DNA of 64,000 nt from contig NZ_JACIJC010000004.1 of assembly GCF_014199215.1 (NCBI RefSeq), positions 496,001 through 560,000 of the forward strand, in the 5' to 3' direction. The notes under the pieces were generated by a model. That model made no database searches, was not told the origin of the DNA, and worked only from the letters and a program-made list of their open reading frames with translations. This DNA is from Sphingobium boeckii (GTDB taxonomy: Bacteria; Pseudomonadota; Alphaproteobacteria; Sphingomonadales; Sphingomonadaceae). Shown here piece by piece: positions 1-64,000 of the stretch (its first letter is position 1; each line of letters begins with the position of its first letter). The position numbers and the translations under genes were made by a program.

Positions 1-81
1 AAAACCGAGATCGAAGTGCCCAAGGTGAAGACCGAGACCGAAGAAATCGACGTGCCGGTGGTTGGCGTCAAGGACGAATAA
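1..81 (+). CDS. C-terminal end of an unidentified protein (partial)
   Basis: Frame 1 is open from the window edge to a TAA stop at 79-81 and gives 26 residues. They are rich in Lys, Glu and Val, with a loosely repeated E-V-P-K-V / T-E-T-E pattern ending in V-K-D-E. A rho-independent terminator starts 25 bp after the stop, which supports this being the real 3' end of a gene. Too little is present to name a family, and the rest lies outside the window. Confidence 0.6.
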   Translation, partial: KTEIEVPKVKTETEEIDVPVVGVKDE

Positions 82-106
82 TCCGTTCCACAGAGCGTAA
101 TATCGA

Positions 107-138
107 GCACCTTCGCCCCCCGGCGGAGGTGCTTTTTA
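107..138 (+). terminator. Rho-independent terminator after the partial gene
   Basis: Arms GCACCTTCGCC and GGCGGAGGTGC form a stem of 11 pairs with one mismatch around a short C-rich loop, followed at once by TTTTTATTT. It sits just downstream of the TAA at 79-81 on the same strand, so it most likely ends that transcript. Confidence 0.8.
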
Positions 139-187
139 TTTGCCTTTTGCGCGCCCCGGACGGCATGGATTCCAAAGGAGGCGCCTG

Positions 188-445
188 ATGTCCGATGATT
201 ACGCCCGTGGCCGGCGGGATGGTCTCCGTCTCGCCCTGGCGCTGCTGGGCGCAGAAGAAGCCAAATGGGCGGCGCTGCTGGGCGAAAGCCGCTCGTGGCG
301 GACCAATGCGACCCGGCAAGTCAGGCACAAGGCTTTGCAAGTTGCGCAAAAGCGCGTGCAGACCGCCCTCAATCGCCTGACCCCCAAGGATCAGACCGAG
401 ATCGATAGCGAGCTGGCGTCCGCCCTCGATGAACTCGGGCTTTGA
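188..445 (+). CDS. Hypothetical protein, 85 aa
   Basis: Small protein of unknown function. The ATG at 188 is chosen over an in-frame ATG at 140 because AAAGGAGG lies at 174-181, a near-perfect ribosome binding site. The product is mostly predicted helix, with many Ala, Leu, Arg and Gln residues and no signal peptide or membrane segment. It starts M-S-D-D-Y-A-R-G-R-R-D-G and ends D-E-L-G-L. It converges on the mmsB gene, whose stop lies 26 bp away. No family was recognised. Confidence 0.7.
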   Translation: MSDDYARGRRDGLRLALALLGAEEAKWAALLGESRSWRTNATRQVRHKALQVAQKRVQTALNRLTPKDQTEIDSELASALDELGL

Positions 446-470
446 TGCCGCTCCGCGACTGGCTCAAACG

Positions 471-1352
471 CTATTTTTCATCCAGCATCCGGATGATCGC
501 CGAGAAATCGAGCCCGCCCTGCCCGGCTTCGGCGAATTGCTCATAAAGCGCCGCGGCGCGTTCCCCCATCGGCACGCTGGCATCCGCGCCTTTGGCGGCT
601 TCCATCGCCAGGCGGAGATCCTTCAGCATCAGCGCAGTGGCAAAGCCGCCCTGATAGTCATTGTCCGCCGGACTTTGCGGGCCGACGCCGGGCAGCGGGC
701 AATAGCTCGTCATCGACCAGCTTTGTCCGCTCGCCTTGGACGAAATGTCGTAAAAGGTCTGCGCATCGAGGCCCAGTTTCTGCGCCAGCAGGAACGCCTC
801 GCACGTCGCCACCATCGTCGCGCCGAGCAGCATGTTGTTCGCGATCTTCGCCGCCTGCCCCGCGCCATTGCCGCCGGCATGGATCACCGCCTTGCCCATC
901 AGCGACAGGATCGGTTCGGCGCGATCGAACGCCTCCTTCGATCCGCCGACCATGAAGGTGAGCGTGCCGCCATTGGCCGCCGCGATCCCGCCGGAGACGG
1001 GGGCGTCCACCGCGACCAGACCGTTCGCCGCCGCCGCATCGGCCACGCGCTTGGCCGTCGCCACGTCGATCGTCGAGCAATCGAGCAGCAGCGTGCCGGG
1101 CGCAGCCTTGCCGAAAAAGGCATCTGCATAAATCTGTTCCACATGCTTGCCCGCGGGCAGCATCGTCACGATGGCTTCGGCTCCTTCAGCGGCAGCCGCA
1201 GCGCTCTCGACCGGCAGGCACCGCGCCTCCTTCGCCCGCGCCAGAGCGTCGGCTGAAAGATCGAACGCATGAACATCATGTCCCGCCTTGGCCAGATTGG
1301 CCGCCATCCCGCCGCCCATATTGCCGAGCCCGATAAAACCGATGCGTGCCAT
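471..1352 (-). CDS. mmsB: 3-hydroxyisobutyrate dehydrogenase
   Basis: NAD-dependent oxidation of 3-hydroxyisobutyrate to methylmalonate semialdehyde in valine degradation. At 293 aa it has the normal family length. The Rossmann loop G-F-I-G-L-G-N-M-G is at residues 5-13. The substrate motif D-A-P-V-S-G-G is near 116-122 and the catalytic Lys is near 169 in G-A-G-Q-A-A-K. The start is placed at 1352 because residues upstream in the open frame translate a palindromic element, not protein. It is the last gene of a minus-strand run with enoyl-CoA hydratase, hydrolase and acyl-CoA dehydrogenase, which together cover isobutyryl-CoA to methylmalonate semialdehyde. The element at 1377-1449 separates it from the next gene. 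Confidence 0.93.
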   Translation of the reverse strand: MARIGFIGLGNMGGGMAANLAKAGHDVHAFDLSADALARAKEARCLPVESAAAAAEGAEAIVTMLPAGKHVEQIYADAFFGKAAPGTLLLDCSTIDVATAKRVADAAAANGLVAVDAPVSGGIAAANGGTLTFMVGGSKEAFDRAEPILSLMGKAVIHAGGNGAGQAAKIANNMLLGATMVATCEAFLLAQKLGLDAQTFYDISSKASGQSWSMTSYCPLPGVGPQSPADNDYQGGFATALMLKDLRLAMEAAKGADASVPMGERAAALYEQFAEAGQGGLDFSAIIRMLDEK

Positions 1353-1376
1353 GTGGCCAATCCTCTCATAAATAAT

Positions 1377-1449
1377 CCGTTTGTCCCGAGCGAAGTCGAG
1401 GGACGTCGGAGCTGTCACCACATCCCTCGACTTCGCTCGGGACAAACGG
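1377..1449. repeat. Palindromic intergenic element, family A (copy 1)
   Basis: An inverted repeat whose arms begin CCGTTTGTCCCGAGCGAAG and end in the reverse complement, with a central loop of about 20 nt. The same arms recur at 5568, 27425, 41530 and, as a half copy, 51875. It lies between mmsB and the enoyl-CoA hydratase gene. It could fold into a long hairpin in the operon mRNA. Confidence 0.9.
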
Positions 1450-1457
1450 GATCTAGA

Positions 1458-2234
1458 TCAGCGTCCCGTCCATTTCCCCGGACGCTTCTCGACGAACGCG
1501 GCCATGCCCTCGCTCTGGTCATCGCTCCCGAAGATCCCGTGGAACAGTCTCCGTTCGAATTGCACGCCCATGGTGAGCGTCGTCTCGAACGCGGCATTCA
1601 CCATTTCCTTATTGGCCTTCACAGCGAGCGGCGCCATTTCGGCGATGGTCGTCGCGGTCTTCACCGCATCCTCCACCAGTTCCGCCAAAGGCACGATCCG
1701 CGCGACCAGCCCTGAACGCTCGGCTTCCTCGGCACCCATCATCCGCCCGGTGAGGCACATTTCCATCGCCTTGGCCTTGCCCACCGCACGGGGCAGGCGC
1801 TGCGATCCGCCCATGCCGGGGGTCACCGCCAGCTTGATCTCGGGCTGGCCGAATTTCGCATTGTCCGCCGCCAGGATGAAATCGCACATCATCGCGAGCT
1901 CGCAGCCGCCGCCCAGCGCATAGCCCGCCACCGCCGCGATCACGGGCTTGCGCGTCGCGGTCACGCGCTCATAGCCGCCGAAAAAATTGCTGCCATACAT
2001 GGTCGCGAAACCCTGATCGGACATTTCCTTGATGTCCGCGCCCGCCGCAAACGCCTTGTCATTACCGGTCAGCACGGCGCAGCCCTGCGTCTCATCGGCA
2101 TCGAATGCCTCCAGCGCGGCGATCAGATCGGCCAGCACCTGCGAATTGAGCGCGTTCAGCGCCTGCGGGCGATTGAGCGTGATCAGCGTCACGCGGCCAC
2201 GCTGCTCGACCAGCAGGGTTTCATAGTCAGCCAT
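1458..2234 (-). CDS. Enoyl-CoA hydratase (valine pathway)
   Basis: Crotonase-fold hydratase, 258 aa. In this operon the likely reaction is methacrylyl-CoA plus water to 3-hydroxyisobutyryl-CoA. The oxyanion-hole segments A-F-A-A-G-A-D-I (residues 61-68) and G-Y-A-L-G-G-G-C-E (104-112) are present. The two catalytic glutamates, E112 and E132 in F-G-Q-P-E, are intact. Two ATGs lie close together (2240 and 2234). The second is preferred because AGAAGGA then sits at a normal spacing of about 6 nt. Upstream is the hydrolase gene, downstream mmsB. A general fatty-acid role cannot be excluded from sequence alone. Confidence 0.92.
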
Positions 2235-2253
2235 TGTCATTCCTTCTTGATAA

Positions 2254-3294
2254 TCAGGCAGGCGTCCACGCCTCGTCCTCGGGCAGGGGCGCAAAAATCT
2301 GGTCAATCACATGATCGCTGACCCCCTCGGGCGTGGGGGGATCCCAGCGCGGCGCATTGTCCTTGTCCACGATCACCGCGCGCACGCCTTCGAGGAAGTC
2401 ATGCCGCTGCACCACATGGCAGCCGACGGCATATTCCTGTTTCATCTCGTCGGCGAAGTCGTGCATTCCAGCGCCCTCGCGCAGCAGCCGAAGCGAGACC
2501 TTCATCGTCTGCGGCGATTTGGTCTTCAGCGTGGCCAGTTCCTTCGCCGCCCAATCGCCGCCATCCGCATCCAGCGCGGCATACACCTCTTCCAGCACGT
2601 CGGACGCGAACAGCCGGTCGATCGATGCCAGATTGTCCTCGATCCGGGCGGGCGGCGGCGTCACGGAAAGCTGGCCGAGAATGCCCTCGATCCGCTGCGG
2701 GTCCGCCGCGATGCGCGTCTTGGCTTCGTCCAGCGAGTCCGCCGGCAGATAATGCGTCGCCAGCCCCAGAGCGAAACACTCCGCCCCGTCGATCCGCGCG
2801 CCGGTCAGCGCCAGAAACTGGCCCGTCCGGCCCGGCAGACGTGACAGGAACCAGCCGCCGCCCACGTCGGGGAAAAGGCCGATCCCGGTTTCGGGCATGG
2901 CAAGGCGCGTATTTTTCGTCGCAACGCGGTATTTGCACGGCATGGCAATGCCCACGCCGCCACCCATGGTGATCCCGTCCATAAAGGCCACGGTCGGCTT
3001 GGCATAAGTGAACAGCCGGTGATTCATCCGATATTCGGTGTGGAAGAACGCCCGCGCCTCTGCGCCATCCTTCGCGCCGCTTTCCGCGAGCATCCGGATA
3101 TCGCCGCCCGCGCAAAAGCCGCGTCCCTCGGCATGGTCGAAGATCACCGCCTCCACGGCGAGATCGCCGCGCCAGTCTTCCAGCGCGTCGAGAATGCTCT
3201 CGCACATGGCCGTGGTCAGCGCATGGATCGCCTTGGGCCGATTGAGCCGGATGCGGCCCGCCTTGCCGTCGATATTTGTGATGATGTCACTCAC
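2254..3294 (-). CDS. 3-hydroxyisobutyryl-CoA hydrolase
   Basis: Crotonase-superfamily thioesterase, 346 aa, releasing 3-hydroxyisobutyrate from its CoA ester. The length is typical of the HIBCH branch, which carries a C-terminal extension absent from true hydratases. Visible motifs are [12 protein letters not shown] (residues about 56-67), the G-G-G-V-G-I-A segment near 112, and [14 protein letters not shown] around 134-147, which is characteristic of this branch. It starts with GTG at 3294, overlapping the TGA of the acyl-CoA dehydrogenase by 4 bp, so the two genes are translationally coupled. Confidence 0.93.
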
Positions 3295-4436
3295 TGCCGC
3301 GTCAACTCCCGTCCCACGATCATCCGCATCACCTGATTGGTGCCCTCCAGGATCGAATGCACGCGCAGGTCGCGCCAGAATCGCTCGATCGGATAATCCT
3401 GCAGGAAGCCGTAGCCGCCATGCAATTGTAAAGCGTCATTTGCCACTTTCGATCCCATATCCGTCGCCAGCCGTTTCGCCATCGCCGCGAATTTCGTCTT
3501 GTCCGGCGCATTCGCCGTCACCTTGGCCGCAGCGACATAAAGCAGCGCCCGCGCCGCCTCCAGATCGGTCGCCATGTCCGCCAGCATGAATTGGGTATTC
3601 TGAAAGTCAGCGATCGCCTTGCCAAACTGCTTGCGGTCCTTGGTGTATTTCACCGATTCGTCCAGGCAGCGCTGCGCCCCGCCCAGCGAACAGGCACCGA
3701 TATTCAGCCGTCCGCCGTCCAGCCCCATCATCGCGATGCGGAAACCCTCGCCCTCCGCGCCGACCAGATTGCCCACGGGCACCCGCACGCCATCGAAATT
3801 CACCTGCGCGGTAGGCTGCGAATGCCAGCCGAGCTTCTTTTCCTGCGCGCCAAAGGAGACGCCCGGCATGTCCTTCTCGATCACCAGGCAGGAAATGCCC
3901 TTTGGCCCGTCCTCCCCCGTGCGGACCATGGTGACATAGACCTCATTCTCCCCGCCGCCGGAGATGAAGGCCTTCGAACCCGTCACGACATAATGATCGC
4001 CGTCCTTCACCGCCTTGGTCTTGAGCGCTGCGGCATCCGATCCAGCGCCGGGTTCGGTCAGGCAATAGGAGGCGATCCGGTCCATCGTCACGAGCGAGGG
4101 CAGATAGGCGTCCTTCACGGCCTGCGATCCGAAGCGGTCGATCATCCAGGTCGCCATATTGTGGATCGAGATGAACGCGCCGGTGGAGGGGCAGCCATAA
4201 GCCATGGCCTCCATGATCAGCGCCGCCTCAAGCCGCCCCAGCCCGATCCCGCCATGCTCTTCGGAGACATAGATCGCGCCGAAACCCAGTTCCGCCGCCG
4301 CCTTGATGGTATCGCGCGGAAAGATGTGCTTCTCATCCCACGCCGCGGCATGGGGCGTGATCGCATCGGCCGTGAATTTGCGCGCCAGATCCTGGATCTC
4401 GCGCTGGTCGTCGGTCAGGTCGAACTGGTTGGTCAT
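3291..4436 (-). CDS. Acyl-CoA dehydrogenase, probably isobutyryl-CoA dehydrogenase
   Basis: FAD enzyme of 381 aa. By context it oxidises isobutyryl-CoA to methacrylyl-CoA, the first committed CoA step of valine breakdown. The ACAD signature C-L-T-E-P-G-A-G-S-D is near residue 130. The C-terminal L-Q-D-Y-P-I-E-R-F-W-R-D-L-R block is present, and the catalytic glutamate is E364 in E-G-T-N-Q-V. The start is M-T-N-Q-F-D-L at 4436. It opens the operon 4436-471 and is divergent from a LysR gene at 4658. Substrate specificity is inferred from the neighbours only. Confidence 0.9.
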   Translation of the reverse strand: MTNQFDLTDDQREIQDLARKFTADAITPHAAAWDEKHIFPRDTIKAAAELGFGAIYVSEEHGGIGLGRLEAALIMEAMAYGCPSTGAFISIHNMATWMIDRFGSQAVKDAYLPSLVTMDRIASYCLTEPGAGSDAAALKTKAVKDGDHYVVTGSKAFISGGGENEVYVTMVRTGEDGPKGISCLVIEKDMPGVSFGAQEKKLGWHSQPTAQVNFDGVRVPVGNLVGAEGEGFRIAMMGLDGGRLNIGACSLGGAQRCLDESVKYTKDRKQFGKAIADFQNTQFMLADMATDLEAARALLYVAAAKVTANAPDKTKFAAMAKRLATDMGSKVANDALQLHGGYGFLQDYPIERFWRDLRVHSILEGTNQVMRMIVGRELTRQ

Positions 4437-4629
4437 TCTGATACCGTCCTGCATCCTCAGCCCGGATACCATCCGGATGTTGGAAAAGAGATAGTTGCTC
4501 CGCCCACCCTATCACCGGCTTCCGATATTTCGAACAGGCGCGATCCGATAAAGGCGGTAACCTCTCGTCCTTCGGCATCCCTGGACCTTTGCGGATTTGC
4601 ACTCAAGCGCGTAACTTTGCATGAGCATA

Positions 4630-4643
4630 CTGCAAATATGCAG
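4630..4643. promoter_or_regulatory. Candidate LysR box between the valine operon and its divergent regulator
   Basis: CTGCA-AATA-TGCAG is a perfect inverted repeat with 5-bp arms. It sits 14 bp before the GTG of the LysR gene, inside the 221-bp divergent region. Short dyads with a T-rich or A-rich core are typical LysR binding sites. The assignment is inference. Confidence 0.4.
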
Positions 4644-4657
4644 CACGAGGGCAATGG

Positions 4658-5530
4658 GTGTTCGATTGGGATGATTTGAGGATTTTCCTCGCCGTGGCCC
4701 GCGCGCGGCGGCTGGCTCCAGCGGCGCGCGCGCTGGGCGTGGACGCCACCACCATCGGCCGCCGACTCTCCCGCCTCTCGGACGAACTGGGCGCGCAACT
4801 GTTCGAATCCTCGGGCGGCGAACGGCTGCTGACCGATCGGGGCCAGGCGTTGTTCCGCCATGCCGAGACCGTGGAAAGCGCGGCGCTGGCCGCCATGGGC
4901 GAGGTGACCGGCGATTCGCGCAGTCTTTCGGGACAGGTGCGCCTCAGCGTCGCCGAAGGATTCGCCACCTGGGTGCTCGCCCCCGCACTCCCCGAATTCC
5001 ATCTCACCCATCCCGATATCCAGATCGATATCGTCACCGCATCGGGTTTCCTCAATCCCTCGAAGCGGGAGGCGGATATGGCCGTGATGCTCGCCCGCCC
5101 GCGCACCGGAAAGCTCGTCGCCAGCAAGCTCCATGACTATCGCCTGCGCCTCTATGCCGCGCCCGCCTATATCGCCACGCATGGCAGGCCCGCGAATGTG
5201 GAGGCGCTGCGCCACCACAGCCTGATCAGCTACGTTCCCGAATTCATCTATGCGCCCGAACTTGATTATCTGGGGGAGATCGGTGCCGGCCTCGAACCCA
5301 AATTGCGCAGCACCAGCATCAACATCCAGCATCGCCTGATCGCGGGCGGCGCGGGCATCGGCGTCCTCCCCGCCTTCATCGGCGACAATGATCCCAGCCT
5401 CTTGCCGCTGCTGGCCGACCAGAAGGAAATCCGCCGCACCTTCTGGCTGGTCACCCACAGCGACACACGCAGCCTGGCGCGGATCGGCGCGGTGGTGGAC
5501 CTTCTGAAGACATGCGCGGCAGGGCTTTGA
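4658..5530 (+). CDS. LysR-family transcriptional regulator, divergent from the valine operon
   Basis: 290 aa, normal LysR length. The winged helix-turn-helix occupies about residues 1-60 (D-L-R-I-F-L-A-V-A-R-A then L-G-V-D-A-T-T-I-G-R-R-L-S-R-L). The substrate domain follows from about 90 to 285. The start is GTG at 4658 with ACGAGG upstream; no ATG in this frame fits the family N-terminus. The gene is divergent from the acyl-CoA dehydrogenase and by position is a candidate regulator of the valine operon. No co-inducer can be read from sequence. Confidence 0.9.
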   Translation: MFDWDDLRIFLAVARARRLAPAARALGVDATTIGRRLSRLSDELGAQLFESSGGERLLTDRGQALFRHAETVESAALAAMGEVTGDSRSLSGQVRLSVAEGFATWVLAPALPEFHLTHPDIQIDIVTASGFLNPSKREADMAVMLARPRTGKLVASKLHDYRLRLYAAPAYIATHGRPANVEALRHHSLISYVPEFIYAPELDYLGEIGAGLEPKLRSTSINIQHRLIAGGAGIGVLPAFIGDNDPSLLPLLADQKEIRRTFWLVTHSDTRSLARIGAVVDLLKTCAAGL

Positions 5531-5567
5531 AAGCGCGCTGCCACACTTATCCCGGTAGCCACACCAA

Positions 5568-5643
5568 CCCGTTTGTCCCGAGCGCAGTCGAGGGACGTTT
5601 GTCGCGTCACCAACGTCCCTCGACTGCGCTCGGGACAAACGGG
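5568..5643. repeat. Palindromic intergenic element, family A (copy 2)
   Basis: Arms CCCGTTTGTCCCGAGCGCAG and its complement flank a loop of about 15 nt (TTTGTCGCGTCACCAA). It lies between the stops of convergent genes (LysR ending 5530, serine hydrolase ending 5659), where it could also serve as a bidirectional transcription barrier. Confidence 0.9.
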
Positions 5644-5658
5644 CTTTTAAGATGCGCC

Positions 5659-6858
5659 CTAAGCCAAAGCGCCTCTCAGCGCCCGGATCGCATTGTGATG
5701 GATCACATCGGTGAAGCTGTTGCCGCCCACGGGGTGTGAACCGAAGCGGATGATCGCCAGCCCGCTGCCCGGCTCCATATAAAGCCGCTGGCCGAAGACG
5801 CCGAGCGCCTGGATGCTTTCAAACCCCTCGTGCTGGATCCACCATTGGCTGCGATAGGATCCGTTGGGGCGCGTCTCCATGCCGGCTCCGGCAAACAACG
5901 CCCGGTCTCCGCCGCCGGCGATGCTGTCCAGCGCGGCGGGCGGCACCACCCAATGGCCATCGACGATGCCGCCGCCCAGGATCATCAGCGCCACCCGCGC
6001 CAGATCGCGTGCCGTGGCGTTCAGGCCTGCCCCGGCAATCTCATGTCCCGCCGTATCGAGCAGGATCTGCGCATTGTCGGCGCAGCCCGAGGGCCGCCAG
6101 ATCCGATCGCCCAGCAGCTTGGAGAGCGATTGACCGCTCGCGCGCAGCAGCACCCAGCCCAGCGCATCCGCCACCGGCGTGCGATAGCGAAACAGCGTGC
6201 CGGGCGGACCCGCGCGCGCCGTGAGCTTCTTCAACGCCTCGAACACGCCGCCAAAACCACGCTGCGGGGTCCAATAGCTTTCGGAATATTGATGAATCTC
6301 CGCCTCGGGATTGGCATATTCCTCATCGAACGCCACACCGTCGGTCATGTCGAGCAATTGGCGCACCGTCACCGAAGCAAAGGCGCTCTCGGCCAGCTCG
6401 GGCACATAGCGGATCACCGGCGCTTCGGGCTCCAGCACCTCCTCGGCGATCAATATTTCCGCCAGCAGCCCGAAAAAGCTCTTGGTGATCGAGAAGAGCA
6501 GATGCGGCGTTTCCGCGGTCATTCCATTGGCATAATGCTCATAGACGATCCGCCCGCGATGCAGCACCAGAAAGGCGTCGGTATAGGTGCGCGCCAGAAA
6601 TTCGTTCCAGGTGATGAGTTCGCCCGTTTCGTCGGGCAGCACCAGCCCACCCAGATCGATCAGCGCTTCATCCAGCTCGCGCGGATTGGAGCTGCGCCGG
6701 ATCACGCGGCTCGGCACCAGCTCGCGGGCATGTTGGAAGGCCCAGCGGGAATAAGGATAAATCCGCCAATTCTCCCGCGTGACGCGGCGTTCGGGCGGGA
6801 AATGCTCGTCGGGTCCGATACCGGCGCTGGGCCAGTCGAGGGGCGGTGGCAGCTTCAT
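5659..6858 (-). CDS. Serine hydrolase, beta-lactamase/EstB fold (class C-like)
   Basis: 399 aa penicillin-binding-like hydrolase of the S12 / 6-aminohexanoate-dimer hydrolase group. The nucleophile motif S-I-T-K is at residues 123-126 in L-L-F-S-I-T-K-S-F-F-G. A Y-R-T triad element (F-R-Y-R-T-P-V) follows at about 220. No signal peptide is visible: the N-terminus is M-K-L-P-P-P-L-D-W-P, so it is probably cytoplasmic. Such enzymes cleave small esters or amides, and the substrate cannot be predicted. The next gene on the same strand begins upstream at 7734; no operon partner clarifies its role. Confidence 0.85.
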   Translation of the reverse strand: MKLPPPLDWPSAGIGPDEHFPPERRVTRENWRIYPYSRWAFQHARELVPSRVIRRSSNPRELDEALIDLGGLVLPDETGELITWNEFLARTYTDAFLVLHRGRIVYEHYANGMTAETPHLLFSITKSFFGLLAEILIAEEVLEPEAPVIRYVPELAESAFASVTVRQLLDMTDGVAFDEEYANPEAEIHQYSESYWTPQRGFGGVFEALKKLTARAGPPGTLFRYRTPVADALGWVLLRASGQSLSKLLGDRIWRPSGCADNAQILLDTAGHEIAGAGLNATARDLARVALMILGGGIVDGHWVVPPAALDSIAGGGDRALFAGAGMETRPNGSYRSQWWIQHEGFESIQALGVFGQRLYMEPGSGLAIIRFGSHPVGGNSFTDVIHHNAIRALRGALA

Positions 6859-6903
6859 CGCGCCGGTCTAGCGCAGTTTGACGCGATGCACAGCGGCGAT
6901 CCG

Positions 6904-7734
6904 TTAAGGAATTGTAAATTCGCTGCAATCGGGCGCGGGTGTGTCAAATTCGTAACGGTCCGTCGCGGGGTTGAAGCGGATGGTGCGGCGATAGCTGCAG
7001 AGGGGGTCCACCGACCAGATCAGATCCTTTTTTGTTAGAGGCGGGGCGGATAAAGAATCCGCGTTGCGTGACACTTTTCCCGGATAGGTTTCCGCACGCG
7101 TGGTGAAGGTGAAAGCCGGATGCCTGCCTTGCGGCTCTGCCAGTTCCAGCTTGCCGATGAATTTATACTCATCGTGGCAGGCACCCGCACGCTGCTTCAT
7201 ATCTTTCTCGCCGAAACAAGCACGGATCATCGCCGATCCCTCCAACGGTAAATCAAGCACTTCACCCATCGGGGGCGATCCCATAATATCGACCCTGATC
7301 AAGCTCAGTCTCGTCGCGCTCGCACCACCTCCGGAATAACCCGTCGAAATGCGCGTCTCGACGCCGACCAGCGCAGCACGCCGCCCTGTTTCGTCCGGTG
7401 CAAGCAAAACGATTTGCGGCCAGATCGAAAGCGTTGCGGAATCGTCCGGCGCCATCAATTCATAGCGTTGAACCTGCTGCTCGCTCTGCGGCTTTGTGCC
7501 ATCGTACACGCTGAGCACCCGCACGCCGTTCGCCGGATCATGCTCAATACTTTCGCACCATTGATTGTCAAAGGTGCACAGCACCTCAGGAGCGGTGTCT
7601 TTCTCCGCCTTGTCACTCATCTGGGGAAGGCGATGCAAACCGCCCATGCTGTTACCAGCCGCATCGGATGACGATGGTGTTTGCGGAATAGTCAGCGGCA
7701 CAGGCGTCGCCGCCAACAGCAGCGCCATCAGCAT
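6904..7734 (-). CDS. Secreted hypothetical protein, 276 aa
   Basis: Unknown function. The N-terminus M-L-M-A-L-L-L-A-A-T-P is a short hydrophobic export signal, followed by a Pro/Ser-rich stretch and a mainly beta-strand body with several Cys residues (C-T-F-D-N-Q-W-C, C-F-G-E-K, C-H-D, C-S-Y, C-S-E-F), suggesting a disulphide-bonded periplasmic protein. The ATG at 7734 shares one base with the TGA of the upstream symporter gene (TGATG), so the two are coupled. No domain was recognised. Confidence 0.75.
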   Translation of the reverse strand: MLMALLLAATPVPLTIPQTPSSSDAAGNSMGGLHRLPQMSDKAEKDTAPEVLCTFDNQWCESIEHDPANGVRVLSVYDGTKPQSEQQVQRYELMAPDDSATLSIWPQIVLLAPDETGRRAALVGVETRISTGYSGGGASATRLSLIRVDIMGSPPMGEVLDLPLEGSAMIRACFGEKDMKQRAGACHDEYKFIGKLELAEPQGRHPAFTFTTRAETYPGKVSRNADSLSAPPLTKKDLIWSVDPLCSYRRTIRFNPATDRYEFDTPAPDCSEFTIP

Positions 7735-8993
7735 CAAGCGATCGTCTCCGCCATCGCCACTTCAGGATCGACCATCAGCCCGCTGCGCCGCGCCACCGCC
7801 GTGGTCGCGGCCACATCCATCGTCACATTGCCCACGGTGCGCACGATATCGGGAATCATCTCGACCGCGACAAGCAGCGCCAGCGGCTCGATCGGCACGC
7901 CCATGGCCACCGCGATCGGCGTGATCGCGGTGAGGAAGCTGATCTGGCCGGGCAGGCTGATCGATCCCAAGGTCGTGATGGCGGCCACCACCGCCCCCGT
8001 TGCGATCGTGCCCACGGTCAGCGGGATGCCGAACCAGTGCGCCACATAGATGGCGACCGCGAGGTTCATCGCCGGGCTGGTGACGCGGAAGATGGCGACG
8101 GCGATCGGCAGCGGCACGCCCGCCGCCTCGATCGGCACGCCCAGCCGCTCACTGCTTTTCAGCATGGTGGGGAGCGACGCGAGCGAGCTTTGCGTGGAGA
8201 GCGCTACTGCCTGCGCCGGTGCGACCGCACGGATGAAATCGAACAATTTCACCTTCCCGCCGAACACCGCCATCGGATAGGCCAGCGCCCAGGCGGCGAG
8301 GCCGGCGCAGGAGACGATGATGATATAATGCGCCAGCGCGCCGATCGCCGCCGTGCCCGCATTGATGCCGGTGACGAACGCCAGCGCAAACACGCCGATC
8401 GGCGCGATCCACAGCACCCAGCCGACCATCACCAGCATCGCGCGCTCGATCGCGGAAAAGAATCCGGTGATCCGTTCGCGCGCCGCCGGCTCGATCTGGG
8501 TCACCGCGATGGCGAACAGCGTGACGAAGAAGATCAGCGGCAGCATGGCATCTTCCGCCGCGGCGGTGAACGGATTGGTCGGCACGATCGATTTCAGGAA
8601 TTCGGCCAATGGCGGCACCTCGCCCATGGCGGCGGGGGCCGGCCCGGCGGCGCTGCGCAGCGCGGCTGCGGCCTCTGCAGGCATCGGCCAGATCTGGAGC
8701 AGCGCCGGGATGAGCACCGCTGCGATCGCCGTCACGATCCACAGCATCACGAGGAACAGGATCACCGAGCGCAACGCCAGCGCGCCGCCGCGCGCGCTGT
8801 CCGCCGTCCGCGCGATGCCCGTCACCAGCAGCGCCACGATGAGCGGCACGATCGTCATCCGCAGCGAATCCAGCCAGAGAGCGCCCACCGGCGCGGCGAA
8901 ATCGACCGCTCTTTCCCATCCGAAAGAGGCGCCGGCGATGCCGAGCGAGAGACCGATGATCAGGGCGAGGAGGATGCGCACGGGCTGGGACAT
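7734..8993 (-). CDS. Dicarboxylate/amino acid:cation symporter (DAACS family)
   Basis: 419 aa inner-membrane carrier. It starts M-S-Q-P-V-R-I-L-L-A-L-I-I-G-L-S and shows about eight hydrophobic segments plus re-entrant loops. Family marks are the scaffold R-M-T-I-V-P-L-I near residue 45, the S-T-Q-S-S-L-A-S-L-P serine-rich loop near 260, and the C-terminal D-R-...-N-V-T-M-D region. It imports glutamate, aspartate or C4-dicarboxylates in characterised members. The open frame continues upstream to 10850, but only because of antisense to the CoA ligase. A second DAACS member lies at 36702. Confidence 0.88.
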   Translation of the reverse strand: MSQPVRILLALIIGLSLGIAGASFGWERAVDFAAPVGALWLDSLRMTIVPLIVALLVTGIARTADSARGGALALRSVILFLVMLWIVTAIAAVLIPALLQIWPMPAEAAAALRSAAGPAPAAMGEVPPLAEFLKSIVPTNPFTAAAEDAMLPLIFFVTLFAIAVTQIEPAARERITGFFSAIERAMLVMVGWVLWIAPIGVFALAFVTGINAGTAAIGALAHYIIIVSCAGLAAWALAYPMAVFGGKVKLFDFIRAVAPAQAVALSTQSSLASLPTMLKSSERLGVPIEAAGVPLPIAVAIFRVTSPAMNLAVAIYVAHWFGIPLTVGTIATGAVVAAITTLGSISLPGQISFLTAITPIAVAMGVPIEPLALLVAVEMIPDIVRTVGNVTMDVAATTAVARRSGLMVDPEVAMAETIA

Positions 8994-9170
8994 GCGGTGG
9001 GTGTAACGAGCGTCCGCCGGATGGGGAAGTGGGTGTAGCATCGCCAGAAAAATCTTAATTCTCATTCCTGACCTGGACAGAGAGGGGCCTTGCTGGACAC
9101 CTCGCATCGCCCGGACGGTGGATTTCCGGATCGCTTGCACCGCTCCGCAATCTCCAGCATCGATCCAGCC

Positions 9171-10778
9171 ATGACCGGCACAGGCGATACGAGACGGACG
9201 ACCGCGCAGGGTTGGAATATCCGCTGGAATGCGGCGCGCGCGGATCAGGCCTATGCCGATGGCTGGTGGAGCGATGAGACCTGCGCCGATGCGCTGGCCC
9301 GCTGGGCGGTGAACGACCCCGAACGCATCCTCGTCATCGACGGTGCCGTGAGCCTGACCGCAGCCACGCTCCACGCCCAGGCGACCCGGCTCGCGCAGGC
9401 GATGCTGGCCCGCTGCACACCGGGCAGCGTCATCTCCTTCATGCTGCCCAATTGGCACGAGGCCGCGGTGATCTACATGGGCGCGACCTTGGCCGGGATG
9501 GTCGTCAATCCGATCCTGCCGTCGCTCCGCGATCACGATCTGCGCTTCATGCTGGCCGATGTCGGGTGCCGCATGATCTTCGTGCCGCCGGTTTTCCGCG
9601 GCCATGATTATGCCGCGATGCTCGGCCGCGTGGCGATCGACCTTGATCAGCCGCCCGAGATCGTCGTCGTGCGCGGCGAAGCCGGGGCGCACACGCCTTA
9701 TCCCGCGCTGCTGAACGAGGATGGCGCTGCTCCGCTGCCCAGGCTCGAACCCGATGAAGTGCGCATGGTGATGTATACCAGCGGCACCACCGGACGGCCC
9801 AAGGGCGTGCTGCACACGCATAATTCGCTCAACGCCCTGATCCGCCAGCTCGGCACGCACTGGCTGATCGCGCCGGGCGATCGCTTCCTCGTGCCATCGC
9901 CGATCAGCCATATCGGCGGCTCCATCTATGCGTTCGAAACCCCGCTGCTGCTGGGTGCCACCGCGATCCTGATGGAGAAATGGGATGCCGGCGACGCCCT
10001 CGGCATTATGGCGGACCAGCATGGCACCCATATGGCCGGTGCCACGCCCTTCCTGCAGCAATTGCTCGCCGCCGCACAGGCAGCGGATACCCGCCTGCCC
10101 GATCTGAAACTGTTCATCTGCGGCGGTGCATCGGTGCCCCCGGCGCTGATCCGGGAGGCGTCCGCTTATTTCGATCGAACCATCGTCAGCCGCGTCTATG
10201 GCTCCACCGAAGTGCCCGTCACCACGGTGGGAGTGATCGATCGAGCGGATCTCGATCACGCTTCCGAAACCGACGGGCGCGCCGGCATCGCCACGATCAA
10301 GCTGGCACCCGATGGCGAAATTCGCGCGCGCGGACCACAGATGCTGGTCGGCTATATCCATAGCGAAGACGAAGCGACGGCGTTTGACGAAGATGGCTAT
10401 TACCGCACCGGGGATCAGGGCCGCTGGATCGACGAGGATTATGTGGTGGTCACCGGCCGGATCAAGGATCTCATCATCCGCAATGGGGAGAATATCTCGC
10501 CCAAGGAGATTGAGGATTTGCTCGTGGCCCACCCCGACATCGCGGAGATCGCGATCGTCGGCATTCCCGATGCGCGGACAGGCGAACGCGCCGTCGCGGT
10601 GATCGTCCCGCGCGATGGCAGAGCGCCCGATACCGCCGCGATCGCCGCATTTCTGGGTGGCTTCGGCGTGGCGAAGTTCAAATATCCCGAGGCGGTCGCG
10701 CTCTGGGATGCACTGCCCAAGAATGACGCGGGCAAGGTGCTGAAACAGGCGATCCGCACCTCGCTCACCGCCGGCTAG
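9171..10778 (+). CDS. AMP-dependent acyl-CoA synthetase/ligase
   Basis: 535 aa adenylate-forming ligase that activates a carboxylic acid to its CoA thioester. The P-loop core Y-T-S-G-T-T-G-R-P-K-G is near residue 201, G-S-T-E-V-P at about 345, Y-R-T-G-D near 410, and the C-terminal lysine motif P-K-N-D-A-G-K-V at about 522. The ATG at 9171 is used. A TTG at 9090 has a better ribosome site (AGAGGGG) and would add 27 residues, so the start is uncertain. It stands upstream of two SDR genes, suggesting acid activation followed by beta-oxidation-like steps. The substrate is unknown. Confidence 0.87.
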   Translation: MTGTGDTRRTTAQGWNIRWNAARADQAYADGWWSDETCADALARWAVNDPERILVIDGAVSLTAATLHAQATRLAQAMLARCTPGSVISFMLPNWHEAAVIYMGATLAGMVVNPILPSLRDHDLRFMLADVGCRMIFVPPVFRGHDYAAMLGRVAIDLDQPPEIVVVRGEAGAHTPYPALLNEDGAAPLPRLEPDEVRMVMYTSGTTGRPKGVLHTHNSLNALIRQLGTHWLIAPGDRFLVPSPISHIGGSIYAFETPLLLGATAILMEKWDAGDALGIMADQHGTHMAGATPFLQQLLAAAQAADTRLPDLKLFICGGASVPPALIREASAYFDRTIVSRVYGSTEVPVTTVGVIDRADLDHASETDGRAGIATIKLAPDGEIRARGPQMLVGYIHSEDEATAFDEDGYYRTGDQGRWIDEDYVVVTGRIKDLIIRNGENISPKEIEDLLVAHPDIAEIAIVGIPDARTGERAVAVIVPRDGRAPDTAAIAAFLGGFGVAKFKYPEAVALWDALPKNDAGKVLKQAIRTSLTAG

Positions 10779-10785
10779 GCGCTCC

Positions 10786-11694
10786 TCATCGTCCGCTGAG
10801 CGCCCGTTCGAAACTGTAACGGATATGATCCACATGTCCGTCCAGCCCAAAGATCAGCGGGTCGGCGGGATCGCAGATCGCGTCGATCCTTTCGCCCACC
10901 TGCTCGATCGTCCAGTCCTTCTGATAGACGCCCCGGCTTTCGCCGATGAACGCCCGCGCGACGCGTCCGGCGATCGAAACCAGCATCTCGCCGGTCAGCG
11001 AACAGCTTTCATGCGCCAGCCATCCGACGACGGGGGACACCAGATCCGCGCCCATCGGCGGATAGGCCGAGACGTCGATCCCGTCGGCCATCCGGGTTAC
11101 CGCGCCCGGCACGATGATGTTGCATTTCACGCCCTCCGCCGCGCCTTCGATCGCCACGACATTGTTGAGGCCGATCATGCCCGCTTTCGACATGCCGTAA
11201 TTCACGACATTGGCATTGCCATAGAGCCCGCCGATCGAGGAGGTCAGGATGATCCGGCCATAGCCCGCCTTGCACATGATCGGGAACGCGGGACGCACCA
11301 CATGAAAGGCACCGCGCAGGTGCACGTCGATCACGGCATCGAAATCTTCCTGGCTCAGATCCTTCATCGAGCCGTAGCGGACGTTGCCGGCATTGTGGAT
11401 CAGGATGTCGATCCGCCCGAAATGATCAAGCGCCGCCTGGATGATCGCCTGGCCGCCTTCGGGCGTGGCCACCGACTCGGTGCACGCCACGGCTGTGCCG
11501 CCCGCCGCCCGGATTTCGCGCACCACTTCTTCCGCCGGACCGACATCGATACCGTCCCCGCGCATCGGGCCGCCCGGATCGTTGACCACGATCCTGGCCC
11601 CGCGCGCGGCGAGCAGCAGCGCATATTCCCGTCCGAGGCCGCGGCCCGCACCGGTGATCACGGCAACGCGATCGTCGAATCTCAGCTCTGACAT
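10786..11694 (-). CDS. Short-chain dehydrogenase, HSD17B4-like
   Basis: 302 aa SDR. The NAD(P) motif T-G-A-G-R-G-L-G-R-E is at about residues 14-23, N-A-G-N at about 93, and the catalytic Y-x-x-x-K in V-N-Y-G-M-S-K near 160. The R-I-V-V-N-D-P-G-G segment after the first helix and the long C-terminus resemble the dehydrogenase part of peroxisomal multifunctional enzyme 2, which acts on 3-hydroxyacyl-CoAs. Start 11694 is preferred over the adjacent ATG at 11697 because of GAGG spacing. It converges with the CoA ligase, leaving only 7 bp between stops, and is divergent from another SDR. Confidence 0.87.
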   Translation of the reverse strand: MSELRFDDRVAVITGAGRGLGREYALLLAARGARIVVNDPGGPMRGDGIDVGPAEEVVREIRAAGGTAVACTESVATPEGGQAIIQAALDHFGRIDILIHNAGNVRYGSMKDLSQEDFDAVIDVHLRGAFHVVRPAFPIMCKAGYGRIILTSSIGGLYGNANVVNYGMSKAGMIGLNNVVAIEGAAEGVKCNIIVPGAVTRMADGIDVSAYPPMGADLVSPVVGWLAHESCSLTGEMLVSIAGRVARAFIGESRGVYQKDWTIEQVGERIDAICDPADPLIFGLDGHVDHIRYSFERALSGR

Positions 11695-11873
11695 CATGGC
11701 CTCATGGGTTCGCGCAGACAGACCCGATGAGTGATCCGCCCGGTCTCTTGGTGCAAGGATGCGGCTTTGTGAGGCCAAAGGCATCGCACGGGCGTCATTG
11801 TCGGCGGGCATTTCGCGCCTTGGCGATCATTGGCTATGACAGGCTGAACGCACGACAGGGATTGGGTATCAGG

Positions 11874-12656
11874 ATGCAGGTTGCGATTATCACCGGCGCG
11901 GGCAGCGGGATCGGCCTTGGCACCGCGAAGATGCTCTATGATGCGGGCATGGCGATCGTCGGCGTCGGGCGCGATCAGGCCAAGCTCGCCGCGCTCGAAA
12001 CCACGATCGCCGATCCCGCCCGTCTCGCCACGCTCTCGATCGACGTCACGGCGGACGATGCACCGCAACGGATCGTCCAATGCGCGCTCGATCGCTTCGG
12101 CCGGATCGATTTCCTCGTCAACAACGCCGGTTCGGGCAGCCCCAAGCCCCTGCACGAGACCGATGACGAGACCCTCGATTATTTCCTCGGCCTGATGCTG
12201 CGCGCGCCATTCCGCCTATGCCGCGAAGCGATCGTCCATATGGGCGAGGGCTGCGGTATCGTGAACGTCAGCTCCACCTATGCGGTGATCGGCGGACGCC
12301 GCGGCGGCGCTTATTCGGCGGCCAAGGGCGGGCTGGATGCGCTGACCAAGCATATCGCGTGCGATTATGGCCCCCAGGGCATCCGCGCCAATTGCGTCGC
12401 GCCCGGCGTCACCATGACGGACATGGTGCGCCACCGCTTCGAGGATGAAATGTTCAAGCGCGTCAATGTGGAGACCACGCCCTTTCCGCGTCTCGGCGAG
12501 GTCAGCGATGTCGCCAGCACGATCGCCTTCCTCTGCTCGCCCGGGGCCGGCTTCATCAACGGCCAGACGATCGTGGTGGATGGCGGCTGGACGACGACCA
12601 AATATCTCTCGCCGCGCGCACTCACGACCCGATGGGTAGATGCTGCCGAGACATGA
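11874..12656 (+). CDS. Short-chain dehydrogenase/reductase
   Basis: 260 aa classical SDR. The Rossmann motif T-G-A-G-S-G-I-G-L-G is at residues 7-16, N-N-A-G-S-G at about 83, the catalytic Ser in N-V-S-S-T-Y and Y-S-A-A-K near 147-151. The C-terminal F-I-N-G-Q-T-I-V-V-D-G-G block is standard. The ATG at 11874 is chosen because the conserved beta-alpha-beta starts right there; about 50 upstream residues in the frame have no SDR character. It is followed after 68 bp by the exported hydrolase and could share its transcript. Substrate unknown. Confidence 0.88.
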   Translation: MQVAIITGAGSGIGLGTAKMLYDAGMAIVGVGRDQAKLAALETTIADPARLATLSIDVTADDAPQRIVQCALDRFGRIDFLVNNAGSGSPKPLHETDDETLDYFLGLMLRAPFRLCREAIVHMGEGCGIVNVSSTYAVIGGRRGGAYSAAKGGLDALTKHIACDYGPQGIRANCVAPGVTMTDMVRHRFEDEMFKRVNVETTPFPRLGEVSDVASTIAFLCSPGAGFINGQTIVVDGGWTTTKYLSPRALTTRWVDAAET

Positions 12657-12724
12657 GGCCGCGCCGCATCGGCGGCACAACAGGCAGCGGGATCAAAAAG
12701 CCCGCGCTATTAGGGAGAGAGAAG

Positions 12725-13816
12725 ATGACCATCGGATCGCGCGCATTGCGCTTCGTCATACCGACCATCGCCGCCATTCTCGGGAGCAGCAGCGCCAGCG
12801 CGCAGGAGCCGCCCCCCGCCCCGGCCGTGATCGAACCGGACGGCACGGTGAACGTCCCCGCCTTCCGCCTGCCCCCGTCTGTCTATCTCAGCGCGGAAGC
12901 GGCGAAGGCACTGCCCCGCACGCCCACCGATCCCGAAGAACCGATGATGCGCGCATTGGCCACGGGGCAAGCCGGCGCGCTGCGGCAGCGAATGCCGCAG
13001 CTCATGGGGCCGAGCCTCGACAAGCTGAAGGCGATGTATCAGGTCGAGACGCGGGTGGGCGAAATCGCCGGCGTCCCCGCCGTCTACGCCAGGCCGGTGG
13101 GCGGCGTGCCCAAGGCCAATGCAAAGAAGATCCTGCTCAATCTGCCTGGCGGCGGCTTTATCATGGGTGCGGCCGGCGGCACGGGCATGATCGAATCGAT
13201 CCCGCTGGCCGGTCTTGCCGGCGTGGAGATCGTCAGCATCACCTATCGTCAGGGTCCGGAGCATCGATATCCGGCAGCCACCGAGGATGTGGTGAAGGTC
13301 TATCGCACACTGCTCAAGACCTACAAGCCGCAGGATATTGCGATCTTCGGATGTTCGGCCGGGGGGCTGCTCACCGCCGAAGCCATGGCGCTGTTCGTCA
13401 AGCAAGGTCTGCCGATGCCCGCAGCGATCGGCATCTTCTGTGCTTCGGCCGATGCCCGCTGGGGCGGGGACAGCCGCGCCTTTGGTCGCCCGTTCCAGGG
13501 ATTTGCGCCCAAGGAAGACAGTCGGGATTATTTCAAGGGTGTCGATCTGGCAGATCCGATGGTGTCGCCCGTCCTTTCTGCCGAAACGCTTGCCCAATTC
13601 CCGCCCGCGCTTATCATCACCGGCACGCGCGCGTTCGAGATGAGCGCCGCGGTCAACACGCATCGCGAATTGATCAAGGCCGGCAGGACCGCCGATCTCC
13701 ATGTGTGGGACGGCCTGGGTCACGCCTTTTTCTATGATGCCGCCCTGCCCGAATCGCGCGAAGCCTTCGATGTGATGACGCGCTTTTTCCGAACGCATCT
13801 CAAGCTGGCGAAATAG
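12725..13816 (+). CDS. Exported alpha/beta hydrolase (HSL-type)
   Basis: 363 aa. A Sec signal peptide (T-I-G-S-R-A-L-R-F then a hydrophobic core ending S-A-S-A-Q) marks it as periplasmic or secreted. The fold is alpha/beta hydrolase-3: an oxyanion-hole motif P-G-G-G-F (His of the usual H-G-G-G replaced by Pro) at about residue 141, nucleophile elbow G-C-S-A-G-G near 211, and a C-terminal G-L-G-H-A-F-F histidine near 333. The start has GGGAGAGAGAAG just upstream. It probably de-esterifies an external substrate that the neighbouring SDR, CoA ligase and P450 genes then process. That is inference from position. Confidence 0.85.
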   Translation: MTIGSRALRFVIPTIAAILGSSSASAQEPPPAPAVIEPDGTVNVPAFRLPPSVYLSAEAAKALPRTPTDPEEPMMRALATGQAGALRQRMPQLMGPSLDKLKAMYQVETRVGEIAGVPAVYARPVGGVPKANAKKILLNLPGGGFIMGAAGGTGMIESIPLAGLAGVEIVSITYRQGPEHRYPAATEDVVKVYRTLLKTYKPQDIAIFGCSAGGLLTAEAMALFVKQGLPMPAAIGIFCASADARWGGDSRAFGRPFQGFAPKEDSRDYFKGVDLADPMVSPVLSAETLAQFPPALIITGTRAFEMSAAVNTHRELIKAGRTADLHVWDGLGHAFFYDAALPESREAFDVMTRFFRTHLKLAK

Positions 13817-13831
13817 CCGGGTCGCACGGTC

Positions 13832-14461
13832 TCAAGCCTTGATCGCGCGCCAGCAGAATTCCCAGATGTCACCGGCCAGCACGGTCCGGCGCTGTAGATC
13901 GGGGCGCGCGCCTTCCTCGGCCAGCAATTCGGTATGCACCGTGGTCGAGACCAGATTGTAGACCAGCATCGCCATCCACGGTGCGGCCGCTGCCCGCACC
14001 TGGCCCGCAGCCATGCCATCGGACATTTGCCGCGCGATCAGGTCGATGAGCGGGCTGACCGCTTTCTGCAGCGCCGCCGGGCGCGCTTCGGCCAGGCGAA
14101 GATGTTCGCGGCTGAGCGCTGCTCCGCGCCGCTGCCCCTGTTCGCTCGGTGCCTGATCCGCCATGCCGCGCCCCAGCACGATCGCAGTCACGATATGGCG
14201 CAGCCGCGCCATGGGATCGGGCAACGCATCCACCTGCTCGGCAAAGAGCGTGGCGGCCAGGCGCAGCGTATGCGCGAACACCGCGAGCACCAGATCGTCC
14301 TTGCCCGCAAAACAATCGTAAAAGGCGCGCCGCGCCAGCCCCGTGCGCAGGAGCACAGCGCGGATCGTCAGGCCTTCCAGCCCGGCCTCATCGAGCAGGT
14401 CATAGGCCGCGGCCACGATCTGCGTGGCGCGATCGCAGACGTCGCCTTCAACCTCACTCAC
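13832..14461 (-). CDS. TetR-family transcriptional regulator
   Basis: 209 aa. The N-terminal helix-turn-helix (G-L-T-I-R-A-V-L-L-R-T-G-L-A-R-R-A-F-Y-D-C-F) spans about residues 32-55, followed by an all-helical ligand domain. The start is GTG at 14461. It is divergent from the ferredoxin-P450 pair, with a clean dyad GAGAAC-N3-GTTCTC in the intervening DNA, so it is the obvious candidate repressor of that pair. It converges with the exported hydrolase, 15 bp apart. Confidence 0.88.
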   Translation of the reverse strand: MSEVEGDVCDRATQIVAAAYDLLDEAGLEGLTIRAVLLRTGLARRAFYDCFAGKDDLVLAVFAHTLRLAATLFAEQVDALPDPMARLRHIVTAIVLGRGMADQAPSEQGQRRGAALSREHLRLAEARPAALQKAVSPLIDLIARQMSDGMAAGQVRAAAAPWMAMLVYNLVSTTVHTELLAEEGARPDLQRRTVLAGDIWEFCWRAIKA

Positions 14462-14542
14462 CCATGATCTCGCATCCCGCCACCCATCATCCGCAAAACA
14501 AAGCCTTCCCTTCTAACAGCCCGGCGTTATAGTGCCAGCATT

Positions 14543-14557
14543 GAGAACAGCGTTCTC
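14543..14557. promoter_or_regulatory. Candidate TetR operator upstream of ferredoxin-P450
   Basis: GAGAAC-AGC-GTTCTC is a perfect inverted repeat with 6-bp arms and a 3-bp centre, 30 bp before the ferredoxin start and 82 bp before the divergent TetR gene. The size and symmetry suit a TetR dimer. Binding is inferred. Confidence 0.55.
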
Positions 14558-14587
14558 GAAACGAAAAACGGAATGAAGGAGGGGTCG

Positions 14588-14911
14588 ATGGCGTCCATCA
14601 CCTATGTCGAGTTCAATGGTGCGCAGCATGTGATCAACGTCGCTGACGGCGATAATGTGATGCGCGGCGCGCTGGACAATGGAATCGAGGGCATCATCGG
14701 CGAATGCGGCGGCGGCCTCGCCTGCGCCACTTGCCATTGCTATGTCGATGACGCCTGGGCCGATCGCCTGCCCGCACCTGGCCAGACCGAGCTGGACATG
14801 CTCGAATGCGCGTCGGCGGAGCGCAAGGCAACCAGCCGGCTGAGCTGCCAGATCGTCATCGATCCCGCGTTGGACGGCCTCGTCGTCCATCTGCCCGAAA
14901 CGCAATATTGA
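14588..14911 (+). CDS. [2Fe-2S] ferredoxin, adrenodoxin type
   Basis: 107 aa electron carrier. Cluster ligands are C40, C46, C49 and C87, the C-x5-C-x2-C-x37-C pattern of vertebrate-type/putidaredoxin-like ferredoxins. The ATG at 14588 has GAAGGAGGGG directly upstream, far better than the in-frame ATG at 14573. It ends 15 bp before the P450 gene and most likely feeds electrons to it. No ferredoxin reductase gene is present in the window, so one must be supplied from elsewhere. Confidence 0.93.
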   Translation: MASITYVEFNGAQHVINVADGDNVMRGALDNGIEGIIGECGGGLACATCHCYVDDAWADRLPAPGQTELDMLECASAERKATSRLSCQIVIDPALDGLVVHLPETQY

Positions 14912-14926
14912 TTGAGGAGAGCTGCC

Positions 14927-16138
14927 ATGGCCACCGCACCCGCTGCCGAAGTCCCCGCCCATGTTCCCCCCGAGCTGGTCTATGAGATCGGTCTGACCAC
15001 CGGCCCCGAATTTCTCGCCGCGCCGCACGCATTCATGGCGAAGCTGCACGAGACGCACCCGCCGATCTTCTACAGCGTCAATCCGATTGCCGGAAATAGC
15101 TGGGTCACGATCAAACATGCGGATGCCTTTTTCACGCTGCGTCATCCCGAATATTTCACCACCGCCGGCGCGACGCCCTTCCCCCGCGATCCCAATAATT
15201 ATTTCTTCTTCATCCCGCTGGAAATCGATCCGCCGCATCACCGCAAATATCGCGCGATCCTTGATCCCACCTTCTCGCCCCAGGGCGTGCTGAAGCTGGA
15301 GGGCTATATGCGCGGGCTGGCCAATGATCTGATCGACGACTTCATCGACAAGGGCGAGACCGATTTCACCACCGCCTTCGGTCGCCCCCTGCCCGTGTCC
15401 ATCTTCCTCGATCTGATGGGGCTGCCCCAGGATATGCGCGACACCTTCGTCGGCTGGGCCGTCAATCTGCTCCATTCGCAGGATCGCACCTCCGCAGGGC
15501 TCGCGATGCGCGGGATCGAAGCCTATCTGGCGCAGGTCATCGCGGAAAAGACGATGACGCCCGATGATCGCGTGATCAGCACGATCATCCAGGCGCGCCC
15601 CGATGGCGAGCCGCTCACCGAGCGCGAGATTTTCGGCTTCACCTTCTTCCTGTTCATCGCCGGGCTTGATACCGTGTTCGCCACGCTCAACAACATGTGG
15701 CTGTGGCTTGCCAACAATCCCGACCGGCGGCAGGAAATCATCGACAATCCCGACAATATCGACGCGCAGGTGGAAGAGCTTCTGCGCGTTTTCTCGGTCA
15801 CTTTCTCCGGGCGCACGCTCACGCAGGATATCGAGATGCGCGGCGTCCAGATGAAGGCGGGGGATAAATTCTCCAGCATTCTGCCTGCCTGCAATTATGA
15901 TCCGGAGGTGTTTCCCAATCCCACCACGGTGGATTTCAGCCGTCCGCGCAAGCCCATCCTGGCCTTTGCCGGCGGCGTGCATAGCTGCATCGGCGCGCAT
16001 CTGGCGCGGCTGGAAATCAAGGTGGCGTTGCAGGAATGGCTCCGCCGCATTCCCGATTTCAGCGTCGCGCCGGGTGCCAAGACCGAATATTGGCCGGGCG
16101 GCGTGGTCGGGCCGAAGGCGCTGCCGCTGATCTGGTAA
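14927..16138 (+). CDS. Cytochrome P450 monooxygenase
   Basis: 403 aa soluble bacterial P450. The heme-binding loop F-A-G-G-V-H-S-C-I-G places the axial cysteine at residue 354. The I-helix oxygen motif is F-I-A-G-L-D-T-V near 245. The E-x-x-R pair lies in the K-helix (E-E-L-L-R). The start has TTGAGGAG upstream. The I-P-L-E-I-D-P-P-H-H-R-K-Y-R segment resembles class I P450s acting on terpenoids and similar hydrophobic rings, but the substrate is not deducible. It pairs with the ferredoxin at 14588 and is probably controlled by the divergent TetR. Confidence 0.94.
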   Translation: MATAPAAEVPAHVPPELVYEIGLTTGPEFLAAPHAFMAKLHETHPPIFYSVNPIAGNSWVTIKHADAFFTLRHPEYFTTAGATPFPRDPNNYFFFIPLEIDPPHHRKYRAILDPTFSPQGVLKLEGYMRGLANDLIDDFIDKGETDFTTAFGRPLPVSIFLDLMGLPQDMRDTFVGWAVNLLHSQDRTSAGLAMRGIEAYLAQVIAEKTMTPDDRVISTIIQARPDGEPLTEREIFGFTFFLFIAGLDTVFATLNNMWLWLANNPDRRQEIIDNPDNIDAQVEELLRVFSVTFSGRTLTQDIEMRGVQMKAGDKFSSILPACNYDPEVFPNPTTVDFSRPRKPILAFAGGVHSCIGAHLARLEIKVALQEWLRRIPDFSVAPGAKTEYWPGGVVGPKALPLIW

Positions 16139-16144
16139 CAGGTC

Positions 16145-17038
16145 TCAAAAGGATGCGCGGTTGCGCGCCACCAGATCGTTCAGGAAATCGACGACCGCGC
16201 GGATGCGCGGCAGTTTCTGCTGGTCGGCGTGCATCACCATCCAATAGCTGCGGATGATCTCCACCTGCTCGGGCAGGATCCGGATCAGCCGTTCGTCCGC
16301 CTCCGCCGCAAACACATGGAGCAGCCCCAGCCCCAGCCCGGCGGCCACTGCGGCCTGCTGCGCGGCGATCGAGCTTGAACGGAACACCGGGCGCGCATCC
16401 GCCATGATTTCGCGCAGATAGCGCAGCTCGGGCAATTCGAGCATATCGTCGATATACCAGGCGAAGGGATGCGCCGCCGCCTGATCGGCATTCGTGATCG
16501 CGCCGTGCGCGGCCAGATAATCTCGTGAGGCGTACAGGCCGATCCGATAATCCACCAGCCGCTTTGCCACGATCTTGCCCTTGGGCGGGCGGTTGAGCGT
16601 GATCGCGATGTCCGCTTCCCGATTGACCAGGCTCACAAGGCGCGATTGCGGCGACAGCTCCAGATGAAGTTCGGGGTGCAGCGCGCTCAGCCGCGGCACA
16701 TGGGGGGCGAGCAGGAAGGTGCCGAACGCCTCTGGCGTGGCGAGCCGCACCGTGCCCGACACCGCCGCGTCCAGGCCGCCCAGCATGTGCGTCGCGGCCG
16801 AAACCTCCGCCTCCATCCGTTCGGCAAAGGCCACCAGCGCCCCGCCCGCCTCGGTCAGCCGAATTCCGCGCGGCGATCGTTCGGCCAGCTTGGATCCCAC
16901 CACCGCCTCAAGCGCGTTCAGCCTGCGGGCGAGCGTCGTCTGATCCAGCCCCACCTGCCGCGCAGCCGCGGTCATCCGGCCGGCGCGGGCAATGGCCAGG
17001 AAAAGCCGGAGATCATCCCATTGCGGCAGTATGGACAT
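16145..17038 (-). CDS. LysR-family transcriptional regulator
   Basis: 297 aa. The helix-turn-helix lies at about residues 8-60 (D-L-R-L-F-L-A-I-A-R-A, then V-G-L-D-Q-T-T-L-A-R-R-L-N-A-L), then the substrate-binding domain. The start is M-S-I-L-P-Q-W at 17038. The frame stays open for 490 codons upstream, but that is antisense to mmsA and is not coding. It is divergent from mmsA, 87 bp away, so it may control it. A weak GCAT-N10-ATGC dyad at 17084-17101 in between could be its site. The stop is only 7 bp from the P450 stop. Confidence 0.9.
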   Translation of the reverse strand: MSILPQWDDLRLFLAIARAGRMTAAARQVGLDQTTLARRLNALEAVVGSKLAERSPRGIRLTEAGGALVAFAERMEAEVSAATHMLGGLDAAVSGTVRLATPEAFGTFLLAPHVPRLSALHPELHLELSPQSRLVSLVNREADIAITLNRPPKGKIVAKRLVDYRIGLYASRDYLAAHGAITNADQAAAHPFAWYIDDMLELPELRYLREIMADARPVFRSSSIAAQQAAVAAGLGLGLLHVFAAEADERLIRILPEQVEIIRSYWMVMHADQQKLPRIRAVVDFLNDLVARNRASF

Positions 17039-17125
17039 TTTCGCATATCCAATAATCAGTTTTGTGAATTTCGCGGCGCGTTTGCATAGCCTATTCCATG
17101 CGGCAACAAAGTCGAGGAGAGAATC

Positions 17126-18625
17126 ATGCGCACCATCACCAATTTCATCGACGGCGCCGCTGCGCCGCTGACCAATCCCCGTCTGGGCGAAGTCTATGCG
17201 CCCACGATCGGCCAGGTTCAGGCCCATGTCGAACTCAGCACGCCCGCCGATCTGAACGCCGCCGTTGCCAATGCCGTCGCCGCGCAGCCCGCCTGGTCCG
17301 CGATGAACCCGCAGCGCCGCGCGCGCGTGATGTTCAATTTCAAGGCGCTGATCGAGCAGAATATGAACGAGCTGGCCGAAATGCTGGCCTCCGAACATGG
17401 CAAGGTGATCGACGATGCCAAGGGCGATATCCAGCGCGGGCTCGATGTGGTGGAATTCGCGTGCGGCATCCCGCATCTGCTGAAGGGCGAATATACCGAG
17501 GGTGCCGGGCCGGGGATCGATGTCTATTCCGTGCGCCAGTCGCTCGGCGTCTGCGCCGGGATCACGCCGTTCAACTTTCCCGCCATGATCCCCTTGTGGA
17601 TGCTCGCCCCCGCCATCGCCTGCGGCAACGCCTTCATCCTCAAGCCTTCGGAGCGGGATCCTTCGGTGTCGGTGCGGCTCGCCGAATTGCTGATCGAGGC
17701 CGGCCTGCCCAAAGGCATCCTCAATGTGGTGCATGGCGACAAGGTGGTCGTCGATGCGATCCTCGATCATCCTGATATCAAGGCGGTGAGCTTCGTCGGC
17801 TCCTCCGATATCGCGCAATATGTTTACGGCCGCGGCGCGGCAAACGGCAAGCGGATGCAGTGCATGGGCGGCGCGAAGAATCACGGCATCATCATGCCCG
17901 ACGCCGATCTGGATCAGACGGTGGCCGATATCCTCGGTGCAGCCTATGGCTCTGCGGGCGAACGCTGCATGGCATTGCCCGTGGTCGTGCCCGTGGGCGA
18001 GCAGACCGCGACCACGCTGCGTGAAAAGCTGGTCACCGAGATCGAAAAATTGAAGGTGGGCATCTCCACCGATCCCGAGGCGCATTATGGCCCGGTGGTC
18101 AGCGCGCAGCATAAGGCGCGGATCGAATCCTATATCGACATGGCCGTGAAGGAAGGTGCCGAACTGGTCATCGACGGTCGCGGCTTTTCGCTGCAGGGCT
18201 ATGAAGACGGTTATTTCCTCGCCCCCACGCTGCTCGATCATGTCACGCCCGCCATGCAGAGCTATCAGGAAGAGATCTTCGGCCCCGTTCTCCAGATCCT
18301 GCGCGCCAAGACGTTTGAGGAAGCGGTCAGCTATCCGACCCAGCATCAATATGGCAATGGCGTCGCGATCTTCACGCGCAACGGCGATTTCGCCCGGCGG
18401 TTCGCCGCCTCCGTCGAAGTCGGCATGGTCGGCATCAACGTGCCGATCCCCGTGCCCGTTTCCTATCACAGCTTCGGTGGCTGGAAGCGGTCCGGCTTTG
18501 GCGACATGAACCAATATGGCATGGACGGCGTACGCTTCTACACCCGCGTCAAGACCATCACGCAGCGCTGGCCCAGCGGCGGTCTGGTCAGCGATCAGAG
18601 CTTCGTGATCCCCACCATGGGGTGA
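17126..18625 (+). CDS. mmsA: CoA-acylating methylmalonate-semialdehyde dehydrogenase
   Basis: 499 aa aldehyde dehydrogenase that converts methylmalonate semialdehyde (valine and thymine breakdown) to propionyl-CoA with NAD and CoA. It has the family's normal length. The N-terminus T-N-F-I-D-G and the I-T-P-F-N-F-P-A-M-I-P block (residues about 149-159) are typical of MMSDH. The catalytic Cys is C281 in G-E-R-C-M-A. The ribosome site CGAGGAGAG precedes the ATG. It completes the valine pathway begun at 471-4436 but sits about 13 kb away and divergent from a different LysR gene. Confidence 0.94.
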   Translation: MRTITNFIDGAAAPLTNPRLGEVYAPTIGQVQAHVELSTPADLNAAVANAVAAQPAWSAMNPQRRARVMFNFKALIEQNMNELAEMLASEHGKVIDDAKGDIQRGLDVVEFACGIPHLLKGEYTEGAGPGIDVYSVRQSLGVCAGITPFNFPAMIPLWMLAPAIACGNAFILKPSERDPSVSVRLAELLIEAGLPKGILNVVHGDKVVVDAILDHPDIKAVSFVGSSDIAQYVYGRGAANGKRMQCMGGAKNHGIIMPDADLDQTVADILGAAYGSAGERCMALPVVVPVGEQTATTLREKLVTEIEKLKVGISTDPEAHYGPVVSAQHKARIESYIDMAVKEGAELVIDGRGFSLQGYEDGYFLAPTLLDHVTPAMQSYQEEIFGPVLQILRAKTFEEAVSYPTQHQYGNGVAIFTRNGDFARRFAASVEVGMVGINVPIPVPVSYHSFGGWKRSGFGDMNQYGMDGVRFYTRVKTITQRWPSGGLVSDQSFVIPTMG

Positions 18626-18731
18626 TCGCCACGCATCGTCCCCGCGAAAAGGGCCGGTTCACCCTTCACGCATCGGATTGAATCGGGCATCCAGCCCGTC
18701 TCAATCGCAGATGCGTGGAGGGGTGGATCGG

Positions 18732-19964
18732 ATGCAGGCGGTGATTGGGAATGCGCGGGCCGAATGGCGGCGGCATTATATGGTGCCGATCGCGGCGCTG
18801 CTGGGCTATGCCACCAGCGTCATCCATATCTATGGCCTCGGCCCTTATATCCAGCCGATCAGCGACTCCTTCGGCTGGTCGCGCACGCAGACCACGATTG
18901 GGCTGACGATCGCCACGCTGATCCAGGCGGTTTTCAGCATCCCCATCGGCCTCCTGGTCGATCGTTACGGCCCCCGGCTGTTTGGCCTCATCGGCATCCT
19001 CCTGACCTGCGTGGCCTTTGCGCTGCTCGGCACTGCGTCGGGCGACAAGCTCCAATGGTATGGGCTGTGGATCATCATGGCCGTCGCCACCCTGCCGGTG
19101 CAGGCGACGATCTGGACCAGCGCCGTGGCCACCCGCTTCGAAGCCTCGCGCGGGCTGGCCTTCGCCATCACCTTGTGCGGCGCGTCGATCGCCGCAACGC
19201 TGTTCCCGCTGCTCGGCACCTGGCTGATCGGCGCTTATGGCTGGCAGACCGCCTTCGTCATCCAGGCGGCCATCTGGGTGGCCATCGCCTTTCCCGTGAT
19301 CTTCCTGTTTTTCCGCGGCGCGCATGACAAACAGCCCAAATCGGCCCCCGCCCGCGAGGCCCGACGCGAACTCGAAGGCGTGAGCCTTGCCGAGGGTCTG
19401 CGCTCTTTCATCTATGCCCGGCTGCTGCTCGCCAGCCTGCTCTTCACCTTCACCATCATCGCGCTGGTGGTGCATTTCGTGCCGATCCTCGCCAATCTGG
19501 GCGCGGATCCGCTGAAAGCGGCAGGCATCGCCTCGCTGGTCGGCATCTTCTCGATCGCCGGCCGGCTGGCGACAGGGCTGCTGCTGGATCGGTTCCGCGG
19601 ATCGTTGGTGGGTGCCGCGGTGTTTCTGCTGCCCGCTCTGGGCTGCGCGGTGTTGCTGACGGCCGGCGATGGATTTCTCGGGCAGGCCTTCGCCGCCGCA
19701 CTCATCGGCCTGACTTTGGGCGCTGAAGTGGATGTGATCGTCTATCTGACAACCCAGCATTTCGGGCTGAAATCCTTTGGCGGTCTTTACGGTGGCCTGC
19801 TTTCGGCGCTGTCGATCGGCACCGCGACCGGACCGCTGGGCGCGTCGGTCATCTTCGACGCCTTCGGCAATTATACGCCGTTTCTCGCGCTCACCATAGG
19901 CCTGATGCTTGCCAGCAGCCTGGCGCTCGTCAGCCTGCCCCGGCCCGTCTACGCCAAGAATTAG
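18732..19964 (+). CDS. MFS transporter, monocarboxylate/oxalate-formate type
   Basis: 410 aa with 12 predicted membrane helices. The R-T-Q-T-T-I-G-L-T segment after helix 1 and G-L-L-V-D-R-Y-G-P-R between helices 2 and 3 match the MFS signature (D-R-x-G-x-R). A similar L-L-L-D-R-F-R-G motif opens the second half. The long loop around residues 195-225 (K-Q-P-K-S-A-P-A-R-E-A-R) is the central cytoplasmic loop. The start at 18732 is preferred, with GGAGGGG upstream; 18711 and 18678 are alternatives. It might move organic acids, given the nearby catabolic genes, but the substrate is not known. Confidence 0.85.
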   Translation: MQAVIGNARAEWRRHYMVPIAALLGYATSVIHIYGLGPYIQPISDSFGWSRTQTTIGLTIATLIQAVFSIPIGLLVDRYGPRLFGLIGILLTCVAFALLGTASGDKLQWYGLWIIMAVATLPVQATIWTSAVATRFEASRGLAFAITLCGASIAATLFPLLGTWLIGAYGWQTAFVIQAAIWVAIAFPVIFLFFRGAHDKQPKSAPAREARRELEGVSLAEGLRSFIYARLLLASLLFTFTIIALVVHFVPILANLGADPLKAAGIASLVGIFSIAGRLATGLLLDRFRGSLVGAAVFLLPALGCAVLLTAGDGFLGQAFAAALIGLTLGAEVDVIVYLTTQHFGLKSFGGLYGGLLSALSIGTATGPLGASVIFDAFGNYTPFLALTIGLMLASSLALVSLPRPVYAKN

Positions 19965-19993
19965 ACCGTGATGACTTTAGACAGGATCACAGA

Positions 19994-20073
19994 CGGTCAT
20001 TGCGAGCGCAGCGAAGCAATCCATTGGATGCTTGCGGCATCGCTGGATAGCTTCGCTGCGCTCGCAATGACGG
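19994..20073. repeat. Palindromic intergenic element, family C
   Basis: Arms CATTGCGAGCGCAGCGAAGC and its complement, with a spacer of about 35 nt, form a long hairpin between the convergent MFS and TetR genes. The unit is of the REP/BIME type. Only one copy was found in this window. Confidence 0.85.
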
Positions 20074-20115
20074 TTACAATTCAAGTCATCCCGCTTAGCG
20101 CTGCCGGCTATCCGG

Positions 20116-20742
20116 TCAGGCGCGCTGGGACACCGCTTCATGCGCCTTGATCAGCGCGTCTGCGCAACCCACCAGCGATTGTGCCGGGCCTTGCGTGCCG
20201 AACACATGATGCGTGCTATACGCGCCTTCGATCAGCATCAGCAGTCCATCGGCCAGCGCATCGGGTTCGCGCACGTCGAGCTGCCGGGTCAGTTCGACCA
20301 GCCTTGATCGTAGCTCGACCTTGCAATTCTCCACGATCACCCGGCCCGGATGGCCCGGCTCGGGAAATTCGACCGCGGTGTTGGACATGGGGCAGCCGCG
20401 AAAATCGGGCTTGCTCATCTTGTCGGCATAATAAGTGACGAAGGCGCGGAGCTGGGCGCGCGGATTCTTGTCCGCCGCCAGCAACACCGCATCGATTTCC
20501 GCCCAGCTATCTTCTGCAAAGCCTTCGAGGCAGGCGGCGACCAGATCATCCTTCGAGGCGAAATTGCGATACAGACTCGGCTTGGTCACCCCCGCCTGAG
20601 TCACGATCTCGTCCACGCCCACCGCCCGGATGCCGCGCTTGTAGAAAAGCTCCATCGCCGTATCGAACACACGCTTTGCTGCGCCTTTGCGGGGTACGCA
20701 CGCGCTCGCTTGGCAGGTCGATAGCTTTTCTTTGGCCTTCAT
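20116..20742 (-). CDS. TetR-family repressor of the adjacent RND efflux operon
   Basis: 208 aa. The helix-turn-helix (I-V-T-Q-A-G-V-T-K-P-S-L-Y-R-N-F-A-S-K-D) is at about residues 46-65, followed by a helical ligand-binding domain (D-K-M-S-K-P-D-F-R-G-C-P-M-S-N, as in many AcrR/TetR_C members). It is divergent from the operon 20874-27416. Two ACCGATCGGT/ACCGGT palindromes lie in the 131-bp intergenic region. By analogy with AcrR/TtgR/NalC systems it should repress the efflux genes until a drug-like ligand binds. Confidence 0.88.
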   Translation of the reverse strand: MKAKEKLSTCQASACVPRKGAAKRVFDTAMELFYKRGIRAVGVDEIVTQAGVTKPSLYRNFASKDDLVAACLEGFAEDSWAEIDAVLLAADKNPRAQLRAFVTYYADKMSKPDFRGCPMSNTAVEFPEPGHPGRVIVENCKVELRSRLVELTRQLDVREPDALADGLLMLIEGAYSTHHVFGTQGPAQSLVGCADALIKAHEAVSQRA

Positions 20743-20766
20743 TTTTCGCGATCCTCAATTTCGCTC

Positions 20767-20816
20767 TTGATAAAAATGTAACCGATCGGTATCTGAAACG
20801 CAAGAGACGTACCGGT
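20767..20816 (+). promoter_or_regulatory. Promoter and twin operators of the RND efflux operon
   Basis: TTGATA (20767-20772) and TATCTG (20790-20795), 17 bp apart, form a credible sigma-70 promoter. The perfect palindrome ACCGATCGGT (20781-20790) fills the spacer, and a related ACCGGTCAGT lies at 20811-20820, exactly 30 bp, or three helical turns, further on. A TetR protein bound there would block RNA polymerase. Sequence signals are seen; function is inferred. Confidence 0.45.
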
Positions 20817-20873
20817 CAGTCACATTTATGCACCGAGTCGTCTTGCCGCAGTATGAACACAGGGAGACAATCG

Positions 20874-21254
20874 ATGGCGTATCGCGCTTTCGATGTGGAG
20901 ACGTTTGACTCCGCAACACGCTGGGAAACCAACACCGCCGAGGCGACGGTCGCCGCGCGCTTCACCGCGCTCGAAGCGCGCGTGATCGCCATGGCGGATC
21001 ATGACCGGCTGGAGACGGGCCGCCCGCCCTCGCGCATCGGTCGCGCGCTCGACGCCGTGTTCGGGATCAAGCGGACCGCGCCGCTGGCCGATCCCAAGCT
21101 GGAGGCGCTGCGCCGCTTCACCGTGATCGCGCGGCTGGCCGAGGGCCGCCTGCCCGAACGCGAGATCGAGACATTCACCGCCGCGGGCTTTTCCCCGCTT
21201 CAGGCGCGCGCGCTGCAATTGCGTGCCGCCGCCACACACCTTTTCGCGCATTGA
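20874..21254 (+). CDS. Hypothetical protein at the head of the efflux operon, 126 aa
   Basis: Unknown function. The ATG at 20874 has CAGGGAGA upstream. The upstream open frame runs through the operator region and is not coding. The product is soluble and mostly helical, with R-x-x-R-rich stretches (R-P-P-S-R-I-G-R-A-L-D-A-V-F-G) and a C-terminal A-A-A-T-H-L-F-A-H. It has no signal peptide. Its stop is 11 bp before the periplasmic adaptor gene, so it is co-transcribed with the pump. A regulatory or accessory role is possible but unsupported. Confidence 0.75.
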   Translation: MAYRAFDVETFDSATRWETNTAEATVAARFTALEARVIAMADHDRLETGRPPSRIGRALDAVFGIKRTAPLADPKLEALRRFTVIARLAEGRLPEREIETFTAAGFSPLQARALQLRAAATHLFAH

Positions 21255-21265
21255 GGGATCATCCC

Positions 21266-22543
21266 ATGTACCAGTCATTTCCCAAGGACGAACTCGGCCT
21301 GCTCCCGCCCGGACAGGATCCCGCGGTCACCCGGCCTTCGCGCCTCTCGCGCCGCGCCAAATCCGGTATCGCTGCGGTCTCGCTGGCAGTGATCGCCTTC
21401 GCCGGCCTGAAGGGTTTCGGCGGCACCGAAGCCAAGGCCGACGCGCCTCCCCCCGCCAACGTCACCATCGCCCAGCCGCTGCAACGCGATATCGTGGAAT
21501 GGGATGATTATGTCGGCCGCTTCGAGGCCAGCCAGTCGGTGGAGATCCGGCCGCGCGTTTCGGGCCAGCTCCAATCCATCCATTTCAAGGATGGCGATGT
21601 GGTGCAGAAGGGCCAATTGCTCTTCACGATCGATCAGCGCCCGTATCTGGCCACGCTCGCCGAAGCCCGCGCCCGCGTCGCCTCCGCCCAGACTGCGCTT
21701 GCACTCGCCAATAGTGAATATGCCCGCGCCGCCCGGCTGGTAAGCGACGAAGCCGTCAGTCAGGAGGAAGTGGATTCGCTCGCCGCCGCGGTGCGCGCTG
21801 CGTCTGCCGGTGTCGCCGCCGCGCAGGCCGTGGTGCGTCAGCGCGCGCTCGATCTGGAGTTCACCAACGTCCGCGCGCCCGTCACCGGGCGCATCTCCGA
21901 CCGGCGCGTGGATATCGGCAATCTGGTCGCGGCCAATGAATCCATGCTCACCACAGTGCTGGCGCTCGATCCGATTTACTTCACATTCGAAGGATCTGAG
22001 GCGCTCTATCTGAAGGCGCAGCGCGCCAGGCAGCAAGGGGAAGACGCCGCGCAGCAGGTGGAGATCAAGCTGCAGGACGAAAGCGGCTATGACCGCACCG
22101 GCCGGGTGGATTTCACCGACAATGCGATCGATCCCAGATCGGGCACGATGCGCAGCCGTGCTGTGCTCTCCAACGCGGATTATTTCCTCGCTCCCGGCAT
22201 GTTCGGCAATATGCGGCTGACCGCGGGTGGCACGCATAAGGCGCTGCTCATCCCCGATGCCGCGGTGCGCACCGATCAGGCGCGCAAGGTGGTGTTCGTG
22301 GTGGCGAAGGATGGCACCGTCGCGGTGCGCCCCGTGGAGCCGGGTCCGCTCGTGGGCGGCCTGCGCAGCATTCGCTCGGGGCTGAACGCGGATGATCGCG
22401 TGGTGATCCAGGGCGTGCAGTTCGCCGCGCCGGGCAGCAAGGTCAATCCGCGCCCCGGCAAGATCGATCCCCCCGCCGGCTTCAAGCCCGCCGCACGCCC
22501 GGTGCAAAGCCCGGCCGCGTCCCAGGCGACACTGGCGCAGTAA
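21266..22543 (+). CDS. RND efflux periplasmic adaptor (membrane fusion protein)
   Basis: 425 aa AcrA/MexE-type subunit bridging the inner-membrane pump and the outer-membrane channel. A single N-terminal hydrophobic anchor (A-V-S-L-A-V-I-A-F-A-G-L) near residues 35-50 follows a cytoplasmic leader. The lipoyl-like half V-R-P-R-V-S-G region (R-P-R-V-S-G-Q-L) is near residue 98, then a helical hairpin rich in Ala and Arg (about 125-195), and the second lipoyl half V-R-A-P-V-T-G-R-I. The ATG at 21266 gives the best fit; TTG at 21251 is an alternative. An intergenic palindromic element separates it from the pump gene. Confidence 0.92.
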   Translation: MYQSFPKDELGLLPPGQDPAVTRPSRLSRRAKSGIAAVSLAVIAFAGLKGFGGTEAKADAPPPANVTIAQPLQRDIVEWDDYVGRFEASQSVEIRPRVSGQLQSIHFKDGDVVQKGQLLFTIDQRPYLATLAEARARVASAQTALALANSEYARAARLVSDEAVSQEEVDSLAAAVRAASAGVAAAQAVVRQRALDLEFTNVRAPVTGRISDRRVDIGNLVAANESMLTTVLALDPIYFTFEGSEALYLKAQRARQQGEDAAQQVEIKLQDESGYDRTGRVDFTDNAIDPRSGTMRSRAVLSNADYFLAPGMFGNMRLTAGGTHKALLIPDAAVRTDQARKVVFVVAKDGTVAVRPVEPGPLVGGLRSIRSGLNADDRVVIQGVQFAAPGSKVNPRPGKIDPPAGFKPAARPVQSPAASQATLAQ

Positions 22544-22552
22544 TACCATTCT

Positions 22553-22636
22553 CCGTTCGGGCTGAGCCTGTCGAAGCCTCTTCCCCCTTTCAGATCGGGA
22601 AGAAGGAAGGGGTTTCGACAAGCTCAACCTGAACGG
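22553..22636. repeat. Palindromic element, family B (copy 1)
   Basis: Arms CCGTTCGGGCTGAGCCTGTC and an imperfect complement ending GAACGG flank a central spacer. It lies between the adaptor and pump genes of one operon. A second, diverged copy lies inside the uvrA reading frame at 47319-47405, and truncated pieces occur near 38520 and 39932. Confidence 0.88.
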
Positions 22637-22669
22637 ATCGAGAGCCAAGAAAACAAAAGGCAAAAAGCC

Positions 22670-25600
22670 ATGGGTATCAGCCATTTCTTCATCCGCCGCC
22701 CGATCTTTGCGGGCGTGATCGCGATCATCATCACAATCGTCGGTGCCATCGCCTATTTCGGCCTCCCGGTGTCGCAATATCCCGATGTCGTCCCGCCCAC
22801 AGTCACCGTCAGCGCCAATTATCCCGGTGCGTCTGCGGATACGGTGGCCGATACGGTCGCCGCGCCGCTGGAGCAGCAGATCAACGGCGTGGATAACATG
22901 CTCTATATCTCCAGCCAGTCGACCGGAGACGGAAAACTGGCCGTCACGGTCACGTTCAAGCTCGGCACCGATCTCGATACCGCACAGGTTCTGGTGCAGA
23001 ATCGCGTCGCGCTGGCCGAACCGAGCCTGCCGGAGGAAGTGCGCCGGCAGGGCGTCATCGTGCGCAAGACGTCGCCGTCCTGGCTGATGGCGGTCAACGT
23101 CCTCTCCCCCGATCATTCGCTGGATCGCGGCTATGTCTCCAATTATGCGCTCACCCAGATCAAGGACCGGCTGACCCGCGTCGAAGGCATTGGCGATGTC
23201 CAGGTGTTCGGCGCGCGCGACTATGCGATGCGCGTGTGGATCGATCCGGGCCGCGCCGCGAGCCTCGGGCTGACCGCGGGCGAGATCGTCGCGGCGCTCC
23301 GCGCGCAAAACGTCCAGGTTGCCGCCGGCACGATCGGCCAGCCGCCTTATGACAATGGCGCCGCCAACCAGATCAGCGTGGAGACCCAGGGCCGCTTCAA
23401 GACACCGCAGGAATTCTCCAGCATCGTGATTCGCACCGATGAAAGCGGCGCGATCACCCGGCTGTCCGATGTCGCGCGGGTGGAGCTGGGTGCCGAGGAT
23501 TACGGCGTGAACGCCTATCTCTCGGGCCAGGATTCGATCATCATGGGGATCACCCAGCGGCCCGGCACCAATGCGCTCGCCGCCGCGGAAGGCATCAAGG
23601 CCGAGCTGGCCGACGCCGCCAAGACCTTCCCCAAGGGTCTCGAATATCGGATCATCTGGAACCCTACCGAATTCATCAGCGATTCGATCGGCGCGGTGCA
23701 AAAAACGCTGTTCGAAGCGATGGTGCTCGTCGTGCTCGTCATCGTCGTCTTCCTGCAAAGCTGGCGCGCGGCGATCATCCCGGTGATCGCCATCCCCGTC
23801 TCGCTGATCGGCACGTTCGCCGTGCTCGCAGCGCTGGGCTATTCGCTCAACACGCTCTCGCTCTTCGGCCTGGTCCTCGCGATCGGCATCGTCGTCGATG
23901 ACGCCATTGTCGTGGTGGAGAATGTGGAGCGCAATCTGGAGAACGGCCTCAGCCCCAGGGACGCCGCGCACCGGTCGATGGACGAAGTGTCCGGCGCATT
24001 GGTGGCGATCGTGCTCGTGCTGGTGGCGGTGTTCGTGCCGACCACCTTCCTCACCGGCATCTCGGGCGAATTCTATCGCCAGTTCGCCGTCACGATCACC
24101 ACGGCCACGATCATCTCCTTGATCCTGTCGCTCACCCTCTCCCCGGCGCTTGCCGCACGCCTGCTCAAGCCCAAGGCGACGGAAGAACCCGCCGGGGGCT
24201 GGCGGCGCATGGCCTATCGCGCCGGTGCCAAGTTCAACCACGGCTTCGATCGCATGAGCCTCTGGTATGCCGGGCTCACCCGCCGCGTGGCCAGCCAGCC
24301 CAAGAAGATGCTGTTTACCTATGGCGGTCTCGTCGCGGCCACGCTCGCCTTGTTCTGGGCCACGCCGGTCGGCTTCGTGCCAGCGCAGGATCAGGGCTAT
24401 GCGCTGGCCGTCATCCAGCTTCCGCCGGGCAGTTCGGTGGAGCGCACCGATGCCGTGCTCAAGAAAGCCGTGAAGAAACTGCTCGAAGTTCCCGGGGCTC
24501 AAGCCGCCGTGATGTTCGCGGGTTTCGACGGCGCTTCCAGCACGCAGGCGTCAAACGCCGCCGCCGCCTACATCACCTTTACGCCCTTTTCCGAGCGCGC
24601 GGGCACCGATCGCACCGAGGCCAATATCGAGAATGACATGCGCGCCGCGCTGTCCGATATGGACGAGGCCATGGCCTTTGTGCTGCCGCCCCCGGTCATC
24701 CGCGGGATCGGCAATGGCGGCGGCTATCGCATGATGGTGCAGGATCGCAATGGCGAGGGGTTCCCCGCGCTCGAGCAAGCCGCTGGCGGCCTGATCGGCG
24801 GTGCGCATCAGGACAAGGGGCTGGCCAACGTCTTCACCCTGTTCAACACCGCAACCCCGCGCATCTATGCCGACATCGATCGCGCCAAGGCCGATATGCT
24901 CGGCGTCCCGCCATCGCGCGTGTTCGAAGCGCTGCAGGTCTATCTCGGCTCGGCCTATGTGAACGACTTCAACCTGCTGGGTCGCACCTTCCGCGTCACC
25001 GCGCAGGCCGAAGCCGATGCGCGGGATGATCCCGCCGACATCGCGCAATTGAAGACCCGCTCCAATGGCGGCGGCATGGTCCCGATCGGCGCGGTCGCGA
25101 CGTTCGAGAACAAGACCGGCCCCTATCGCGTGACCCGCTACAACCTCTTCCCCGCGGTCGAGGTGGATGGCGAAACCGCAAAAGGCTATTCCAGCGGCCA
25201 GTCCATGGCCACGATGGAAGTCCTGTCCAAAAAGCTGCCAGCCGGTTTCAGCGCCGAATGGACCGGGATCGCCTTCGAGCAGCAGGCGGCGGGCAATGTC
25301 GCCGCGATCGTCTTCGGCATGGCGGTGGTGTTCGTCTTCCTCGTGCTGGCAGCGCAGTTCGAAAGCCTGATCCTGCCGCTGGCGATCATCCTGATCGTGC
25401 CGATGACGCTGTTCGCCGCGATGGCGGGCGTCAATCTGCGGGGCATGGATAACAATATCCTGACCCAGATCGGCCTGATCGTGCTGATCGGTCTGGCCGC
25501 CAAGAATGCGATCCTGATCGTGGAGTTCGCCAAACAGGCCGAGGAGCGCGGTGCCACCCCGCTTGAAGCCGCCGTCGAAGCCGCCCAGGCCCGTCTGCGT

Positions 25601-25834
25601 CCGATCCTGATGACCAGCTTCGCCTTCATCCTCGGCGTTCTGCCTCTGGTCACGGCCTCCGGCCCCGGCGCTGAATTGCGCCAGGCGCTGGGCACCGCGG
25701 TCTTCTCCGGCATGATCGGGGTCACCGTGTTCGGGCTGATCTTCACGCCGGTCTTCTACGTCGCTCTCCGCACGATGAATGGCTGGTGGCCACGTCGTCG
25801 TTCGCCGGAGCCCGTGCTCCAGCCCGCTGAATAA
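22670..25834 (+). CDS. RND multidrug efflux pump (HAE1 family, AcrB/MexB-like)
   Basis: 1054 aa inner-membrane proton-drug antiporter. It starts M-G-I-S-H-F-F-I-R-R-P-I-F-A, the usual HAE1 N-terminus. Twelve membrane segments are arranged in two halves separated by large periplasmic loops. The G-I-V-V-D-D-A-I-V-V-V-E-N motif near residues 405-417 carries the paired aspartates of the proton relay. A-K-N-A-I-L-I-V-E-F near 945 is the second-half counterpart. The ribosome site is weak (AAAAGGCAAAAAGCC). It works with the adaptor upstream and the outer-membrane channel downstream. Drug range cannot be told from sequence. Confidence 0.95.
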   Translation: MGISHFFIRRPIFAGVIAIIITIVGAIAYFGLPVSQYPDVVPPTVTVSANYPGASADTVADTVAAPLEQQINGVDNMLYISSQSTGDGKLAVTVTFKLGTDLDTAQVLVQNRVALAEPSLPEEVRRQGVIVRKTSPSWLMAVNVLSPDHSLDRGYVSNYALTQIKDRLTRVEGIGDVQVFGARDYAMRVWIDPGRAASLGLTAGEIVAALRAQNVQVAAGTIGQPPYDNGAANQISVETQGRFKTPQEFSSIVIRTDESGAITRLSDVARVELGAEDYGVNAYLSGQDSIIMGITQRPGTNALAAAEGIKAELADAAKTFPKGLEYRIIWNPTEFISDSIGAVQKTLFEAMVLVVLVIVVFLQSWRAAIIPVIAIPVSLIGTFAVLAALGYSLNTLSLFGLVLAIGIVVDDAIVVVENVERNLENGLSPRDAAHRSMDEVSGALVAIVLVLVAVFVPTTFLTGISGEFYRQFAVTITTATIISLILSLTLSPALAARLLKPKATEEPAGGWRRMAYRAGAKFNHGFDRMSLWYAGLTRRVASQPKKMLFTYGGLVAATLALFWATPVGFVPAQDQGYALAVIQLPPGSSVERTDAVLKKAVKKLLEVPGAQAAVMFAGFDGASSTQASNAAAAYITFTPFSERAGTDRTEANIENDMRAALSDMDEAMAFVLPPPVIRGIGNGGGYRMMVQDRNGEGFPALEQAAGGLIGGAHQDKGLANVFTLFNTATPRIYADIDRAKADMLGVPPSRVFEALQVYLGSAYVNDFNLLGRTFRVTAQAEADARDDPADIAQLKTRSNGGGMVPIGAVATFENKTGPYRVTRYNLFPAVEVDGETAKGYSSGQSMATMEVLSKKLPAGFSAEWTGIAFEQQAAGNVAAIVFGMAVVFVFLVLAAQFESLILPLAIILIVPMTLFAAMAGVNLRGMDNNILTQIGLIVLIGLAAKNAILIVEFAKQAEERGATPLEAAVEAAQARLRPILMTSFAFILGVLPLVTASGPGAELRQALGTAVFSGMIGVTVFGLIFTPVFYVALRTMNGWWPRRRSPEPVLQPAE

Positions 25835-25844
25835 GGACATCGCT

Positions 25845-27416
25845 GTGTTCGATCTCACCCAATCCCTTCTCCGCCCCCTGCCCTTTACCTCCCGCCACGC
25901 CTCCGTGGAGGGGGTGGGGGTGGCCCCTTCTTCAGGGGGGCAAAAAGCAGAAGCCACCCCCAACCCCTCCGGCAAGGGCTGGAGGGGAGCGGGCAAGCGA
26001 TTGTCCATGATGTTGGCCTCTGCTGGCCTGCTGACGCTCGCCGCCTGCGCCACCGGCCCGGATTACAAGACGCCCGTCGCCGCCGCCCCCGCCACCGGCG
26101 CCTTCATCGGCGGCACCCATCCGGCCTTTTCAGTCGCCGAGCCTGCGGGCGAATGGTGGCGGCTGTATCAGGATCCGGTGCTCGACAGCCTGGTGGCCGA
26201 CGCCTTTGCGCACAACACCGATCTTCGCATCGCCTCCGCCAATCTCGCGCGCGCAAGAGCCTTGCTGCGTGAGACCCGCGCCGATCGTCTGCCCCAGACA
26301 GCGATCGGCGCGGGAGCCACCTATGGCCGCACGCCTGCCATCCAGACCGTGCCGGGTCTCGACCGCGAAGGCGACAGCTATGATGTCGGGCTGAGCGTCT
26401 CCTATGAGGTCGATCTGTTCGGTCGCGTGAAGCGTTCGATCGAGGCGGCGCGCGGCGATGCCGACGCTTTGGCCGCCGCGCGCGACGCCGTGCGCGTCGC
26501 GATCGCCGCCGAAACCGCGCGTGCCTATGCCGATGCCAGCGCCGCCGCCGAGCGGCTTGAGGTCGCCAGCCGCACCGTCGGTCTGATCGATCAGACCCTG
26601 AATATCACCACCAAGCGTTTCGAAGCGGGTCGCGGGTCGCGTCTCGATGTTGCCCGTGTCGCGTCCCTTCGCGATCGGCAGCAGGCCATGTTGCCCCCGC
26701 TTCGAGCCGGGCGCGACGGGGCTCTGTTTCGCCTCGCCACGCTCACCGGTCGCGCGCCTGCCGAGCTCCCCCACGCGGCAGGCGCGCGCCGGACCATCTT
26801 GCGTCTGGATCAGGCGATCCCGGTCGGCGACGGCCGCGCCTTGCTCGCGCGCCGCCCCGATATCCGCCAGGCCGAACGCAGGCTGGCGGCGGAGATGGCG
26901 CGGATCGGAATCGCCACCGCCGATCTCTATCCGCGCATCACCTTCGGCGGATCGATCGGTGCCACCGGCCCCTCGCTTGGAGACATCTTCACCGGCGGAC
27001 CGTTCCGCTGGCTGTTGGGGCCGCTCGTCAATTGGGCCTTTCCCAATCAGGAAGCCAATCGTGCACGCATAGAAGCCTCCGAAGCCTCGGCCGCCGCCGC
27101 GCTCGCCAGCTTCGACGGCATCGTGCTGAATGCGCTGCAGGAAACCGAAACCGCGCTCTCGGTCTATGCGCATGAACTCGATCGCCGCCAGTCGCTCACC
27201 GCCGCGCGCGAACAGGCGGGTGTCGCCGCGAAGATCGCCCGCGTCCAGTTGCGCGAGGGCAAGATCGATTCTCTGACCGTGCTCGATGCCGAACGCTCGC
27301 TCGCCGAGGCCGAGGCCGATCTGGCTTTGTCGGATGCACGCATCGCCACCAGCCAGGTCGATCTCTTCCGCGCACTGGGCGGCGGATGGCAGGTGGATGC
27401 GGGGGCGGTGAGCTAG
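25845..27416 (+). CDS. RND outer-membrane efflux lipoprotein (OprM/NodT family)
   Basis: TolC-like channel of the tripartite pump. The lipoprotein signal is L-L-T-L-A-A-C with the lipidated Cys, followed by A-T-G-P-D-Y typical of NodT proteins. Two OEP repeats follow. The start is doubtful. An ATG at 26007 lies only 13 codons before the Cys, and the Lys-Arg needed for the signal's basic end is upstream of it. GTG at 25845 has AAGGA at a 7-nt spacing but places about 55 extra residues, most of them translated from a palindromic element, in front of the signal. Either way the operon order adaptor-pump-channel is complete. Confidence 0.85.
   Translation: MFDLTQSLLRPLPFTSRHASVEGVGVAPSSGGQKAEATPNPSGKGWRGAGKRLSMMLASAGLLTLAACATGPDYKTPVAAAPATGAFIGGTHPAFSVAEPAGEWWRLYQDPVLDSLVADAFAHNTDLRIASANLARARALLRETRADRLPQTAIGAGATYGRTPAIQTVPGLDREGDSYDVGLSVSYEVDLFGRVKRSIEAARGDADALAAARDAVRVAIAAETARAYADASAAAERLEVASRTVGLIDQTLNITTKRFEAGRGSRLDVARVASLRDRQQAMLPPLRAGRDGALFRLATLTGRAPAELPHAAGARRTILRLDQAIPVGDGRALLARRPDIRQAERRLAAEMARIGIATADLYPRITFGGSIGATGPSLGDIFTGGPFRWLLGPLVNWAFPNQEANRARIEASEASAAAALASFDGIVLNALQETETALSVYAHELDRRQSLTAAREQAGVAAKIARVQLREGKIDSLTVLDAERSLAEAEADLALSDARIATSQVDLFRALGGGWQVDAGAVS
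25889..25993. repeat. Palindromic element at the 5' end of the outer-membrane channel gene
   Basis: CTCCCGCCACGCCTCCGTGG followed by GGGGGTGGGGGTGGC pairs with GCCACCCCCAACCCC and CTCCGGCAAGGGCTGGAG. This is a long imperfect hairpin of the G/C-rich type common between sphingomonad genes. Here it lies inside the frame that begins at GTG 25845 and ends just before the K-R-L-S of the lipoprotein signal. Confidence 0.75.
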
Positions 27417-27424
27417 CCCCCTCA

Positions 27425-27498
27425 CCGTTTGTCCCGAGCGTAGTCGAGGGACGTGGTCACCTGCACCCACGTCCCTCGACTGCGCTCGGGACAAACGG
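27425..27498. repeat. Palindromic intergenic element, family A (copy 3)
   Basis: CCGTTTGTCCCGAGCGTAG with its near-perfect complement, loop of about 18 nt, sits between the convergent efflux channel and MarR genes. The right arm carries the CTGCGCT variant, so the two arms differ by one base. Confidence 0.9.
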
Positions 27499-27510
27499 CT
27501 TTAATGAGGG

Positions 27511-27960
27511 TTACTCCCCCAGCGCGATCACGATCGCATCGATCCGCCGCAGCGTCCCGACGAACCCCTCAAGCTCCGCCTCGCTGAATTCCGCAAAAAT
27601 CCGCCGCTCCAGCTCAAGCGCCTTGGGCGCGATGGCGGCATAGAGTTTGCGCCCTTCAGCGCTCAACGCCAGTAGATGCGAGCGCCGGTCCACCGCATTG
27701 GGCTTGCGCTCGAGCAGCCCGCGCTCGGTCAGCGCGATCGCGGCGCGGCTGACGGTCACCTTGTCCATCCGCGTCAGCTCGCAAATCTCCTGCTGCGAAA
27801 TCCCTTCGCGTTCCGCCACCCAGGCAATCACGCGCCACTCCGCGATCTTGATCCCGAACAGCGCGTCATAGCTCTGCGCGATCGTACTGCTCACCAGATT
27901 GCTGGTGAAGGACAGGCGGAACGGGATGAAGGCGTCGAGCTGGAGTGTCTTGGCAGTCAT
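27511..27960 (-). CDS. MarR-family regulator of the tyrosine/homogentisate genes
   Basis: 149 aa winged-helix repressor. Recognition region: I-S-Q-Q-E-I-C-E-L-T-R-M-D-K-V-T-V-S-R-A at about residues 56-75, wing N-A-V-D-R-R-S-H at about 90-97 with the conserved D-x-R. The start is M-T-A-K-T-L at 27960. It is divergent from hpd, and GTATC-N4-GATAC lies 18 bp before hpd. MarR-type repressors of hpd/hmgA are known in other proteobacteria, usually relieved by pathway intermediates. The target here is inferred from position. Confidence 0.87.
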   Translation of the reverse strand: MTAKTLQLDAFIPFRLSFTSNLVSSTIAQSYDALFGIKIAEWRVIAWVAEREGISQQEICELTRMDKVTVSRAAIALTERGLLERKPNAVDRRSHLLALSAEGRKLYAAIAPKALELERRIFAEFSEAELEGFVGTLRRIDAIVIALGE

Positions 27961-28006
27961 CGGCCGACCGTAGCATTTGACACCATGGGCGCAACGGCGC
28001 ATATTG

Positions 28007-28020
28007 GTATCAATAGATAC
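28007..28020. promoter_or_regulatory. Candidate MarR operator before hpd
   Basis: GTATC-AATA-GATAC, perfect 5-bp arms and a 4-bp centre, 18 bp upstream of the hpd ATG in the 77-bp divergent region. Spacing and AT-rich core suit a MarR dimer. Inferred from sequence only. Confidence 0.5.
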
Positions 28021-28037
28021 TAGTTTGGAGACTCAAC

Positions 28038-29070
28038 ATGGCCGCCGATCCCCGCAATCCGCTGGGCCTGAACGGGTTCGAATTCGTTGAATTCACCTCG
28101 CCTGCGCCTGAAAAAATGGCGCGGCAGTTCGAGCAGCTCGGTTTCGTGGCCACACACCGTCATCCTTCAAAGAACATCACCCGCTATCAGCAGGGCCGGA
28201 TCAATCTGATGCTCAATCGCGACGCAGACGGCCGGGTCGCGGCGTTTCGCGGCGTGCATGGTCCTTCGGCCAGCGCGATGGCCTTCCGCGTCGCCGATCC
28301 CGAAGCGGCGATGGCATGGGCGCTCGATCACGGAGCCAAGCGCACGATCGAGGATGACACGGTGATCGAGGGGATCGGCGGCTCCTATCTCTATTTCATG
28401 CAGGATGGCGGCGATCCCTATGCGGATTGGGCCGAGTTTGACGGGTGGCGCGCCTTGGCCGCCGAAAAGAATATGGGCCTCGATCTGCTCGATCACCTCA
28501 CCCACAATGTGAAGCGCGGCCAGATGCGGGTCTGGTCCGAATTCTACAAGACGCTGTTCGGCTTTGAGGAACAGAAATATTTCGACATCAAGGGCAAGGC
28601 CACGGGCCTGTTCAGCCAGGCGATGATCGCGCCGGACAAGGCGATCCGCATTCCGCTCAACGAAAGTCAGGATGACAAGAGCCAGATCGAGGAATTTATC
28701 CGCGATTATCAGGGCGAGGGCATCCAGCATCTCGCCTTCACCACCGGCAATATCTACGACACGGTCGAGAAACTCCGTGCCAATGGCGTGAAGCTGCAGG
28801 ATACGATCGAGACCTATTATGAGCTGGTGGACAAGCGCGTCCCCGGCCATGGTGAAGATCTGGAACGGCTGAAGAAAAACCGCATCCTGATCGACGGCGA
28901 TGTGCAGGACGAGGGTATCCTCCTCCAGATTTTCACCGAGAACACCTTTGGTCCGATCTTCTTCGAGATCATTCAGCGCAAGGGCAATGAAGGCTTCGGC
29001 AATGGCAATTTCCAGGCGCTCTATGAATCGATCGAACTCGATCAGATCCGTCGCGGTGTGATCACCGTCG

Positions 29071-29078
<8 letters not shown>
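28038..29078 (+). CDS. hpd: 4-hydroxyphenylpyruvate dioxygenase
   Basis: 346 aa non-heme iron enzyme converting 4-hydroxyphenylpyruvate to homogentisate in tyrosine breakdown. It shows two vicinal-oxygen-chelate domains. The iron ligands are the His in D-H-L-T-H-N-V (about residue 155), the His in I-Q-H-L-A-F (about 233) and the Glu in F-F-E-I-I (about 313). The start has TTTGGAGACTC upstream. Its stop overlaps the hmgA start by 8 bp, so the two are coupled and give consecutive steps. Confidence 0.96.
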
Positions 29079-30374
<1,296 letters not shown>

Positions 30375-30378
<4 letters not shown>

Positions 30379-30755
30379 CCGATGCCAAGCGGTTGTTCGC
30401 GACGCCCGCCGGGGTCACACTTGGTCCGCTGATGCAGGTGGCCGACGGCGCGGCGCGCAATTTCGTGCTGCAGATGAAGGCTGGCCGCTTCCACGGCTTC
30501 GTCGTGCGGCAGGGTGAAAGCGTGCACGGCTATGTCGATCGCTGCCCGCATATGGGCGTGCCGATGACGCAGACACTCGATGATTATCTCACGCCCGGCG
30601 GCACGCACATCGCCTGCGCCTGGCACGGCGCGCTCTTCACGATAGGAGAAGGCCTGTGCGTTGGCGGCCCCTGCACCGGTCAGCGGCTCACCCCCTGGCC
30701 GGTCACGGTGGTGGATGGCGTGATCGTCACGGCCCAGGGCGGCGAGGGCGCGTAA
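30375..30755 (+). CDS. Small Rieske [2Fe-2S] protein
   Basis: 126 aa. Cluster ligands C57-P-H59 and C81-A-W-H84 match the Rieske C-x-H...C-x-x-H pattern. The ATG overlaps the hmgA stop, so it is translationally coupled to the homogentisate pathway. No catalytic domain is fused, so it is probably an electron carrier or accessory factor, for instance keeping dioxygenase iron reduced. That role is inference. Its last 76 bp overlap the 3' end of the convergent LysR gene. Confidence 0.88.
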
Positions 30756-31612
30756 AGCGTTTCGAGAAACCCGATGAACGCAGCCATCGCAGCGGTCGGC
30801 GTCATTGCGGGATAGACCGCAAAGATGCCGACATCGGTCGATCCCTCATGATCGGACAGAATCCGCTTCAGCCGCCCGTCCGCCAGTTCGGTCCCCACAT
30901 CCCATAAAGACCGCAGCGCCACCCCCGCGCCCGAGATCGCCAGCTCGCGCACCACCTCGCTCGAATTGGTGGTGACCAGGCTCTTGCCGTCCACGGTCCG
31001 TGTGCCCTTCGGCCCCACCAGCTTCCACGGCAATTGCCCCGACGCCGCCAGCAGGCGATGCTTTGCAAGTGCGCTCAACGTCTCCGGCTCGCCATGCGTC
31101 TGCAGATAGGCGGGCGCGGCGCACAGGACGCGCTGGCTCGTCGCCAGCCGGTGCGCCTTCAGACTCGGGCTGACGTCGGCGGTGATGCGGATCGCCAGAT
31201 CCACCTGCGGGGAGAACAGATCGGTGAAATCATCCGACAGGTTGAGCGTGACCTCCACATGCGGATAGAGACCCAGAAATGTCTCCAGATGCGGCGCGAT
31301 GTGCATACGCCCGAACGAAGTCGGCGCCGATATCCGCAGCGGCCCGGCGGCTTCTCCGATCCGCCCGGTCACCCGATCCTCCGCCGTGCGCAAGGCCTCG
31401 AAGATCGTCCCGAGATCGCTCCGCAGCCGCTCGCCCTGCGGGGTCAGCGCCATCTTGCGCGTGGACCGGTGGATCAGCCGCGTGCCCAGCCGCTGCTCCA
31501 GCCGCGCCAGCCTTTTGGAGACCATCGCGGGCGAAACCCCCAGCCGCCGCGCCGCCGCAGACAGCCCCCCCATATCCACCACGGTCACGAACAGATCGTA
31601 ATCAGGGTCCAT
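30680..31612 (-). CDS. LysR-family transcriptional regulator
   Basis: 310 aa. The N-terminal helix-turn-helix is D-L-F-V-T-V-V-D-M-G-G-L-S-A-A-A-R-R-L-G at about residues 6-25, then V-S-P-A-M-V-S-K-R-L. The effector domain begins near residue 90 and resembles the group represented by DsdC/GcvA-like proteins. The natural LysR end would be near F-I-G-F-L-E-T-L-Y; the last 25 or so residues are read antisense to the Rieske gene. Two ATGs (31615, 31612) are adjacent. It is divergent from malate synthase, with a palindromic element in between. Confidence 0.88.
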   Translation of the reverse strand: MDPDYDLFVTVVDMGGLSAAARRLGVSPAMVSKRLARLEQRLGTRLIHRSTRKMALTPQGERLRSDLGTIFEALRTAEDRVTGRIGEAAGPLRISAPTSFGRMHIAPHLETFLGLYPHVEVTLNLSDDFTDLFSPQVDLAIRITADVSPSLKAHRLATSQRVLCAAPAYLQTHGEPETLSALAKHRLLAASGQLPWKLVGPKGTRTVDGKSLVTTNSSEVVRELAISGAGVALRSLWDVGTELADGRLKRILSDHEGSTDVGIFAVYPAMTPTAAMAAFIGFLETLYAPSPPWAVTITPSTTVTGQGVSR

Positions 31613-31715
31613 CATGATGTTAACCCAGAGGAAAAACTGTCTTGCATTATTGATGTCTAGTGAAAGACTGGGTGGGGGTCTAGATATGTGTCCACACCGA
31701 CGGTGCAGCAACTCG

Positions 31716-31807
31716 CCGTCACCCTGAACTTGTTTCAGGGTCCATTTCAATGTCACGACCATATTGCGGGCGGAAGCATGGATGCTGAAACAAGTTCAGC
31801 ATGACGG
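31716..31807. repeat. Palindromic intergenic element, family G
   Basis: CCGTCACCCTGAACTTG and CAAGTTCAGCATGACGG form the arms, with inner complementary pieces GTTTCAG/CTGAAAC and TCCAT/ATGGA. It lies between the divergent LysR and malate synthase genes and ends 34 bp before the glcB start, so it may fold in the 5' leader of that mRNA. Confidence 0.85.
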
Positions 31808-31841
31808 TTTAGCTCCGCTGGTATTAGCAAAAGGGCATATC

Positions 31842-33932
31842 ATGATCGACAAATCCGGCCTCCAGATCGCCGAAAGCCTCGCGCGCTTCATCGAGGACGA
31901 AGCCCTTCCCGGCACGGGAATCGCGCCCGCCGCTTTCTGGCAGGGCGTGGCGGATATCTACACCCGCTTCGCCCCGGAAAACGCGGCCCTGCTCGCCAAG
32001 CGCGATTCGCTCCAGGCACAGATCGATGCCTGGCACGAAGCCCGCAAAGGCCAGCCCCTCGACACCGCGGCCTATCAGGCCTTCCTCCGCGAGATCGGCT
32101 ATCTCGTCCCCGAACCCGCGCCCTTCGCCATTACCACGCAGCATGTGGACGATGAACTCGCCACGCTCGCCGGGCCGCAGCTTGTCGTCCCCGTGCTCAA
32201 TGCACGCTTCCTGCTGAACGCCGCCAACGCCCGCTGGGGCAGCCTGTATGACGCGCTTTACGGCACCGATGCGCTCCCCGGCGCGGCAGCGGGCAAGGGC
32301 TATGATCCCGTCCGCGGCGCGCAGGTGATCGCCTGGGCCAAGGCCTTTCTCGATCGCAGCGTGCCGCTGGCCTCGGGAAGCTGGACCGACTGGACGGGAG
32401 GCGCACCCACGCTTGCCGAGCCTGCCCAATTCATCGGCCATGCGGGTGCCAATATCCTGCTCCGCCACAATGGCCTGCATATCGAACTGGTCATCGATCC
32501 CGCGCATCCGATCGGCAAGGACGATCCCGCCGGACTCGCGGACGTCACCCTCGAATCCGCGCTCTCCACAATCGTCGATCTGGAGGATTCGGTCGCCGCG
32601 GTGGATGCAGACGACAAGGTCGCCGCCTATGCCAATTGGCTCGGGCTGATGAAGGGCGAACTCACCGCCAGTTTCCAGAAGGGCTGGCAGACCATCACCC
32701 GCGCGCTCGCGCCCGACCGCGCTTACACCGCGCCCGATGGCACCGCCTTCACATTGCCCGGCCGCAGCCTGCTCTTCGTCCGCAATGTCGGCCATCTGAT
32801 GACCACCCCCGCCATCCTGCTCGCCAATGGGCAGCAAGCACCCGAGGGCATGTTGGACGGCATCGTCACCAGCCTGATCGCGCTCCATGATCTCAAGCGC
32901 ACCGGTGCCTTCGTGAACAGCCGCGCGGGCTCCATCTATATCGTGAAGCCCAAGATGCACGGGCCGGAGGAAGCCGCCTTCACCAACGATCTGTTCGATG
33001 CGATCGAGGATCTGCTCGGCCTCGCCCGCCACACGATCAAGGTCGGCGTGATGGACGAAGAACGCCGCACCTCGGCCAATCTCGCCGCGTGCATTCAGGC
33101 CGTGAAAGACCGGATCGTGTTCATCAACACCGGCTTTCTCGATCGCACGGGGGACGAGATGCACACATCGATGCAGGCCGGGCCGATGATCCGCAAGGGC
33201 GACATGAAGGCTTCGTCATGGATCGCATCCTATGAGGATCGCAACGTCCAGATCGGCCTCGCTTGCGGGCTTTCGGGCAAGGCGCAGATCGGCAAGGGCA
33301 TGTGGGCCGCGCCCGATCGGATGGCGGACATGCTCGATCAGAAGATCGGCCATCCCAGGACCGGCGCGAACACCGCCTGGGTGCCCTCGCCCACCGCCGC
33401 CACGCTCCACGCCACCCATTATCACGCGGTCGACGTGTTCGCGCGTCAGGCCGAGCGCAAGGCAGAACCCGTCGCCAGTCTCGATGCGCTGCTGACCATC
33501 CCGCTCGCAACGGGTCAGAATTGGTCCGACCAGGAGATCAGCGACGAGTTGGACAATAATGCGCAAGGGATCCTCGGCTATGTCGTCCGCTGGATCGATC
33601 AGGGCGTCGGATGTTCCAAGGTGCCCGATATCCATGATGTCGGCCTGATGGAGGATCGCGCCACCCTGCGCATCTCCTCCCAGCATATGGCCAATTGGCT
33701 GCTCCATGGCATCTGCACGCCCGCGCAGGCCGATGCCGCACTCAGCCGGATGGCGGCCAAGGTCGATGCGCAAAATGCGGGCGATCCGCTTTACCATCCG
33801 ATGGCTGGAAACGAGGCCACCAGCCTCGCCTTCCAGGCCGCCCGCGCCCTGGTGTTCGAAGGCATGGCCCAGCCCAATGGCTATACCGAACCCCTGCTCC
33901 ACGCCTTCCGCGCCAAGGCGAAGGCACTCTAA
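31842..33932 (+). CDS. glcB: Malate synthase G
   Basis: 696 aa, slightly shorter than the usual 720 or so of isoform G. It condenses glyoxylate with acetyl-CoA to malate (glyoxylate and glycolate use). Conserved blocks: [10 protein letters not shown] near residue 250, [12 protein letters not shown] near 368, E-R-R-T-S-A-N near 407 and [10 protein letters not shown] near 441, [15 protein letters not shown] near 475. The ATG at 31842 gives the normal N-terminus M-I-D-K-S-G-L; the upstream frame is a palindromic element. No isocitrate lyase is nearby. Confidence 0.95.
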
Positions 33933-33935
33933 ATT

Positions 33936-34064
33936 CCTCCCCGGCACGGGGAGGGGGACCGCCCTTGCGGTGGAGGGGCAGTGGCAGCGCGCGGCTCCGT
34001 CCGGCTACGGCGAGACGACTGCCCCTCCGTCAGCCTTCGGCTGCCACCTCCCCGTGCCGGGGAG
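33936..34064. repeat. Palindromic intergenic element, family D (copy 1)
   Basis: Outer arms CCTCCCCGGCACGGGGAG at both ends, inner complementary blocks GGTGGAGGGGCAGT and ACTGCCCCTCC. Together they can form a long branched hairpin. A related copy lies at 50540-50668. It fills the gap between glcB and the epimerase gene. Confidence 0.88.
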
Positions 34065-34148
34065 CGATGATTTTTGTCGCGCACCCTCGGACGCTTTTGG
34101 TTACACAGTGCGCGAGACACTGACACCAGCCGGAAGGGCGCGCATTCC

Positions 34149-35132
34149 TTGCCCCGCACACTCGACGCCCGCCACGATCGCTTCGCGCTGAAATCGCCCT
34201 TCCGCATTGCGCGGGGCGTGAAGACCGAGGCCGATGTGATCACCGTCACGATCACCGAAGACGGAGCGGCCGGGCGCGGCGAGGGTGTCCCCTATTCCCG
34301 TTATGGCGAGAGCGTGGCCAGCGCGCTGGCCGAGATCGAGACCATCCGCAGCGCCATCGCGGACGGCGCGGATCGCCAGACTTTGCTCGCCCTGCTGCCC
34401 CCCGGCGCCGCGCGCAATGCGGTCGATTGCGCGCTGTGGGATCTGGAGGCGCAGCGCACCGGCCGGAGCGTCGCGGACCTCCTCGACGCCCCCCAGCCCC
34501 TCGCCATCCCCACCGCGCTCACCGTGGTGATCGACACGCCCGAGGCCATGGCCCGCGCCGCCGCCGCCATCGCCCATGTCCCGCTGATCAAGGTGAAGGT
34601 CGATGCGCATGATCCCGCCGCGCAGATCCGTGCCGTCCGCACCGCCGCCCCCGGCCCCGCGCTGATCGTCGATCCCAATGAAAGCTGGGACCGTGCGCTG
34701 ATGGAATCGCTCCAGCCTTTGCTCGCCGAGCTGCGCGTGGCGCTGCTCGAACAGCCGGTGCCCGCCGGAGAGGACGCCTGGCTGGAAGATTTCGCCCCGC
34801 GCGTTCCCATCTGTGCGGATGAAGCGATCCATGTCGCCGCCGATCTCGATGTGGTCGCGCGCCGCTATCAGGCGGTGAACGTCAAACTGGACAAGGCCGG
34901 CGGCCTCACCGCAGCGCTGGATCTCGCTTATGCCGCGCGCGCGCGGGGTATGGGGCTGATGACCGGCTGCATGATCTGCTCCTCGCTCTCGATCGCCCCG
35001 GCATTGCATATCGCGCGGCTCTCCGATTTCGCCGATCTTGATGGGCCGCTCTGGCTCCGGGAAGATCGTATCGGTGGCGTCAGCGACACGGGTGGTATAC
35101 TCGCCCCGCCCGCGCCGGGCTTCTGGGGGTAG
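34149..35132 (+). CDS. Enolase-superfamily dipeptide epimerase (L-Ala-D/L-Glu epimerase type; DgcA-like)
   Basis: 327 aa. The catalytic lysine pair is L-I-K-V-K (K148, K150), the metal ligands are D175 (V-D-P-N), E201 (L-E-Q-P) and D224 (A-D-E), and the second-side lysine is in V-N-V-K-L-D-K-A-G-G-L (about 246-249). This is the muconate-lactonizing subgroup that includes L-Ala-D/L-Glu epimerase and the N-acetyl-D-Glu racemase DgcA. The TTG at 34149 is chosen because GGAAGGG precedes it and the family usually begins with L-x-x-R-x-x-x-F-x-L. The D-aminoacylase and symporter genes follow at once, which supports a D-amino-acid or muropeptide role. Confidence 0.86.
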   Translation: MPRTLDARHDRFALKSPFRIARGVKTEADVITVTITEDGAAGRGEGVPYSRYGESVASALAEIETIRSAIADGADRQTLLALLPPGAARNAVDCALWDLEAQRTGRSVADLLDAPQPLAIPTALTVVIDTPEAMARAAAAIAHVPLIKVKVDAHDPAAQIRAVRTAAPGPALIVDPNESWDRALMESLQPLLAELRVALLEQPVPAGEDAWLEDFAPRVPICADEAIHVAADLDVVARRYQAVNVKLDKAGGLTAALDLAYAARARGMGLMTGCMICSSLSIAPALHIARLSDFADLDGPLWLREDRIGGVSDTGGILAPPAPGFWG

Positions 35133-35133
35133 G

Positions 35134-36705
35134 ATGCGCAAGGGCCGCACAGCACGCCTCATCGCGCTGGCCGCGATCATCGGCACCTCGCTCAGTATCC
35201 AGCCCGTCCCCGCCCAGGCCGATCTGCTGATCCGGGGTGGCACGATCTATACCGGCACCAGCGCGCCCTTCATCGGTGATGTGCTGATCGCCGGGGATCG
35301 CATCCAGCGGGTCGCGCCGCATATTGCCGCCCGCGCGCGCCGCACGATCGAGGCTGCGGGCATGATCGTCGCTCCCGGCTTCATCGATCCGCACACCCAT
35401 GCGGATGCTATGCTCACCTCCGATGGTGCGCAGGAACGGCTTGTCCTCCCCTTCCTCATGCAGGGTGTCACGACCGCCTTCATCGGCAATGACGGCGGCG
35501 GCGGGCCGAATATCGCGCGCCTGTTCGCGGCGGTGGCGGACAAGCCCGTGGGCATCAATTTCGCGGCCTATGTCGGCTTCGGATCGGTCCGCGCGGCCGT
35601 GCTGGGCCAGTCCGATCGGACGCCCACGCCGGACGAATTGGCGCACATGCGACAGATCACCGCCAAGGCGATGTGCGAAGGCGCCATCGGCGTGTCCACC
35701 GGACTCTTCTATGCGCCACAGAGCTTTGCCAAAACGGATGAAGTGGTCGCCATCGCGCGCGAGGCCGCCATCCGCGGCGGCTTTTACGACAGCCATATCC
35801 GCGATGAATCCAGCTACACCATCGGGCTGATGGCCGCGATCGAGGAGGCGATCGGGATCGGCCGCAGCGCGAAAATGCCCGTCCATATCGCGCATATCAA
35901 GGCGCTCGGCGCGGATGTGCAGGGGCAGGCACCCAGGGTGATCGCAATGGTCGAAGCCGCCCGCACACGCGGCGAAAACGTCACCGCCGATCAATATCCC
36001 TGGTCGGCCTCGGGCACGCGGCTGGTCGCCGCGCTCATTCCCGCCTGGGCGCAGGAGGGCGGCTATCAGGCGCTGCGCAAGCGCCTGCACGATCCTGCGC
36101 TTGCGGTCCGTCTGCGCGCCGAGATCACCGAGACGATGCGCAAACGCGGCGGTGCCGCCAGCCTGCTGATCACCGATGGCCCCCATAAGGGCCGGACCGT
36201 GGCGCAGATCGCCGCAGCCGCGCAGATTGATCCCATAGCCGCCGCAATCCGGCTCATCCAGGAATCCGATTTCGCGCTCGCCTCCTTCAACCAGAGCGAG
36301 CCCGATATCGCCGCCTTCATGAAGCGCCCCTGGGTGATGACCGGCTCGGACGCCTCCCCCGGCCACCCCCGCGTCTACGGCTCCTTTGCGCGCAAATATG
36401 CCAAATATGTGGTGGCGGATCGGGTCATCACGCTGCGCCAGTTCATCGAGCGCAGCGCCACGCTGACCGCCGACACCTTCAAACTGAAAGACCGCGGCCG
36501 CCTCCGCCGCGGCGCCTTTGCCGATGTCGTGATCTTCGATCCGAAAACCTATGCCGCCCGCGCCACTTACGATCAGCCGAAACTCTTCGCCACGGGCGTC
36601 CAGACCGTCATCGTCAACGGCACGATCGCCATCGATCACGGCAAACCCACCGCCGCCGCCCCCGGCCGCCCGCTCCCCCATAGGCCAAAGGGGCATTGCT
36701 CATGA
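35134..36705 (+). CDS. Exported N-acyl-D-amino-acid deacylase (D-aminoacylase)
   Basis: 523 aa amidohydrolase that removes the acyl group from N-acyl-D-amino acids. A signal peptide (M-R-K-G-R-T-A-R-L-I-A-L-A-A, cleavage after V-P-A-Q-A) places it in the periplasm. Metal-site motifs: D-P-H-T-H-A-D near residue 86, S-H-I-R-D-E near 220, H-I-A-H-I-K near 252 and T-G-S-D-A-S near 405. It starts one base after the epimerase stop and overlaps the symporter start by 4 bp, so the three genes form a tight operon. Confidence 0.87.
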   Translation: MRKGRTARLIALAAIIGTSLSIQPVPAQADLLIRGGTIYTGTSAPFIGDVLIAGDRIQRVAPHIAARARRTIEAAGMIVAPGFIDPHTHADAMLTSDGAQERLVLPFLMQGVTTAFIGNDGGGGPNIARLFAAVADKPVGINFAAYVGFGSVRAAVLGQSDRTPTPDELAHMRQITAKAMCEGAIGVSTGLFYAPQSFAKTDEVVAIAREAAIRGGFYDSHIRDESSYTIGLMAAIEEAIGIGRSAKMPVHIAHIKALGADVQGQAPRVIAMVEAARTRGENVTADQYPWSASGTRLVAALIPAWAQEGGYQALRKRLHDPALAVRLRAEITETMRKRGGAASLLITDGPHKGRTVAQIAAAAQIDPIAAAIRLIQESDFALASFNQSEPDIAAFMKRPWVMTGSDASPGHPRVYGSFARKYAKYVVADRVITLRQFIERSATLTADTFKLKDRGRLRRGAFADVVIFDPKTYAARATYDQPKLFATGVQTVIVNGTIAIDHGKPTAAAPGRPLPHRPKGHCS

Positions 36706-37955
36706 TCCGCGCCTGGCTCGCCATCCCCTTATGGAAACGCGTGATCGGCGGCCTCGTCCTTGGCCTGATCTTCGCGCTCGTCTGGCCGTCCGCCACGCCC
36801 GCGGTCGCCTTCATGGGCGATCTCTTCGTCCGCGCGATCCGGATGCTCGTTGCCCCGATCGTACTCGTCACCATCGCGGCGGGGATCACAGCGCTTGCCG
36901 ATCCCAAACGGCTGGGGAGGCTTGGCGGCCGCACCATCGGCCTGTTCGCTCTCACTACCGCGATCGCGGTCTCGGTGGGCATGGCCGTCGCCACGCTGAT
37001 CGGCCCCGGCGTGGGCGCGCCGCTCGGCACCGCGGCACCTCATGCGCTGGGCGATCCCGTCACGCCCTATCAGCAATTGATCGGCATCATCCCGCTCAAC
37101 ATCGTCGATGCGCTGGCCAAGGGGGACATGCTCGCCCTGATCTTCGTCGCGATCCTGCTCGGCGTGGGCACGGTGGTCGCGGGCGAACCGGGCAAACCCT
37201 TCGCCGCGCTGCTGCAATCCGCCTCCGCCGTTCTGCTCCGCATCGTCGGGATCGTGATGGAGGCCACGCCCTTCGGCGTGTTCGCGCTGATCGCCAATGC
37301 CGTCGCGGCCAATGGCGCGGCGATGTTCGTCCATGTCGGCTGGCTCGCACTCGCGGTAGTGCTGGGATCGCTGATCCAGACGGTCGTGGTGCACAGCCTG
37401 ATCCTGCGTTTTCTCGCGCGCCTCCCGGTGCTGCCCTTCTTCCGCAAGATCATCGATGCCTTGGTCGTCGCTTTTTCCACCGCGTCGAGCTCGGCCACGC
37501 TCCCCGTGGCGATGCGCGTGGCGGAGAAAAACCTCGGTATCGGCCGCCCCGTCTTTTCCACCGTGCTCCCGCTGGGCGCGAGCATCGGCAAGGATGGCAC
37601 CGCCATGTATGTCGGGCTGCTCAGCATCTTCGCGCTGCAGGCGTTCGGCACGCCGATGACGCCACAGGTCTATGCGGTCGTCCTGCTCACCGGCGCACTC
37701 GCCGCCTTCGGCACCGCCCCCGTCCCCTCCGCCTCGCTCTTCATGCTCGCCGCCGTGCTGTCCGCCGTCGGCATCGCACCCGAGCAGACCGCGCTGGTCG
37801 TCGGCTTCGTCCTCCCCTTCGATCGCCTGCTCGACATGACCCGCACCGTGCCCAGCGCCAGCGCCAACCTCACCGTGGCCACCACGGTCGCGCGCTGGGA
37901 AGGGGAATTGGACGAGGAAGTGTATCGGTCGGGGGAACCGTCATCGCGGACCTGA
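36702..37955 (+). CDS. Dicarboxylate/amino acid:cation symporter (DAACS family)
   Basis: 417 aa inner-membrane carrier. R-M-L-V-A-P-I-V-L-V near residue 46, the serine-rich S-T-A-S-S-S-A-T-L-P loop near 257, G-A-S-I-G-K-D-G-T-A-M-Y near 290 and D-M-T-R-T-V-P-S-A-S-A-N near 385 are DAACS hallmarks (glutamate/aspartate binding). Start ATG 36702 overlaps the deacylase TGA (ATGA). In this operon the likely cargo is the D- or L-amino acid released by the deacylase and epimerase. That is inference. Confidence 0.9.
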   Translation: MIRAWLAIPLWKRVIGGLVLGLIFALVWPSATPAVAFMGDLFVRAIRMLVAPIVLVTIAAGITALADPKRLGRLGGRTIGLFALTTAIAVSVGMAVATLIGPGVGAPLGTAAPHALGDPVTPYQQLIGIIPLNIVDALAKGDMLALIFVAILLGVGTVVAGEPGKPFAALLQSASAVLLRIVGIVMEATPFGVFALIANAVAANGAAMFVHVGWLALAVVLGSLIQTVVVHSLILRFLARLPVLPFFRKIIDALVVAFSTASSSATLPVAMRVAEKNLGIGRPVFSTVLPLGASIGKDGTAMYVGLLSIFALQAFGTPMTPQVYAVVLLTGALAAFGTAPVPSASLFMLAAVLSAVGIAPEQTALVVGFVLPFDRLLDMTRTVPSASANLTVATTVARWEGELDEEVYRSGEPSSRT

Positions 37956-38074
37956 TCCGGAATTGGGTCATAATCTGTAAGTGTAAGCCTGTTAACGACC
38001 ACTCTCGGTCATTCCTTTCCGCCTCCGCAACGCCCGATTGCGGACGCTCATTCCAATGGGCATACAATGCTGCT

Positions 38075-38296
38075 GTGTTTATCGAGCGAGCCTTCACCGA
38101 GCGAGAGAGCCTATCCGATCGCGATCTGGATCGACTCCGCATGAGCCTTGTCGATCAGGTGCAGCGTTATGAATATGGAATACGGAACTATCCGCCCGAC
38201 CGAATGGAATCGCACGGAAAGCCGTTCCTCGCTCGCCTTCGTCAGAAAGTATTTGACGTGGACGCTACCATATTGGCTCGTGCGAACGCCAGCTAA
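38075..38296 (+). CDS. Doubtful small ORF, 73 aa
   Basis: A frame from GTG 38075 to TAA 38296 reads V-F-I-E-R-A-F-T-E-R-E-S-L-S and later Y-E-Y-G-I-R-N-Y-P-P-D-R. The amino-acid content is protein-like (charged, amphipathic) and the codons are less GC-rich than neighbouring genes. There is no visible ribosome site. It could be a remnant of a transferred or decayed gene or chance. No family was recognised. Confidence 0.25.
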   Translation: MFIERAFTERESLSDRDLDRLRMSLVDQVQRYEYGIRNYPPDRMESHGKPFLARLRQKVFDVDATILARANAS

Positions 38297-38343
38297 GCGC
38301 TGCCCCTCACCCGAAAGTCGCCAGTCCGCAAACCACCATTTTC

Positions 38344-38463
38344 CGTCATTCCCGCGAACGCGGGAATCCCGCTTCTTCTTTGTGTCATTGCATAGCAGTC
38401 GCTCAAAGTTGCAGAGCCGAAAAAGAAAACAGAAGCGGGATTCCCGCATCCGCGGGAATGACG
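38344..38463. repeat. Palindromic intergenic element, family F
   Basis: CGTCATTCCCGCGAACGCGG and the complementary GCGGGATTCCCGC / CGCGGGAATGACG flank a spacer of roughly 60 nt. Each arm is itself a small hairpin. It resembles the widespread proteobacterial REP type with a CATTCCCGCG core. Confidence 0.88.
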
Positions 38464-38558
38464 TCGTGTAATTGCCGACTTCCACCAACCTTCGCCGCTC
38501 CAGCTCCGAAGCAAGATACAGCTTCGACAGGCTCCGTCCGAGCGGCGTTGGCGCGCCC

Positions 38559-39848
38559 TCAATCCCCCACCACCAGACGGCCCGAAACCCACACCCGTCG
38601 CACCGCATATAGATCCTCGATCCGCTCATCCGGCCGCCCCGCCACCAGCACCAGATCGGCGCCGCGTCCGCGTGCGATCCGGCCATCGCGGCCCTGCCGA
38701 TCCATGATCCGCGCACTGCCCACCGTCGCCGCGCTCAAAGCCTGGCGCGGGGTGAAGCCAAGCCCCGTCAGCAGCCGGATCTCGCGCACCGTCGCCAGGC
38801 CGGGATAGACGCCGCCGATCCCCGTATCCGTGCCGATCCCGATCGGGAGCCCCGCCGCATGGAGGATCCGCACATTCTCCCGCATGATCGCCCAGCGCTG
38901 CGCGTCATAGTCCGCGATCGGCTCGATCGGCGCGGCGCGGCGCGCCTCTTCGCGCGCGCGATCCTCCGGCCGCAGCCGGTCCCATTCGGCGGGCAGGAGC
39001 TGGCGGTCCGGCTGCGGCTCATACACCGCCAGCGTCGGCACATAGGCCATGCCGCTCGCCCGCATCAGCGCGATCAGTTCGCCGTCCGCCAGCGCATCGC
39101 CCACGCCATGCACCACCGCATCCACCCCCGCGCGCGCCGCCATTTTCGCGCCCGCCAGCGTCACGGTATGCGTCACCACGGGCACACCCTGCGCGTGCGC
39201 CGCCTGCACGATGGCGGAGAGCGTCGGCAGATCCATGTCGCTCTTGTCGCCCCCGCGGCCATAGCGCCAGCCATCGGCGAACACCTTGATCACATCGGGC
39301 CTGAAGGGCAGCAACCGCGCCATCGCCGCGCGCGCTTCCTCCGGCGTGGTCGCGAGCGTGGTGATCGCGCGCACGAAATCGGATTCGGTGCCATGCCCGC
39401 CCGGCACGCCGACGCGCAGCGCGAGCGCCAGATGGGCCGCCTTCACCGCCGGATCGGCCGCCACCGCGCGGATCGCCGCCAGTCGATCGCCGCCCACCGA
39501 ATATTCGTTCATGGCGGTGACGCCGCTTTCCAGAAACGGCCGGTGCGCCGCGCTCAGCGTCTCGGCGCTGGCGAAGGCTTCGGGGATCGTATGGATGTGG
39601 AGATCGTGCAGTCCGGGGATCAGCGTCATGCCGCGCGCGTCGATCACCCGCGCCTCGGGCACGGTCAGCCGGCGGCCCATCGCCGCGATCCGGTCCCGCC
39701 GGATCAGCACGTCCAGCACCCGCGCCGGCGTGCCCGTCCCGTCGAACACGCGCGCGCCGCGGATCAGCGTCGCGCGCTCGATCAGCACCGATCCGGCGCA
39801 GGCGAGGAACAGCACCAGCCCCAACGCATTGCGCATCCAGCGTATCAT
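38559..39848 (-). CDS. Exported or membrane-anchored metal-dependent amidohydrolase
   Basis: 429 aa, imidazolonepropionase/prolidase-like amidohydrolase branch. An N-terminal hydrophobic segment (N-A-L-G-L-V-L-F-L-A-C-A-G) serves as export signal or anchor. Metal motifs: H-D-L-H-I-H-T near residue 80, G-G-H-G-T-E near 147, V-V-T-H-T-V-T near 210 and G-I-G-T-D-T-G near 340. The start is set at 39848 (M-I-R-W-M-R-N); ATG at 39878 is possible. Characterised relatives hydrolyse cyclic amides or X-Pro/X-Arg dipeptides. Neighbours handle D-amino acids and cell-wall peptides. Confidence 0.82.
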   Translation of the reverse strand: MIRWMRNALGLVLFLACAGSVLIERATLIRGARVFDGTGTPARVLDVLIRRDRIAAMGRRLTVPEARVIDARGMTLIPGLHDLHIHTIPEAFASAETLSAAHRPFLESGVTAMNEYSVGGDRLAAIRAVAADPAVKAAHLALALRVGVPGGHGTESDFVRAITTLATTPEEARAAMARLLPFRPDVIKVFADGWRYGRGGDKSDMDLPTLSAIVQAAHAQGVPVVTHTVTLAGAKMAARAGVDAVVHGVGDALADGELIALMRASGMAYVPTLAVYEPQPDRQLLPAEWDRLRPEDRAREEARRAAPIEPIADYDAQRWAIMRENVRILHAAGLPIGIGTDTGIGGVYPGLATVREIRLLTGLGFTPRQALSAATVGSARIMDRQGRDGRIARGRGADLVLVAGRPDERIEDLYAVRRVWVSGRLVVGD

Positions 39849-40023
39849 CTCTGCGCGTCGATCCGGATCATGTGCCATCCTTGAAGCCAGTAACTCTGCA
39901 CGGCAAGTGCCTTCACTGCGCATGACACACACCGTTCGGGCTCAGCCCGAGCGGCATTTGGAGCTATTCCCTCCCGATGCCGTGGCTATTTCCTCTCGCC
40001 GCCATTCGCTTTACGCTTGCCCC

Positions 40024-41478
40024 ATGAAGATCATCCCCGCCGCATGTCTCATCCTGCTATTCACACCGCTCCCCGCCGCCGCGCAACAGACCCTGCAACA
40101 GCGCGTCGAGGCGCGGCTGAAAGCCGTCGGCCCCGGCCCCCGCTTCGGGCTGGTGATCGCCACCGCGGATGGCAGGGAGATCATCGCCATCGCGCCCGAT
40201 GACCGCTTCATTCCGGCGTCCAACACCAAGATGTTCACCACCGCCGCCGCCTTCGCCACGCTGCCCGCGCTCGACCAGCCGGACGCCACGGGCGGCGCTG
40301 CGGTGCGGCTGGAGGGCAAGAACAAGCGCCGGCCCGATGTCATTCTGGAGGGCCATGGCGACGCCCGCCTCTCCAGCGCGCCCGGCTGCGTGGACAACTG
40401 CCTCGCCGCGCTCGCCGACGCGGTCGCCGCCCGGACCCGCACCGTCGGCGACATCATCGGCGACGACATGCTGTTTCCCGATCAGCGCTGGAGCCCCGGC
40501 ATGAGCTGGAACAACATCCCCACCCGCTCGGGCACGGCGACCTCGGCCCTCACACTCGACGATAACGAACTGGAACTGTTCGTCGCCCCCGGCGCGGCAG
40601 GTTCGGCCCCGATCGTCACCGCCCCGTTGCGTTATTACACCATCCAGAACCATGCGGTCACCATAGCCGAGGGCAAGACCGCAGTGGATTTCGATCGCGC
40701 GCCGGGCAGCATGACGCTGCGGATCACCGGCACGATCGCGCTGGGCACCGAACCCCAACGGCTCCGCCCCGCAATCGACGATCCGGCTTATTATGCGGCA
40801 TGGCGTTTCAAAGCGCTGCTCGAAGCGCGCGGCGTGCGCGTGAAGGGTCGGATCGGCGTGCGGCATCGCCCGCTGCTCCCTGCGGACGATCCCGCGCAGC
40901 GCGGCGACGCCTCGCCCGCGCGCCCGCCGGAACGGCCCGTGCTCGCGCGCCTCGTCCCGCCGCCGCTCGGTCTCGATCTCGTCACCACCAACAAGGTCAG
41001 CCACAATCTCCATGCCGAACTGCTGCTGCGTCGTGTCGGCCTGCAAGCCGGCACCGGTTCGATCGCCGATGGCCAGGCCGCCATCCGCAATATGCTGACC
41101 AGCGCGGGCGTGCCGCGCACCGCTTACGATTTTTCCGATGGTTCGGGCATGTCCACCTATAACCGCGTCGCGCCGCGCGGCATGGTGATCTTCCTGCGCT
41201 GGATCGCCGCCCAGCCCTGGGGCAGCGCCTGGCGTGACACGCTCCCGATCGCCGGCATGGACGGCACGCTCGCCAACCGCTTCCGGGCCACCAGCCTCGA
41301 ACGCCGCCTCTTTGCCAAGACCGGCACATTGAATGCCACCAACGCGCTCTCGGGCTATATGATCGCCAAAAGCGGTCGCACGCTGACCTTTTCCATCTAC
41401 GCCAACGACGTCCCCGAGGGCGTCAGCGCCACCCCCGCGATGGACGCCGCGCTGGAGTTGGTGGCGGCGGAGAATTGA
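40024..41478 (+). CDS. dacB: D-alanyl-D-alanine carboxypeptidase/endopeptidase, PBP4 type (S13)
   Basis: 484 aa periplasmic penicillin-binding protein. Signal peptide: M-K-I-I-P-A-A-C-L-I-L-L ending P-A-A-A-Q. Active-site motifs: S66-N-T-K69 (S-x-x-K), S-H-N in K-V-S-H-N-L-H (S-x-N) near residue 323, and K-T-G in F-A-K-T-G-T-L-N near 430. The large insert between the first two motifs is typical of S13. It removes the terminal D-Ala from peptidoglycan stem peptides and can cut cross-links. The 39286 extension of the frame is antisense to the amidohydrolase. Confidence 0.93.
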   Translation: MKIIPAACLILLFTPLPAAAQQTLQQRVEARLKAVGPGPRFGLVIATADGREIIAIAPDDRFIPASNTKMFTTAAAFATLPALDQPDATGGAAVRLEGKNKRRPDVILEGHGDARLSSAPGCVDNCLAALADAVAARTRTVGDIIGDDMLFPDQRWSPGMSWNNIPTRSGTATSALTLDDNELELFVAPGAAGSAPIVTAPLRYYTIQNHAVTIAEGKTAVDFDRAPGSMTLRITGTIALGTEPQRLRPAIDDPAYYAAWRFKALLEARGVRVKGRIGVRHRPLLPADDPAQRGDASPARPPERPVLARLVPPPLGLDLVTTNKVSHNLHAELLLRRVGLQAGTGSIADGQAAIRNMLTSAGVPRTAYDFSDGSGMSTYNRVAPRGMVIFLRWIAAQPWGSAWRDTLPIAGMDGTLANRFRATSLERRLFAKTGTLNATNALSGYMIAKSGRTLTFSIYANDVPEGVSATPAMDAALELVAAEN

Positions 41479-41529
41479 ATTCGCCGGCTAAATCCGTTTG
41501 TCCCGATCTTATTCCCTGCGGATTTTTAA

Positions 41530-41641
41530 CCCGTTTGTCCCGAGCGAAGTCGAGGGACGTGGGAACTGTCACCACGTCCCTCGACCTTGGTTTATCCTGA
41601 GCGCCTGCCTTGCAGGCAGTCGAAGGGCTCGGGACAAACGG
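41530..41641. repeat. Composite palindromic element, family A (copy 4)
   Basis: The left arm CCCGTTTGTCCCGAGCGAAG and loop match other copies, but the right arm is interrupted. After CGTCCCTCGACC comes TTGGTTTATCCTGAGC and a small hairpin GCCTGCCTTGCAGGC before the element resumes at AGTCGAAGGGCTCGGGAC. A further partial arm (ATCCGTTTGTCCCGA) lies just upstream at 41490-41504. It separates convergent dacB and serine hydrolase genes. Confidence 0.85.
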
Positions 41642-41670
41642 ATTCATAAGGCGGGGTCAGGGAATTACCC

Positions 41671-42672
41671 TCACCCCATCACCGCCCCCCCCGTCGCCAC
41701 GCGCAGATCCTTGATCCCGGTCTCCACATGCCGGGTCGGATGCACCCGGTTGGTCAGCAGCGTCCACGCCAGCCCGCGTTCGAAATCCACCCACAGGCCC
41801 GTGCCGGTGAAGCCGGTATGCCCGATCGTATCATCCGAACAGGCGTCGCCGCCATGCCAGCCGGCAAAGCGTCTTTCCCAGCCCGCCGTGCGATCGCCAT
41901 TCATCCGCGTGCGCATCATCTCCAGCATCCAGGGCGAGGCACCGCTGCCATCGAGCAGACCCTGCGCAAAGCCGAGTACCCCCGCCACCGTGCCGAACAA
42001 TCCGGCATGGCCCGCAGCCCCGCCCAGCGCATAGGCATTCTCGTCATGCACTTCGCCCTTGATCACGCGCCCGCGCCACGAACACTGCTCCGTCGCCACC
42101 GCCAGCCCCGGCGGCGGGCCATAGCGCAGCCCCGGCCCCAGCGGCCAATCGGATAGCGGCGCGCCGGTAATCCGCTCGATCGCGATCCCCAGCAGGATGA
42201 AATTATTGTCCGAATAGACGCTCGGCCCATGCCGCCATTCGCGCTGCAGCACGAAGGCGCGCAGCGTCGCCGGATCGCCGCCATAGGTGTAAAGCGGTTC
42301 CACCGCGGGCAGGAAGGTGTGATGCGCCAGGCATTGCCGGAAGGTCAGCCGCCGCTCCGCCGCGCCCGCCACATCATATTGGCGCAGGTCGGGGATCGCA
42401 TCGGTCAGCGGCCGATCCAGATCGATCCGCCCCTGTTCGGCCAGCGTCAGGATCATCGTGGTGGTGGCGATCACCTTGCTCACCGAAGCCAGATCGAACC
42501 AGTGATCCGCGCTCAGCGCCTCCGGCTCCGGCATCAGCGCGGCCATGCCGACATGCCGCACCGCGCGCTCCCCCGCGGCATTCACGATCCCCAGCGCCGC
42601 GCACGGGATCCGCCCCGCCGCCACCGCCGCGGCGGCGGGCGCAAAGCCCCGCTCCACCATCGCCTCGATCAT
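41671..42672 (-). CDS. Serine hydrolase, beta-lactamase class C/S12 fold
   Basis: 333 aa. The nucleophile motif is S63-V-S-K66 in L-A-S-V-S-K-V-I, the second motif is Y-S-D-N-N near residue 178, and the third is G-H-T-G-F-T-G near 295. No signal peptide is visible, so it is probably cytoplasmic. Start ATG 42672 has AGGGAG at 9 nt; ATG 42678 is also possible. Family members include D-aminopeptidases, esterases and carboxypeptidases. Its position between dacB and a TonB receptor fits a peptide-processing role, unproven. Confidence 0.85.
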   Translation of the reverse strand: MIEAMVERGFAPAAAAVAAGRIPCAALGIVNAAGERAVRHVGMAALMPEPEALSADHWFDLASVSKVIATTTMILTLAEQGRIDLDRPLTDAIPDLRQYDVAGAAERRLTFRQCLAHHTFLPAVEPLYTYGGDPATLRAFVLQREWRHGPSVYSDNNFILLGIAIERITGAPLSDWPLGPGLRYGPPPGLAVATEQCSWRGRVIKGEVHDENAYALGGAAGHAGLFGTVAGVLGFAQGLLDGSGASPWMLEMMRTRMNGDRTAGWERRFAGWHGGDACSDDTIGHTGFTGTGLWVDFERGLAWTLLTNRVHPTRHVETGIKDLRVATGGAVMG

Positions 42673-42858
42673 GCCCATTCGCTCCCTGTCCGATCTTTCA
42701 GGCCTGCGGATAGCGCGCCTTGATGCCGAGATACCACTGTTACAAAAAAATGACCGTATATCTGTGTTTTGGCTTGCCAAACCGATCATATGGCGTGAGA
42801 TTTTCCTTCTGCTCTACAGGAGCGGACCGCTTGGGAAGGCGGGATCAAGGGGGAAATT

Positions 42859-45828
42859 ATGCGATATTCCAAAGCGATGCGTGCTGTTCTGGCTTCGGGT
42901 TCGGCCCTGGCCGGCCTCATGGCCTGTGGTTCGGGAACGGCCTGGGCGCAATCCACGCCCGTTGGAGACACCGTCGAATCCGGGGAAATCCTGGTCACCG
43001 GCTCGCGCATCGTGCGCGATGGCTTCGAGGCGCCGACGCCCGTGACCGTGCTCAGCCTGGATGAAATCCAGAACCAGTCACCGAGCAACAACATCGCTGA
43101 TTTCGTCAACCAATTGCCATCGCTCGCCGGCTCGACCCGACCGGCCAACTCGCGCCTCAATTTGAGCAGCGGACAGGCGGGCATCAACGCGCTCAACCTG
43201 CGCAACCTCGGCGAAATCCGCACGCTGGTGCTGCTCGACGGGCGTCGTTCGGTCGGCTCGACGATCACAGGCCTGGTCGATGTCAACACGATCCCGCAGT
43301 CGCTGATCAAAAGCGTGGAAGTCGTCACGGGCGGCGCATCGGCGGCTTATGGCTCCGATGCGGTCGCCGGTGTCGTCAACTTCATTCTCGACAAGAAATA
43401 TGAAGGCATCAAGGCCAGCGCGGATAGCGGCATCACCACATATGGCGATGGCGGCAATTATTCATTCAACGCAGCACTCGGCAAGTCGTTTGCGGGCGGG
43501 CGCGGCCATATCCTGCTCAGCGGCGAGATCGCGCATCGCGATGGAATTTTCGAAGTGGACCGCGCCTGGAACGCGACCGGCTATGTGCGTATTCAGGATC
43601 CGGCTTGGGTGTCGGGCGTCAGCACCACGCCGCGCTACCTGATCCGCCGCCAGGTCGGCGCTGCGAACTCGACGCCGGGCGGCCTGATCACAGGCTCGGC
43701 CGGCGGCGTGGCAAACCGGTTGCGCGGCACGTATTTCGGCCAGGGCGGGCAGGCGCTGCAATATCAATATGGCGCACTGACCTATCCTTCGCCCGCCGGC
43801 GCTTCGGCCCCCACCCTCACACAAGGCGGCTCCTGGCAGGTCAATGATTCCGGGCGTCGTATCGGCCTTGATCCGGAAGACGATCGCCACGGCTTCTTCG
43901 GCCGGTTGAGCTACGAGGTCTCGGATGGCGTGGAATTGTTTGCCGAAGCCTCCTACAACAAGCAGAAAGTGCGCTTCAACGCCGGCCCGAATTTGGCGAC
44001 GGGCATCACGCTTCAGGCCGACAACGCCTTTCTGATCAATGCGCTAACCCCCGCGCAGCGTGCCGGCATCACCAGTGTGACGCTCGCGACGACTGCGGCA
44101 GATCTCCCCTTCCGCGGCGTGGCGAACGACCGCGAGGTTCAGCGCTACGTGATCGGTGCCGAGGGCGAGTTCCAGGCGTTCGGCAAAGCGGCGCATTGGG
44201 ATATCTATGGGCAATATGGCCGTGCCAAGATGCACGAGGAATTGACCAACATCATGCACACCGCACGGACGGCGGCGGCCACCGATGCGGTATTCGCGGC
44301 AACAGGCAATCCGGGCGGCTATGCTGTGGGTTCGATCCAGTGCCGCATCAATGTCGATGTGAGCACCACGAATAACGATCCCAATTGCCGGCCTCTCAAT
44401 CGCCTGGGCATCGGCGTCGCCGATCCTGCGGCCATCGCCTATATTCTGGGCAATCCCTATCGCGACGAGATCGCCGAGCAGATCGTCACCGGTGCCAATC
44501 TGTCGCTCACGCCGTTCGCCACCTGGGCCGGTGATGTGAGCATCGCCATCGGCGGCGAATATCGTGAAGAGAAGATCAGCGGCTTCGTTCCGCCCGAGTT
44601 CCAGCCGACCGTCACGGCCAATCCGGCGGGCGGCCTCACCACGGCGAACACCTGGTCAGTCGGCAATTATCTGCCGACCAATGGCAAATATAATGTGAAG
44701 GAAGCCTATCTCGAAGCCGTCGTGCCGCTGGGTTTCGGTCTCGAACTCAACGGCGCGGTGCGCGCGACCGATTATTCCACCTCGGGCTATGTCACGACGT
44801 GGAAAGCCGGTGCCACCTGGCAGCCGATCGAGGATATCCGGTTCCGTGTCACGCGTTCACGCGATATCCGTGCCCCGAATCTCAACGAACTGTATCAGGC
44901 CGGTTCGTCGAACACCGATGCCGTGACCAATCCGTTCGGGGCGGGAAGCGGTCCCAATGGCGGCATTTACGGGGCGAGCATCTCTTATTCGGCGCTCAAT
45001 CTGGGCAATCCCGATCTGCGCGCAGAAAAGGCGGATTCGTGGAATATCGGTGGCATCTTCTCGCCCCGGTTTCTGCCCGGCTTCAACCTGTCGGTCGATT
45101 ACTTCCGCATCGACGTGGATGACGCGATCGACACGCTCACCGCGCAGGATATCGTCAATCGGTGCGCAGAAGGGCGGACTGAATATTGCGCGGCCATCAC
45201 GCAGGATCCGAATAATGCGTCGCGTATCCTCATCCGCAGCCAGCCGTTCAATTTCGCGCGCAAGCTGGTGCGCGGCATCGACATCGACGCTTCCTATCGA
45301 CTGCCTCTGGACAAGCTGTTCGCCAACGGAGACGGCAGTGTCACGCTGCGCGGCGTGGCGACGCGCTATATCGAAAATCTCAACGACACCGGCATTCCCG
45401 GCGTCATTGTGGTCGATACAGTCGGTGCCAATGGCGGTCAGTATAGCACGCCGAAATGGATTTTCCGTGGCAGCGCCAGCTATGAAACGCCGAGCTTCTC
45501 GATCACCGCAGTCGGCCGCGGGGTGAGTGCCGGCAAATATCTCGCTAACGCCATCGAGTGCCAGACCGGCTGCCCGCTCACCACCACAGCGGCGCAATTT
45601 CAAACCTATGATGAAAATCACGTCAAAGGCTTGTTCTACGTCGATCTCAACCTGACGCAGAAGATCGCCTTCGGCAGCAAATCCGAAGCGCAATTCTTCC
45701 TCAACGTGACCAATGTGTTCAACAAGAGCCCGTTGTTGCTGCCCGAAACAGGCCTGGCGGCGAACAGCACCTATTCGGACATGCTGGGTCGTCAGTTCCG
45801 TTTCGGTCTCCGCATCGAGATGCGCTGA
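42859..45828 (+). CDS. TonB-dependent outer-membrane receptor
   Basis: 989 aa. Signal peptide of about 31 residues ending T-A-W-A-Q. The plug domain starts after G-E-I-L-V-T-G-S-R-I (residues about 45-54), with P-V-T-V-L and S-V-E-V-V-T-G-G-A-S-A-A-Y-G-S-D-A-V-A-G-V-V-N. The beta-barrel ends with a C-terminal aromatic-rich strand R-F-G-L-R-I-E-M-R. The start has CAAGGGGG upstream. It belongs to the large sphingomonad/Caulobacter receptor group used for carbohydrates, peptides or aromatic nutrients. The local genes suggest peptide or D-amino-acid ligands, but this is a guess. Confidence 0.93.
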   Translation: MRYSKAMRAVLASGSALAGLMACGSGTAWAQSTPVGDTVESGEILVTGSRIVRDGFEAPTPVTVLSLDEIQNQSPSNNIADFVNQLPSLAGSTRPANSRLNLSSGQAGINALNLRNLGEIRTLVLLDGRRSVGSTITGLVDVNTIPQSLIKSVEVVTGGASAAYGSDAVAGVVNFILDKKYEGIKASADSGITTYGDGGNYSFNAALGKSFAGGRGHILLSGEIAHRDGIFEVDRAWNATGYVRIQDPAWVSGVSTTPRYLIRRQVGAANSTPGGLITGSAGGVANRLRGTYFGQGGQALQYQYGALTYPSPAGASAPTLTQGGSWQVNDSGRRIGLDPEDDRHGFFGRLSYEVSDGVELFAEASYNKQKVRFNAGPNLATGITLQADNAFLINALTPAQRAGITSVTLATTAADLPFRGVANDREVQRYVIGAEGEFQAFGKAAHWDIYGQYGRAKMHEELTNIMHTARTAAATDAVFAATGNPGGYAVGSIQCRINVDVSTTNNDPNCRPLNRLGIGVADPAAIAYILGNPYRDEIAEQIVTGANLSLTPFATWAGDVSIAIGGEYREEKISGFVPPEFQPTVTANPAGGLTTANTWSVGNYLPTNGKYNVKEAYLEAVVPLGFGLELNGAVRATDYSTSGYVTTWKAGATWQPIEDIRFRVTRSRDIRAPNLNELYQAGSSNTDAVTNPFGAGSGPNGGIYGASISYSALNLGNPDLRAEKADSWNIGGIFSPRFLPGFNLSVDYFRIDVDDAIDTLTAQDIVNRCAEGRTEYCAAITQDPNNASRILIRSQPFNFARKLVRGIDIDASYRLPLDKLFANGDGSVTLRGVATRYIENLNDTGIPGVIVVDTVGANGGQYSTPKWIFRGSASYETPSFSITAVGRGVSAGKYLANAIECQTGCPLTTTAAQFQTYDENHVKGLFYVDLNLTQKIAFGSKSEAQFFLNVTNVFNKSPLLLPETGLAANSTYSDMLGRQFRFGLRIEMR

Positions 45829-45840
45829 TCTAACGGCGAA

Positions 45841-45874
45841 ATGGAGCCTCGCGGATCGTCACGCGAGGCTCCAT
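45841..45874. terminator. Bidirectional stem-loop between convergent genes
   Basis: ATGGAGCCTCGCG pairs perfectly with CGCGAGGCTCCAT across an 8-nt loop: a 13-bp stem between the TonB receptor stop and the convergent gene at 45874. No long T-run follows on either side, but its position fits a shared transcription end. Confidence 0.65.
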
Positions 45875-46362
45875 CATTGCGGCGCAGGTGTCGCCGCTGC
45901 TGGCGCGCACTTGGTCTTGTCACCCGCCAGGCAGGCCGCGGTATCAGCCTCCCATTTCGCTTTCTTCTCCGCATTCTCGCGGTTCACGCGCGCGGTGTCG
46001 GCTTCATATTGGGCCTTGGCGGCGTCATAAGTGCGACGCTGGTCCGCGGCCGCTTTGGCCCGGGCGTCGCGCTGCGCCTGATATTGCTGCAGGCGGGTCT
46101 GCGCCTTTTGTCGCTCCCCCGCATTGATCGCAGCGGACTCCGCATCCGTCCCGGCTTCCACCACCGGCGCGGCGACGGCAGCGGGCACGGTAACGGGCGT
46201 GGCGGGTGCCGGCGCGGATGGCGGCAGTTCGACGGGCACCAGCCGGGAGAGCGGCTCGCGCGCCGATGTCGAATGCGTGCTGTTGGATTGCACGGCGCTC
46301 GCGGGCGGCGCGGCGCTCAGCAGCACCAGCGCGGCCATAGCGACTGGGAAGATGCGGGTCAT
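45874..46362 (-). CDS. Secreted coiled-coil hypothetical protein, 162 aa
   Basis: Unknown function. Signal peptide M-T-R-I-F-P-V-A-M-A-A-L-V-L-L-S-A ending A-S-A. It is followed by a Pro/Ala/Val-rich linker and then a long charged helix (Q-K-A-Q-T-R-L-Q-Q-Y through E-K-K-A-K-W-E-A-D), likely a coiled coil, and a C-terminal C-L-A-G-D-K-T-K-C pair. The start at 46362 has AAAGGA. The product is periplasmic. No domain was recognised. Confidence 0.75.
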   Translation of the reverse strand: MTRIFPVAMAALVLLSAAPPASAVQSNSTHSTSAREPLSRLVPVELPPSAPAPATPVTVPAAVAAPVVEAGTDAESAAINAGERQKAQTRLQQYQAQRDARAKAAADQRRTYDAAKAQYEADTARVNRENAEKKAKWEADTAACLAGDKTKCAPAAATPAPQ

Positions 46363-46527
46363 CGGGCGATCCTTTGCTTGATCCTGCGGCCTGCCATCAT
46401 GGCAGAGCCGCGCGGCCGGGGCAATTTTCCGCATGGTGTCCGCGCATGACCCGCCTTGCAATCCGGACCCGCACACCCATCTGATCCATGCGGTCCTCAC
46501 CGCGTCCCAATACCCCTTGAAACCTAA

Positions 46528-46542
46528 GAACATATATGGAAC
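46528..46542 (+). promoter_or_regulatory. LexA (SOS) box of uvrA
   Basis: GAAC-ATATATG-GAAC is an exact match to the alphaproteobacterial LexA site (GAAC-N7-GAAC), 10 bp before the uvrA ATG. It implies DNA-damage induction of uvrA. The motif is seen directly; control is inferred from family knowledge. Confidence 0.85.
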
Positions 46543-46552
46543 AGACCATTTC

Positions 46553-49500
46553 ATGCTGACTCATATATCGGTGCGTGGTGCGCGCGAACATAATCTCAAG
46601 GGCGTCGACGTGGAGATCCCGCGTGATACGCTGACCGTCATCACCGGCCTGTCGGGCAGCGGCAAATCGTCGCTCGCCTTCGACACCATCTATGCCGAGG
46701 GGCAGCGCCGCTATGTGGAGTCGCTCTCGGCCTACGCGCGCCAGTTTCTGGAGATGATGCAGAAGCCTGATGTCGATCATATCGAAGGGCTCAGCCCCGC
46801 CATCTCGATCGAGCAGAAGACCACCAGCCGCAATCCGCGCTCCACGGTCGCCACGGTCACCGAGATCTATGATTACATGCGCCTGCTGTGGGCGCGCACC
46901 GGCATTCCCTATTCCCCCGCCACCGGCCTGCCGATCGCCGCGCAGACCGTGAGCCAGATGGTCGATCGCGTGATGCTGCTGCCCGAAGGCACGCGCGCCT
47001 ATCTGCTCGCCCCCGTCGTGCGCGGCCGCAAGGGCGAGTATCGCAAGGAGATGCTCGAATGGCAGAAAGCGGGCTTCACCCGCGTCCGCATCGACGGCGA
47101 ATTTTACGAGATCGACGAAGCCCCCGCGCTCGACAAGAAATACAAGCACGACATCGAAGTGGTGGTCGATCGCATCGTGGTGCGCGAGGGCATCGAAACG
47201 CGGCTCGCGGACAGTTTCGAAACCGCGCTCAAGCTGGCCGAAGGGCTGGCCTATGTGGATCTGGCGGATGGGACTGTTTCTGCGCTGACATCTCTTGGTA
47301 AGATTGCAGACGCAGATACCGTTCAGGCTGAGCCTGTCGAAGCCCTTTCTTCTTCTGTCCAGGAGAAGGGCAAGGAAGGGGCTTCGACAAGCTCAGCCCG
47401 AACGGGCATGAAAAACACCGGCATTCCCGAAAACCGCATCGTCTTTTCCGAGAAATTCGCCTGCCCCGTCTCGGGCTTCACGATCGCAGAGATCGAGCCG
47501 CGGCTCTTCTCCTTCAACGCTCCCCAGGGTGCCTGCCCGGCCTGCGACGGCCTCGGCGAAAAATTGCTGTTCGACGAGGATCTCGTCGTCCCCAATCACG
47601 CGCTCAGCATCAAGAAGGGCGCGGTGGTCCCCTGGGCCAAATCCAATCCGCCCAGCCCTTATTACATGCAGGTGCTCGGCAGCCTCGCCAAGGAATTCGG
47701 CTTCGATCTGGAGACGCCCTGGGCCGATCTTCCCGGCGAGGTGAAGCTCATCATCCTGCATGGCACCGGCGGCCGACCCGTCACCCTGCGCTTCATGGAC
47801 GGTCGCAAATCCTATGAGGTCAAGAAGGCGTTCGAGGGCGTCATCGGCAATCTCAACCGCCGTCTGCTGCAGACCGACAGCGCCTGGATGCGCGAGGAAC
47901 TCTCCAAATATCAATCCTCCGCCCCCTGCGAAGTGTGCGACGGCGCGCGATTGAAGCCCGAGGCGCTCGCGGTGAAGGTCGCCATGACCACGATCAGCGA
48001 CGTTACCCGTCTCTCCGTGGTCGATGCGCTCGATTTCTTCTCCACCCTGCTGCCCAAGCTCTCCTCCCAGCAGGCGCAGATCGCCGAACGCATCCTGAAG
48101 GAAATCCTCGAGCGTCTGGGTTTCCTCAACAATGTCGGGCTGGATTACCTCAATCTCAACCGTACCTCCGGAACCCTCTCCGGCGGGGAATCCCAGCGCA
48201 TCCGCCTCGCGAGCCAGATAGGTTCGGGATTGTCCGGCGTTTTATACGTTTTGGATGAACCAAGCATCGGCCTGCATCAGCGCGATAATGATATGCTGCT
48301 CGCCACGCTCCGCCGTCTGCGCGATCTCGGCAATACCGTGCTGGTGGTCGAGCATGACGAGGACGCCATCCGCACCGCGGACCATATCATCGACATGGGG
48401 CCGGGCGCGGGCGTGCATGGCGGCGAGATCGTCGCGCAGGGGTCGCTCGAAGACATTCTGTCCAACACCAACAGCCTGACGGGCGATTATCTTTCGGGCC
48501 GCCGCCAGGTCCCCGTCCCGGCCAAGCGCCGCAAGGGCAATGGCAAGAAGCTCACGGTCCACAATGCCACCGCGAACAACCTCCAGAACGTCACCGCGAG
48601 CATCCCGCTCGGCACCTTCACCTGCATCACCGGCGTCTCCGGCTCGGGCAAGTCCAGCTTCACCGTGGACACGCTTTATGCCGCCTCCGCCCGTGCGCTG
48701 AACGGCGCGCGGATGATCGCGGGCAAGCATGAAAAGATCACCGGCCTCGAACATCTCGACAAGGTGATCGACATCGATCAATCCCCCATCGGCCGCACCC
48801 CGCGCAGCAATCCCGCCACCTATACCGGCAGCTTCACCAATATCCGCGACTGGTTCGCCGGCCTCCCCGAAAGCGGTGCGCGCGGCTACAAGCCCGGCCG
48901 CTTCAGCTTCAATGTGAAGGGCGGTCGCTGCGAAGCGTGCCAGGGCGATGGCGTGCTCAAGATCGAGATGCACTTCCTCCCGGACGTCTATGTCACCTGC
49001 GACGTCTGCCACGGCGCGCGCTACAATCGCGAGACGCTCGAGGTGAAGTTCAAGGGCAAGTCCATCGCCGACGTGCTGGACATGACAGTCGAGGATGCGG
49101 TCGAATTCTTCAAGGCCGTGCCCAATATCCGCGACAAGATGGCGATGCTCGCCGAAGTCGGTCTCGGCTATGTCAAGGTCGGGCAACAGGCGACCACATT
49201 GAGCGGCGGCGAGGCGCAGCGCGTCAAGCTCGCCAAGGAACTCAGCCGCCGCGCCACCGGCAACACGCTCTACATCCTCGACGAACCCACCACCGGCCTG
49301 CATTTCGAAGATGTCCGCAAGCTGCTGGAGGTGCTCCATGCGCTGGTCGAGCAGGGCAATAGCGTGGTGGTGATCGAGCATAATCTCGACGTGATCAAGA
49401 CCGCGGACTGGATCATCGATCTCGGCCCCGAAGGCGGCGTGAAGGGCGGCGAGATCGTGGCAGAGGGCACGCCGGAAAAGGTGGCCAAGGCACCGCGCAG

Positions 49501-49573
49501 CTTCACGGGGAAGTATCTGGCGCCGTTGCTGGGGATGAAGGCGCAAATGGCGGAGGCCCAGGCGGCGGAGTAA
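46553..49573 (+). CDS. uvrA: Excinuclease ABC subunit A
   Basis: 1006 aa damage-recognition ATPase of nucleotide excision repair. Two ABC modules are visible: Walker [10 protein letters not shown] near residue 32 and G-V-S-G-S-G-K-S-S near 695, with signatures L-S-G-G-E-S-Q-R and L-S-G-G-E-A-Q-R and Walker B L-D-E-P. The second zinc finger C-E-A-C...C-D-V-C is complete. The first has C-P-V-S instead of C-x-x-C. Residues 256-285 translate a palindromic element (47319-47405) not expected in UvrA, lying just before the first zinc-finger region. The start M-L-T-H-I-S-V-R-G follows the LexA box; the upstream frame is not UvrA-like. Confidence 0.97.
47319..47405. repeat. Palindromic element, family B (copy 2), inside uvrA
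   Basis: CCGTTCAGGCTGAGCCTGTC and its complement ending AGCCCGAACGG, 87 bp = 29 codons, so the frame is preserved. It matches the intergenic element at 22553-22636. Its translation ([10 protein letters not shown] ... [10 protein letters not shown]) has no UvrA character. Confidence 0.85.
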
Positions 49574-49658
49574 ACGCCTCTCCCGGCCTTCCGGATGGGT
49601 CTTGCCAGTCCGCCACTTGGCGGCGCAATCATGTCCCTTCCCGAAACGAGGAAAAGCC

Positions 49659-50231
49659 GTGCCGCAGGATGAACCGCCGCCCCCCGCCTATCGCCCGGCT
49701 TTCGAAGCGGCCCTGCGACTCCTCGCGCGGGTCAGCGAGGATATGGCGGCTCTGGGCTATGCCCGTCCCGTTCTCGTCGGCGGCGGGGCGGCTGAATATT
49801 ACTCCGCGAGCGCGCTGATGACCGGCGATATCGATCTGTGTTCGCCGCTTCAGGATGCGCTTGAAGCAGTGATGCGGGATCATGGGTTCGTGCGGCCCAG
49901 CGGTCCCGGCATGGCGACGCGGGGCTGGATTCACCCCGAATATGGCCTGGGGTTCGAGATTGTGGCGTCGGTTCCGATGGATGGCGCGGTCGATCGCGAT
50001 CACATATTTCTGGTGGAGGGCATGGAGAAGGGGGCAGCCTTTTCCATCATATCCGTGGAAGATCTCATCGCCGATCGCATGGGTCAATATGCGTCGGGAA
50101 GCGCGCCGGAAATGCGCGGTCAGGCGCGCATCCTGTTTGCGCTTCATCCCGACGCTGATCTGCTGTATCTGGAGAAACGGATACGAACGGAAACTTTTGA
50201 CGCTTATGGCATCGAAGCTCTCAAAGCCTGA
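49659..50231 (+). CDS. Nucleotidyltransferase-like protein
   Basis: 190 aa. V-L-V-G-G-G-A-A-E-Y-Y followed by T-G-D-I-D-L (residues about 38-62) is the G-G...[ST]-x-D-x-D pattern of the nucleotidyltransferase superfamily. The second part has I-I-S-V-E-D-L-I-A-D-R, also typical of AbiEii/MNT-like families. The GTG at 49659 has GAGGAAAAG upstream; the ATG at 49602 is unsupported. A small basic protein gene overlaps its 3' end, a gene pair layout seen in toxin-antitoxin modules. Activity is not established. Confidence 0.72.
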   Translation: MPQDEPPPPAYRPAFEAALRLLARVSEDMAALGYARPVLVGGGAAEYYSASALMTGDIDLCSPLQDALEAVMRDHGFVRPSGPGMATRGWIHPEYGLGFEIVASVPMDGAVDRDHIFLVEGMEKGAAFSIISVEDLIADRMGQYASGSAPEMRGQARILFALHPDADLLYLEKRIRTETFDAYGIEALKA

Positions 50232-50406
50232 GACGGCACCGGACTGGTCCGGCCCCCGCATTTCCCATCCGGATTTCGCGGCAAAGCTGGCTGCGCGCCG
50301 CGCCGCCCTGAATCATCCCGAACTCCCCCGCAACACGGGTAAGCGCCGCACCGCCAGCAAAAAGGCGCTGCTCAAGGCGATCGAAAAGAGCGGCGGCACT
50401 TGGTGA
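50206..50406 (+). CDS. Small basic hypothetical protein, 66 aa
   Basis: The ATG at 50206 lies inside the 3' end of the nucleotidyltransferase gene (26-bp overlap, another frame), so translation is coupled. The product starts M-A-S-K-L-S-K-P-E and is rich in Lys and Arg (N-T-G-K-R-R-T-A-S-K-K-A-L-L). No known domain. It could be the partner of the upstream protein. Confidence 0.6.
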   Translation: MASKLSKPETAPDWSGPRISHPDFAAKLAARRAALNHPELPRNTGKRRTASKKALLKAIEKSGGTW

Positions 50407-50806
50407 GCCTGTAATCCGGATGCGATCGGGAACGCGGGTCCAATATCATTGGATGGCCGCCGTGCGAACCCGATCTTCTCAGTTCGCGCGGAGACGCAGG
50501 GGCGCGGAGGTGCGGCAATACAGAGAGAACATAGGCAATCCCTCCCCGGCACGGGGAGGTGGCAGGCGCAGCCTGACGGAGGGGCAGTCGTCGCGCTGAA
50601 ATTAGGACGACATCGCATCCTGCCACTGCCCCTCCACCGCAAGCGGTCCCCCTCCCCGTTCCGGGGAGCAATAAGAAACTCTGCGTCCTCCTTCCTTCTC
50701 CGCGCCCCGCGCCTCCGCGTGAACCCTCGCATGTTCCTCTTTTGTTCTTTCCTACACGCCCCAATTCTGCCTAACTTCCCGGTTGCACCCCAACCAGGAG
50801 GCGAAG
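50407..50806. other. 400-bp intergenic region made of nested palindromic elements
   Basis: An outer inverted repeat has arms near 50478-50500 (GTTCGCGCGGAGACGCAGG) and 50690-50726 (ending CTCCGCGTGAACC). Nested inside is the family D element 50540-50668. No gene was seen. The next gene's ribosome site CAGGAGGCGAAG is at its end. Confidence 0.65.
50540..50668. repeat. Palindromic intergenic element, family D (copy 2)
   Basis: Outer arms CCTCCCCGGCACGGGGAGG and CCTCCCCGTTCCGGGGAG, inner blocks GACGGAGGGGCAGT and ACTGCCCCTCC. It matches the copy at 33936-34064, with the halves in swapped order, as expected for the opposite orientation. Confidence 0.87.
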
Positions 50807-51829
50807 ATGACCTATATTTCCAAGACCATCGATCACGATCAGCCCGAAGAGGACGCCGAAAGCCTGCGCTGGACCGCGTCCAAGCAGCGCACTTTCCTCG
50901 AAACCCTGTCCTTTTACGGCAATGTCCGCATCGCCGCCGCGCAATGCTTCATGAGCACGCGCGCCTGTTATAATCTGCGGGTGCGCCATGATGGGGCGGC
51001 GTTCAACATGGGCTGGAATGCGGCGATCCTCATCGCGCGCGGGCGGCTGCTCGATGAGCTGATGATCCGCGCGCTCGACGGGCAGCGCGATACGATCGAG
51101 CGGGACGAGGAGGGCCGCGTCGCCGCGCGCCATCGGTTCGACAATCGCCTGGCGCTGGGTCTGCTCACCCGGCTCGATCGCGTGGCCGATGCGCCGGTGG
51201 CGGGCAGCGAGTCCGCCGAGGCGCGCACGGTGGCGCAGGATTTCGAGGCGTTTCTCGCTCTGGTCGAGGCGGGCGGCCAGGGCGAGGAAGCCAGGGCCTT
51301 CGTCGCCGCGCGCACGCCGGTTGATGCGGACGCCGATGCGGAGACACAAGCGGCCGCGGAAACGGCGGAATCGCAGCGCCATGGACGGTGTGAACATTGC
51401 CTCAAATTCCATGACGCGAGTGCGGCGGAATGCAGCGCCGATCCCGATATCCTGGGGGCCATCTTGCTTGGCGAATTCGCCCGCGAGCTCTGCGTCTGGC
51501 GCGAGGGTGAAGATGCGTCGGTGCCGCCGGCCTATTGGGGCGATTATCTCACCAATTTCCCGCCGCCCGAAGGCTTCGAAGGCACGCAGAACGGCGTGTA
51601 TGGCATGGATGACGATTACAGCCGCACGCTCACGCCCGAGGAGCGCGCGATGGCGGATGCCAAGGAGGCCTCGGACACGGCGAACCTCGTCTGGGCCGGA
51701 GAAATGGCCCGTTTGCGCTGGTTCGGCCTGCCCGATGGACGGGATGAGGAGGATGAACAGGCGGATGAGGACGATGAGGTGCGTGCGGCAGGCGGCGAAT
51801 CCGCGACGACGGCCTTGGCGGAGGCGTGA
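50807..51829 (+). CDS. Hypothetical protein with N-terminal helix-turn-helix, 340 aa
   Basis: Residues about 20-75 read W-T-A-S-K-Q-R-T-F-L-E-T-L then V-R-I-A-A-A-Q-C-F-M-S-T-R-A-C-Y-N-L-R, a homeodomain-like helix-turn-helix of the terminase-small-subunit/transposase type found in many sphingomonad proteins. Next comes H-R-F-D-N-R-L-A-L-G-L-L-T-R-L-D-R near 115. A middle region holds C-E-H-C...C, and an acidic tail ends E-E-D-E-Q-A-D-E-D-D-E. The ATG at 50807 has AGGAGG upstream. Function unknown; DNA binding is likely. Confidence 0.75.
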   Translation: MTYISKTIDHDQPEEDAESLRWTASKQRTFLETLSFYGNVRIAAAQCFMSTRACYNLRVRHDGAAFNMGWNAAILIARGRLLDELMIRALDGQRDTIERDEEGRVAARHRFDNRLALGLLTRLDRVADAPVAGSESAEARTVAQDFEAFLALVEAGGQGEEARAFVAARTPVDADADAETQAAAETAESQRHGRCEHCLKFHDASAAECSADPDILGAILLGEFARELCVWREGEDASVPPAYWGDYLTNFPPPEGFEGTQNGVYGMDDDYSRTLTPEERAMADAKEASDTANLVWAGEMARLRWFGLPDGRDEEDEQADEDDEVRAAGGESATTALAEA

Positions 51830-52270
51830 TGCGCCCGGCCGGATTTTCGCCGTCGAGGCGCGCGCACCTTCCATCCGCTTGTCCCGAGCGTAGTCGAGGG
51901 ACGTTGGAACTGCCACAACCGGAGGGTTCGCGCAGAGGCATCGCGAACGCAGAACGCGCAAAGCAAAGCCCGCCCTTCTCCCCTCCTTCGCGCCCTCTGC
52001 TGTCCTTTGCGCCTCTGCGCGAACCGGCGATGATCGGGTCCTACATGAACGCCGATGAGCCGGCCACCATGTCCCCTTACGGGACATGTCCGGCCCGTTC
52101 CGCCCATGCTATGTCGCTTTCCAGCCCCTTCGCCGCGCGAGTCCATGCCCGGGATCGCACCGCGCCGCACGGATGGCTCCAGTCGTTGCGTCTCCCATGC
52201 GTTTGCGTGCGCGTCCACGGCCGGCGTCGCCATTCCGGCGGCGTGGTCCGTCCATCAGGGGATCATCACC
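51830..52270. other. 441-bp intergenic region with degenerate repeats
   Basis: Contains a half copy of family A (51875-51903), an inverted repeat with arms GGTTCGCGCAGAGGC (51925-51939) and GCCTCTGCGCGAACC (52011-52025), and a small perfect stem-loop ATGTCCC-CTTAC-GGGACAT (52069-52087). No convincing gene was seen. The open frames here lack ribosome sites and run through the repeats. Confidence 0.65.
51875..51903. repeat. Family A element, half copy
   Basis: CCGCTTGTCCCGAGCGTAG continuing to AGGGACG matches one arm of the family A elements. The complementary arm is missing, so this is a decayed or solo unit. Confidence 0.75.
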
Positions 52271-52720
52271 ATGAAGTCATTCGCATTCTCCGGCGCGCTG
52301 TGCGCCCTGTCGCTCGCCCTCGCCGCCCCCGCCGCCCCCGCCGCGGCGCAGGATTCGTCCTACACCTGGGGCGATTATTGGGACGTGTCCGAGATCGAGA
52401 TCATCGATGGGCAGGAGGAGAATTACATGGATTTCCTCAGCAGCCAGTGGAAGAAAACGCAGGAATTTTCCAAGAGCAAGGGCTGGATCAAGGATTACCG
52501 CGTCGTCGCCAACATCTATGCGCGCGACGGCGAGGCGGATCTGTATCTGATCACCGTCTATGCCGATGTGCCCAGCGCCGGCGAAATGGCGCGGCGGGAC
52601 AAGGAATATGAGTCCTTCATGGCCCGGAACAGCCGCACCCTGACCGCCGAAAGCGGCGCGCGCGGCACGATGCGCAAGCAGATGGGCAGCCAGATGCTGC
52701 AGGAGGTGAAATTGAAATAG
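52271..52720 (+). CDS. Secreted hypothetical protein, 149 aa
   Basis: Unknown function. Sec signal peptide M-K-S-F-A-F-S-G-A-L-C-A-L-S-L-A ending A-A-A-A-Q. The mature part is compact and acidic-basic, with W-D-V-S-E-I-E-I-I-D-G-Q-E-E-N-Y and a conserved-looking I-K-D-Y-R-V-V-A-N-I-Y. The overall pattern suggests a dimeric alpha-beta barrel-like fold, but that is a guess. The ATG at 52271 is the only start compatible with the signal. Confidence 0.78.
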   Translation: MKSFAFSGALCALSLALAAPAAPAAAQDSSYTWGDYWDVSEIEIIDGQEENYMDFLSSQWKKTQEFSKSKGWIKDYRVVANIYARDGEADLYLITVYADVPSAGEMARRDKEYESFMARNSRTLTAESGARGTMRKQMGSQMLQEVKLK

Positions 52721-52747
52721 GGCGCATCGAGAGACGCGGGCGGGCGG

Positions 52748-53077
52748 TCAGGCCTTTTTCAGGCTCTCGATTGCCCGCGCCGCGATCATCGTGCCCAGGA
52801 TCGCCGCCCCCTGCCCCAGGTCGACCGCCGCCTTGCCCGCGGGTGGCGGGGTCGCGGCGGACTTGGGCTTGGTGCTGTCCCTGATCGCTTCGGACAGCGC
52901 GGCTAGGCCCGCCGCGGCGATGCTGGCGACCAGCGGGTGGCGCATCAGATCGACCAGCGCGCCGCCCTCTTCGCGCAGCATCTTGGGGATGGTCACCCCG
53001 GCGATGTGCTTGGGCAATTTGGTGGGTTTGGTCTTTTTCGCGGCCTTGTCAGCCTTGGTCTTCTTGGTCTTGGCCAT
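52748..53077 (-). CDS. Lysine-rich hypothetical protein, 109 aa
   Basis: Starts M-A-K-T-K-K-T-K-A-D-K-A-A-K-K-T-K, a highly basic N-terminus of about 25 residues, followed by an Ala/Leu-rich region with two helical hydrophobic stretches (V-A-S-I-A-A-A-G-L-A-A-L near 58-70 and A-A-I-L-G-T-M-I-A-A-R-A near 90-102). The ATG at 53077 has AAAGGA upstream. A nucleoid- or membrane-associated small protein is possible. No family was recognised. Confidence 0.7.
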   Translation of the reverse strand: MAKTKKTKADKAAKKTKPTKLPKHIAGVTIPKMLREEGGALVDLMRHPLVASIAAAGLAALSEAIRDSTKPKSAATPPPAGKAAVDLGQGAAILGTMIAARAIESLKKA

Positions 53078-53129
53078 GACGGAATCCTTTGATCTCAGGA
53101 GTGTATTATCGGAATAAAACACTAAAAAG

Positions 53130-53540
53130 TCAAGAACCGCGTGGTTTGAACCCCGGTCGCCAGGTGCTGGTCACGGGCTTGAACCGTTCGGCCACATCGT
53201 CCTCGCCGTCATGGGCCAGCGCGATGTCGGTCCAGGAGCGGCTGGAGAAATCGAAGCGGGCGGGGTCGATTGATTTGTCGAGCTGGATGCCGAATTGCTT
53301 GCCATTGACCCAGCGGACATGGCCGGTCACTTCGCCCAGCGGCCCCATCACCACGGTCACCGTCTCTCCGGCCAGCGGCGGCGGATCGGCGCGGCCGCCC
53401 ATGCCGGTGGATGAAATGTTGCGGATCGCGGCCTTCAGCGGCGGCCGTCCCGCCCGGTTGATGGTCGCCGCGAAGAAGCGCCCGGTGCGTTTGGCGCGTG
53501 TGGGGGGATCCTCTCCATCAGGGGTGTCCGGCGCGGTCAT
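53130..53540 (-). CDS. PilZ-domain protein (paralogue 1)
   Basis: 136 aa. R-F-F-A-A-T, the N-I-S-S-T-G-M-G-G motif near residue 45 (N-x-S-x-x-G of PilZ) and V-R-W-V-N-G-K-Q-F-G-I-Q-L-D near 78 fit a single PilZ domain. The usual R-x-x-x-R is replaced by an R-x-x-R-x-x-R arrangement, so c-di-GMP binding is uncertain. Its C-terminus (R-F-K-P-V-T-S-T-W-R-P-G-F) is nearly identical to that of the protein at 54046. Start 53540 is preferred; 53564 is possible. Confidence 0.8.
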   Translation of the reverse strand: MTAPDTPDGEDPPTRAKRTGRFFAATINRAGRPPLKAAIRNISSTGMGGRADPPPLAGETVTVVMGPLGEVTGHVRWVNGKQFGIQLDKSIDPARFDFSSRSWTDIALAHDGEDDVAERFKPVTSTWRPGFKPRGS

Positions 53541-53588
53541 GATCCGGGTGTATATCGGCCCCATGCGGATTGCGGAAGGGCCGCCGGA

Positions 53589-53987
53589 TCAGCGCCGGTC
53601 GAGCAGGCGGGCGATGGCCTCGTGATTGGGGCTTTCGTCGCCAAATTCGGTCTCCAGTGCGCGGCGGATGCCTTCCAACTGGCCTTCGCCGAGATGCTCG
53701 ATTCCGATGAATTCATTGCGGGCATCGGTGACCGCACGGATGAGTTCGTCCAATTTGGCCTGGATGGCGCTGGCATCCCGGTTCTGGGCGTTCTGAATGA
53801 GGAACACCATGAGGAAGGTAATGATCGTCGTCGAAGTATTGATCACAAGCTGCCAGGTATCGGACCAGCCGAAAATCGGGCCGCTGCACGCCCAGATGAT
53901 GACGGCGGACAGCGCGATCACGAAGGCGGGCGGCCGCCCGGCCCATCCCGCCACCGCTTGGGCCACATGCTCAAATGTCCGGTTCAT
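53589..53987 (-). CDS. Low-affinity iron permease family protein
   Basis: 132 aa small membrane protein. Two membrane segments (A-F-V-I-A-L-S-A-V-I-I-W-A at about 22-34 and L-V-I-N-T-S-T-T-I-I-T-F-L-M-V-F-L at about 48-64) are followed by I-Q-N-A-Q-N-R-D and a cytoplasmic amphipathic helix (Q-A-K-L-D-E-L-I-R-A). This I-Q-N-x-Q-N-R-D block is typical of the Fet4-like low-affinity iron permease family (PF04120). Start 53987 has GGAGGG upstream. Transport activity of such short bacterial members is uncertain. It lies between the two PilZ genes. Confidence 0.82.
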   Translation of the reverse strand: MNRTFEHVAQAVAGWAGRPPAFVIALSAVIIWACSGPIFGWSDTWQLVINTSTTIITFLMVFLIQNAQNRDASAIQAKLDELIRAVTDARNEFIGIEHLGEGQLEGIRRALETEFGDESPNHEAIARLLDRR

Positions 53988-54045
53988 TCTTACCCTCCCG
54001 CTTGTGCAGGAGGTGCATAAGCCAATGCCGTCGCGGCGCAATCGT

Positions 54046-54462
54046 TCAACGGGTACGAAAGCCCGGCCGCCAGGTGCTGGACATCGGCTTGAACCGGTCC
54101 GCCACGTCGCCGGGATCGTAGCGGGGAGTCACTTCTTCCCACGAGCGCCCGGAGAAATTGAATTTCGACGTGTCGATCGATCCGTCCAGCTTTACGCCGA
54201 AACGGTTGCCCGTCACCCAGCGCACCTCGCCTTCGACATCGCCGACACCCGAAAGGTTGATCTTCACGATCATCCCCAGCGGCGGCGGCACCTCCGCCCG
54301 GGCACCAAGGCCGTGGGGGGAGACATTGCGCACCGCAATCTGCTGCGGCGGCAGACCCGGCATTTCCATGGTCGCCGCAAAAAAGCGGCTGCTCCGGACT
54401 TCACGTCCGGGCTGCCCATCCGGCAAATCGCCGGTTCCAGTAATCGGGTAAGCAGCGCCCAT
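54046..54462 (-). CDS. PilZ-domain protein (paralogue 2)
   Basis: 138 aa, clearly homologous over its length to the protein at 53130. R-F-F-A-A-T, R-N-V-S-P-H-G-L-G near residue 43, V-R-W-V-T-G-N-R-F-G-V-K-L-D near 82 and the same C-terminal T-W-R-P-G-F. As in the paralogue, the arginine motif before the domain is R-x-x-R-x-x-R. The two genes point the same way with a permease gene between, which suggests an old tandem duplication around it. Confidence 0.8.
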   Translation of the reverse strand: MGAAYPITGTGDLPDGQPGREVRSSRFFAATMEMPGLPPQQIAVRNVSPHGLGARAEVPPPLGMIVKINLSGVGDVEGEVRWVTGNRFGVKLDGSIDTSKFNFSGRSWEEVTPRYDPGDVADRFKPMSSTWRPGFRTR

Positions 54463-54570
54463 CGTGCCCGTTTCCGCAAGTCTATGTCTCGAAACAATAA
54501 AACGGCATTCATAAGGATTTGTGAAGGGCGGGACGCAAAAGGATTTCAGAGGGCGGCGCGCAAACAGAAA

Positions 54571-54598
54571 TGGGGGCTGGCATCGCTGCCAGCCCCCA
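54571..54598 (-). terminator. Strong stem-loop, minus-strand terminator-like
   Basis: TGGGGGCTGGCA and TGCCAGCCCCCA pair perfectly (12 bp) around TCGC. On the minus strand the stem is followed by TTTCTGTTTG, a moderate T-tract. It would end a transcript starting in the AT-rich tract near 55100, or terminate read-through towards the PilZ gene. Confidence 0.55.
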
Positions 54599-55080
54599 CT
54601 GCGCCGAGCTTCAAACGACCTCGCGTTGCCGCGCGTCCATTCTCACTCAGGCGTCGGTGCTTTCCAACCCTCGCTTCCGGCCCGAAAGCCTTTCACGCTG
54701 GTTCGTTCACCGGCCCTTCTTGGAGCATCGCCCGATTCCGTCGCTTGCGCTCCGGCCGTTACGACACCACTTCCGGCGCCCTTGCCTTGGTTTCCTGCCC
54801 GAATTCCTTGCGGTTTTCCGTCATTCCGCCTCAGCGTCGTAGTGAGCTTTGCTGCCTTGGTTTCCCTCGGAAGCCTCTCTTCCACACTCCTAAGCTGTCA
54901 TGGAATGCGAGTCGCACCAAGCGGAAAACAGGGGGTCCAGGCTGTGGATAATGGGGATATCGGGGATAAGTTTCCAGGGCCGCGATTCGGGCCAAGGGAT
55001 GCGGGCTGATTAGGCCGCCGCACCGCTTGGGGCAAGCCATTGGGCACGCCATGGCGCATCGGAAAGGGGCAGCATCTGGA
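54599..55080 (-). ncRNA. Possible untranslated transcript (unassigned)
   Basis: About 480 bp between the AT-rich tract and the minus-strand terminator-like hairpin has no codon bias on either strand. It is purine-rich on the minus strand and contains short internal repeats (G-A-A-A-C-C-A-A-G-G-C-A twice). It does not show the landmark motifs of RNase P RNA, tmRNA, SRP RNA or 6S RNA that could be looked for by eye. It is listed as a hypothesis only. Confidence 0.2.
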
Positions 55081-55208
55081 TAAATTGGCAATTTAAAAAT
55101 AATTATCCTTATAAATCATACACTTACTTTGTTGTTTCAGGTTCATGCAACCTCTGTATCCTTGGCCGCGTTCTGCACTCGAATTAATCGAGATCAAGGG
55201 AGTTCGTT

Positions 55209-55517
55209 ATGCGTAATCTTTTTATGGCCTTGGGCGCTGCGTCGCTTCTCATTCCGGCGTCGATGGTGGTGCCCACCGACCACGCCGATGCAAAACGCAA
55301 GCGCAACTATGAATATCGCGAATGGCGCGACAACCGCGGCCGTATGCGCTGCCAGAAGTCCAACGGCACGGTCGGCATGATCGTGGGCGGTGCGGGTGGT
55401 GCTCTGGTCGGCCGCGCTGTCGATACCCGCGGTGAACGCACGACGGGCACGATATTGGGTGCCGTTGCAGGTGCCGTGGTCGGCAAGTCGATCGATAGCA
55501 AGCGCACCTGCCGCTAA
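55209..55517 (+). CDS. Glycine-zipper 2TM-domain protein
   Basis: 102 aa. A signal-like N-terminus (M-R-N-L-F-M-A-L-G-A-A-S-L-L-I-P-A-S) is followed by a basic Arg/Lys-rich segment and then two glycine-zipper helices: G-M-I-V-G-G-A-G-G-A-L-V-G and G-T-I-L-G-A-V-A-G-A-V-V-G-K. This is the outer-membrane/periplasmic glycine-zipper (SlyB/RcnB-like neighbourhood) family. The ATG has AAGGGAG upstream, and a hairpin follows the stop. Confidence 0.87.
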   Translation: MRNLFMALGAASLLIPASMVVPTDHADAKRKRNYEYREWRDNRGRMRCQKSNGTVGMIVGGAGGALVGRAVDTRGERTTGTILGAVAGAVVGKSIDSKRTCR

Positions 55518-55536
55518 GCCAGCGCGCTGCAATGTG

Positions 55537-55572
55537 ATCGGGGCGGATTGTCATCAGGCAATCCGCCCCGAT
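55537..55572 (+). terminator. Terminator-like stem-loop after the glycine-zipper gene
   Basis: ATCGGGGCGGATTG pairs perfectly with CAATCCGCCCCGAT around an 8-nt loop, 20 bp after the stop codon. Only a weak T-run follows (TGCGTTAA). Confidence 0.6.
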
Positions 55573-55640
55573 TGCGTTAACCGTCCGCAGGCCATAGAAA
55601 AATGCAGGCACATCGCGCGACGCCACAAAGGGAGAAGGTT

Positions 55641-56540
55641 TTGAAGAGCACCCTGGTGCGTGCCGCCATGGCAATCACATTCCTGGCACCCGCTATGGCG
55701 GTAGCAGGCGCGCCACCCGCGCCCTTGACGCCGATCGACTGCTTCACGCCGCTGGCTTCACCGCAATTGTGGAAGCCCGTGCAAGCGCCGACTTTGGACA
55801 CGGCATTTTTCCGCCAGCTTCCACCCGGCTTTGCCATGCCTACAGATCACCTGTCGCGCCATCTTATGCGCGAATATGGTGCGATTTTGGTGTCGCGCGG
55901 TGCCGATGTGCGACCGGTGACCGTGCTGTTCGCCGATGAAGCGGCGGTGACGGCGTGGCAGGCGACCGTGCCGATGAAGACTGCGATCGTGGGCGGAATC
56001 GCCGTGACGCTGCAATCGCGCGCGATGGAGGCGCTGCAGGCGGCGATCAAGGAAGCCAGCGCCGCGAAACTCGCGATCACCCCCGCGGGCGCGGATGCGG
56101 CGCGGCGCAATTATGCGCGGACTATCATCAACTGGAAAAGCCGGGTCGATGGCGGGCTGGCACACTGGCGCGCGGCAAAGAAGCTGGATCAGGCCAAAGT
56201 GGACGCGATCACCAGATTGTCCCCCGCGGCCCAGATTCCCCGCATCCTGGCGCTGGAAGAACAAGGCCTGTGCTTCGCCACCTTGCGCGACAAGACCATA
56301 TTGCGCTCCGTCGCCGCGCCCGGATCGTCCCAACATGTCTTTATGCTGGCCCTGGATGTGAAGCAACATGCCGATCCGCGCGTCCGCGCGATCCTCGCGC
56401 GCCATGGCTGGTTTCAGACCGTGGTGACCGATGCCCCGCACTTCACTTATCTCGGCACCGACAGCGCCAGTGTGTCGCTGCTCGGACTCAAACGCGTCAC
56501 GGCAGCCAAGCGCGACTATTGGGTGCCTGACATCAATTAA
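55641..56540 (+). CDS. Secreted M15-like (VanY/D-Ala-D-Ala peptidase-related) protein
   Basis: 299 aa. It starts with TTG at 55641, behind AGGGAGAAGG; no ATG fits the signal peptide (S-T-L-V-R-A-A-M-A-I-T-F-L-A-P-A ending V-A-G-A). The C-terminal part has S-S-Q-H-V-F-M-L-A-L-D-V and T-D-A-P-H-F-T-Y-L, matching the S-x-H-x6-D and E-x-x-H zinc-peptidase motifs of family M15, except that Asp replaces the catalytic Glu. Cell-wall hydrolysis is possible but a degenerate active site must be considered. It is followed after 14 bp by an M28 peptidase gene. Confidence 0.7.
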   Translation: MKSTLVRAAMAITFLAPAMAVAGAPPAPLTPIDCFTPLASPQLWKPVQAPTLDTAFFRQLPPGFAMPTDHLSRHLMREYGAILVSRGADVRPVTVLFADEAAVTAWQATVPMKTAIVGGIAVTLQSRAMEALQAAIKEASAAKLAITPAGADAARRNYARTIINWKSRVDGGLAHWRAAKKLDQAKVDAITRLSPAAQIPRILALEEQGLCFATLRDKTILRSVAAPGSSQHVFMLALDVKQHADPRVRAILARHGWFQTVVTDAPHFTYLGTDSASVSLLGLKRVTAAKRDYWVPDIN

Positions 56541-56554
56541 AGCGAGGACATGCC

Positions 56555-58225
56555 TTGAAGATCACTTCTGCTCTGTTTGCCAGTGTGATGGCCTTTGCCG
56601 CGCCGGCGACCGCCAACACCACAGGCAATAGCGCCCCGATCGAAACCGCCCGGCTGGCCGACACCGTTCAGATCCTCGCTTCGGACGCCTTTGAAGGCCG
56701 CGCGCCCGGCACGGCGGGTGAGGACAAGACCGTCGCCTGGTTGATCGAACATTATACCGCGCTGGGGCTTGAGCCGGGTGGGGAGAATGGCGGCTGGACG
56801 CAGACAGTGCCGCTGATCCGCACCCGGCTTGGAGCACCATCCCGACTCGCGGTCACCCATGGCAAAGGCAGCATGGCGCTCGTCCAGAATGAAAGCATCT
56901 ATCTGCGCACGCCCCGCGCGGTGGATCGCGCCGCGATCACGCAGGCGGAAATGGTGTTCGTCGGCTATGGCGTCGATGCGCCCGAGCGGCAATGGGATGA
57001 CTTCAAGGGCGTGGATCTGCATGGCAAGATCGCCGTCTTTCTGGTCAATGATCCCGATTTCGAGGCGATCGCGGGCGAGCCGGTCAAAGGCAAATTCGGT
57101 GACCAGGCGATGACCTATTATGGCCGCTGGACTTACAAGTTCGAAGAAGCGGCGCGGCGCGGCGCGATCGGTGCGCTGATCGTGCATGATACGCCCAGTG
57201 CCGGCTATGGCTGGTCCACCGTGATCGCGGGCGGCGGCGAGAATTACGATATCGTGCGGCCCGCCAGCGAGCCACAGCGCGTGATGCTGCAGGGCTGGAT
57301 CGAGGGAAAGGCCGCCGTCGATCTGTTCACTGCGGCCGGACAGGATCTTGCCGCTCTCAGGATCAAGGCGCGGCGCGCCGATTTCAAACCGATCGCCTTG
57401 AAAGACCTGCGCTTCGATGCCGATTTCCCGGTGACCATGGAACGCATCGAAAGCCGCAACGTGCTGGCAAAGTTGACCGGCACCAAATATCCCGACGAAA
57501 CGATCATGTTCGGCGCGCATTGGGATGCTTATGGCGTGGGCGCTGCCGACGCGGACGGCCGCACCGTGCGGGCCGGCGCCAATGACGACGCGCTGGGACT
57601 GGCCGGCGTGATCGAACTCGCGCGTATTTTCGCCGCAGCACCGCGCACCGAGCGCACATTGGTGTTCGCGGCATGGACCGCCGAGGAAGCTGGCCTTCTG
57701 GGATCGGAAACCTATGGCGTGACGCCGCTTTATCCTCTGGAAAAAACTGTGGCGAATCTGACGCTGGATATCCTCCAGACTGCCGGACTCGCCCGCGATG
57801 TCGTGCTGGTGGGCAAGGGGCAGAATGCGCTCGAGGTGGATCTGGCAAAGGCCGCAGCGCTGCAAGGCCGCATCGTGACCGCAGAAACGCTGCCTGAGCG
57901 CGGGCTTTTCTATCGCGCCGATCATTTCTCGCTCGCACGGCGCGGCGTTCCGGTGTTGCTGCTGATGGGGATCAGCGGCGGGGCGGATTTGGTGGAAGGT
58001 GGACGCGCGGCCGGCGACAAATGGGTCTCCGATTACACGGCCAATTGCTATCACAAACCGTGTGACCGTTATGACGCAAGCTGGAATCTGGCGGGCGCTG
58101 CGCAGGATATCGCCTTGTTCCACACCATAGGCGCCGATCTCGCCAATAGCCGCCGCTGGCCTGACTGGAATGCAGCATCCGAATTCCGTGCGATCCGGGT
58201 CGAAAGCGCAAAAGCCCGCCAATAA
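56555..58225 (+). CDS. Secreted M28-family zinc metallopeptidase
   Basis: 556 aa. TTG start at 56555 with GAGGA at a 7-nt spacing, giving signal peptide M-K-I-T-S-A-L-F-A-S-V ending A-T-A. A PA-type insert domain covers about residues 110-240. The dinuclear zinc site is visible: G-A-H-W-D-A-Y (His, Asp) near residue 316, A-N-D-D-A-L-G near 344, W-T-A-E-E-A-G-L-L-G (catalytic Glu pair) near 374, and a late R-A-D-H-F-S. It is probably an aminopeptidase acting on exported peptides. Confidence 0.9.
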   Translation: MKITSALFASVMAFAAPATANTTGNSAPIETARLADTVQILASDAFEGRAPGTAGEDKTVAWLIEHYTALGLEPGGENGGWTQTVPLIRTRLGAPSRLAVTHGKGSMALVQNESIYLRTPRAVDRAAITQAEMVFVGYGVDAPERQWDDFKGVDLHGKIAVFLVNDPDFEAIAGEPVKGKFGDQAMTYYGRWTYKFEEAARRGAIGALIVHDTPSAGYGWSTVIAGGGENYDIVRPASEPQRVMLQGWIEGKAAVDLFTAAGQDLAALRIKARRADFKPIALKDLRFDADFPVTMERIESRNVLAKLTGTKYPDETIMFGAHWDAYGVGAADADGRTVRAGANDDALGLAGVIELARIFAAAPRTERTLVFAAWTAEEAGLLGSETYGVTPLYPLEKTVANLTLDILQTAGLARDVVLVGKGQNALEVDLAKAAALQGRIVTAETLPERGLFYRADHFSLARRGVPVLLLMGISGGADLVEGGRAAGDKWVSDYTANCYHKPCDRYDASWNLAGAAQDIALFHTIGADLANSRRWPDWNAASEFRAIRVESAKARQ

Positions 58226-58266
58226 CGTTTCCGTGCGACCCGCTAACAAACCCTCTTGCCGAATAA

Positions 58267-58283
58267 ATGTTATGATGTAACAT
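58267..58283 (+). promoter_or_regulatory. Dyad in the tonB promoter region
   Basis: ATGTTA-TGATG-TAACAT, perfect 6-bp arms, overlaps a good -10 hexamer TATGAT (58271-58276). It lies 48 bp before the tonB ATG. A repressor bound there would occlude the promoter. No -35 of quality was seen. Inferred. Confidence 0.4.
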
Positions 58284-58330
58284 CCTACTCAACAGCGCTC
58301 CACCGGGACGCTGTGTTGAAGGAGGATGTC

Positions 58331-58996
58331 ATGCAGAATGCAGGAGGATATCTCGACCAGAAAACCCGCAGCCCGCTAAGCCTTGGCGCAGCGATCGCCA
58401 TCAACGGCGCGATGGTGGCGGAGCTTTTGTTTGCCAGCCCGGACGTGGTCCGCGACATTCCGGGGATCATGCGCCTGACCGATCCGATCACGGTGCAACC
58501 GCCGCCACCCGATCCGATCACGCCGCCCAAGGCGAAAACCCCGCAAACGCCGAAATCGGTGACCACCGCTTCGAAAGCGCCTCCCATTTCGGAACCATTG
58601 CCCAACACCATATCCGAACAGCCCTATATCCAGCCAACACTGCCAGATCTGCCGGGCATGGGCGCAGGTATGACGGAAACCGTCAAACCGCCCCGTGCCC
58701 CCGTTTTGATTGGCGTTCGCCCCGATCCCCGCTTTGCCGATCGGATGCAGCCCGATTATCCGCCGGGTCTGCAAAGGCAGGGGATCGAAGGCATGGCCGA
58801 GGTCCGCGTCCTGATCGGCCCCGATGGCCGCGTCAGGCAAATTCAGATGGTGTCAGCCACCGAGCCGGCATTCTTCAGGGCCACGCAACAGCAGGCTTTG
58901 AAGTATTGGCGCTTCCAGCCGGCGACCAGAGATGGCGTGCCGATCGAAGGCTGGCGGACGATGACGGTTCGTTTCACGCTGAACGACGGACGCTGA
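58331..58996 (+). CDS. Energy transducer TonB-family protein
   Basis: 221 aa. One membrane anchor (S-L-G-A-A-I-A-I-N-G-A-M-V-A-E-L-L-F at about 17-34), a Pro-rich periplasmic spacer (P-P-P-P-D-P-I-T-P-P-K-A-K-T-P) and a C-terminal TonB domain from about residue 130 (Y-P-P-G-L-Q-R-Q-G-I-E-G ... Y-W-R-F-Q-P-A). It couples inner-membrane proton force to outer-membrane receptors. The ATG has GAAGGAGG. No exbB/exbD neighbours. The window also carries two TonB-dependent receptors. Confidence 0.9.
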   Translation: MQNAGGYLDQKTRSPLSLGAAIAINGAMVAELLFASPDVVRDIPGIMRLTDPITVQPPPPDPITPPKAKTPQTPKSVTTASKAPPISEPLPNTISEQPYIQPTLPDLPGMGAGMTETVKPPRAPVLIGVRPDPRFADRMQPDYPPGLQRQGIEGMAEVRVLIGPDGRVRQIQMVSATEPAFFRATQQQALKYWRFQPATRDGVPIEGWRTMTVRFTLNDGR

Positions 58997-59046
58997 TCGG
59001 GAGAGACGGGGTGGCGCAGATCGCAAAGCCGCACTATCTTGGTGGC

Positions 59047-59397
59047 ATGGCGATATTTCCCCGTCCCGTTTCCCCTTTCAGGGCCATACGCGATCTGCGG
59101 TCCTTTCTGGCGCAGCGGCAGAAGCACGAGCTGATTTTCGCCTTCCTCTCCATCGCGGTCACCATGCTGATTCTGGTGGGCTTTTACGTCGATTCCAAGT
59201 TCGAGACGCCCTGGAAGCGCAATATCCAATATGTCGAAAGCTGGCCGCTGGATCGGTCTCTGGAACAGGTGCGCGCGCAGCAGAAGATCGATCAGGCTGC
59301 CAAGAAAGTGCGGCAGGCGGAGCTAGATAAATTGCGCGCCGAAAAGATGCAGCAGTTCAAGAGGCTCGACAAGAAGCTCGAAGACCTCGGCATTTGA
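59047..59397 (+). CDS. Small single-pass membrane protein, 116 aa
   Basis: Unknown function. Starts M-A-I-F-P-R-P-V-S-P-F. One membrane helix (F-A-F-L-S-I-A-V-T-M-L-I-L-V-G-F-Y) at about residues 37-53, then a charged periplasmic or cytoplasmic coil rich in Lys, Gln and Arg (Q-Q-K-I-D-Q-A-A-K-K-V-R-Q). GTG at 59011 with GGGAGAG upstream is an alternative start adding 12 residues. Its stop overlaps the ribD start (TTGA), so it heads the riboflavin operon. Confidence 0.75.
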   Translation: MAIFPRPVSPFRAIRDLRSFLAQRQKHELIFAFLSIAVTMLILVGFYVDSKFETPWKRNIQYVESWPLDRSLEQVRAQQKIDQAAKKVRQAELDKLRAEKMQQFKRLDKKLEDLGI

Positions 59398-60365
59398 CAC
59401 TCGATCTGCGCTTCATGGGCGCAGCGCTGGCGCTGGCGGAGCGCACGCGCGGTGCCACTTCGCCCAATCCCGGTGTCGGGTGCATCATCGTCAATAACGG
59501 CCGCATCGTCGGACGCGGCTGGACCAAGCCCGGCGGACGGCCCCATGCGGAGGCTGTGGCTTTGGCCGAGGCTGGTGCGATGGCGCGGGGCGCGACCGCC
59601 TATGTGACGCTTGAGCCATGCGCGCATGAAAGCGCCAGGGGACCGCGATGTTCGACGCTGCTGATCGCGGCGGGTGTCGCCCATGTCGTTGCCGCCCTGG
59701 GGGATCCCGATCCCCGCACCAATGGCAAAGGCTTTCAAGCGCTCCGCGATGCCGGGATCGTCGTGGACACGGGGATCATGGCGCAGGAGGCGTCGCAAGC
59801 CATGGCCGGATTTCTGACGCGTCAGGCGCTGGGCCGGCCGCACGTCACCTTGAAGCTGGCCATGTCACTCGATGGCCGGATCGCGATGACCAATGGGGAA
59901 AGCCGCTGGATCACGGGGCCGGAGGCGCGCGCACACACCCATATGGAACGCGCCCGGCATGAGATGATTTTGGTCGGCCGCGGTACGCTGGAGAGCGATG
60001 CCCCCGCGCTGAACGTGCGCCTGCCCGGCCTGGAATCCCGCAGCCCGCGCCGCGCGGTGCTGACGCAGGGTGGTGCCCCCGATGGCTGGGAAGCCGTCGC
60101 TTCACCCGAGGCCATCGCCGCGCTCACGGGGGTCGATCATCTGCTGGTGGAGGGGGGTGCCGGCGCGGCCTCCGCCTTTCTCGCGGCCGATCTGGTCGAT
60201 CGTCTGCTGCTGTACCGTGCGCCCATCCTGATCGGTGCGGGCAAGGCATCTCTGGAGGACATCGGCTTGACCGCGCTGGCCGATGCGCATGGCCGCTGGC
60301 ATCGGCGCGATACGCGGATGCTTGGCAGCGACCAACTCGACGTTTACGAGCGCAGGCGACATTAA
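59394..60365 (+). CDS. ribD: Bifunctional riboflavin deaminase/reductase
   Basis: 323 aa; converts the GTP-derived pyrimidine to 5-amino-6-ribitylamino-uracil phosphate precursor. The N-terminal deaminase has H-A-E (P-H-A-E-A-V) near residue 50 and the zinc cysteines in E-P-C-A-H and G-P-R-C near 75-84. The reductase half starts near 145 (V-T-L-K-L-A-M-S-L-D-G-R-I-A). At 323 aa it is shorter than the roughly 360 aa of enterobacterial RibD. The TTG at 59394 overlaps the previous stop; ATG at 59415 is the alternative start. Confidence 0.94.
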   Translation: MTLDLRFMGAALALAERTRGATSPNPGVGCIIVNNGRIVGRGWTKPGGRPHAEAVALAEAGAMARGATAYVTLEPCAHESARGPRCSTLLIAAGVAHVVAALGDPDPRTNGKGFQALRDAGIVVDTGIMAQEASQAMAGFLTRQALGRPHVTLKLAMSLDGRIAMTNGESRWITGPEARAHTHMERARHEMILVGRGTLESDAPALNVRLPGLESRSPRRAVLTQGGAPDGWEAVASPEAIAALTGVDHLLVEGGAGAASAFLAADLVDRLLLYRAPILIGAGKASLEDIGLTALADAHGRWHRRDTRMLGSDQLDVYERRRH

Positions 60366-60375
60366 AGGGGCGCGC

Positions 60376-60993
60376 ATGTTTACCGGCATCATCAGCGACA
60401 TCGGCACGATCCAGAGCCTGGAGCAGCGCGGCGACCTGCGCGCCGTGATCGGGACGACCTATGATACGGCCACTGTCGATCTCGGCGCGTCCATCGCCTG
60501 CTCGGGCGTGTGCCTGACCGTCGTGGACAAGGGGCCGGGCTGGTTCGCTGTGGATATTTCGGGGGAGACCGTCTCGCGCACCGCACGGGACCAGTGGACT
60601 GCAGGCAAGCGCCTGAATCTGGAACGCGCGATGAAACTGGGCGATGAATTGGGCGGGCATATCGTCACTGGCCACGTCGACGGGGTTGGCGAGATCACCG
60701 CGCTGGAATCCGTGGGCGATTCCTGGAAGGTGACGGTTTCGGCGGGCAGCGATCTCGCGCCCTTTCTGGCACCCAAGGGCTCGGTCACGCTCGACGGCAT
60801 TTCGCTGACGGTGAACACCGTGACCGACACGCCGGACGGAGCCTTCGATTTTACCGTGAACATCATTCCCCACACCGCCGAGGTCACCACGTTCGACGCG
60901 CTGGCGATCGGGCGCGCGGTGAACATCGAAATCGATGTGCTGGCGCGCTATCTCGGGCGGATGCGGTCATTATTGGAAAATCATGCACATTGA
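60376..60993 (+). CDS. ribE: Riboflavin synthase alpha chain
   Basis: 205 aa trimeric enzyme forming riboflavin from two lumazines. Two lumazine-binding barrels begin M-F-T-G-I-I and G-H-I-V-T-G-H-V-D-G near residue 93. Conserved G-V-C-L-T-V-V-D and L-D-G-I-S-L-T-V-N motifs are present. It starts 10 bp after ribD. Its stop (60991-60993) overlaps one half-site GATGTGAT of the operator that precedes the next gene. Confidence 0.95.
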   Translation: MFTGIISDIGTIQSLEQRGDLRAVIGTTYDTATVDLGASIACSGVCLTVVDKGPGWFAVDISGETVSRTARDQWTAGKRLNLERAMKLGDELGGHIVTGHVDGVGEITALESVGDSWKVTVSAGSDLAPFLAPKGSVTLDGISLTVNTVTDTPDGAFDFTVNIIPHTAEVTTFDALAIGRAVNIEIDVLARYLGRMRSLLENHAH

Positions 60994-61031
60994 TGTGATT
61001 TCTTTATTGGATCATCACATCGCGATGTGAT
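60992..61031. promoter_or_regulatory. Palindromic operator before ribBX
   Basis: ATCACATCGCGATGTGAT (61014-61031) is a perfect 18-bp palindrome. A third half-site GATGTGAT lies at 60992-60999, 30 bp from the equivalent half of the palindrome, and GTGATATCAC (61027-61036) overlaps its right end. It is 12 bp before the ribBX ATG. No FMN riboswitch motif was seen here. Binding by the helix-turn-helix of RibBX is a hypothesis. Confidence 0.6.
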
Positions 61032-61042
61032 ATCACGCGTTC

Positions 61043-62338
61043 ATGAGCACATTATTGATCGATCGCATTCGCGACCTCGTCACCGAAGGCGGCATTTCCC
61101 GCTCGGGCCTCGCCCGCGCTGCCGGACTTCATGCCAATTCCCTGCGCAGCCTGGATGACGCCCAGTGGAACCCCACCGCGGAAACGCTGCGCAAGCTGGA
61201 ATCCTATCTGGTCCGGCGTGAGGCCTCCCCCGCACTGGTGCCGATCGAGGAAATTATCGACGAGGCGCGCAATGGCCGCATGTTCATCCTGGTCGATGAC
61301 GAAGATCGCGAGAATGAGGGCGATCTGATCATCCCCGCGCAGATGGCGACGCCCGATGCGATCAATTTCATGGCCAAGCATGGTCGCGGCCTGATCTGCC
61401 TGGCGCTGGCCAAGGCGCGCGTCGATCAGCTCGGTCTCGATCTGATGAGCCGCCACAATGGCACGCGGCATGAAACTGCCTTTACCGTATCGATCGAGGC
61501 CCGCGATGGCGTGACGACTGGCATTTCGGCGGGTGACCGCGCGCGGACCGTTTCCGTCGCGATCGACGCCGCCAAGGGGCCGGAGCATATCGTGACCCCG
61601 GGCCATGTCTTCCCGCTGATCGCGCGCGAGGGCGGCGTGCTGGTACGCGCCGGCCATACCGAGGCGGCAGTGGACGTATCCCGCCTGGCCGGGCTCAATC
61701 CTTCGGGCGTGATCTGCGAGATCATGAAGGATGATGGCACGATGGCGCGGATGGACGATCTGATCGTCTTTGCGCAGACGCACAATCTGAAGATCGGCAC
61801 GATCCGCGACCTGATCGCCTATCGCCGCAGCCATGATCATCTGGTCGAAAAGCGCGCGGAAGCCCGGTTCAACAGTCGCTGGGGCGGCGACTGGACCGCG
61901 ATGACCTTCTACAACAAGGCCACCGGCACCGAGCAGATGGCGCTCGTGAAGGGCCGCGTCGACCCCGATTCGCCCACGCTGGTGCGGATGCACTCGATGG
62001 ACGCCTTCACCGATATGTTCGGCGAAAATTCCGAGCGCTCGTGCGTCCTCTCCCGCTCGATGGAAATCATCGGGGCCGAAGGTGCTGGCGTGGTGGTGCT
62101 GCTGTCCAGCGCGACACCCGGCGTATTCACACGCGCGTTGCAGCGCAAGGCGGGCGTGCCGGATATGGAAGAGTTGCGCGATTATGGCGTGGGTGCACAG
62201 ATTTTGACGGAATTGGGCGTGCAGGACATGATCCTGCTCACCAATACGCATCACACACTGATCGGGCTTGACGGCTATGGCCTCTCGATCGTCGGCGAAC
62301 GCCCGATCGATCTCCCCTCAATTGAAAAGGCAGCCTGA
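61043..62338 (+). CDS. ribBX: HTH-DHBP synthase-RibX fusion (RibBX type)
   Basis: 431 aa in three parts. Residues about 4-57 form an XRE-like helix-turn-helix ([16 protein letters not shown]). Residues about 68-275 are DHBP synthase, making dihydroxybutanone phosphate from ribulose 5-phosphate, with [10 protein letters not shown] (85-94), R-H-N-G-T-R-H-E and P-G-H-V-F-P. From about 282 a GTP cyclohydrolase II-like fold follows (V-R-M-H-S ... [10 protein letters not shown]) but the C-x10-C-x-C zinc ligands are missing, so it is of the RibBX kind, not active RibA. A true RibA must be elsewhere. The ATG follows the operator. Confidence 0.92.
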
Positions 62339-62341
62339 TCC

Positions 62342-62764
62342 ATGGCCAAATTCCTGATCGTCGAAGCGCGCTTCTATGACCATCTGAACGACCTTCTGAT
62401 AAAGGGCGCACGCGCCGCGATCGAGGATGCGGGGCATCATCACGATACGATCACCGTCCCCGGCGCGCTCGAAATTCCCGGCGCGATCGCGCTGGCGGCG
62501 GAATCGGGCCGCTATGACGGCTATGTCGCGCTGGGCGTCGTCATGCGCGGCGAAACCTATCATTTCGAAGTGGTCTCCAACGAAAGCGCGCGCGGCCTTA
62601 TGGCGCTGACGATGGACAGCATCGCCATCGGCAACGGTATCCTGACCGTGGAGAATGAAGCCCAGGCGCTGACCCGCGCCAAACCCGACGAAAAGGACAA
62701 AGGCGGCGAAGCCGCCAAAGCCGCCATCGCCATGCTGGCGCTACGCGAAAAATTCGGCGGGTAG
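62342..62764 (+). CDS. ribH: 6,7-dimethyl-8-ribityllumazine synthase
   Basis: 140 aa, the penultimate step of riboflavin synthesis. It shows A-R-F-Y-D-H-L near residue 9, V-P-G-A-L-E-I-P near 38, and [14 protein letters not shown] near 62-75 with the catalytic His. It starts 3 bp after ribBX, so it is the last gene of the operon. The common downstream nusB is not present here. Confidence 0.95.
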
Positions 62765-62837
62765 CGGCCTGAGGGGTGTGAATTTTCGGAAAATTATGCC
62801 GGAAACCAGCTTGTGATAGAAATGCAAAAATTCCGAA

Positions 62838-62866
62838 CGGCGTGAGCTATGCGGCTGCTCACGCCG
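62838..62866 (+). terminator. Stem-loop after the riboflavin operon
   Basis: CGGCGTGAGC pairs perfectly with GCTCACGCCG around a 9-nt loop, 74 bp past ribH, followed by GATTTCG. Probably the end of the rib transcript; it lacks a long T-run. Confidence 0.5.
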
Positions 62867-62953
62867 GATTTCGCCCCTAATATCCCTGTATTCAGACTAG
62901 CAGCACCGCCGCGCTGCGGAGAACGGCACTTTTCCAGACAATGAAAGACTAAA

Positions 62954-63044
62954 TGGCGGAGCGGGTGGGATTCGAACCCACGATACGCTTTTGACGTATA
63001 CTCACTTTCCAGGCGAGCGCCTTCGACCACTCGGCCACCGCTCC
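62954..63044 (-). tRNA. tRNA-Ser (anticodon GGA)
   Basis: On the minus strand the acceptor arms GGAGCGG and CCGCTCC pair. The anticodon loop is CTGGAAA (anticodon GGA, reading UCC/UCU). There is a long variable arm (about 15 nt) of class II type and a T-loop GTTCGAATC. Discriminator G is followed by an encoded CCA (62954-62956). The 91-nt length including CCA is normal for tRNA-Ser. Confidence 0.95.
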
Positions 63045-63125
63045 GCATTGCTCTGGAAGGCGGCTCACTATCGCGTGAACCGCCGGGGCGCAAGGACGCT
63101 TTGTGGTCCCCGCGCCCCAAGGGCA

Positions 63126-64000
63126 TCAGAACTTCACGCTGGCCTGGATTCCATAGAGGCGTGGCTCGGCCGGAATGAAGGTGGGGATGCCGAACGCGCC
63201 GCCGGTATTGCCGGCGTCGAGCAGATAATCCTTATCGGTGAGGTTGCGAACGAAACCGGCGATTTCGAACCGTTCATCCATCAGAGACACGCCCGCGCGG
63301 ACGTTGACGAGCGTCACCGCATCCTGCGAGGCGGCTTCGCTATTGGGCACTTCGAAGAAGATCTTGCTGCGATAGGTGACGCTGGGTGTAGCGAAGATGC
63401 GGATGCCCTCTGCCACCGGCGCATTGATCGTAAAGCCTGCCGCGCCCTGCACCTCGGGCTGAAGCCGGAATTGCGCCCCGCGGAAATTGGGCGCGATTGA
63501 CGCCTTATTGTCGATCCCACCATCGATATAGCCGATATTGGCGAAGATATTGAGCCAGCTTACGGGCTTGAGATAGACTTCCGCCTCGACCCCGAAATTG
63601 CTTGCGGTGCCGGCGCTCTCAGTGCGCGTCGTGCCGTTGGGCTGGACGACGCTCACCTGGAAATTATCATATTTCTGATAATAGACGCCGAGCGACCCGG
63701 ACATGATGCCGACCGCGCCTTTCAGGCCGACTTCGTAATTCCAGACATTTTCGGCAGCCACGGCCGAGGCCGATGCAACCGGCCCGGCCGTCGTCGCCCG
63801 CGCGCCCAGATTGACCGTCGGTGAGCGGCGGCCTTTGGAGATGGTGGCGAAGCCGTTCACATCATCCGAGAAGCGATAGAGGATGTTGAAGCGCGGCAGG
63901 AACGCCTGAAAACTGTCTTCGGTGCGGAATGTCTGGCCGGCGGTATCGACCTGGCCGGGAACCAGCGGTGCGTCGGGCAGCAGCGGGGACAGCAGGGAGA
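63126..64000 (-). CDS. TonB-dependent receptor, C-terminal part (runs off the window)
   Basis: The frame is open from the window edge to the stop at 63126, about 291 residues. It contains typical beta-barrel strands of TonB receptors: F-Q-A-F-L-P-R-F-N-I-L-Y-R-F-S-D, N-V-W-N-Y-E-V-G-L-K-G, L-G-V-Y-Y-Q-K-Y, and a last strand ending G-I-Q-A-S-V-K-F with the terminal Phe. The pattern (S-K-G-R-R-S-P-T-V-N-L-G) fits receptors for complex organic or siderophore ligands. The plug domain and start lie beyond 64000. Confidence 0.88.
   Translation of the reverse strand, partial: SLLSPLLPDAPLVPGQVDTAGQTFRTEDSFQAFLPRFNILYRFSDDVNGFATISKGRRSPTVNLGARATTAGPVASASAVAAENVWNYEVGLKGAVGIMSGSLGVYYQKYDNFQVSVVQPNGTTRTESAGTASNFGVEAEVYLKPVSWLNIFANIGYIDGGIDNKASIAPNFRGAQFRLQPEVQGAAGFTINAPVAEGIRIFATPSVTYRSKIFFEVPNSEAASQDAVTLVNVRAGVSLMDERFEIAGFVRNLTDKDYLLDAGNTGGAFGIPTFIPAEPRLYGIQASVKF

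Follow-up and report, generated by a model that had tools for sequence, protein, structure and literature searches.

A helix-turn-helix domain fused to DHBP synthase in Sphingobium boeckii: a putative trigger enzyme acting on its own gene

Introduction

In most of the Proteobacteria studied, control by the FMN riboswitch is confined to one gene, either ribB or ribH2 (PMC3766115). The rib locus of Sphingobium boeckii raises the question of how riboflavin synthesis is controlled when no such element is detected. We analyzed this locus within a window of 64,000 nucleotides, in which the gene for DHBP synthase (RibB) specifies an additional N-terminal helix-turn-helix (HTH) domain and is preceded by a perfect palindrome. 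From comparison of sequences we conclude that the gene in all likelihood encodes an autoregulatory trigger enzyme, here termed HTH-RibBX. For the family of the window organism (f1), which judging from its named loci most likely corresponds to Sphingomonadaceae in the wide sense and in which no FMN riboswitch was detected, the control of riboflavin synthesis is a gap, and HTH-RibBX offers a concrete answer.

Results

Organization of the rib locus

Four ORFs of the window, assigned by Pfam, form the rib cluster:

59394 to 60365, plus strand: ribD, first in the cluster, deaminase and RibD_C reductase (PF00383 and PF01872)
60376 to 60993, plus strand: ribE, riboflavin synthase (PF00677)
61043 to 62338, plus strand: HTH-RibBX gene, a single ORF of 431 amino acids
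62342 to 62764, plus strand: ribH, lumazine synthase (PF00885), next after the HTH-RibBX gene

The resulting order, ribD-ribE-ribB-ribH, bears out the original prediction that the third gene of the rib operon encodes an HTH-DHBP synthase. Among 40 HTH-ribB loci retrieved with at least 0.8 kb of flank, ribH was located within 150 bp downstream in 27, and its cotranscription with HTH-ribB is expected.

That no FMN riboswitch precedes the gene had likewise been predicted. A covariance search of positions 56000 to 64000 with Rfam agreed, since neither the FMN riboswitch (RF00050) nor any other Rfam family at the palindrome reached the gathering score. Extending the search for RF00050 to 196 genomes of the order, using Infernal at filter settings that miss some of the weak matches, yielded 16 genomes with the riboswitch, none of them among the 113 genomes of f1 and all 16 among the 83 genomes elsewhere; by the same filtered search, none was found in the genome of S. 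boeckii. Since the riboswitch acts on ribB or ribH2 in other bacteria and none was found in f1, HTH-RibBX seems to have assumed control at this very point.

Domain composition of the fusion protein

Three domains were assigned to the product of the third gene:

61043 to 61237, plus strand: XRE-like HTH domain, residues 1 to 65 (weak HTH_3 match, conservation, structural model and Foldseek)
61247 to 61822, plus strand: DHBP synthase (RibB) domain, residues 69 to 260 (PF00926, E value of 6e-84)
61850 to 62302, plus strand: degenerate GTP cyclohydrolase II domain (RibX), residues 270 to 420 (PF00925, E value of 8e-33), without the Cys/Cys-x-Cys zinc motif

The HTH ahead of DHBP synthase had been recognized correctly before, while the RibX domain had been overlooked. 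The match of the N-terminal part to HTH_3 (PF01381) amounted to 16.1 bits, below the Pfam gathering cut-off of 23, and was reported only when the N-terminal 65 amino acids were scanned alone. Despite this subthreshold score, the domain was present in 113 loci. In an alignment of 27 of these domains, one of which is a lone paralogue, residues G28, H30, N32, L34, W42-N43-P44-T45, T48, L49, and K51 were invariant. A structural model of the HTH built from these 27 sequences reached a mean pLDDT of 82.6. When it was submitted to Foldseek, nearly all of the matches listed were of the XRE type, including HipB with its operator, SinR with DNA, C.AhdI, DdrO, and the 434 repressor; probabilities were mostly above 0.9 but E values were 0.2 or worse, which is common with a domain this short. 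On the basis of conservation and predicted fold resemblance, we grade the N-terminal domain as XRE-like only.

The RibB part matches PF00926 over its full length. Residues D88 to D94 (DRENEGD), G204, T206, and E207 were invariant and H205 nearly so in an alignment of 38 sequences, and we take these residues to be catalytic. The model of the full-length protein had a mean pLDDT of 86. Its solved relatives include RibBA of Mycobacterium tuberculosis (4i14) and RibBX of Acinetobacter baumannii (6mnz), the latter at Foldseek rank 2, and solved RibB chains with 46 to 49% identity followed at ranks 4 to 7. The SEC...RCDC motif, present in four RibBA rows of the alignment (L097, L105, L116, and L118), was missing from the RibX part. 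Elsewhere in the S. boeckii genome, a separate RibA (L004) retains an intact zinc motif, SECLTGD...KCDCG. The lack of the motif in RibX, together with this intact RibA, identifies the window protein as a RibBX with an added HTH.

Inspection of the translation by eye indicated that the long N-terminal part of this RibA (L004, positions 1426 to 2655, minus strand) resembles a decayed RibB, making it the mirror image of RibBX. The genome also contains a second RibBX-like gene without HTH (L002, positions 1498 to 2631; G000:C10:38104-39204), 55% identical, whose neighbors by eye encode AMP-ligase-, P450-, ferredoxin-, and flavin reductase-like proteins. This setting suggests that flavin is provided locally to a catabolic cluster.

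A conserved dyad accompanies the fusion

Two elements upstream of the gene were present in the sequence at the places given by the original prediction:

60992 to 60999, plus strand: third half-site GATGTGAT, with ATGTGAT at 60993 to 60999, 22 bp ahead of the dyad's left arm
61014 to 61031, no strand assigned: putative operator dyad ATCACATCGCGATGTGAT, a perfect 18-bp palindrome; family consensus (A)TCACATTnnrATGTGA(T)

If the HTH reads this dyad, the two should occur together. The pattern TCACATnnnnATGTGA was searched with up to 2 mismatches within 150 bp upstream of the gene in 113 HTH loci, which comprised all 102 HTH-bearing genomes of the family and 11 further HTH loci, and which include one duplicate, leaving 112 distinct loci. 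Thirty-three RibB loci without HTH were treated in the same way (10 from the family, 16 from other families, 3 second copies [L002, L202, and L203], and 4 further loci). The dyad was found upstream of all 113 HTH-RibB loci, with 0, 1, and 2 mismatches in 67, 35, and 11 of them, respectively, and upstream of none of the 33 HTH-less loci. In the latter, the best match within 315-bp windows had 3, 4, 5, and 6 mismatches in 1, 6, 20, and 6 loci, respectively. Shuffled regions reached 2 or fewer mismatches in 0.5% of cases. Thus, the dyad co-occurs with HTH-RibB and is missing where the HTH is missing, as had been anticipated, and this co-occurrence supports the further claim that the HTH of the enzyme would recognize the dyad before its own gene.

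The species share ancestry and, therefore, the 113 HTH loci do not represent 113 independent events. For 95 loci with a flank identity below 60%, pairwise identity was 92% in the arms of the dyad, compared with 26% in the upstream flank, 29% in the leader, and 44% in the four central bases. Even with shared ancestry taken into account, this contrast between arms and flanks requires selection on the arms. Nor is the dyad tied to the upstream gene: in the longer-flank set, it was kept in the 25 of 40 HTH loci without ribE within 300 bp upstream, ribE being that close in the remaining 15. By these comparisons, the putative operator is a strongly selected DNA element that accompanies HTH-RibB and not HTH-less RibB.

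The third half-site has the orientation of the right arm and is mostly placed at -22 or -21. An exact ATGTGA occurred at one of these two offsets in 52 of 112 upstream regions and anywhere between -27 and -11 in 64 of 112. With up to 1 mismatch allowed, a third half-site was found in 79 of 112 loci, compared with 8.5% of shuffles, and 33 loci were without one. It lies two helical turns from the left arm and three turns, or approximately 32 bp, from the right arm, a spacing that would suit an additional dimer site of lower affinity. In some species (L047, CCTCACATCCTGATGTGAGG; L195), another dyad that is nearly perfect precedes the first by approximately 32 bp, as if both dimer sites were full.

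Distribution and proposed gain of the HTH domain

RibB was searched for in 196 genomes of the order, 184 of which gave a match with an E value of 1e-90 or better. Of the 113 genomes in f1, 102 carry the HTH, 10 do not (nine from one genus, g2, and G053), and 1, G157, has no RibB match. Outside f1, no HTH on RibB was seen among the 35 matches listed of 72 matching genomes, all of which start at residue 42 or later. Similarly, the HTH motifs GLHxNxLR and WNP were found in none of 21 translated loci from outside the HTH group whose match starts before residue 60; these early starts were ruled out as HTH fusions, since the matches had run into other sequence. A scan of 289 genomes across the class with the HTH and linker (73 amino acids, E values up to 1e-4) detected the fusion in three genomes, all from f1, and lone HTHs in two, S. 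boeckii and G552.

When presence of the HTH was mapped onto a 99-row tree built from the enzyme part, 5 changes were needed, at least 4 judging by starred branches. We tentatively read this pattern as one gain of the HTH at the base of the family followed by several losses, among them L054, L048, and the L033/L044/L051 cluster. None of the HTH-less loci examined had the dyad. A natural experiment is offered by the lineages in which domain and operator seem to have been lost jointly.

Two genomes drew attention in the course of this survey. The lone HTH of S. boeckii is encoded by a 102-amino-acid ORF on the minus strand (L003, positions 1444 to 1752; G000:C1:305308-305502), is 38 to 39% identical to that of HTH-RibB, and is possibly a relative of the donor of the domain. 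G157 (genus g3), which is listed as 100% complete, gave no RibB match at an E value of 0.001 and may represent a riboflavin auxotroph or an assembly gap.

The dyad occupies a predicted promoter spacer

Alignment of 112 loci on the dyad revealed enriched bases around it, namely T at -7 (62%) and -6 (71%), G at -5 (51%), T at position 16 of the dyad (74%), and A at position 17 (87%). This A has no counterpart across the dyad and, therefore, lies outside the palindrome. In the window, these bases fall into two promoter-like elements:

61007 to 61012, plus strand: predicted -35-like element, TTGGAT
61031 to 61036, plus strand: predicted -10-like element, TATCAC

The -35 element, of the form TTGnnn, and the -10 element, of the form TAnnnn, are approximately 17 bp apart with the dyad as the spacer, and they constitute a tentatively predicted promoter. 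Scores for -35 and -10 elements at offsets -1 and 11 were discarded as artefacts that arise from the letters of the dyad itself. The position of the dyad just upstream of the gene had been described correctly; its promoter-like placement had been overlooked.

The start codon follows the dyad by 12 to 13 nucleotides in 79 of 112 loci, or in 73 of 112 when each gene is taken to begin at its most upstream in-frame start, and is thus predicted to sit about where transcription would begin. A Shine-Dalgarno core was present in 10 of 93 loci with a short leader (7 of 102 in a second count), compared with 10.9% at random, and in 9 of 19 loci with a long leader (5 of 10 in the second count), the group of 19 including mis-called starts as well as loci where a better-matching upstream dyad was picked. 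In short-leader loci, the core is no commoner than at random, which makes a leaderless mRNA likely; we tentatively propose that the ribB mRNA is leaderless or nearly so. Owing to the weak -35 match, which averages 2.7 of 6 positions of TTGACA, both the promoter and the leaderless start are kept tentative. Zymomonas mobilis belongs to the same order as the window organism. In that species, 119 of 2,675 pairs of start site and gene are leaderless (PMC7566282).

The operator is nearly single copy

In the S. boeckii genome, the dyad before HTH-ribB was the only exact match, and three other places matched with 2 mismatches, compared with 2 per strand for a control pattern. A strict operator pattern, allowing 1 mismatch in 15 fixed bases, was used to scan 119 genomes of the family. 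It was absent in 71 and present in 48, occurring at a single place in 47 of these and at a second place in G071; copy number judged in this way applies to the 48 of 119 genomes that match the strict pattern, and weaker sites would be missed. HTH-ribB was found at 29 of the 30 strict-pattern loci that were fetched, and the 30th (L246), which is without it, looks like a chance match.

A relaxed search (up to 1 mismatch) of six genomes returned six further places besides those at ribB, and no flavin-related or common target was apparent at them by eye. Three sites (L271, L273, and L276) lie inside the longest ORF there and a fourth (L272) is overlapped by a 315-amino-acid ORF on the other strand, and these were rejected as regulon members. 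So was L275, which lies outside its longest ORFs and by eye shares no common target. The remaining one-mismatch dyad (L274, positions 373 to 388; G000:C6:373-388) is located 44 bp before a gene pair for an HTH protein and a Fic-like protein that by eye looks like a toxin-antitoxin module.

Near ribA (L004) and the lone HTH paralogue (L003), the only dyad match had 3 mismatches, in line with the chance expectation. The match in L003 (positions 1761 to 1776) lies directly upstream of the lone HTH ORF and is at chance level for that locus. Taken as a whole, the operator is nearly single copy per genome and HTH-RibBX behaves, as far as such scans predict, as a single-target regulator. The site before its own gene had been noted in the original prediction; its near uniqueness in the genome had escaped notice.

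Discussion

Proposed mechanism and alternatives

A DNA-binding domain fused to the enzyme and a matching promoter site across about one hundred species indicate that HTH-RibBX very probably switches its own gene, most likely as an autorepressor. RibB of Escherichia coli is a dimer. Dimerization of the RibB part would pair two HTHs, which would meet the two half-sites of the dyad one helical turn apart (centers separated by 10 bp). Bound between the -35 and -10 elements, the dimer would exclude RNA polymerase and thereby repress ribB and ribH, and a second dimer may bind cooperatively through the third half-site. In this manner, the amount of enzyme would be set by the enzyme itself, and the repression may be tuned when ribulose 5-phosphate, GTP, or a flavin occupies the active site or RibX. 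HTH-RibBX would thus stand in for the FMN riboswitch that is seen on ribB elsewhere.

A more far-reaching version, which we regard as speculative and rather doubtful, is that HTH-RibBX is the protein counterpart of the FMN riboswitch, with RibX sensing GTP or flavin and, together with active-site occupancy, shifting the geometry of the HTHs. A single polypeptide would then sense supply and demand, make the precursor, and set its own synthesis, and the family would have replaced an RNA switch by it, an idea to which we give the same modest credence. In Shewanella oneidensis, the X domain is reported to modulate RibB activity through a mechanism as yet unknown (PMC10012899), which leaves room for sensing.

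The alternative that survives best, although we consider it improbable, is that HTH-RibBX activates its gene or does both, an upstream half-site recruiting polymerase and the spacer dyad shutting the promoter at high occupancy. Controller (C) proteins of restriction-modification systems work in this way, with an upstream site that recruits polymerase and a spacer site that shuts the promoter off. A second, weaker upstream half-site about three turns from the right arm is in keeping with such an arrangement, as are the C proteins, C.AhdI included, that the HTH model matched in fold. However, the site that is strongest and best conserved overlies the predicted -35/-10 spacer, where binding usually blocks polymerase, and 33 of 112 loci have no upstream half-site with 1 mismatch or fewer.

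It is very unlikely that a transcription factor other than HTH-RibBX binds the dyad and that the fused HTH serves a different role. The motifs TGTGA and TCACA do resemble parts of the sites of other regulators, but the dyad is absent from every one of the 33 HTH-less RibB loci, including 10 genomes of f1 itself, and mostly occurs as a single site per genome adjoining HTH-ribB. Least probable by a small step further is that the dyad works at the RNA level, in the form of a hairpin, attenuator, or terminator, instead of as a DNA operator. That it forms a perfect inverted repeat between ribE and ribB could speak for this reading. Against it, the arms are kept in sequence and not in pairing alone, no Rfam family reaches the gathering score there, and the dyad precedes the predicted start and is retained where ribE is not adjacent. 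We retain autorepression by HTH-RibBX as the preferred reading.

Comparison with known systems

Enzymes that double as regulators are already known; such control was not found described for DHBP synthase. Among the matches listed from open-licence PMC titles and abstracts, there was no description of an HTH-DHBP synthase fusion or of its operator. A term search of two recent reviews on riboflavin biosynthesis and its regulation returned no mention of helix-turn-helix, RbkR, or sphingo-.

The FMN riboswitch (RF00050) and HTH-RibBX would share their place on ribB, the riboswitch being an RNA element. RibBX proteins of Shewanella, Bradyrhizobium, and Aeromonas consist of RibB and a GCHII-like domain without the zinc motif and are encoded in rib operons (PMC10012899). 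RibX is common to these proteins, to 6mnz of A. baumannii, and to the window protein, whereas the N-terminal HTH is found only in the latter. In Wolbachia, also an alphaproteobacterium, wBmxR1 and wBmxR2 bind the promoter of ribA, which encodes a RibB/RibA enzyme, and activate a ribA reporter (PMC3518464). Unlike HTH-RibBX, these are separate proteins that are not fused to the enzyme, and they reportedly do not bind their own promoters.

Archaeal RbkR, in which an HTH is joined to riboflavin kinase, has been described as "bifunctional as gene regulator and enzyme" (PMC8305020). It had been put forward as a precedent for the logic, and this holds insofar as both proteins fuse a DNA-binding domain to an enzyme of the flavin pathway. 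RbkR differs in being archaeal and a kinase, not a DHBP synthase; the only enzyme domains that Pfam found in HTH-RibBX were PF00926 and PF00925, the riboflavin kinase domain of RbkR being absent. BirA, NadR, and PutA of E. coli are trigger enzymes, which carry a DNA-binding domain and regulate genes, and PutA is listed as a single-target regulator (PMC8249747). They are other enzymes of other pathways, and regulation by HTH-RibBX is predicted from sequence comparison. RbkR, NadR, BirA, and PutA are thus functional analogues of HTH-RibBX, and RbkR is not a relative.

By comparative analysis, HTH-RibBX has the features of a trigger enzyme, namely enzyme and DNA-binding domain in one chain and a specific operator at the target gene. 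If the proposal is true, DHBP synthase joins the short list of enzymes that regulate their own gene, and the pair of operator and enzyme could serve in engineering as a compact self-limiting module for flavin control.
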